DNA of 20,005 nucleotides from a virus. The notes under the pieces were generated by a model. The model was not told the DNA's origin. It saw only the letters and a program-made list of their open reading frames with translations, and did no database searches. Each line of letters starts with the position of its first letter. Position 1 is the first letter of the stretch. The position numbers and the translations under genes were made by a program. Location: positions 1 through 20,005 of the IMG/VR virus record IMGVR_UViG_3300009537_000234, one strand, 5' to 3'. This document shows, one piece after another, positions 1 to 20,005 of the stretch.

Positions 1-1
1 C

Positions 2-73
2 GTGCTCGTTGCCGGCTGTGGCTACTGTGCCCTCGTGCTTTTCCTTGTTTGGCTTTCGCGTGTATTGGGTTGA
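2..73 (+). CDS. C-terminal end of a small transmembrane protein, cut by the window edge
   Basis: An open frame enters from the left edge and stops with TGA at 71-73. The visible residues read VLVAGCGYCALVLFLVWLSR and then VLG. The hydrophobic part (CALVLFLVWLSRVLG) closely matches the microprotein encoded at 801-881 (CAIVLVLIWLSHALG), so this is a diverged third member of that family. The first seven residues (VLVAGCG) are instead identical, at DNA level, to the signal peptide end of the lipoprotein that follows at 81. The product therefore looks like a junction of two neighbouring gene types. The true start is outside the window and the function is unknown; membrane location is inferred from hydrophobicity. 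Confidence 0.4.
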   Translation: MLVAGCGYCALVLFLVWLSRVLG

Positions 74-80
74 GGCAAAC

Positions 81-440
81 ATGAAACGTCTCGTCGCTCT
101 GCTCGTGCTCGTTGCCGGCTGTGGCTTGCCGGGGCCGACTGAGCCTTCGCACGTCAACCCACCGGCCGCGGATGCCTTCGCTTTCACGATCACGGACCAG
201 GCGGATGGGGTGAGCCCGGACACTATCTCGATTCGCATACAGCATCGGGATGGCGCGAGCTTCAGTTTCATCGTGGCGGTCTACACGCAGCAGCCGGGCA
301 CGCTCGTTCATGCGGACACGAGCTACGGCGTGCCGAGCCCCTACACATATCGTCTTCAGTACCCGATCGGGACGTACACGTTCTATGTAGGGGTGGAGGG
401 AGGCGGGGCCACCGCGGATACCGTCTTTCAGCGCCCATGA
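81..440 (+). CDS. Putative phage lipoprotein
   Basis: This 119-residue protein begins with MKRLVALLVLVAGCG, a typical type II signal peptide with lipobox VAGC (Cys14). Glycine at +2 would allow outer-membrane sorting in an enterobacterial-type host. ATG 81 is chosen because a GAGG-type ribosome site lies just upstream at 72-75 and because it puts the signal peptide at the N-terminus; an upstream TTG in the same frame would bury it. The mature part is rich in Thr, Tyr and Val in alternating patterns and looks like a small beta-sandwich. The family was not recognised. Its stop overlaps the next start (ATGA at 437-440), so translation is probably coupled. Phage lipoproteins near structural genes can act in superinfection exclusion (T5 Llp is a known example), but nothing here proves that role. 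Confidence 0.72.
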   Translation: MKRLVALLVLVAGCGLPGPTEPSHVNPPAADAFAFTITDQADGVSPDTISIRIQHRDGASFSFIVAVYTQQPGTLVHADTSYGVPSPYTYRLQYPIGTYTFYVGVEGGGATADTVFQRP

Positions 441-598
441 CACTGAGCGATCGTCTTGGCTACGGGGCGCTGAGCGCCGCCGGTGTCTCGTTGTTCCTGA
501 CGCTTGGCCTGGAGCGCCCCTATCTTGGCCTCGGGGCGGTAGCGGTAGCGTGGGTGCTTGCGATGGCAGGTTACGGCGTGAGGGGGACACGGCCATGA
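437..598 (+). CDS. Small two-helix membrane protein
   Basis: This short 53-residue gene starts with an ATGA overlap on the lipoprotein stop and ends with another ATGA overlap (595-598) on the next gene. The product starts MTLSDRLGYG and has two hydrophobic segments, about residues 8-24 and 30-48, separated by a short LERP turn; the tail is basic (GVRGTRP). This is the pattern of a small inner-membrane hairpin with both ends likely in the cytoplasm. The size would fit a holin-like or membrane-modifying protein, but there is no family signature. The main evidence that it is real is the exact four-base overlaps at both ends and the lack of any other gene filling 441-594. Confidence 0.6.
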   Translation: MTLSDRLGYGALSAAGVSLFLTLGLERPYLGLGAVAVAWVLAMAGYGVRGTRP

Positions 599-804
599 CG
601 CTTCGTCCGCGGTTCTGTGCCAACTGTGGCGCGCTCGTCTACACGGGCGAGGGCGGGGTGTTGGTGTGCTCGGCGCAGTGCATGCCCCTACCGCGCTCCG
701 AGGCAGCAATCGTCGAAGAACTGCGGGACGCCGCCGAAGCCTGCCGGCGTGCGGCAGACACTATCAAGGCGCTTTCGCGCGCGTTGGATTGGGCGGGGCG
801 ATGA
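595..804 (+). CDS. Small zinc-ribbon protein
   Basis: The 69-residue product has a CxxC pair at Cys8/Cys11 (CANC) and a CxxxC pair at Cys25/Cys29 (CSAQC), spaced as in a small treble-clef or zinc-ribbon fold. A predicted helix rich in Ala, Glu and Arg follows (about 34-66). The start at 595 is set by the ATGA overlap with the upstream stop; a longer in-frame start at 550 would overlap that gene and lacks support. The stop overlaps the next ATG at 801. Small zinc-ribbon proteins in phages often bind nucleic acid or protein partners, but the partner here is unknown. Confidence 0.65.
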   Translation: MTLRPRFCANCGALVYTGEGGVLVCSAQCMPLPRSEAAIVEELRDAAEACRRAADTIKALSRALDWAGR

Positions 805-920
805 TCTGGGCTTTCTGTGCCATCGTGCTTGTACTTATTTGGCTTTCGCATGCATTGGGTTATTGGGCGGGGCGGCGATGATCTGGGCTTTCTGTGCCAT
901 CGTGCTTGTACTTGTTTGGC
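788..920 (+). repeat. Tandem duplication carrying the TM microprotein genes
   Basis: Bases 788-842 and 862-920 are almost identical. They differ by a 3-base insertion (GCG) just before the second ATG and by one substitution (A837 versus G914). Each unit carries the same upstream GGGCGGGGCG stretch, the start codon and the TM-helix codons. A third copy at 23-71 matches 813-861 at 42 of 49 positions. Confidence 0.9.
801..881 (+). CDS. Single-helix transmembrane microprotein, copy 1
   Basis: This is a 26-residue open frame, MIWAFCAIVLVLIWLSHALG followed by YWAGRR. It is one hydrophobic helix with a basic tail, which predicts an N-out/C-in membrane peptide. It starts and ends in ATGA overlaps (801-804 and 878-881). 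A nearly identical second copy follows directly and a diverged copy lies at 2-73, so the sequence has been duplicated at least twice while the frame stayed open. That supports real coding despite the tiny size. Function unknown; it could be a holin partner, an inhibitor of a host membrane protein or an exclusion peptide. Confidence 0.5.
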   Translation: MIWAFCAIVLVLIWLSHALGYWAGRR

Positions 921-949
921 AAACGCTGCAGCAACGTGATCTGTCGTGA
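878..949 (+). CDS. Single-helix transmembrane microprotein, copy 2
   Basis: This 23-residue frame, MIWAFCAIVLVLVWQTLQQR followed by DLS, repeats the first 12 residues of the preceding microprotein exactly, then differs (IW to VW) and ends in a polar tail in place of the basic one. It is coupled to its neighbours by ATGA at 878-881 and GTGA at 946-949. The underlying DNA is a tandem duplication with a 77-base period. The changed tail means the two copies may differ in topology or partner. Coding status rests on the preserved frame and overlaps; no family is recognised. Confidence 0.45.
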   Translation: MIWAFCAIVLVLVWQTLQQRDLS

Positions 950-1281
950 GAGGGATGGTCGGGCTCGTGTGGGCCCTTCTGGTTGTGGCATGTGAGCCGG
1001 AATGGGCAGTCGAGCCGTGGTACTCTCAGATGGTGTGCCCCTCGGAAGCGCATGATAGCGTTGCGCTGCGCATTGAGACGGAGGAAGCGGCGTATCGGAT
1101 GTGTGCGCGGTTTTTTGACGCCGGGGGCAACTTAGGGGTGATTCACTACGAGCGCAGTCGATGCGTGGCCGGTTGGAGTGCGCAGGATTCAACGCTCTGG
1201 CTGCCGGTGTTGCACCTGGAATTGTGCGCCCCGTGGTACCTGCCGGATGGCCGGCGCCCGGGGTATCCTGGCTTCTACTAG
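946..1281 (+). CDS. Putative cysteine-rich phage lipoprotein
   Basis: The 111-residue product begins MRGMVGLVWALLVVACEPEW, a short signal peptide with lipobox VVAC (Cys16). The mature chain has four further cysteines (31, 53, 73, 94), enough for two disulfides, which fits a protein folded in the periplasm or outside the cell. GTG 946 is preferred because it overlaps the previous stop (GTGA) like the other genes in this chain and supplies the N-terminal Arg of the signal peptide. ATG 955 in the same frame is the alternative, but its purine-rich site is too close to it. No family recognised. With the lipoprotein at 81 it brackets the microprotein cluster. Confidence 0.65.
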   Translation: MRGMVGLVWALLVVACEPEWAVEPWYSQMVCPSEAHDSVALRIETEEAAYRMCARFFDAGGNLGVIHYERSRCVAGWSAQDSTLWLPVLHLELCAPWYLPDGRRPGYPGFY

Positions 1282-1290
1282 GAGGGCCCT

Positions 1291-1479
1291 ATGATGACAC
1301 TGCTGGCGAAAGCGGAGGCAATGGAGCTTGTCTTGCGGGCGGCGGAAGACTATCTGGCCATAGGGACGAATGCGACTCGCAACATGCTGGATCGCACCGT
1401 GCAGCGCGTGCGTGCCGTGCAGCAGGACCAGCATGTTCACGATGCGCCGCAGCTCTTGGAGAAGCTGCAACGGCCGTGA
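1291..1479 (+). CDS. Small helical protein of unknown function
   Basis: This 62-residue, mostly helical protein (MMTLLAKAEAMELVLRAAED) has no membrane segment or recognised motif. A GGAGGG ribosome site at 1281-1286 lies 4 bases before ATG 1291 and 7 before ATG 1294, so the second ATG may be the true start. The stop overlaps the GTG of the next gene (GTGA, 1476-1479). Its place just upstream of the terminase genes fits a small accessory packaging or regulatory protein, but that is only positional. Confidence 0.6.
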   Translation: MMTLLAKAEAMELVLRAAEDYLAIGTNATRNMLDRTVQRVRAVQQDQHVHDAPQLLEKLQRP

Positions 1480-1661
1480 GCGCCGGCAAGGGAGATCGCC
1501 AGCGTCCGATCCAGAACCGCAAGGTATGGGACAGCGAATACGGACGCATCTTTCGCCAGGACCCCACGCTACAGAAGCGCGTGGAGGCGGCTTGGCGCGT
1601 GTTGGAACGAGTAGCGAGGGACAAAGTTGCCCGGACAACCGATTCTGCGGAAACTGACTAG
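1476..1661 (+). CDS. Small conserved phage protein (KGDxQRP type)
   Basis: The product of about 61 residues starts at GTG 1476, the only good start in frame after the upstream gene, and reads SAGKGDRQRPIQNRKVWDSE then YGRIF. This resembles a small soluble phage protein seen in many tailed phages (a KGDxxRP stretch followed by a Tyr/Phe-rich YxRIF segment); the function of that group is not known to me. It overlaps the small terminase start by 35 bases. The C-terminus is basic then acidic. Recognition is from memory of the family pattern only. Confidence 0.62.
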   Translation: MSAGKGDRQRPIQNRKVWDSEYGRIFRQDPTLQKRVEAAWRVLERVARDKVARTTDSAETD

Positions 1662-2169
1662 CGATCTGGCCGGGATGGGGGAGCAGGATGATCCTCACGG
1701 TGAGATTTGGTTCTTCGAGCAGCTTGCGGATGGGCGCTCGATGCTGGACATCGCCAAGCAGTTTGGCATCAGTCGCTCGCTGCTATACAAGTGGCTGAAG
1801 CGCACGGTGCGAGACGAGGATGAGCGCGCCGAGAAACTGAAGGCCGCGCGTCTCATGGCGGCGCACGCGCACGTCGAAGATGCGCTGGACATCATCGACT
1901 CGGCCGATACGGACAGCCAGGCCGGCGTGATGAAGGCGAAAGAGCAAGCCAACTACCGCAAGTGGCTTGCCAGCGTGCGCAATCGGGAAGCCTACGGCGA
2001 GCGCTCCAAGGGGCCCATCATCGCCCTCAACATCAACTCTCTCCACCTTGATGCCCTGAAGGCGGCCGGCGTAACCGCGGCGGCCATCGGGCCGGGCGCC
2101 GGCAAGGCGCTTCCTCGTGGGATCGTGCCGTTGGACTATGAGGTGGTCGAGGAAGGGGAGGGTGAGTAA
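1627..2169 (+). CDS. terS: Terminase small subunit
   Basis: This 180-residue protein probably recognises phage DNA and hands it to the large subunit for packaging. TTG 1627 is chosen as start: a GAGGGA site at 1616-1621 lies 5 bases upstream, and the resulting N-terminus (PGQPILRKL) fits small terminases of this type. ATG 1675 is a shorter alternative. A helix-turn-helix lies at about residues 38-57 (SMLDIAKQFGISRSLLYKWL). The following helical part ends in AKEQANYRKWLASVRNREAYGER (residues about 103-125), the conserved oligomerisation and end region of this terminase group. The acidic C-terminus overlaps the start of the large subunit by 8 bases, as expected for a coupled pair. Confidence 0.85.
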   Translation: MPGQPILRKLTSDLAGMGEQDDPHGEIWFFEQLADGRSMLDIAKQFGISRSLLYKWLKRTVRDEDERAEKLKAARLMAAHAHVEDALDIIDSADTDSQAGVMKAKEQANYRKWLASVRNREAYGERSKGPIIALNINSLHLDALKAAGVTAAAIGPGAGKALPRGIVPLDYEVVEEGEGE

Positions 2170-3580
2170 CGCCTATCTAGACTTCCTCAACCGTTACGGC
2201 CCCCCGGCCGGGGAAGAGGGGCCAGCGCTGTTCGTGCGCGAGGTGCTGGGGATTGAGCCGGACCCTTGGCAGACAGAGGTGTTGCGGGCGTACGGGCGGC
2301 GGGAGCGCAAGATTAGCATCCGATCGTGTCATGGGCCGGGCAAGACCGCGGTAGCTGGCTGGATCGCGGACCATCAGCTTCTCACGCGCTACCCCCAGAA
2401 AACGGCCATCACGGCGCCCACAGGCGGGCAGCTCTACGATGCGCTGTTCTCGGAGATCAAGAAGTGGCTGAAGCGCTGTCCTCCGGCGCTCACCGACCTC
2501 TTCGTGATCCGGTCTGACCGCATCGAGCTGGCGTCTGCTCCCGAGGAGAGTTTTTTGACTGCACGGACGGCGCGCCCGGAGAATCCCGAAGCGTTGCAGG
2601 GCATCCACAGTGATTGGGTGCTGCTGATCGTGGACGAGGCTTCGGGTGTGCACGAGTCCATCTTCGAGGCGGCGGCGGGCTCGATGTCCGGCCACAATGC
2701 CACGACGCTCCTCCTCAGCAATCCGGTACGGACTTCGGGGCTGTTCTTCGACACGCATCACCGTCTGAAGCACGAATGGTACACGATGCACGTCAGCCAT
2801 CAGGACTCGCCACGGGTTTCGGAGGCGTTTGTGGGGGAGATGGCGGCGCGCTATGGCCGTGAGTCCAATGCTTTCCGCATTCGGTGCTTGGGGGAATTCC
2901 CGCGGAGCGACCTGGATACGGTGATCCCCTTCGAGTTGGTAGAGGCAGCTCGGATGCGGGATATTCTCCCGAGTCCGAAAGCGCAGACTGTCTGGGGGCT
3001 AGATGTGGCGCGCTTCGGAGGGGACCGTACGGCGCTTTGCAAACGGCGTGGGGACATCATTGTGGAGCCCGTGAAAGCATGGCGGGACCTCGACACGATG
3101 CAGGTTTGCGGCCGCATCAAGGCCGAGTGGGACATGACCGGCATTCCTGATCGGCCTATTGAGATTCTGGTGGACGTGATCGGGTATGGCGCTGGCGTAG
3201 TGGACCGCCTGCGCGAGTTGAAACTGCCGGTGCGCGGAATCAACGTCTCTGAGACGCCGGCGCTGAGTGATCGCTACCTCAATCAGCGCGCCGAGCTATG
3301 GTTCACAGCGCGGGAGTGGTTTCAGAAGCGCTCGGGCGTGATCCCAGACGACGAGGAGCTGATCGAAGAGTTGGTGGCGGTCAAGTACAAGGTGCGGGAT
3401 AGCAACGGAAGGCTCCAAGTGGAGGGTAAACAGGACATGAAGAAGCGCGGGCTGGCGTCACCCGACCTCGCAGACGCCTTCGTGCTCACGTTTGCGTCTG
3501 ATGCGGCGGCATTGTTGGGCATCAGCGCCGGCCGATCGTGGGCGGAGCCGCTAAAACGGCGGATCAAGGGGATTGTCTGA
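2162..3580 (+). CDS. terL: Terminase large subunit (packaging ATPase and nuclease)
   Basis: This 472-residue motor cuts concatemeric DNA and drives it through the portal. The N-terminal ATPase has Walker A at residues 55-62 (SCHGPGKT), Walker B at 154-159 (LLIVDE) with catalytic Glu159, and a coupling motif LLLSNP at 183-188. The C-terminal RNase H-like nuclease has its acidic residues at Asp281 (GLDVARFGGDRT), Asp338 (ILVDVIG) and Asp435/Asp438 (SPDLADAF). GTG 2162 is preferred over an upstream in-frame ATG at 2117 because it gives the usual N-terminus, overlaps the small subunit stop and has GAGGAAGG at a good distance upstream. Length is normal and all key residues are present. The stop overlaps the SPFH gene start (TGATG). 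Confidence 0.95.
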   Translation: MSNAYLDFLNRYGPPAGEEGPALFVREVLGIEPDPWQTEVLRAYGRRERKISIRSCHGPGKTAVAGWIADHQLLTRYPQKTAITAPTGGQLYDALFSEIKKWLKRCPPALTDLFVIRSDRIELASAPEESFLTARTARPENPEALQGIHSDWVLLIVDEASGVHESIFEAAAGSMSGHNATTLLLSNPVRTSGLFFDTHHRLKHEWYTMHVSHQDSPRVSEAFVGEMAARYGRESNAFRIRCLGEFPRSDLDTVIPFELVEAARMRDILPSPKAQTVWGLDVARFGGDRTALCKRRGDIIVEPVKAWRDLDTMQVCGRIKAEWDMTGIPDRPIEILVDVIGYGAGVVDRLRELKLPVRGINVSETPALSDRYLNQRAELWFTAREWFQKRSGVIPDDEELIEELVAVKYKVRDSNGRLQVEGKQDMKKRGLASPDLADAFVLTFASDAAALLGISAGRSWAEPLKRRIKGIV

Positions 3581-4188
3581 TGCCACTCAACTTCATTCAG
3601 TCGATTCTGGAGTTTCTGAGCGAATTCTGGCCCTTCGTGATCGTCGAACAGTGGGAACGGGGCGTGTTGCAGGTGCTTGGGCGTGTTCAAGAGCGAGGAG
3701 GCTGGTTTGCACGTCTTGCAAACCGCCTTCATATGGGCTTCCGCGAGGAAAATGGCTGCCTGAAGCCAGGGCTATACTTCATCATTCCCTGGTTCAGCCA
3801 CGTAGAGTGTGTGGATATTGTGGTGGCTCCGATTTCGACGCCGTTGCACAACATCACGCTCAAGGATCAGCGCACGCTCTCGTATTCGGCCACCGCGCTC
3901 GTGCAAGTGACCGATCCGATTGACGCGATCACGCAAGTCGACGACTACAAGGAGAGTGCGAGTGAGTTGGTGTCCTCCAAGCTCTCTGAAAAGCTGGCGG
4001 ATGTGGATGGCACGCGGCTGGACCCCGAGAATCGTCGCCGGTTGCTGCCTGACCTGCTCCGTTGGTGCAACGAAGACACGCAGCAGTATGGGGTGACGGT
4101 GTTGGGGCTCCGGTTCACCAACTTCGCACTCAACCAGCGGGCCTACCGGCTCCTGACGGACTCGGCGGTGGGCGCCCTGGCTTGGTAA
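3580..4188 (+). CDS. SPFH/band-7 (stomatin-like) protein
   Basis: The 202-residue product has the layout of an SPFH (stomatin/prohibitin/flotillin/HflK) domain. A hydrophobic N-terminal stretch (FIQSILEFLSEFWPFVIV, residues 5-22) could insert in the membrane. It is followed by EQWERGVLQVLGR, GCLKPGLYFIIPW (59-71), a TPLHNITLKDQRTLSYSATALVQVTDP-like core (87-113) and ITQVDDYKESASELVSSKLSE (117-137). These are the classic landmarks of the fold. It lacks the long C-terminal coiled coil of cellular stomatins, so it is short for the family. ATG 3580 overlaps the TerL stop. SPFH proteins form membrane rings and often control membrane proteases; its place between terminase and portal is unusual. Role in this phage unknown. 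Confidence 0.85.
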   Translation: MPLNFIQSILEFLSEFWPFVIVEQWERGVLQVLGRVQERGGWFARLANRLHMGFREENGCLKPGLYFIIPWFSHVECVDIVVAPISTPLHNITLKDQRTLSYSATALVQVTDPIDAITQVDDYKESASELVSSKLSEKLADVDGTRLDPENRRRLLPDLLRWCNEDTQQYGVTVLGLRFTNFALNQRAYRLLTDSAVGALAW

Positions 4189-4213
4189 CGCCCCTTCTAG
4201 CGCAACTTGAGGA

Positions 4214-4242
4214 TTGACAAACGAAGGAGGATACGTTACCTT
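4214..4242 (+). promoter_or_regulatory. Candidate sigma70-type promoter before the portal operon
   Basis: A perfect TTGACA lies at 4214-4219. With a 17-base spacer the -10 position (4237-4242) reads TACCTT, which keeps the key T1, A2 and T6 but is otherwise weak. It lies in the only non-coding gap of any size, directly before the first 33-bp repeat, so transcription would begin inside or next to that repeat. The inference is from position and consensus only. Confidence 0.4.
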
Positions 4243-4272
4243 ATCTTGCCGGCAAGTTAGGCCGGCCTAATC
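4240..4272. repeat. 33-bp double-palindrome repeat, copy 1
   Basis: This 33-base unit is identical to 4331-4363. It contains two perfect palindromes placed end to end: CTTGCCGGCAAG (4245-4256) and TTAGGCCGGCCTAA (4257-4270), both centred on GCCGGC. Homology continues to 4277 with one mismatch. Such symmetry suggests binding of dimeric proteins. It lies just downstream of the candidate promoter, where a repressor would act. Confidence 0.9.
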
Positions 4273-4330
4273 CCGCTCTCAGTCTTAGGACGCTTGAAAG
4301 GCAGCCGTGGCTAGGTTTCTGCCACGCACA

Positions 4331-4363
4331 CTTATCTTGCCGGCAAGTTAGGCCGGCCTAATC
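4331..4363. repeat. 33-bp double-palindrome repeat, copy 2
   Basis: Exact second copy of the 33-base unit, 91 bases after the first, with palindromes at 4336-4347 and 4348-4361. The stretch between the copies (4273-4330) is unrelated to the repeat and includes a weak hairpin, CGTGGC (4306-4311) pairing with GCCACG (4321-4326). The portal start codon is 53 bases downstream of this copy. Confidence 0.9.
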
Positions 4364-4416
4364 TCGCTATTCGTCCCACCTAACGCGGCGGCCTAGCTGC
4401 CCGCGGGGGTTTGTGC

Positions 4417-6573
4417 ATGCCCAAGCGCAAGAAGCTCACCGAGGACGAAGTACAGAGCCTCGTGGGGCGCCTCCTCCAAGAGGCGCGCACCTTCACTGAG
4501 GAAGAGCTGGACGGCGATCGTGCACTGCTGACCAACTACTACTTTGGGCGTCCCTTCGGAAACGAGGAGGACGGCCGATCGAAGATTGTCGTTCCCGAAG
4601 TCCGCAATGTGGTGCAGGCGATCCTTCCCTCGCTGATGCGGGTTTTCCTGGGTCCCGAGCAAGTCAACGAATTCAAGCCGCGGGGCCCCGAGGATGTGGA
4701 GGGGGCCAAGCAGGCGACCGACTACATCAACTTCGTCTTCATGGACGACAACCCCGGCGCCATGCTGCTGCACGCTGCGTTCAAGGACTCCTTGGTGCGC
4801 CGGCTAGGCATCATGAAGTGGTGGTGGGAGACGGAGGAGCGAGAAGGGCATGCGTTGCTCACCCATCTGACGGAAGACCAGCTCCTCTTGCTCCAAAACG
4901 ATTCTCATGTGGATGTGGAGATCGTCGCCGGGTCGATGGACCCCGAGTTGGGGGTCCCCGTGTACGATGTGGAGGTTGAGTACCGGCGCACGGGCATTCT
5001 GCGCGTCACGACCATCCCCCCGGAGGAGTTTCTGTTCAACCGCAGCGCCCGGGACCGCGACGAGGCCGCGTTGGTGGCCCACAGTCGCTACATGCCGGTC
5101 GAAGACGCAATCGCGCTCTTGGCGGACGTGGCGGACGAGGAAACGGTGCGGGACGCCGCCAGCAGCGGCGAATCGGGTGCGGGCACGAATCTGGACACGG
5201 AGAGCGCCGCAGCGCGGCGTTTCGATCGGGGTTTTACCTTCCCCGAGGAAGAGGTGGACCGGGTTCTGGTGACGGAAGCCTTTCCCTACCTTGACTTGGG
5301 AGACGGCCGGGCACGTTTGTACCGCGTATGGGCATTGGGAGATGCCTATGAGGTGCTGGACGAGCCACAGCCAATCTCACATCGGCCTTTCGCGCTATTC
5401 TGCCCGGACCCGGAGCCGCACACATTGATCGGGCTCTGTCCGGCAGACTATGTGAAGGACATTCAGGAGATCAAGTCAGCGGTGATGCGGGGGACGCTGG
5501 ACTCGCTGAATCTAGCGATCCATCAGCGGACGGAGGTGGTGGAGGGGCAGGTGAATCTCAACGATGCCATGAATACGGAAATGGGTGCCCTCGTGCGGGT
5601 GCGCGCTCCGGGTATGATGCGGGAGATTCGCCACAGCTTCATCGGGCCTGATGCGCTGGCGGTGATGCAGTACCTCGACGAGGACAAGGAGAACCGTACC
5701 GGCATCTCGAAGGCCGCGGCCGGCCTCGATGCGGATGCGCTGCAATCTTCGACGAAGGCGGCGGTAGCGGCAACGTTGTCCGCGGCCCAGCAGCACATCG
5801 AGCTGATCGCGCGCTTGTTCGCCGAGGGCGGGATGAAGCAGCTTTTCAAGGGGCTGCTGATGACCGTCTGCGAGAACCAGAACCAGGCTCGGATTATCCG
5901 CCTTCGCAACCAGTTTGTGGAGATGGACCCGCGCTCCTGGGATGCCAACATGGACGTGCGTTGCAACCTGGCGCTCGGGGCGGGCACGACTGAGGAGAAG
6001 ATTCAGGCACTCTTCCACATCAAGAGCGACCAGGACCAGATCATGCAGACACTCGGGCCGACGAATCCGCTCGTGAAGCTGAGTCAGCTTCGCAACACGC
6101 GGGCTCGCATGGTGGAGTTGATCGGCTTCCCCGATGCCGCCGAATTCTACCAGGAGATCGACCCGGAGCAAGAGAAGCAGATGGAGCAGGCTGCGGCGCA
6201 GGCGTCGAGCCAGCAACAGCCCGATCCGCAGGCTGCGGCGTACGTCCAGGCGGAGTACGCCAAGGTGCAGCAGCGGGCGCAGCAGGCCGCGATCGAGGCA
6301 CAACTGAAGCAGCACGAGCTGACGCTGCGGGAGCAGGAGATGCGCATGAAGGATGATCTCGAACGCGACAAGATCGCGGCGGAGCAGACGCTCGCCATGC
6401 ACAAGATGGAGCTGGAGCATCAGGCCAAACTCGACGCGGCGCAGATGACAGCCGACATGGAGCGGTTTCGGCTGGAATTGGAGGCCGGGCAACGTTCGCA
6501 GCGGCAATATGAACGTGTCGAACGCGACGAGGCCGGCAACGTGATCGCTCACGAACGCGAACAGGAGGGCTAA
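4417..6573 (+). CDS. Portal protein (SU10-like family)
   Basis: The 718-residue protein forms the dodecameric ring at the capsid vertex through which DNA enters and leaves. Recognition rests on family landmarks: an N-terminal YYFGRPFGNEEDGRSKIVVPEV stretch, LPSLMRVF and KDSLVRRLGIMKWWWE, then MGALVRVRAPGMM, YLDEDKENRTGISKAAAGLD and STKAAVAATLSAAQQHIELI in the crown and stem region. These are typical of the SU10-type portal. The last 130 residues are Gln/Glu/Lys-rich and likely coiled coil (barrel-like end). ATG 4417 has GGGGG 7 bases upstream; TTG 4411 in frame is less likely. The stop overlaps the next start (TAATG). Confidence 0.92.
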   Translation: MPKRKKLTEDEVQSLVGRLLQEARTFTEEELDGDRALLTNYYFGRPFGNEEDGRSKIVVPEVRNVVQAILPSLMRVFLGPEQVNEFKPRGPEDVEGAKQATDYINFVFMDDNPGAMLLHAAFKDSLVRRLGIMKWWWETEEREGHALLTHLTEDQLLLLQNDSHVDVEIVAGSMDPELGVPVYDVEVEYRRTGILRVTTIPPEEFLFNRSARDRDEAALVAHSRYMPVEDAIALLADVADEETVRDAASSGESGAGTNLDTESAAARRFDRGFTFPEEEVDRVLVTEAFPYLDLGDGRARLYRVWALGDAYEVLDEPQPISHRPFALFCPDPEPHTLIGLCPADYVKDIQEIKSAVMRGTLDSLNLAIHQRTEVVEGQVNLNDAMNTEMGALVRVRAPGMMREIRHSFIGPDALAVMQYLDEDKENRTGISKAAAGLDADALQSSTKAAVAATLSAAQQHIELIARLFAEGGMKQLFKGLLMTVCENQNQARIIRLRNQFVEMDPRSWDANMDVRCNLALGAGTTEEKIQALFHIKSDQDQIMQTLGPTNPLVKLSQLRNTRARMVELIGFPDAAEFYQEIDPEQEKQMEQAAAQASSQQQPDPQAAAYVQAEYAKVQQRAQQAAIEAQLKQHELTLREQEMRMKDDLERDKIAAEQTLAMHKMELEHQAKLDAAQMTADMERFRLELEAGQRSQRQYERVERDEAGNVIAHEREQEG

Positions 6574-6869
6574 TGTTGACTCACCCCGACCTATTGCCGG
6601 AAACGAACGACAGCGGAGAACTCCAACGCCGGCGGGTGTTGGCTGAGAGTTTGCGCGACGATGAGATGCTTCGGCATTGCGTTGCTGCTGCTCAGCTCAA
6701 GGCGCTGGCGAAGATGCTGATGTCACAGGATGCCTCTGTGCGGGAGGAGGCACGCCTAACTTTCAACGCGATCGAGAGGGTGATGGACGAACTGGCCATC
6801 ACGATCGAACGCGGGGAGCAAGCCGAAGCCCTGGCCCGCCGGGCTGAGAAGAATCGCGGCACTCCCTAA
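6573..6869 (+). CDS. Small helical protein between portal and scaffold
   Basis: This 98-residue, charged and mostly helical protein has no membrane segment or cysteine cluster. ATG 6573 overlaps the portal stop (TAATG) and has CAGGAGGG just upstream (6562-6569), so the start is clear. The last third (ERGEQAEALARRAEK) could form a short coiled coil. Genes in this position in related phages are usually small assembly factors of unknown role. I did not recognise the family. Confidence 0.72.
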   Translation: MLTHPDLLPETNDSGELQRRRVLAESLRDDEMLRHCVAAAQLKALAKMLMSQDASVREEARLTFNAIERVMDELAITIERGEQAEALARRAEKNRGTP

Positions 6870-6883
6870 ACTTAGGAGGTCAC

Positions 6884-7933
6884 ATGGCGAAGGAAGTATC
6901 CACACCCGCTTCAGGGACAAGCGGCTCGGAAGGGGATTCCGGGCTGGGTCTGCTGGAAGGTGTCTCCCTCATCGCGGCCATGCTGCCCGGCGACATCGTT
7001 GATGACGATGGTCTGTCGGCACCCAGCAAGGACGAGGAGGAGCAGGACTCGTCGGAAGATGACGCGGACAAGACGGCGGACGACGCTGAGACGGACGCGG
7101 ACGAGGTGGAAGAGGAGGAGGCGGGGTCAGACGACGAGGAGGAGTCTGAGGAGGCAACTGACGAGGAAGTGTTCGAGCTTACAGGGCCAGACGGGAAGAC
7201 CGAAACCCTGACCAAGCAACAGCTCCTCGAAGGAAACCTGCGTCAGGCTGATTACACTCGGAAGACGCAAGCGCTGGCGGAGCAGCGGAAGAGCGCTGAC
7301 GCTGTGCGGGTGGCGGCCGAGGAGCAGCGCGCACAGTACGCGCAGCAGCTTCAGATGTTGGCAGAGGTGCTGAAGAAAGCCCAGCCGGCAGAACCCGATT
7401 GGGACAAGCTGCGGAGGGATGACCCCGCAGAGTACAGTCGGCAGTACACGGATTGGCAGCGGCATCAAGCCAACCAGAAGAAGGTGGCGGACGAACAGAC
7501 TCGGGTGCAGCAGGAACAGCAGGAGGCATTCCAGAGTCGACTCAAGGATCACTTGGTCGCAGAGGCGGAGAAACTGCATCAGGTCCTTCCTGAGATGGCG
7601 GACACAGCAAAGGCGAAAGCACTGGTGGGGCAGTTGGTGGAGTATGGTGAGCAGCTTGGGTTCTCGAAGGATGACTTGGGCCAAGTGACAGATCACCGAC
7701 TTCTTGTGCTGCTCAACAAGGCGCGTCTCTTTGATGCGCTCCAGGCCAAGAAACCAGAGCTGCGTCGCAAGATCAAGGGGTCCAAGACCACCATTAAGCC
7801 TGGTTCCCGGGAGAAGCCCGTGGAGAAGGTAACGTTGCGTGGCAAGAAGGCGCTGCAGAAGGTGAGGAAGACCGGGCGTGCTGCGGATGCCGCAGCCGCA
7901 ATTGCAGGCATGTTGTCGGAGGATGTGATCTAG
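6884..7933 (+). CDS. Capsid scaffolding protein
   Basis: The 349-residue protein guides head assembly and would be lost from the mature head. The N-terminal third is very acidic (about residues 38-97, runs of Asp/Glu). It is followed by a segment ending in RQADYTRKTQ (120-129), which recurs in phage scaffold proteins of this type, then a long Gln/Glu/Ala/Lys-rich helical part (about 130-250) suited to a coiled coil, and a basic C-terminal tail (about 290-330) of the kind that binds coat protein. TAGGAGG at 6872-6878 sets ATG 6884. The place directly before the major capsid gene fits. No protease domain is visible. Confidence 0.85.
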   Translation: MAKEVSTPASGTSGSEGDSGLGLLEGVSLIAAMLPGDIVDDDGLSAPSKDEEEQDSSEDDADKTADDAETDADEVEEEEAGSDDEEESEEATDEEVFELTGPDGKTETLTKQQLLEGNLRQADYTRKTQALAEQRKSADAVRVAAEEQRAQYAQQLQMLAEVLKKAQPAEPDWDKLRRDDPAEYSRQYTDWQRHQANQKKVADEQTRVQQEQQEAFQSRLKDHLVAEAEKLHQVLPEMADTAKAKALVGQLVEYGEQLGFSKDDLGQVTDHRLLVLLNKARLFDALQAKKPELRRKIKGSKTTIKPGSREKPVEKVTLRGKKALQKVRKTGRAADAAAAIAGMLSEDVI

Positions 7934-7939
7934 CGACAC

Positions 7940-7964
7940 GTCCTCCATGTACCTCTAGGAGGAC
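7940..7964 (+). promoter_or_regulatory. Hairpin covering the major capsid ribosome site
   Basis: GTCCTCC (7940-7946) is perfectly complementary to GGAGGAC (7958-7964), which contains the Shine-Dalgarno sequence of the major capsid gene (TAGGAGGA, 7956-7963). The loop is 11 bases. A second, smaller pairing (CCTC 7952-7955 with GAGG 7959-7962) would also hide the site. The fold is read directly from the sequence; a control function is inferred. Confidence 0.5.
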
Positions 7965-7967
7965 ACA

Positions 7968-8933
7968 ATGGGAGTATTCACTGGCACGTACCAGACCTAC
8001 GCGGCGAAGGGCCTTCGGGAGCAGCTTTCCGATGTCATTTACGACATCAGCCCGATGGACACGCCTTTCGTGAGCATGGGCGGACGTGAGAAGATCGCGG
8101 GCAAGCTGTTCGAGTGGCAGACGGACTCTCTGGCTGCCGCCGTTTCGACCAACGCCCAGATCGAGGGTGACGACATTACGTCGTCCACCGCCCCTTCCGC
8201 GACGACGCGGGTGGGCAATTACGCGCAGATCAGCTATAAGCACTTCGTCATCTCGGCCACACAGGAAGTCGTGGACAAGGCGGGGCGGCGTAGCGAGATC
8301 GCGTACCAAGTAGCGAAGAAGGGCAATGAGCTGAAGCGGGACATCGAGAAGATGGCGCTGGAGAACCTGGCCGGCGACGCCGGCGGGGCCTCCACGGCTC
8401 GCGTCACCGCGGGGCTGGGCTCGTGGGTTTACAGCAATGACGACGTGGGGACCAGCGGTGGGCTGGACAGCTTCACTGGCATCCCGGCGGCCGCGCGCAC
8501 TGAGGGGACGCAGCGGGCCTTCACGGAGACGATCCTGAAGAGCGTGCTGAGTCTCGTGTGGACGAGCGGCGGGGACCCGCGCTACCTCATGGTGGGGCCC
8601 TTCAACAAGCAGGCAGTGAGCGCCTTCGACGGACAGGCGACGCACACCTGGAACATGAACGAGAAGACGAAGCCCATGTCGATCGTCGGCGCGGCCGACG
8701 TGTACGTGTCGGACTTCGGCTTCGTGAACGTCATCCCCAACCGCTTCCAGCGGGAGCGGGATGGCTGGGTGCTCGATCCTGAGTACTACAGCATCGGCTA
8801 TCTGCGGCCCTTCAAGGTGGAGAAGCTGGCGAAGACCGGCGACGCCGAGAAGCGGATGGTGGTGGTCGAGTGGGGTCTGAAGGTGAAGAACGAGGCTGCG
8901 CTGGGCTTGGCGGCTGACCTCTCCACCTCGTAA
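7968..8933 (+). CDS. Major capsid protein (SU10 MHP / DUF5309 type)
   Basis: The 321-residue protein is the main shell subunit. It matches the SU10 major-head-protein family (formerly DUF5309) by its N-terminal YAAKGLREQLSDVIYDISPMDTPF-like start, the FEWQTDSL segment, STAPSATTRVGNYAQI followed by the KHFVISATQEVVDKAGR helix, and the later PRYLMVGPFNKQAVSAF and C-terminal DPEYYSIGYLRPF and VEWGLKVKNEAALG stretches. Length is normal for this HK97-fold family. ATG 7968 follows a strong TAGGAGGA site that lies in a possible hairpin. It directly follows the scaffold, and a stable hairpin lies after its stop. Confidence 0.92.
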   Translation: MGVFTGTYQTYAAKGLREQLSDVIYDISPMDTPFVSMGGREKIAGKLFEWQTDSLAAAVSTNAQIEGDDITSSTAPSATTRVGNYAQISYKHFVISATQEVVDKAGRRSEIAYQVAKKGNELKRDIEKMALENLAGDAGGASTARVTAGLGSWVYSNDDVGTSGGLDSFTGIPAAARTEGTQRAFTETILKSVLSLVWTSGGDPRYLMVGPFNKQAVSAFDGQATHTWNMNEKTKPMSIVGAADVYVSDFGFVNVIPNRFQRERDGWVLDPEYYSIGYLRPFKVEKLAKTGDAEKRMVVVEWGLKVKNEAALGLAADLSTS

Positions 8934-8943
8934 TCAGCGGAGT

Positions 8944-8975
8944 GATTAGGTGGGGGCTTCGGCCCTCACCTGATC
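8944..8975 (+). terminator. Stable UUCG hairpin after the major capsid gene
   Basis: Bases 8944-8957 pair with 8962-8975 over 14 positions, with two G-U pairs and no bulge, closed by a C(UUCG)G tetraloop, one of the most stable loops known. The following bases (TCGCCTTTCAG) give only a weak U-run, so it may act as a partial terminator or as a processing and 3' end protecting element for the capsid mRNA. Confidence 0.6.
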
Positions 8976-9010
8976 TCGCCTTTCAGTAGCATTATAGGAG
9001 AAGTACGCAC

Positions 9011-9523
9011 ATGGCGATCCTCAGCACCCTCACAAAGGCGCAGGGGACTCTGACTGTCACGACGATCGCGGACACCGAGACGCTGGTGTTGGCGGGCAAG
9101 ACTTACACGTTCCAGACGACTCTCACGGACTCGAACGGAAACGTGCTCATCGGCGCGGACAACACGGCGACGATGGTGAATCTGGCCGCTGCGATCAATC
9201 TGGGAGCCGGCGCGGGGACGAAGTATGCGGACTCGATGACGGCCAACCCGCATTGTTCGGCTGCGGCGTCGGATGAGACGTTGATTGCCACGGCGAAGGT
9301 GGGTGGAACCGTTGGCGACCTGATTGGTTGCTCGGACTCCCTTACTTCGGCCGCGTGGGATGCTGCCACGCTCGGAACGACCACCGCAGGAGCGGGGTCG
9401 GCTGCCACGGCAATCTCGGAGGCGCATGCGCGTCTCACCACGATTCTGGGCGTCAGTCAGGTCACCGCACACCTTCTGAAAGACATCACTCTGCTCATCA
9501 ACGAGATGGACGGGGTGGACTAA
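9011..9523 (+). CDS. Capsid decoration-like structural protein
   Basis: The 170-residue protein contains the phage module with TLTVTTIADTETLVLAGKTY, then TFQTTLTDSNGNVLIGADN and TMVNLAAAINLGAGAGTKYA. This small beta-rich unit recurs in many phage virion proteins (head decoration, tail and fibre proteins). The Thr/Ala-rich composition and the place right after the major capsid gene favour a head-surface protein. The C-terminal 35 residues form a helix (ISEAHARLTTILGVSQV). TAGGAG at 8995-9000 precedes ATG 9011 with a rather long spacer. Exact role is inferred from position and could also be a tail protein. Confidence 0.65.
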   Translation: MAILSTLTKAQGTLTVTTIADTETLVLAGKTYTFQTTLTDSNGNVLIGADNTATMVNLAAAINLGAGAGTKYADSMTANPHCSAAASDETLIATAKVGGTVGDLIGCSDSLTSAAWDAATLGTTTAGAGSAATAISEAHARLTTILGVSQVTAHLLKDITLLINEMDGVD

Positions 9524-9524
9524 G

Positions 9525-10103
9525 GTGGGCGAGCTACGGAAGTGGCTATACGGAGCTGCCGGGCTGTTGCTGGTGGTGTCTCTCGTGTACTCTGTCCGTG
9601 GCTATCTGCAGAACAACGAGTATGAGCGGCGCGTACGTGCCGCAGAGCAGTACGCTGACTCGGTGATGGCGGTAGCCGTCGCCGAGTCGGCTCGGGCGGA
9701 CGCTCTCGAAGCCGAGGCTGATAGTCTGGTGGAGGAGGTTCAGGCCCGGGAAGACGAACTGAACGCGGAGCATGTGGACTTGGAGGAGTGGATCGAGGAG
9801 GAAGCCCCGGACGCATGCGATCCGTTCTTTGAAGAGTACGAGCATTTGTTGGGCAAGGCGGAGCGCCAACGGGATGATGCGCTTGGGGCGTTTGAGCGTC
9901 AGCGCGAAGCAGCCGCGCACCTACGGGAGGCGGTTGACTTGCAGCGGGCCCGAGGGGATACCCTTCAGGCAGCGCTGGACGCCCGGCCTGGTCCACACAA
10001 CCCCCTCATTCCTCGACTCGGAGTTGGCCTGTTTGTAGGCGTGACAGGTGACGGCTTCGTGCGAATGGGTGTCGGTGTGACACTGAGCTGGAGCTGGTGG
10101 TAG
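9525..10103 (+). CDS. Rz/spanin-like membrane coiled-coil protein
   Basis: The 192-residue protein has an N-terminal membrane anchor (residues 8-24, YGAAGLLLVVSLVYSVR), then a long Glu/Ala/Arg-rich coiled coil (about 32-155) with an inner kink DACDPFF, which is the layout of an i-spanin reaching into the periplasm. The C-terminus is odd: from about 165 it has Gly/Val-rich alternating strands ending in VGVTLSWSWW, like a beta hairpin with a terminal aromatic cluster. GTG 9525 lies right after the previous stop with GGGGTGG about 7 bases upstream. Its place among head genes and away from the other lysis genes is unusual, so a virion role is possible. Confidence 0.55.
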   Translation: MGELRKWLYGAAGLLLVVSLVYSVRGYLQNNEYERRVRAAEQYADSVMAVAVAESARADALEAEADSLVEEVQAREDELNAEHVDLEEWIEEEAPDACDPFFEEYEHLLGKAERQRDDALGAFERQREAAAHLREAVDLQRARGDTLQAALDARPGPHNPLIPRLGVGLFVGVTGDGFVRMGVGVTLSWSWW

Positions 10104-10105
10104 AG

Positions 10106-10420
10106 ATGAATTTCCGCGACATGCTCACGTGGGACCCACATACGAAGACGCGCGAGGATTGGCACGAAGATGCGGACGGGAATGTGGTCCTTCATCGTGT
10201 GCAAGAAGTACAGGATGTGATCGACGTGAACAAACGCCGCTTCAACGACCACGACGAGCGCACCCCCTTCAAGGGCGAGATGGTGAAGGTGGGGTCGATC
10301 CCTCTCGTGATCTACGAGCAACTGCGGCGTGAGGGCATCTTGCAAGACCAGAAGCGCCTCAAGGCGTGGCTTAACGATCCCGCGAATCGCGCCTTCAGGA
10401 CACGTCCCGGCAAAGTCTAA
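10106..10420 (+). CDS. Small conserved phage protein with FRTRPGKV end
   Basis: This 104-residue soluble protein has a pattern I recall from other phage structural regions: an N-terminal LTWDPHTKTREDWHEDADG, a middle IDVNKRRFN, the segment GSIPLVIYEQLRREGI and the end WLNDPANRAFRTRPGKV. The biochemical role of the group is not known. ATG 10106 has GGTGG 5 bases upstream; a GTG at 10097 in frame is an alternative that overlaps the spanin-like stop. It lies between head and adaptor genes, which suggests a virion or assembly protein. Confidence 0.68.
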   Translation: MNFRDMLTWDPHTKTREDWHEDADGNVVLHRVQEVQDVIDVNKRRFNDHDERTPFKGEMVKVGSIPLVIYEQLRREGILQDQKRLKAWLNDPANRAFRTRPGKV

Positions 10421-10435
10421 CTGGAGGCCCCCGAC

Positions 10436-11392
10436 ATGAAGAAGAGCAAGCCCAAGTATTCCAAGTTTGCAGAGAAGCGGTCGTCCAAGGGGGCTAAGCC
10501 CCTAAAGGCAGACGTGCCGCCCTTGCGCACTGAGCTGGCGAACCCTGATCCCGACTTTGCCTATCCGCAGATGCCGCCCCCCGGGGCCGCGATTGATCCG
10601 CAAGTGGCGGCGATGACGAAGCACAAGCCGGACGTGAAAGTGATGGTGGCGATTCCGACAGGCGGGCATCCGCGATGGGAATTTTGTCATGATCTCGCTA
10701 ACTTCATCGGCTTCACGACGCTCAAGTTGGTGGCGACGGGCAAGGTGGATTTGGCGCTCTCGTGGGTGAGCGGCTGCTACGTGGCGGTGAATCGAAACGA
10801 TCTGGCGGTTATGGCTCTGGAGCAGAACGCAACGCATATCCTCTACCTTGACGATGACATGCGTTTCCCTCCGTGGTCGCTCGAACAGCTCTTGGCGCGA
10901 CACACGGACATCGTGGGGGTCAACTACACGACGCGCAAGCTGCCGATCCGGCCGGTGACGCTGAACAACATTGATTGGGATGACGGCACGATTCCGTCCG
11001 ATGTGGTGTGGACCCCGCCGGGGGCAACGGGCTTGCAGGAGGTGGATGCTTTGGGTGGGGGTGTTCTGCTCGTCAACACGGATGTTTTCATCAAAGTGGA
11101 CTACCCGTTCTTTGAACAGTGGTACGACCAGAAGCGACTGCGCAATGTCGGCGAGGATGTAGACTTCTGCAAGAAGGCACAGGACGCCGGCTACAAGGTT
11201 TACATAGACCACGACTTGTCGCACCATGTTCGCCACATTGGGGTGCTGGAGCACCGCATGGACAAGGCGTGGGAGATATGGCAGGAGATGCGTCAGCAAG
11301 CCGCCGAGAAGAAGGCGGCGGAGGAAGTCGATGGCTCTGAACACATACGCGAACCTGAAGACGGCGGTAGCGGATTGGCTGAACCGGAGTGA
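10436..11392 (+). CDS. GT-A fold glycosyltransferase (GT2-like)
   Basis: The 318-residue protein has the marks of a GT-A nucleotide-sugar transferase. There is a first strand KVMVAIPTGG (68-77), the metal-binding acidic motif YLDDDM (137-142, Asp139-141), a GGGVLLV segment (207-213) and a catalytic-type GEDVDFC (239-245) followed by HHVRHIG (263-269), which could supply a metal ligand. The first 60 residues are basic and Pro-rich, and the last 35 are Glu/Lys-rich. GGAGG at 10422-10426 sets the start. The acidic tail overlaps the adaptor gene by 62 bases in another frame. Placement inside the virion operon suggests it sugar-modifies a capsid or tail protein, but host cell-surface modification is also possible. 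Confidence 0.78.
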   Translation: MKKSKPKYSKFAEKRSSKGAKPLKADVPPLRTELANPDPDFAYPQMPPPGAAIDPQVAAMTKHKPDVKVMVAIPTGGHPRWEFCHDLANFIGFTTLKLVATGKVDLALSWVSGCYVAVNRNDLAVMALEQNATHILYLDDDMRFPPWSLEQLLARHTDIVGVNYTTRKLPIRPVTLNNIDWDDGTIPSDVVWTPPGATGLQEVDALGGGVLLVNTDVFIKVDYPFFEQWYDQKRLRNVGEDVDFCKKAQDAGYKVYIDHDLSHHVRHIGVLEHRMDKAWEIWQEMRQQAAEKKAAEEVDGSEHIREPEDGGSGLAEPE

Positions 11393-11963
11393 CGCCAGCA
11401 CGGTCGTCGATGACTTCATCGACGCCGCTGAGGCGCGCTTCAAGCGCAACAAGGCGCTGTGGGAGGAAGTGAAGACGACGCTGGCAGCGAGTGCCGCGTC
11501 TGTCTCCACCCCCTCCAACTTCCGGGAGCCTATCGCACTCTACCATGACGGTAGCACCTACTTCGGGCCGCTGGAGATCGTGTCGCCGGAGAAGATCGCG
11601 TACCACCGCGATCGCTGGAACGGCGCGTCCGGGGTGCCGCGCTATGCGGCGTTCGTGCAAGATGGGGGCGCCGTTATGTTCGCACCCGAGCCGGATAAGA
11701 CCTACAACCTCGTTATCCACTACAAGCGCGCGATTGATGCGCTCGGTAGCACGCAAACCACCAACTGGCTTTTGGACAATCATCCTGACATCTATCTGTA
11801 TGGGGCACTCGTAGAAAGCGCCCCCTACTACCGCGACGAGGAGCGCCTGCCCATCTGGGAGCGGCGCCTAGCTGACGCCATCGAGGAAGTCCGTCTGCTG
11901 AAGGAAGCAGAGCGCTTCGGTGGGACTCTGGTAGCGAAACCGCGCAGGGCGCTCGGGGAGTAA
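11331..11963 (+). CDS. Head-tail adaptor protein (SU10 adaptor type)
   Basis: The 210-residue protein likely forms the ring between portal and nozzle. It shows the adaptor landmarks: N-terminal TYANLKTAVADWLNRSD, IDAAEARFKRN, the beta segment ending PLEIVSPEKI, and C-terminal TTNWLLDNHPDIYLYGALVE followed by APYYRDEERLPIWERRL. Several tailed phages with short tails have this family. ATG 11331 with GAGGAAG at 11321-11327 gives the expected N-terminus; it starts 62 bases inside the glycosyltransferase gene, so the two are coupled. The upstream in-frame start at 11226 would add a basic stretch that is only the other frame of the glycosyltransferase. Confidence 0.82.
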   Translation: MALNTYANLKTAVADWLNRSDASTVVDDFIDAAEARFKRNKALWEEVKTTLAASAASVSTPSNFREPIALYHDGSTYFGPLEIVSPEKIAYHRDRWNGASGVPRYAAFVQDGGAVMFAPEPDKTYNLVIHYKRAIDALGSTQTTNWLLDNHPDIYLYGALVESAPYYRDEERLPIWERRLADAIEEVRLLKEAERFGGTLVAKPRRALGE

Positions 11964-11966
11964 GAC

Positions 11967-12479
11967 ATGGCTCTCTCAATCACAAAGCCCACGGTAGGCT
12001 CCGACGCCGGCACTTGGGGGACCATCCTCAATACGGCGCTTGATGCCATCGTGACGCAGATCAACACGAACATCACCGCCATTGATGCAACGGAAGCTGT
12101 GGCGGATGCTGCTCTGCCGGTGGCAGGCGGGACGATGACCGGCGAGCTCGTGTATCTTGGGGTGGCCGGCACAGTGGTTGCGGCGGGCTCTCAAGCGGGC
12201 CCAACATACGAGCTGGACCTTGCGGCGGGATCGGGCTGGACGCTGACTGCGACGGGCAACATCACCTTTAGCTTTGCCAACCCCACGGCCTCGATGATGT
12301 ATGGGGTGGTGCTTCGCATGACAAACGGCGGGGCGCACACCATTACGTGGCCGGCGTCAGTGCAGTGGGCGGGGGGCACGGCGCCCTCACTGACGACTTC
12401 GGGAGTGGACGTGATTGGTTTCGTGACTCTTGATGGAGGCACGACCTGGGTGGGTGGCGCCCAGCTCGACGTGTCCTAA
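11967..12479 (+). CDS. Short tail-fibre or head-fibre-like protein
   Basis: The 170-residue protein starts with ITKPTVGSDAGTWGTILNTA, a frequent N-terminal attachment segment of phage fibres, then a helical ALDAIVTQINTNITAID, the fibre motif ALPVAGGTMTGEL (about 49-61) and a beta-rich C-terminal half ending in the common LRMTNGGAHTITWPASVQW and GTTWVGG pattern. The layout is that of a small trimeric fibre or spike. GGGAG 6 bases before ATG 11967 supports the start. The stop overlaps the next gene (TAATG). The receptor cannot be told. Confidence 0.72.
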   Translation: MALSITKPTVGSDAGTWGTILNTALDAIVTQINTNITAIDATEAVADAALPVAGGTMTGELVYLGVAGTVVAAGSQAGPTYELDLAAGSGWTLTATGNITFSFANPTASMMYGVVLRMTNGGAHTITWPASVQWAGGTAPSLTTSGVDVIGFVTLDGGTTWVGGAQLDVS

Positions 12480-12793
12480 TGAACATTGGCGCGCTTTTGG
12501 CAGTGATCTTTGGCACAGCCGGTAGCGGCACTCCTTCTCCCCCGCCTGATGTCGTTGAAGGCTTTGTGGGGTACTACTCGGGTGGGCGCATTTCCTTGTC
12601 GTGGACGCCGGGCGGGTCCTATCCAACGCGCATCTACTACCCCAACGAAGCGACACTCCACACTACGATCAGTGCGGGGACGACGTATTGGGAGTCGGGC
12701 ATTGTGGGGAATGGCACGAAATCGTTTGGGCTAAAGCATGTCAATGGGGGCGTCGAGTCGGTCAATTTCTTGACACTTGCGGAGGAGGCGTAA
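12479..12793 (+). CDS. Small Ig/FN3-like protein of unknown role
   Basis: The 104-residue protein begins with a hydrophobic stretch (MNIGALLAVIFGTAGS), then a Pro/Ser linker (GTPSPPP) and a beta-rich domain with ISLSWTPGG, TRIYYPN, TTISAGTTYWE and KSFGLKHVNGGVES, which resembles a short fibronectin type III or Ig-like fold. The N-terminal part might be a signal or membrane anchor, but it lacks basic residues, so export is uncertain. ATG 12479 overlaps the fibre-like gene stop. It may be a cell-surface-binding accessory of that fibre. Fold assignment is by eye only. Confidence 0.55.
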   Translation: MNIGALLAVIFGTAGSGTPSPPPDVVEGFVGYYSGGRISLSWTPGGSYPTRIYYPNEATLHTTISAGTTYWESGIVGNGTKSFGLKHVNGGVESVNFLTLAEEA

Positions 12794-12794
12794 G

Positions 12795-13013
12795 ATGGAA
12801 CCTGTGGCCAGCATCGAGCGGACGCTAGGGCGGCTGGAAGGGAAAGTGGATGCTCTCTTGCGGAACCAAGCTCAGCAAGACCACCGGATTCTCCAAGTCA
12901 AGGATCGAGTCCGAGAGTTGGAAGCATTCAAAGTGAAGATGGGGACAACGGCCGCGATCGTGGCGGGGTTGGTGTCCGCGTTGATTGGCTTGAGTGCGCG
13001 GTTTCTCCCATGA
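12795..13013 (+). CDS. Coiled-coil plus TM lysis-type protein (XhlA-like)
   Basis: The 72-residue protein has a heptad-rich N-terminal half (SIERTLGRLEGKVDALLRNQ and VKDRVRELEAFKVK) and one C-terminal membrane helix (about residues 51-69, TTAAIVAGLVSALIGLSAR). This is the layout of XhlA-like phage proteins that assist holins. GGAGGAGG at 12781-12788 lies 6 bases before ATG 12795. The stop overlaps the start of the holin-like gene (ATGA, 13010-13013). The coupling of these two membrane genes supports a lysis role, but there is no proof of pore formation. Confidence 0.65.
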   Translation: MEPVASIERTLGRLEGKVDALLRNQAQQDHRILQVKDRVRELEAFKVKMGTTAAIVAGLVSALIGLSARFLP

Positions 13014-13219
13014 CAGCCCTAATTCGGAAATGGATTCTAGGCTGCTTCGTTGCCCTTGTCGTAGCGTGCATTGGCGGCTGGTTGCTAGGGAAAGACCCAG
13101 AGCAACTGGTGCCCGTGCTCATGCTGGTGGTGGGGGCCCTAGGAGTGGGGGAAGCGAGCAACGTAGGCAAGCGTTGGACTACTAAGCCCGAGCTGGGTAC
13201 GGCGGAGAACCCTCGATGA
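13010..13219 (+). CDS. Holin-like two-helix membrane protein
   Basis: The 69-residue product has membrane helices at about 8-26 (WILGCFVALVVACIGGWLLG) and 33-48 (LVPVLMLVVGALGVGE), a short charged loop between them (KDPEQ) and a polar, basic C-terminal tail (KRWTTKPE). This size and topology fit a class II holin. It is joined by ATGA overlaps to the coiled-coil/TM gene before it and the DUF5675-like gene after it. The sequence does not match a holin family I can name, so the role comes from topology and neighbours. Confidence 0.6.
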   Translation: MTALIRKWILGCFVALVVACIGGWLLGKDPEQLVPVLMLVVGALGVGEASNVGKRWTTKPELGTAENPR

Positions 13220-13647
13220 GACTCCTGTTGGAACGTTTCCTCGCGAGCGCAGATGGTGTGTTTGGCGTCCTGACGGTCGCCGGCTATCACCTGTTCACCT
13301 GCGAGGAGGAAGACCTGGCGAACCGAGTCAGTGTCTCCTGCATCCCGCCGGGGCAGTATGCGCTGAAGCGCACCATTTACGTGAAACACGGATACCCGAC
13401 GTTCGAGGTGATGGATGTGCCAGGGCGCACTCGCATCCTCTTCCATCCCGGCAACACGGAGGAGGACACAGAGGGCTGCATCCTCGTGGGGCTGAGTCTC
13501 GGAGTGTTGGCAGTGACGGACGAGGATAGCGGCCAGCGCCGGAAGAAGCTCGCCGTCTTGTCCTCGCGGCGCGCTTTCGACGCCTTCATGAGCAAGATGG
13601 TGGGAGTGGACGAGGCGGAGCTGATTGTAACGCACTACGGAGGGTAG
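13216..13647 (+). CDS. DUF5675-like protein, possible lysis enzyme
   Basis: The 143-residue protein matches the DUF5675 pattern. It has an early FGVLTVAGYHLFTCEEED (16-33), CIPPGQYALKR (42-52), VPGRTRILFHPGN (68-80) with His77, DTEGCILVG (84-92) with Cys88 and a final SSRRAFDAFM (116-125). The ordered His and Cys on short strands recall the HxG...GC arrangement of L,D-transpeptidase (YkuD) enzymes; that link is my inference, and DUF5675 has no established function that I know. It directly follows two lysis-type membrane genes by an ATGA overlap, where an endolysin would normally be. There is no signal peptide. Confidence 0.65.
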   Translation: MRLLLERFLASADGVFGVLTVAGYHLFTCEEEDLANRVSVSCIPPGQYALKRTIYVKHGYPTFEVMDVPGRTRILFHPGNTEEDTEGCILVGLSLGVLAVTDEDSGQRRKKLAVLSSRRAFDAFMSKMVGVDEAELIVTHYGG

Positions 13648-13648
13648 C

Positions 13649-15178
13649 GTGGCATATATCCCTATCAAGCTGCCCCCGGGCATCTCCTCGAACGGGACGG
13701 TGTACCAGAACAAGGGGCGGTGGTTCGACGGCGATCTGATCCGGTTCTACGAAGGTACGAAGCGCCCGATCGGCGGATGGGACGCGATTTACGACAACGC
13801 CGAGCCGACGCCGGCCAAGATCGCCTTCACGGAAACGACGAACGGGAAGCCCAGCGCGATCATCACCTGGGCGCGGAACGACACCGGGGCGGCGCAGGCT
13901 GCCATCGGCACGAACCTCAAGTGCTACCAGTACAGCCAGGGCGTGCGGACGGACATCACGATCGCCGGCTTGACGACCGGAAACGTGGATGGGGCCTATG
14001 CGAGTGGGGCCTATGGTGTTGGTGCGTATGGCATTGGTGCCTATGGTGTGGGGGACCCGACGCAATCTGTGCTGAGTGAGGCGGACACCTGGAGCTTCGA
14101 CACCTGGGGCGACTACCTCGTGGCGTGCTTCACCGCGGATGGGCGCCTGTTCTATTGGGACGGGGATACGGGGAATGATCTGGCGGTGATGACGAACGCG
14201 CCCACGACCTGCTCAGCGGTGGTTGTGACCCCCGAGCGCTTCGTGGTGGCTCTAGGCGCCGGTGGGGACCCGCGGCATGTGCAGTGGTGCGATCAGGAAG
14301 ACTACGCGACTTGGACGGCTTCGGCTTCCAATCAGGCTGGCGATTGGTACTTGGCAGGTAACGGGCGCCTCCAGATGGGGCTGCGCGGCCGGGGGGAGAC
14401 GCTGCTTTGGACGACGCAAGAGCTGTACGCGATGCGCTACATCGGGAGCTCGTTGGTTTACCAGATTCAACGGATTGGGACGGGCTGTGGTGTGGTGTCG
14501 CGGCATGGGGCGGTGGCGTTCGATGGGCGTGCGGCTTGGATGGGCAGCAACTCGTTCTTCGCCTATGATGGGACGGTGCGTGCCATTCCCTGCTCAGTAT
14601 CGGATGACGTGTTCGGGGACATCAATGTTGAGCAAATCTCCAAGGTGTGGGGTTTGCACATCGCGGCATTCCAGGAGATTTGGTGGTTCTACCCGGGCGC
14701 CGGCAGCGTGGACTGCGATCGGTACGTGAGCTGGAACTACAAGGAAAACCATTGGAGCAAGGGCGCGCTGGAGCGCGCATGCGGTTACGAGCGCCAGGCA
14801 TATGATAACCCGATGATGTCGGATGGAGCCAACCTCTTCATGCACGAGTCGAGCACCAACCTGGACTCCCTCGTGCCGTATCTGGAGAGCGGCCCTATTG
14901 AGATCGGTGAGGGTGATCGCATGTTCATGGCGCGGTGGTTGCTTCCTGATGAGGGCACCGCCTTGGGCGGGCCGGGGCTGGGGAATGTGTCGGCGTACAT
15001 CAAGTCGCGCATCTACCCGACCGAAACCGAGACGACTTCAGCGGAGCTGACCTTGGCGGCGCCGACGAGTGTGCGGGTGACGGCGCGGGAGATTCGGTTG
15101 AGGATTGAGCAGGAAGCGGAGGGCAACTGGCGGGTGGGAGACTTCCGCCTGGAAGGGGCCCTGGCGAGTCGGCGGTAA
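13649..15178 (+). CDS. Tail nozzle/tubular-type protein
   Basis: The 509-residue protein probably forms the tail nozzle under the adaptor. It starts with PIKLPPGISSNGTVYQNKGR and WFDGDLIRFYEGTKRPIGGW, typical of podovirus nozzle or DNA-stabilisation proteins, and has many Trp/Gly-rich beta strands (TWSFDTWGDYLVACF, LFYWDG, HVQWCDQEDYATW) suggesting a beta-propeller-like core. Four tandem five-residue units GAYxx lie at residues 115-134. GTG 13649 follows GGAGGG at 13639-13644. Its stop overlaps the tail fibre start (TAATG). Assignment is by sequence pattern and gene order. Confidence 0.78.
   Translation: MAYIPIKLPPGISSNGTVYQNKGRWFDGDLIRFYEGTKRPIGGWDAIYDNAEPTPAKIAFTETTNGKPSAIITWARNDTGAAQAAIGTNLKCYQYSQGVRTDITIAGLTTGNVDGAYASGAYGVGAYGIGAYGVGDPTQSVLSEADTWSFDTWGDYLVACFTADGRLFYWDGDTGNDLAVMTNAPTTCSAVVVTPERFVVALGAGGDPRHVQWCDQEDYATWTASASNQAGDWYLAGNGRLQMGLRGRGETLLWTTQELYAMRYIGSSLVYQIQRIGTGCGVVSRHGAVAFDGRAAWMGSNSFFAYDGTVRAIPCSVSDDVFGDINVEQISKVWGLHIAAFQEIWWFYPGAGSVDCDRYVSWNYKENHWSKGALERACGYERQAYDNPMMSDGANLFMHESSTNLDSLVPYLESGPIEIGEGDRMFMARWLLPDEGTALGGPGLGNVSAYIKSRIYPTETETTSAELTLAAPTSVRVTAREIRLRIEQEAEGNWRVGDFRLEGALASRR
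13991..14050 (+). repeat. Tandem 15-base repeat coding GAYxx units
   Basis: Four in-frame 15-base units encode GAYAS, GAYGV, GAYGI and GAYGV inside the nozzle gene. Codons differ between units (GCC or GCG for Ala, GGG or GGT for Gly), so the protein pattern is kept while the DNA has drifted. The flexible Gly/Tyr-rich loop is a recurring feature of nozzle-type proteins. Confidence 0.85.
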
Positions 15179-16605
15179 TGGCGCAGCAAGATCGGATTCT
15201 CTCGGCCTTGTTGCCCTTGGCGCCTGAGCGGTATGAGCGGGGCCAAGAGCAAGAGTTTCGGCGAGCGTTGGAGCTGGCGTTGCAGGATGTGCTGGCGTTG
15301 GCGGTTGCCCAAACGGCTGCGGCTACTGACCATGGGGCGTTGACGGGCCTGGGAGATGATGACCACCCCTTGTACCTTCTCGCTTCGGACGCAACGAGTC
15401 GCGTGGCTTTCGCGGCGAATTGGATTGACTTGACAGATGCGGGCGCTACGGCGCTTCACAAGCATGACCACGGCAGTATGGATGGGCTTGGGGATGACGA
15501 CCACACGATCTATCTGCTGGCCGCTGGAACGCGGGGGTTGTCAGCCTCATGGGATGTGGGGGCATACTCGATCACTGCGTTGAGCTTCATCACGGACACG
15601 ATCAGCGAGGAAACTGGCGCGGCTGGCGTGACCATCGACTCTCTGCTCGTGAAGGACGGCAACATCGAGCTGGCAGCGGACGCGATGATTCGCGCAACGG
15701 ATGCAGGGACGAGTCAAGGGAACGCGGTTGTCATTGAAGCGGATACGGATGGGGCCGCAGTGAATTCGCTCTTGGTGCGTACCCGCAACCACATGAGCTT
15801 CATTGTGGACTCCAATAACTCGGGCAGTGCCAACTACTTTCATTGGCTCCGGGATGCCATAACTGTTGCAGGCGCGACGGAAGCAATGCGCCTGGTGACT
15901 GAAGCGCCTGAGTTGCTCATTGGGGGCGACGATAGCCTTGCGGGGATGCTGACGCTGTACGGGCCGGGCGCAGGGGACGCCGAAGGCGGAGAGCTTCGCC
16001 TGCATACGGGAGCGGATTACGACGCTTCGATTGATTACTTCTTTGTTGATGCGTATGAGGACGATCTTCGGATCGGGCGTGCGGGTTCTGTGGAGTTGCA
16101 GTACCAAGGTGGGGCGGATGCGTGGTTCTTCTCGTCTGGTGTGGTCTGTGGTGCGCCGACAGGCGGAAGCCAGGGAGATGGCACGATCAATGTCGCTGGT
16201 GGGTACTATGTGAATGGTGCCGCCTTGGGCGCTATGGTCTTCGTCGCGCAGTCCTCGGGAAGCAACCTGAGCAATACGGCAACGCAGTACCTTGGGCCTG
16301 ATTCTGGACCGAATGCGACGGAGGTGAATCGCAGTTGGGTGGTGCCTGTTGCTGGCACCTTGACGCGGATGTATGCGTGGTGCAACGGCTCTCCCGGGGG
16401 GACGGCGGACTATACTTTTTCGGTGATGCAGAATGGGGCGTACGCCTCGGGGCTTGATGTGACGGTGACGCATCCGCTGGGCTACGGCACTACGAGTGGC
16501 AGCATCGCGGTGGCGGCAGGGGACCGTTTGAGTATTCGCAGCGTGCCGCAAGGCACACCTACGGCACGGTTGGCGAAAGTCAGTCTCGTGTTTGTTCCAA
16601 GCTAA
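15178..16605 (+). CDS. Tail fibre / receptor-binding protein
   Basis: The 475-residue protein has a helical N-terminus (about 1-48) for attachment, then two 19-residue repeats at 51-69 and 97-115 with the pattern DHGxxxGLGDDDHxxYLLA. Similar GLxDDDHxxYL units are common in phage fibre shafts. The middle is beta-rich (GVTIDSLLVKDGNIELAADA) and holds a segment GDGTINVAGGYYVNG typical of fibres. The last 120 residues form a Ser/Thr/Gly-rich beta domain that may be the receptor-binding tip. No chaperone or depolymerase motif is evident. ATG 15178 overlaps the nozzle stop. Host receptor unknown. Confidence 0.78.
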   Translation: MAQQDRILSALLPLAPERYERGQEQEFRRALELALQDVLALAVAQTAAATDHGALTGLGDDDHPLYLLASDATSRVAFAANWIDLTDAGATALHKHDHGSMDGLGDDDHTIYLLAAGTRGLSASWDVGAYSITALSFITDTISEETGAAGVTIDSLLVKDGNIELAADAMIRATDAGTSQGNAVVIEADTDGAAVNSLLVRTRNHMSFIVDSNNSGSANYFHWLRDAITVAGATEAMRLVTEAPELLIGGDDSLAGMLTLYGPGAGDAEGGELRLHTGADYDASIDYFFVDAYEDDLRIGRAGSVELQYQGGADAWFFSSGVVCGAPTGGSQGDGTINVAGGYYVNGAALGAMVFVAQSSGSNLSNTATQYLGPDSGPNATEVNRSWVVPVAGTLTRMYAWCNGSPGGTADYTFSVMQNGAYASGLDVTVTHPLGYGTTSGSIAVAAGDRLSIRSVPQGTPTARLAKVSLVFVPS

Positions 16606-16616
16606 GGGGGGCTCCG

Positions 16617-16832
16617 ATGAAACTGTACCTTAACCCGAAGCAGGAAGCGGCGGTGTCGGGCATGATTGCCGAGAAAGCGGCCCTCGACGCAAAGGTGCGG
16701 GGGTACCTTCAGGCAATCATAGATGTCGCAAATCTCGACTACCCTGGTGCGGGACGTGTGGGGCGCGATGCAGATGGGCTTTTCTTCGAGTGGCCGGACC
16801 CGGAGCCCCCGCATGACCCACCCGATGCGTAG
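16617..16832 (+). CDS. Small protein of unknown function
   Basis: This 71-residue protein has a helical first half (LNPKQEAAVSGMIAEKAALD) and an acidic, Pro-rich tail (EWPDPEPPHDPPDA). AAGGGGG at 16604-16610 precedes ATG 16617. It overlaps the following gene by 20 bases. No membrane segment or known motif is present. The position between fibre and ejection-type genes suggests a small virion or chaperone protein, but this is only positional. Confidence 0.62.
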   Translation: MKLYLNPKQEAAVSGMIAEKAALDAKVRGYLQAIIDVANLDYPGAGRVGRDADGLFFEWPDPEPPHDPPDA

Positions 16833-17205
16833 TGAGTTTGAGCGCTTTCAGGCTGAGATCGAGCGGGCGCTGGAGTATGGCGGGGGCACGCACACGTTGG
16901 ACGACGTGTGGTCCGGTATCGAGGCGGGGGACCTCCAGCTTTGGCCGGGGGCCAACTCCGTAATCGTGACCACGATTGTCCAACAGCCGCAGCGACGGGA
17001 CCTCCACTTTTTCCTCGCTGCCGGCACACAGGAAGAGTTGAAGCGCACCTATCCGATCGTGCTCGCATGGGGCATGGAGATAGGATGCGAGATGGCAACG
17101 TTCACTGGACGCAAGGGTTGGGAGCGTACGTTCCTGACTCAGCAAGATGGTTGGAAGCCCAAGCTCGTGACGTTCGAGCGGGAGTTGAACAATGGGCGGA
17201 GGTAA
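16813..17205 (+). CDS. Acetyltransferase-like phage protein (T7 gp13-type position)
   Basis: The 130-residue protein has the pattern ALEYGGGTHTLDDV (19-32), GDLQLWPGANSVIVTTI (39-55), DLHFFLAAGTQEEL (63-76) and MATFTGRKGWERTF (94-107), seen in a common small phage protein with a GNAT-like strand order. It lacks an evident acetyl-CoA loop, so catalysis is doubtful. In T7 the small GNAT-like protein gp13 also lies next to the internal virion proteins, and the same order is found here. ATG 16813 has GGAG 7 bases upstream; ATG 16825 or an earlier start at 16723 are alternatives. It overlaps the next gene by 14 bases. Confidence 0.65.
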   Translation: MTHPMRSEFERFQAEIERALEYGGGTHTLDDVWSGIEAGDLQLWPGANSVIVTTIVQQPQRRDLHFFLAAGTQEELKRTYPIVLAWGMEIGCEMATFTGRKGWERTFLTQQDGWKPKLVTFERELNNGRR

Positions 17206-18079
17206 GAAAGGCGGCGGTGGTGAGTCACAGACCATCAGGATGGAGATGGACCCCGCCCAGCGCGCCTACCTGAATCAGTACAGGAAGCTCGCGCAGCAAG
17301 GGTTCGACCGATTCGCCACCCGTGGCGCAGGCCCCGGGGTGGGTCCGCTCTACGAACAGCTTCAGCAGGGCTACCAGAACCTCGGCATGCCCAACGAATG
17401 GATGCAGCAGGCTGGGCAGTACGCCGGCCAAGCGGCGGGCGGATTGGAGCAGGCCGGCCAGACCGGGCTCAAGGGCATCGGCCAGTACTTCAACCCCTAC
17501 CAGAACGAAGTCATCGGGGGGATGCAGTCGGACTTCGATCGCCAGCGGCAGCAGGCCGCGATGCGCGCCCAGCAGGTGGCAACACAGTCGGGCGCCTTCG
17601 GAGGTAACCGCAGCGCCGTGTTGGAGGCGGAGAGCGCGCGCAATCTGCAGGAGCTTGAGGGGCAGCAGCTCGGCCAGTTTCGCCACCAGGGCTTCCAGAG
17701 CGCCGCGGATCAGCTCATGGCGGAGCGGCAGCGGCTTGGCAGTCTCGGGATGCAGGGGCTCCAGAACCTCTACAATGTGGGGCAGTTTCAGAGCGGGATG
17801 CAGCAGGCCGGCCTTCAGGGGCTTGGCGGGTTGATGCAGTACGGACGGGACGTGGGGATGCAGCAGTACAACCAGCCTTTCCAGAACTACCAGCAGGCGC
17901 TCGGCCTCTTCGGGCCGGCGTTGGGGATGGGGGATAGCACGCAGACGACCGCCCAGCCGACTTCCGGAGGCGGGCCGTTCCAGGGTGCGCTCGGCGGGGC
18001 CATGACGGGCTTCAGCATGGGCGGGCCGATCGGTGGTGCGATCGGGGGCGGCCTCGGGCTGCTCGGGGGGATGTTCTAA
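17192..18079 (+). CDS. Internal virion / ejection (pilot-like) protein
   Basis: The 295-residue, Gln/Gly/Ala-rich protein carries the motif YFNPYQNEVIGG (99-110) followed by SGAFGGNRSAVLEAE (133-147), a pair I recall from many phage proteins thought to be ejected or tail-internal. The N-terminus is Gly/Lys-rich (GGGKKGGGG), the middle a long Gln-rich helix with repeated LGxxGLQ units (about 180-235), and the end a Gly-rich hydrophobic stretch (about 265-295, GGPIGGAIGGGLGLLGGMF) able to enter a membrane. ATG 17192 has GGGAG 7 bases upstream. It heads a coupled set of similar proteins. Ejection function is inferred. Confidence 0.7.
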   Translation: MGGGKKGGGGESQTIRMEMDPAQRAYLNQYRKLAQQGFDRFATRGAGPGVGPLYEQLQQGYQNLGMPNEWMQQAGQYAGQAAGGLEQAGQTGLKGIGQYFNPYQNEVIGGMQSDFDRQRQQAAMRAQQVATQSGAFGGNRSAVLEAESARNLQELEGQQLGQFRHQGFQSAADQLMAERQRLGSLGMQGLQNLYNVGQFQSGMQQAGLQGLGGLMQYGRDVGMQQYNQPFQNYQQALGLFGPALGMGDSTQTTAQPTSGGGPFQGALGGAMTGFSMGGPIGGAIGGGLGLLGGMF

Positions 18080-18435
18080 TGCCCTACGGACTCCTGGGGC
18101 TCATGGCTCCACAGTTGGCGCAGCGGCGCCCACAGCTTCAAGGCTCGTTCGCAGGTGGGATGCCGCAGCTCGCGCAGCAGCCTCTCCAGGGCTCGCTGAT
18201 CGGGGGCATGGTTCCCCAGCCGCAGACGGCGGAGCTTCAAGGTAACTTCATGCAGGCGGCTCAGCAGCAGCTCTTGCGCGGGCCGGCCGAGCAGGCCGGT
18301 CAGCAGCCGGGCGGCGGCCTGATGGCCCTCCTGCAGCGCCTCCGCCCGATGATTGGGCAGATGGGGGTCGGGATGTTGCAGAACATGGCGCCTCGCCCGG
18401 CCGGTGGCTTGGGTGGGCTCGGAGGCTTTCGGTAA
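18079..18435 (+). CDS. Small Gln/Gly-rich virion-type protein with repeats
   Basis: The 118-residue protein starts MPYGLLGLMAP, sharing MPY and GLMAP with the next protein. It has three LQG[SN][FL] units at residues 20-24, 36-40 and 53-57 (16-17 residue period). The C-terminal part is hydrophobic and Met-rich (LQRLRPMIGQMGVGMLQNM) and ends in GGLGGLGGFR. Both ends overlap neighbours by TAATG. Composition and neighbours point to a virion or ejection protein; the shared start with the following gene suggests partial duplication. No family known. Confidence 0.65.
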   Translation: MPYGLLGLMAPQLAQRRPQLQGSFAGGMPQLAQQPLQGSLIGGMVPQPQTAELQGNFMQAAQQQLLRGPAEQAGQQPGGGLMALLQRLRPMIGQMGVGMLQNMAPRPAGGLGGLGGFR

Positions 18436-19745
18436 TGCCCTACGATCCACGTTTCCCGGTCGGTCCGATGGGTCTGATGGCTCCGGGGGGCTCCCCCCTG
18501 CGTCCGGGTGGGTTCGGGGCTCCTGGGGGCGCACAGGCCCAAGGCGCCCCATCAGCGGCCCCGATGTCCATCTGGGACCGCATTCTGGCGAACATGGGGC
18601 GGATGGGGGGCCCTCAGGCGAGCCTTCTGCCTCCAGAGCTGTTGCAGGGCGCGGGGCGGCAGGGCCTTCTCGCCGCCGGCACGTCGCTCCTGGCGGGGAT
18701 GGCGCCCACCACTCAGCCGCGCAATCTCCTCGCCGACCTGGGTACGGCACTTCAGGCCGGGCAGCAAGCCGCGCAGCAAGGGGTGGGGCAGGGGCTCCAG
18801 GCGACCCAGCAGGGGCGTGAGCTGGAGTACCAGCAGAAGCTCGATGAAGCGACGAAGCGTGGTGCGGGGCCGGAGGAGCTTCTGGCCTTGGCTCAGCAAT
18901 ATGGCGACGTGGGGATGGCTCAGGTCGCGGTGCAGCAGCTTCAGCAACAGATGCCGAAGTATGATGAGGTTTGGAATCCCGAGACGGGGCGGTTTGAGTA
19001 CGCTCAAATCGTGCAAGGGCGTCCGGTGCCGGGTTCCTTCACAGGACAGGTGGGGGCGCGCGAACAAGCGCGACAGCAGCGCGAGATCGAGCAAGGCATG
19101 ATGGCAGATGATCGGCGCGTGCGAGCGGAAGACCGTCTGAAAGACGATTTTCGACAGGCGATGACGCCGCTCCAAAATGCTGCGCAGATCGTAGATGCGG
19201 GGCTGGAAGGCATTGAGGGCGCGCTGGCGCGGGGAGAAAACGTGACAGGAGCCGACCAGATTCTTGCACTCTATGCGTTCATTCGAGGCATTGATCCTAA
19301 CTCCGTGGTGCGAGAGGGTGAGGCGCGGCTAGCGATGGAAGCGCAGAGCACCATCGACCGTATTGGCGCCATTGCACGGCGGGCGACGACGACCACCGTG
19401 TTGCCCCCTAAACTGATTCGTGAGATGGCTGAATCGCTGCGGCGGCTCCAAGCTTCCTCGCGCGGACGGATGGCTGACATCTACGACCAACATAGCTCTC
19501 TGATTGCAGAACGTGGCTTCAGTCCGAGCCTGATTACCAAACCCCGTTGGTATGATCGGTACAAACAGGGGGCTGCGCCGGTGGCGGTTGAGCTGTGGGA
19601 CCCGGGCGAGCCGGAACCGGCACTTGTGAGTCCCGCGCCTTCGGTCAACTTGACTACACCTGGGGGCGGGGCCCCTGGTGCTATTCTGGGGTGGCTGCGG
19701 GAATTGGAGCGCCGGCACGGTCCGGGTAGTGAGGGAGCGCGATAA
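18435..19745 (+). CDS. Probable internal virion / ejection protein
   Basis: The 436-residue protein has a Pro/Gly-rich N-terminus (MPYDPRFPVGPMGLMAPGGS), a helical Ala/Gln-rich part (about 70-175, with runs such as GTALQAGQQAAQQGVGQGLQ), then a charged helical region (about 220-345: REQARQQREIEQGMMADDRR and QAMTPLQNAAQIVDAG). The segment ADQILALYAFIRGIDPNSVVREGE, near 273-296, resembles a conserved piece of large phage internal proteins. The end is Pro/Gly-rich. TAATG overlaps join it to genes on both sides. No lytic transglycosylase motif is seen. Confidence 0.7.
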   Translation: MPYDPRFPVGPMGLMAPGGSPLRPGGFGAPGGAQAQGAPSAAPMSIWDRILANMGRMGGPQASLLPPELLQGAGRQGLLAAGTSLLAGMAPTTQPRNLLADLGTALQAGQQAAQQGVGQGLQATQQGRELEYQQKLDEATKRGAGPEELLALAQQYGDVGMAQVAVQQLQQQMPKYDEVWNPETGRFEYAQIVQGRPVPGSFTGQVGAREQARQQREIEQGMMADDRRVRAEDRLKDDFRQAMTPLQNAAQIVDAGLEGIEGALARGENVTGADQILALYAFIRGIDPNSVVREGEARLAMEAQSTIDRIGAIARRATTTTVLPPKLIREMAESLRRLQASSRGRMADIYDQHSSLIAERGFSPSLITKPRWYDRYKQGAAPVAVELWDPGEPEPALVSPAPSVNLTTPGGGAPGAILGWLRELERRHGPGSEGAR

Positions 19746-20005
19746 TGCCCCAGGAATCACTCACTCCAGCACAGCGCGCGCGCATCGTGCAGCAAGCGGA
19801 GCGGATGATCGCGGAGGGGGCCAGTCCGATGGCGGTCGATCAGTCCCTCCAGCAGCGCTTCGGCCTTACGTTGGCGGATATGCGAGTCCCAGAAGCACGC
19901 AGGGGCGGCTTCGGCGTGGGCGACATTGCGCGGATGGCCGCGCAGGGCGCCACCTTCGGATTCGCGGACGAGCTAGCCGGCCTTGGGGCCGCCCTCGTGC
20001 CGGGG
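19745..20005 (+). CDS. N-terminal part of a further internal virion protein, cut by the window edge
   Basis: The open frame starts at ATG 19745 (TAATG overlap) and is still open at the right edge after 87 codons. It begins with a helical SLTPAQRARIVQQAERMIAE and contains AAQGATFGFADELAGLGAAL, a short motif typical near the N-terminus of large phage internal or transglycosylase-bearing proteins. Only the N-terminus is visible, so length and any enzymatic domain cannot be judged. The coupled arrangement makes it the next member of the ejection-type set. Confidence 0.7.
   Translation, partial: MPQESLTPAQRARIVQQAERMIAEGASPMAVDQSLQQRFGLTLADMRVPEARRGGFGVGDIARMAAQGATFGFADELAGLGAALVPG

What the first reader, a model, noticed from the sequence alone, without database searches (positions are those of the whole stretch)
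4240..4368. Two identical 33-bp repeats, each made of two abutting perfect palindromes
CTTGCCGGCAAG and TTAGGCCGGCCTAA sit side by side in both copies, 91 bases apart, inside the only real intergenic gap and downstream of a TTGACA box. Chance cannot easily explain two 12- and 14-base palindromes conserved twice. They could be operators for a dimeric regulator switching the capsid operon, a packaging start (pac) site near the terminase genes, or an RNA element in which CCGG loops pair with each other.
Basis: partly seen in the sequence, partly recalled or inferred. Interest (0 to 1): 0.66.

Follow-up and report, generated by a model that had tools for sequence, protein, structure and literature searches.

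The report
Duplicated double palindrome before portal gene
A tightly packed phage genome has one large gap between genes, and in it the same pair of small palindromes occurs twice just before the capsid-building genes; it is most likely a pair of docking sites for a control protein, and it was found in no other phage or bacterium searched.

Summary
An exact 33-bp repeat, CTTATCTTGCCGGCAAGTTAGGCCGGCCTAATC, lies at 4240-4272 and 4331-4363 (91 bp start to start). Each copy holds two abutting perfect palindromes of 12 and 14 bp. The pair sits in a 228-bp gap between an SPFH/Band-7 gene and the portal gene; the next largest gap in the window is 77 bp. A 33-bp repeat is beyond chance (longest in 300 shuffles, 19). 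Palindromes of this size are not rare by themselves (6.8 of at least 12 bp expected per window), and the second copy is not an independent event. Identity is perfect over the dyads, while the next 12 bp still match 8/12 (p about 0.005), which suggests an older duplication whose dyads were kept.

The element looks private to this virus: no exact copy in the IMG/VR or GTDB-species scans, no similar stretch in phage or plasmid records, no counterpart in 66 related portal-upstream regions. The only relative found with the same TerL-SPFH-portal order (L141) has no gap at all.

Best reading: two operator units, each binding two dimers of an unidentified regulator, beside a possible promoter of the head operon (inferred, about 0.42). 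Packaging and RNA readings are less supported. An ordinary class of element with an unusual layout.

The parts
4189..4416 (.). 228-bp intergenic gap between the SPFH/Band-7 gene and the portal gene, largest in the window
   Evidence: next gap 77 bp; absent in relative L141
4214..4219 (+). TTGACA, possible -35 box
   Evidence: one of three on the + strand of the window
4237..4242 (+). TACCTT, weak possible -10 box 17 bp after TTGACA
   Evidence: read from the sequence; matches TATAAT at 3 of 6, not called by the promoter scan
4224..4230 (+). AAGGAGG, ribosome-binding-site-like sequence with no ATG, GTG or TTG at the usual distance
   Evidence: only copy in the window
4240..4272 (.). 33-bp repeat, copy 1
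4245..4256 (.). palindrome P1 (CTTGCCGGCAAG), copy 1; near-palindromic over 4242-4259
4257..4270 (.). palindrome P2 (TTAGGCCGGCCTAA), copy 1; centre 13 bp from that of P1
4331..4363 (.). 33-bp repeat, copy 2
4336..4347 (.). palindrome P1, copy 2
4348..4361 (.). palindrome P2, copy 2
4273..4284 (.). diverged 3' extension of copy 1 (8 of 12 identical to 4364-4375)
4364..4375 (.). diverged 3' extension of copy 2
3580..4188 (+). SPFH/Band-7 protein gene upstream
   Evidence: Pfam Band_7, E 7.4e-16
4417..6573 (+). portal protein gene downstream, first gene of the head-gene run
   Evidence: phrog_1216, E 2.9e-136

Best explanation
The gap is a small control region for the head genes (portal, scaffold, major capsid protein), and the two 33-bp blocks are operators. 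In each block a dimeric DNA-binding protein would sit on P1 and a second dimer on P2, centres 13 bp apart on a shared GCCGGC core, so that the two copies hold four dimers. Copy 1 overlaps the predicted -10/+1 of the TTGACA promoter-like sequence, so binding there would block or tune initiation; copy 2, 91 bp on, would strengthen this by cooperation, looping or a roadblock. Shown: the repeat, the dyads, their position in the only large gap, and their absence from everything else searched. Inferred: the promoter, the regulator, and that binding occurs at the DNA level.
For: Exact duplication of abutting dyads far beyond chance repeat length. Location in the one 228-bp gap of a genome whose genes mostly abut or overlap, so keeping this DNA suggests use. 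TTGACA lies just upstream of copy 1 (20 bp between them); with three copies on this strand in 20 kb, about 0.03 would be expected in a 228-bp gap (my arithmetic). Zero mismatches across the 33 bp holding the dyads while the adjoining 12 bp differ at 4 positions; extension p about 0.005, and at that divergence an intact 33 bp would have probability about 1.5e-6, if the flank is truly homologous. No intrinsic terminator called in the gap, no Rfam family of note, whole-gap folding no better than shuffles.
Against: The -10 box is weak and the promoter scan does not call it. No regulator gene is recognised in the window; the only helix-turn-helix domain identified is in the small terminase. No conservation in any relative examined, so the case for selection rests on two copies in one metagenomic contig. 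P1 and P2 have different arms. 91 bp is not a whole number of helical turns, so simple same-face looping is not implied.
Confidence: 0.42

Rival explanations
1. A scar without present function: the TerL-portal interval is a place where accessory genes come and go, and the gap is leftover DNA in which a short stretch was copied twice.
For: The TerL-portal distance varies from about 0.4 to 3 kb in relatives, and the gene content of the interval differs between those read. L141 has no gap. This window has two further close direct repeats, 23 nt at 1/104 and 40 nt at 797/874, so local duplication is not confined to this spot. AAGGAGG without a start codon would fit a lost gene start.
Against: The other two window repeats lie in short coding frames, not in a gap. 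Perfect identity of the dyads beside a diverged flank suggests constraint. Phage genomes tend to lose unused DNA (general knowledge).
Confidence: 0.27
2. An RNA leader element: the transcript forms two GCCGGC-AAGUUAG-GCCGGC hairpins, or copy 1 pairs with copy 2, controlling translation or processing of the portal mRNA.
For: The 33-nt block folds at -12 kcal/mol, z -2.3; P2 of copy 1 can pair with P2 of copy 2 in the long fold.
Against: Any repeated palindrome can do this. The whole leader is not more stable than shuffles (z -0.84). No Rfam match of note, no U tract after the hairpins, no covariation test possible.
Confidence: 0.15
3. A DNA-processing site: a packaging start (pac or terminal-repeat end), a replication origin with repeated binding sites, or a recombination site.
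For: Close to the terminase genes; repeated binding sites are typical of such places (general knowledge).
Against: phiM5 has an annotated 357-bp terminal repeat upstream of TerL. None of 66 related portal-upstream regions has repeated dyads like these. The contig does not end here.
Confidence: 0.09
4. A minimal CRISPR-like array (two repeats and one 58-bp spacer).
For: Repeat length 33 nt with an internal hairpin.
Against: Two repeats only, an over-long spacer, no Cas-like gene recognised in the window, no exact match of a 21-nt part of the repeat in the genome collection, no spacer match of weight in phages or plasmids.
Confidence: 0.02

Closest known systems
Multi-dyad phage operators (lambda OR/OL type; from general knowledge)
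   Same: Several short dyads in one intergenic region next to a promoter-like sequence
   Different: Here the dyads abut (centres 13 bp apart) and are arranged as two identical pairs 91 bp apart; no repressor gene or divergent promoter was found, and the site precedes the head genes
Tandem small-dyad operators of MetJ/Arc-type ribbon-helix-helix proteins (from general knowledge)
   Same: Adjacent small palindromes filled by neighbouring dimers
   Different: Longer centre spacing, different sequences, and no such protein identified here
Mycobacteriophage stoperators (PMC9283540, abstract seen)
   Same: Repeated repressor sites distributed away from the early promoter
   Different: Those are asymmetric and numerous across the genome; here they are symmetric, with two copies in 20 kb
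Phage pac sites and terminal-repeat ends (phiM5)
   Same: Near the terminase genes
   Different: In phiM5 the terminal repeat is upstream of TerL; no repeat is reported between TerL and portal

Membership tests
Phage transcription operator | Dyad-symmetric site in an intergenic region | tested here: met
Phage transcription operator | Overlaps or neighbours a promoter | tested here: inconclusive
   TTGACA N17 TACCTT by eye; not called by the scan
Phage transcription operator | Bound by an identified regulator | not testable with these tools
   no regulator recognised in the window, which is a partial genome
Phage transcription operator | Conserved in relatives with the same gene order (supporting, not strictly defining) | tested here: not met
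   absent in L141 and in the other portal-upstream regions examined; no close relative was available
pac or terminal-repeat site | Located where the genome end lies | tested here: inconclusive
   phiM5's terminal repeat is upstream of TerL; this virus's own ends are unknown
Structured RNA leader | Whole leader folds better than shuffled sequence | tested here: not met
   whole gap z -0.84; the 33-nt block alone z -2.3
Structured RNA leader | Covariation across relatives | not testable with these tools
   no second lineage carries the element
Structured RNA leader | Match to a known RNA family | tested here: not met
   only a chance-level hit outside the gap, E 3.7, below the gathering score
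CRISPR array | Repeat shared with a cellular array, or Cas genes nearby | tested here: not met

The most novel reading that the evidence does not exclude
A phage regulator of an undescribed kind binds abutting pairs of different palindromes with a common GCCGGC core, and the paired sites arose between SPFH and portal in this lineage to put the head genes under separate control.
Probability: 0.1. Interest if true: 0.5.

Novelty: new member of a known kind. Interest (0 to 1): 0.27.

Why it matters
If the sites are operators, they mark a separate switch for head-protein production in a phage lineage (structural genes akin to phiM5) where the same local gene order in a relative needs no gap: an example of a control region arising between two packed genes. 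If they are a scar, they show how such gaps begin. Either way the practical weight is small until a host or a near relative is known.

Tried and rejected
Further copies: none in the window at up to 33% mismatch of the 33-mer; no exact 26-mer or 18-mer in viral contigs; no exact 21-mer in genome contigs; no blastn match of weight in phages or plasmids. A relaxed two-palindrome pattern gave one viral contig (L173), but the match is single and inside an open coding frame, so taken as chance. An SPFH profile search returned only the contig already held as L141. Genome contigs gave four MCP relatives, fetched but not examined for the repeat. tRNA: none. Literature: exact motif strings gave only papers that look unrelated by title; two broader searches showed no paper on this arrangement among those listed, and a LUZ24/palindrome search gave no paper. 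No helical phasing follows from 91 bp (8.7 turns).

Full report
What is there. The window is a whole virus record of 20,005 bases, with no completeness estimate. Family searches identify terminase small and large subunits, portal, scaffold, major capsid protein and virion structural proteins, with an SPFH/Band-7 gene between TerL and portal. A 33-bp sequence, CTTATCTTGCCGGCAAGTTAGGCCGGCCTAATC, stands at 4240-4272 and again at 4331-4363. Each copy holds CTTGCCGGCAAG (P1) and TTAGGCCGGCCTAA (P2) end to end, centres 13 bp apart, both built on GCCGGC. P1 is near-palindromic over 18 bp, with one mismatched pair.

Is it more than chance. In 300 dinucleotide-preserving shuffles the longest direct repeat was 19 nt at most, against 33 here. 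Perfect palindromes of at least 12 bp are common (mean 6.8 per shuffle) and the window has 5, so the palindromes themselves carry little weight; abutting pairs arose 15 times in 300 shuffles. The weight comes from an abutting pair in the one large gap, duplicated exactly. GCCGGC occurs 39 times in the window, so the core alone cannot give specificity; the arms must.

Where it sits. In a hand-made gene chain the gap 4189-4416 is 228 bp and the next largest are 77 and 34 bp; most neighbouring genes abut or overlap. TTGACA at 4214-4219 is followed after 17 bp by TACCTT, a weak -10; the consensus scan does not call it. AAGGAGG at 4224-4230 has no start codon at the usual distance. No tRNA, no terminator call in the gap, and no Rfam family of note.

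How the copies differ. Identity begins 5 bp before P1 and is complete to 2 bp after P2. The following 12 bp match 8 of 12, and an extension of this size arose by chance in 0.5% of trials; beyond that the two units show no similarity above shuffles. If that flank is homologous, it has drifted while the dyads have not, which argues for constraint. This is the main evidence for function and it rests on two copies in one contig.

Relatives. Named-phage matches to the portal are all below 60% identity, the top-listed being Sinorhizobium phage phiM5 (39%). A published study places phiM5's structural genes with the LUZ24-like group and calls it temperate (PMC10386132, passages). Among 66 portal-upstream regions examined (the window's own included, and some contigs represented twice), only the window has repeated dyads like these. 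Close direct repeats of 20 nt or more do occur across the 165 loci, but no other repeat found there holds two such palindromes. L141, the only contig found with TerL-SPFH-portal in this order, has SPFH stop and portal start adjoining. In others the TerL-portal interval is 0.4-3 kb. So, on what was found, the gap and the repeats are particular to this lineage.

Other searches. Exact and relaxed searches of viral contigs, genome contigs, phage and plasmid records found no second case; the single relaxed hit is inside a coding frame.

Readings. Operator pair at the head-gene promoter: best supported, inferred, about 0.42. Functionless scar: 0.27, helped by the variable interval and by two other close repeats in this window. 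RNA leader: 0.15; the 33-nt block folds well alone (z -2.3) but the leader does not (z -0.84). Packaging, origin or recombination site: 0.09, lowered by phiM5's terminal repeat lying upstream of TerL. CRISPR-like: 0.02.

Limits. The contig is a partial genome as far as can be told, so a regulator may exist unseen. The host is unknown. The gene chain was chosen by hand; three of its entries had lengths not divisible by three because of approximate coordinates, and the start given for TerL is not a start codon, none of which affects the largest gap. An assembly artefact cannot be excluded without reads.

Noticed in passing
801-949: Two tiny overlapping frames encode near-identical hydrophobic peptides (MIWAFCAIVLVLIW... 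and MIWAFCAIVLVLVW...), a tandem duplication with 40 nt exact at 797/874; a weaker related stretch lies at 2-53.
   Followed up: partly
1-126: A 23-nt exact direct repeat (1-23 and 104-126); the second copy encodes the lipoprotein-signal-like VLVAGCG.
   Followed up: no
3580-4188: An SPFH/Band-7 (prohibitin-like) gene between TerL and portal; among phage records only one match was found (MW202733.1, 34%, annotated prohibitin-like) and one viral contig (L141).
   Followed up: partly
4224-4230: AAGGAGG, the only copy in the window, without a start codon at the usual distance.
   Followed up: no
13216-13647: DUF5675 family protein (Pfam E 5e-26).
   Followed up: no
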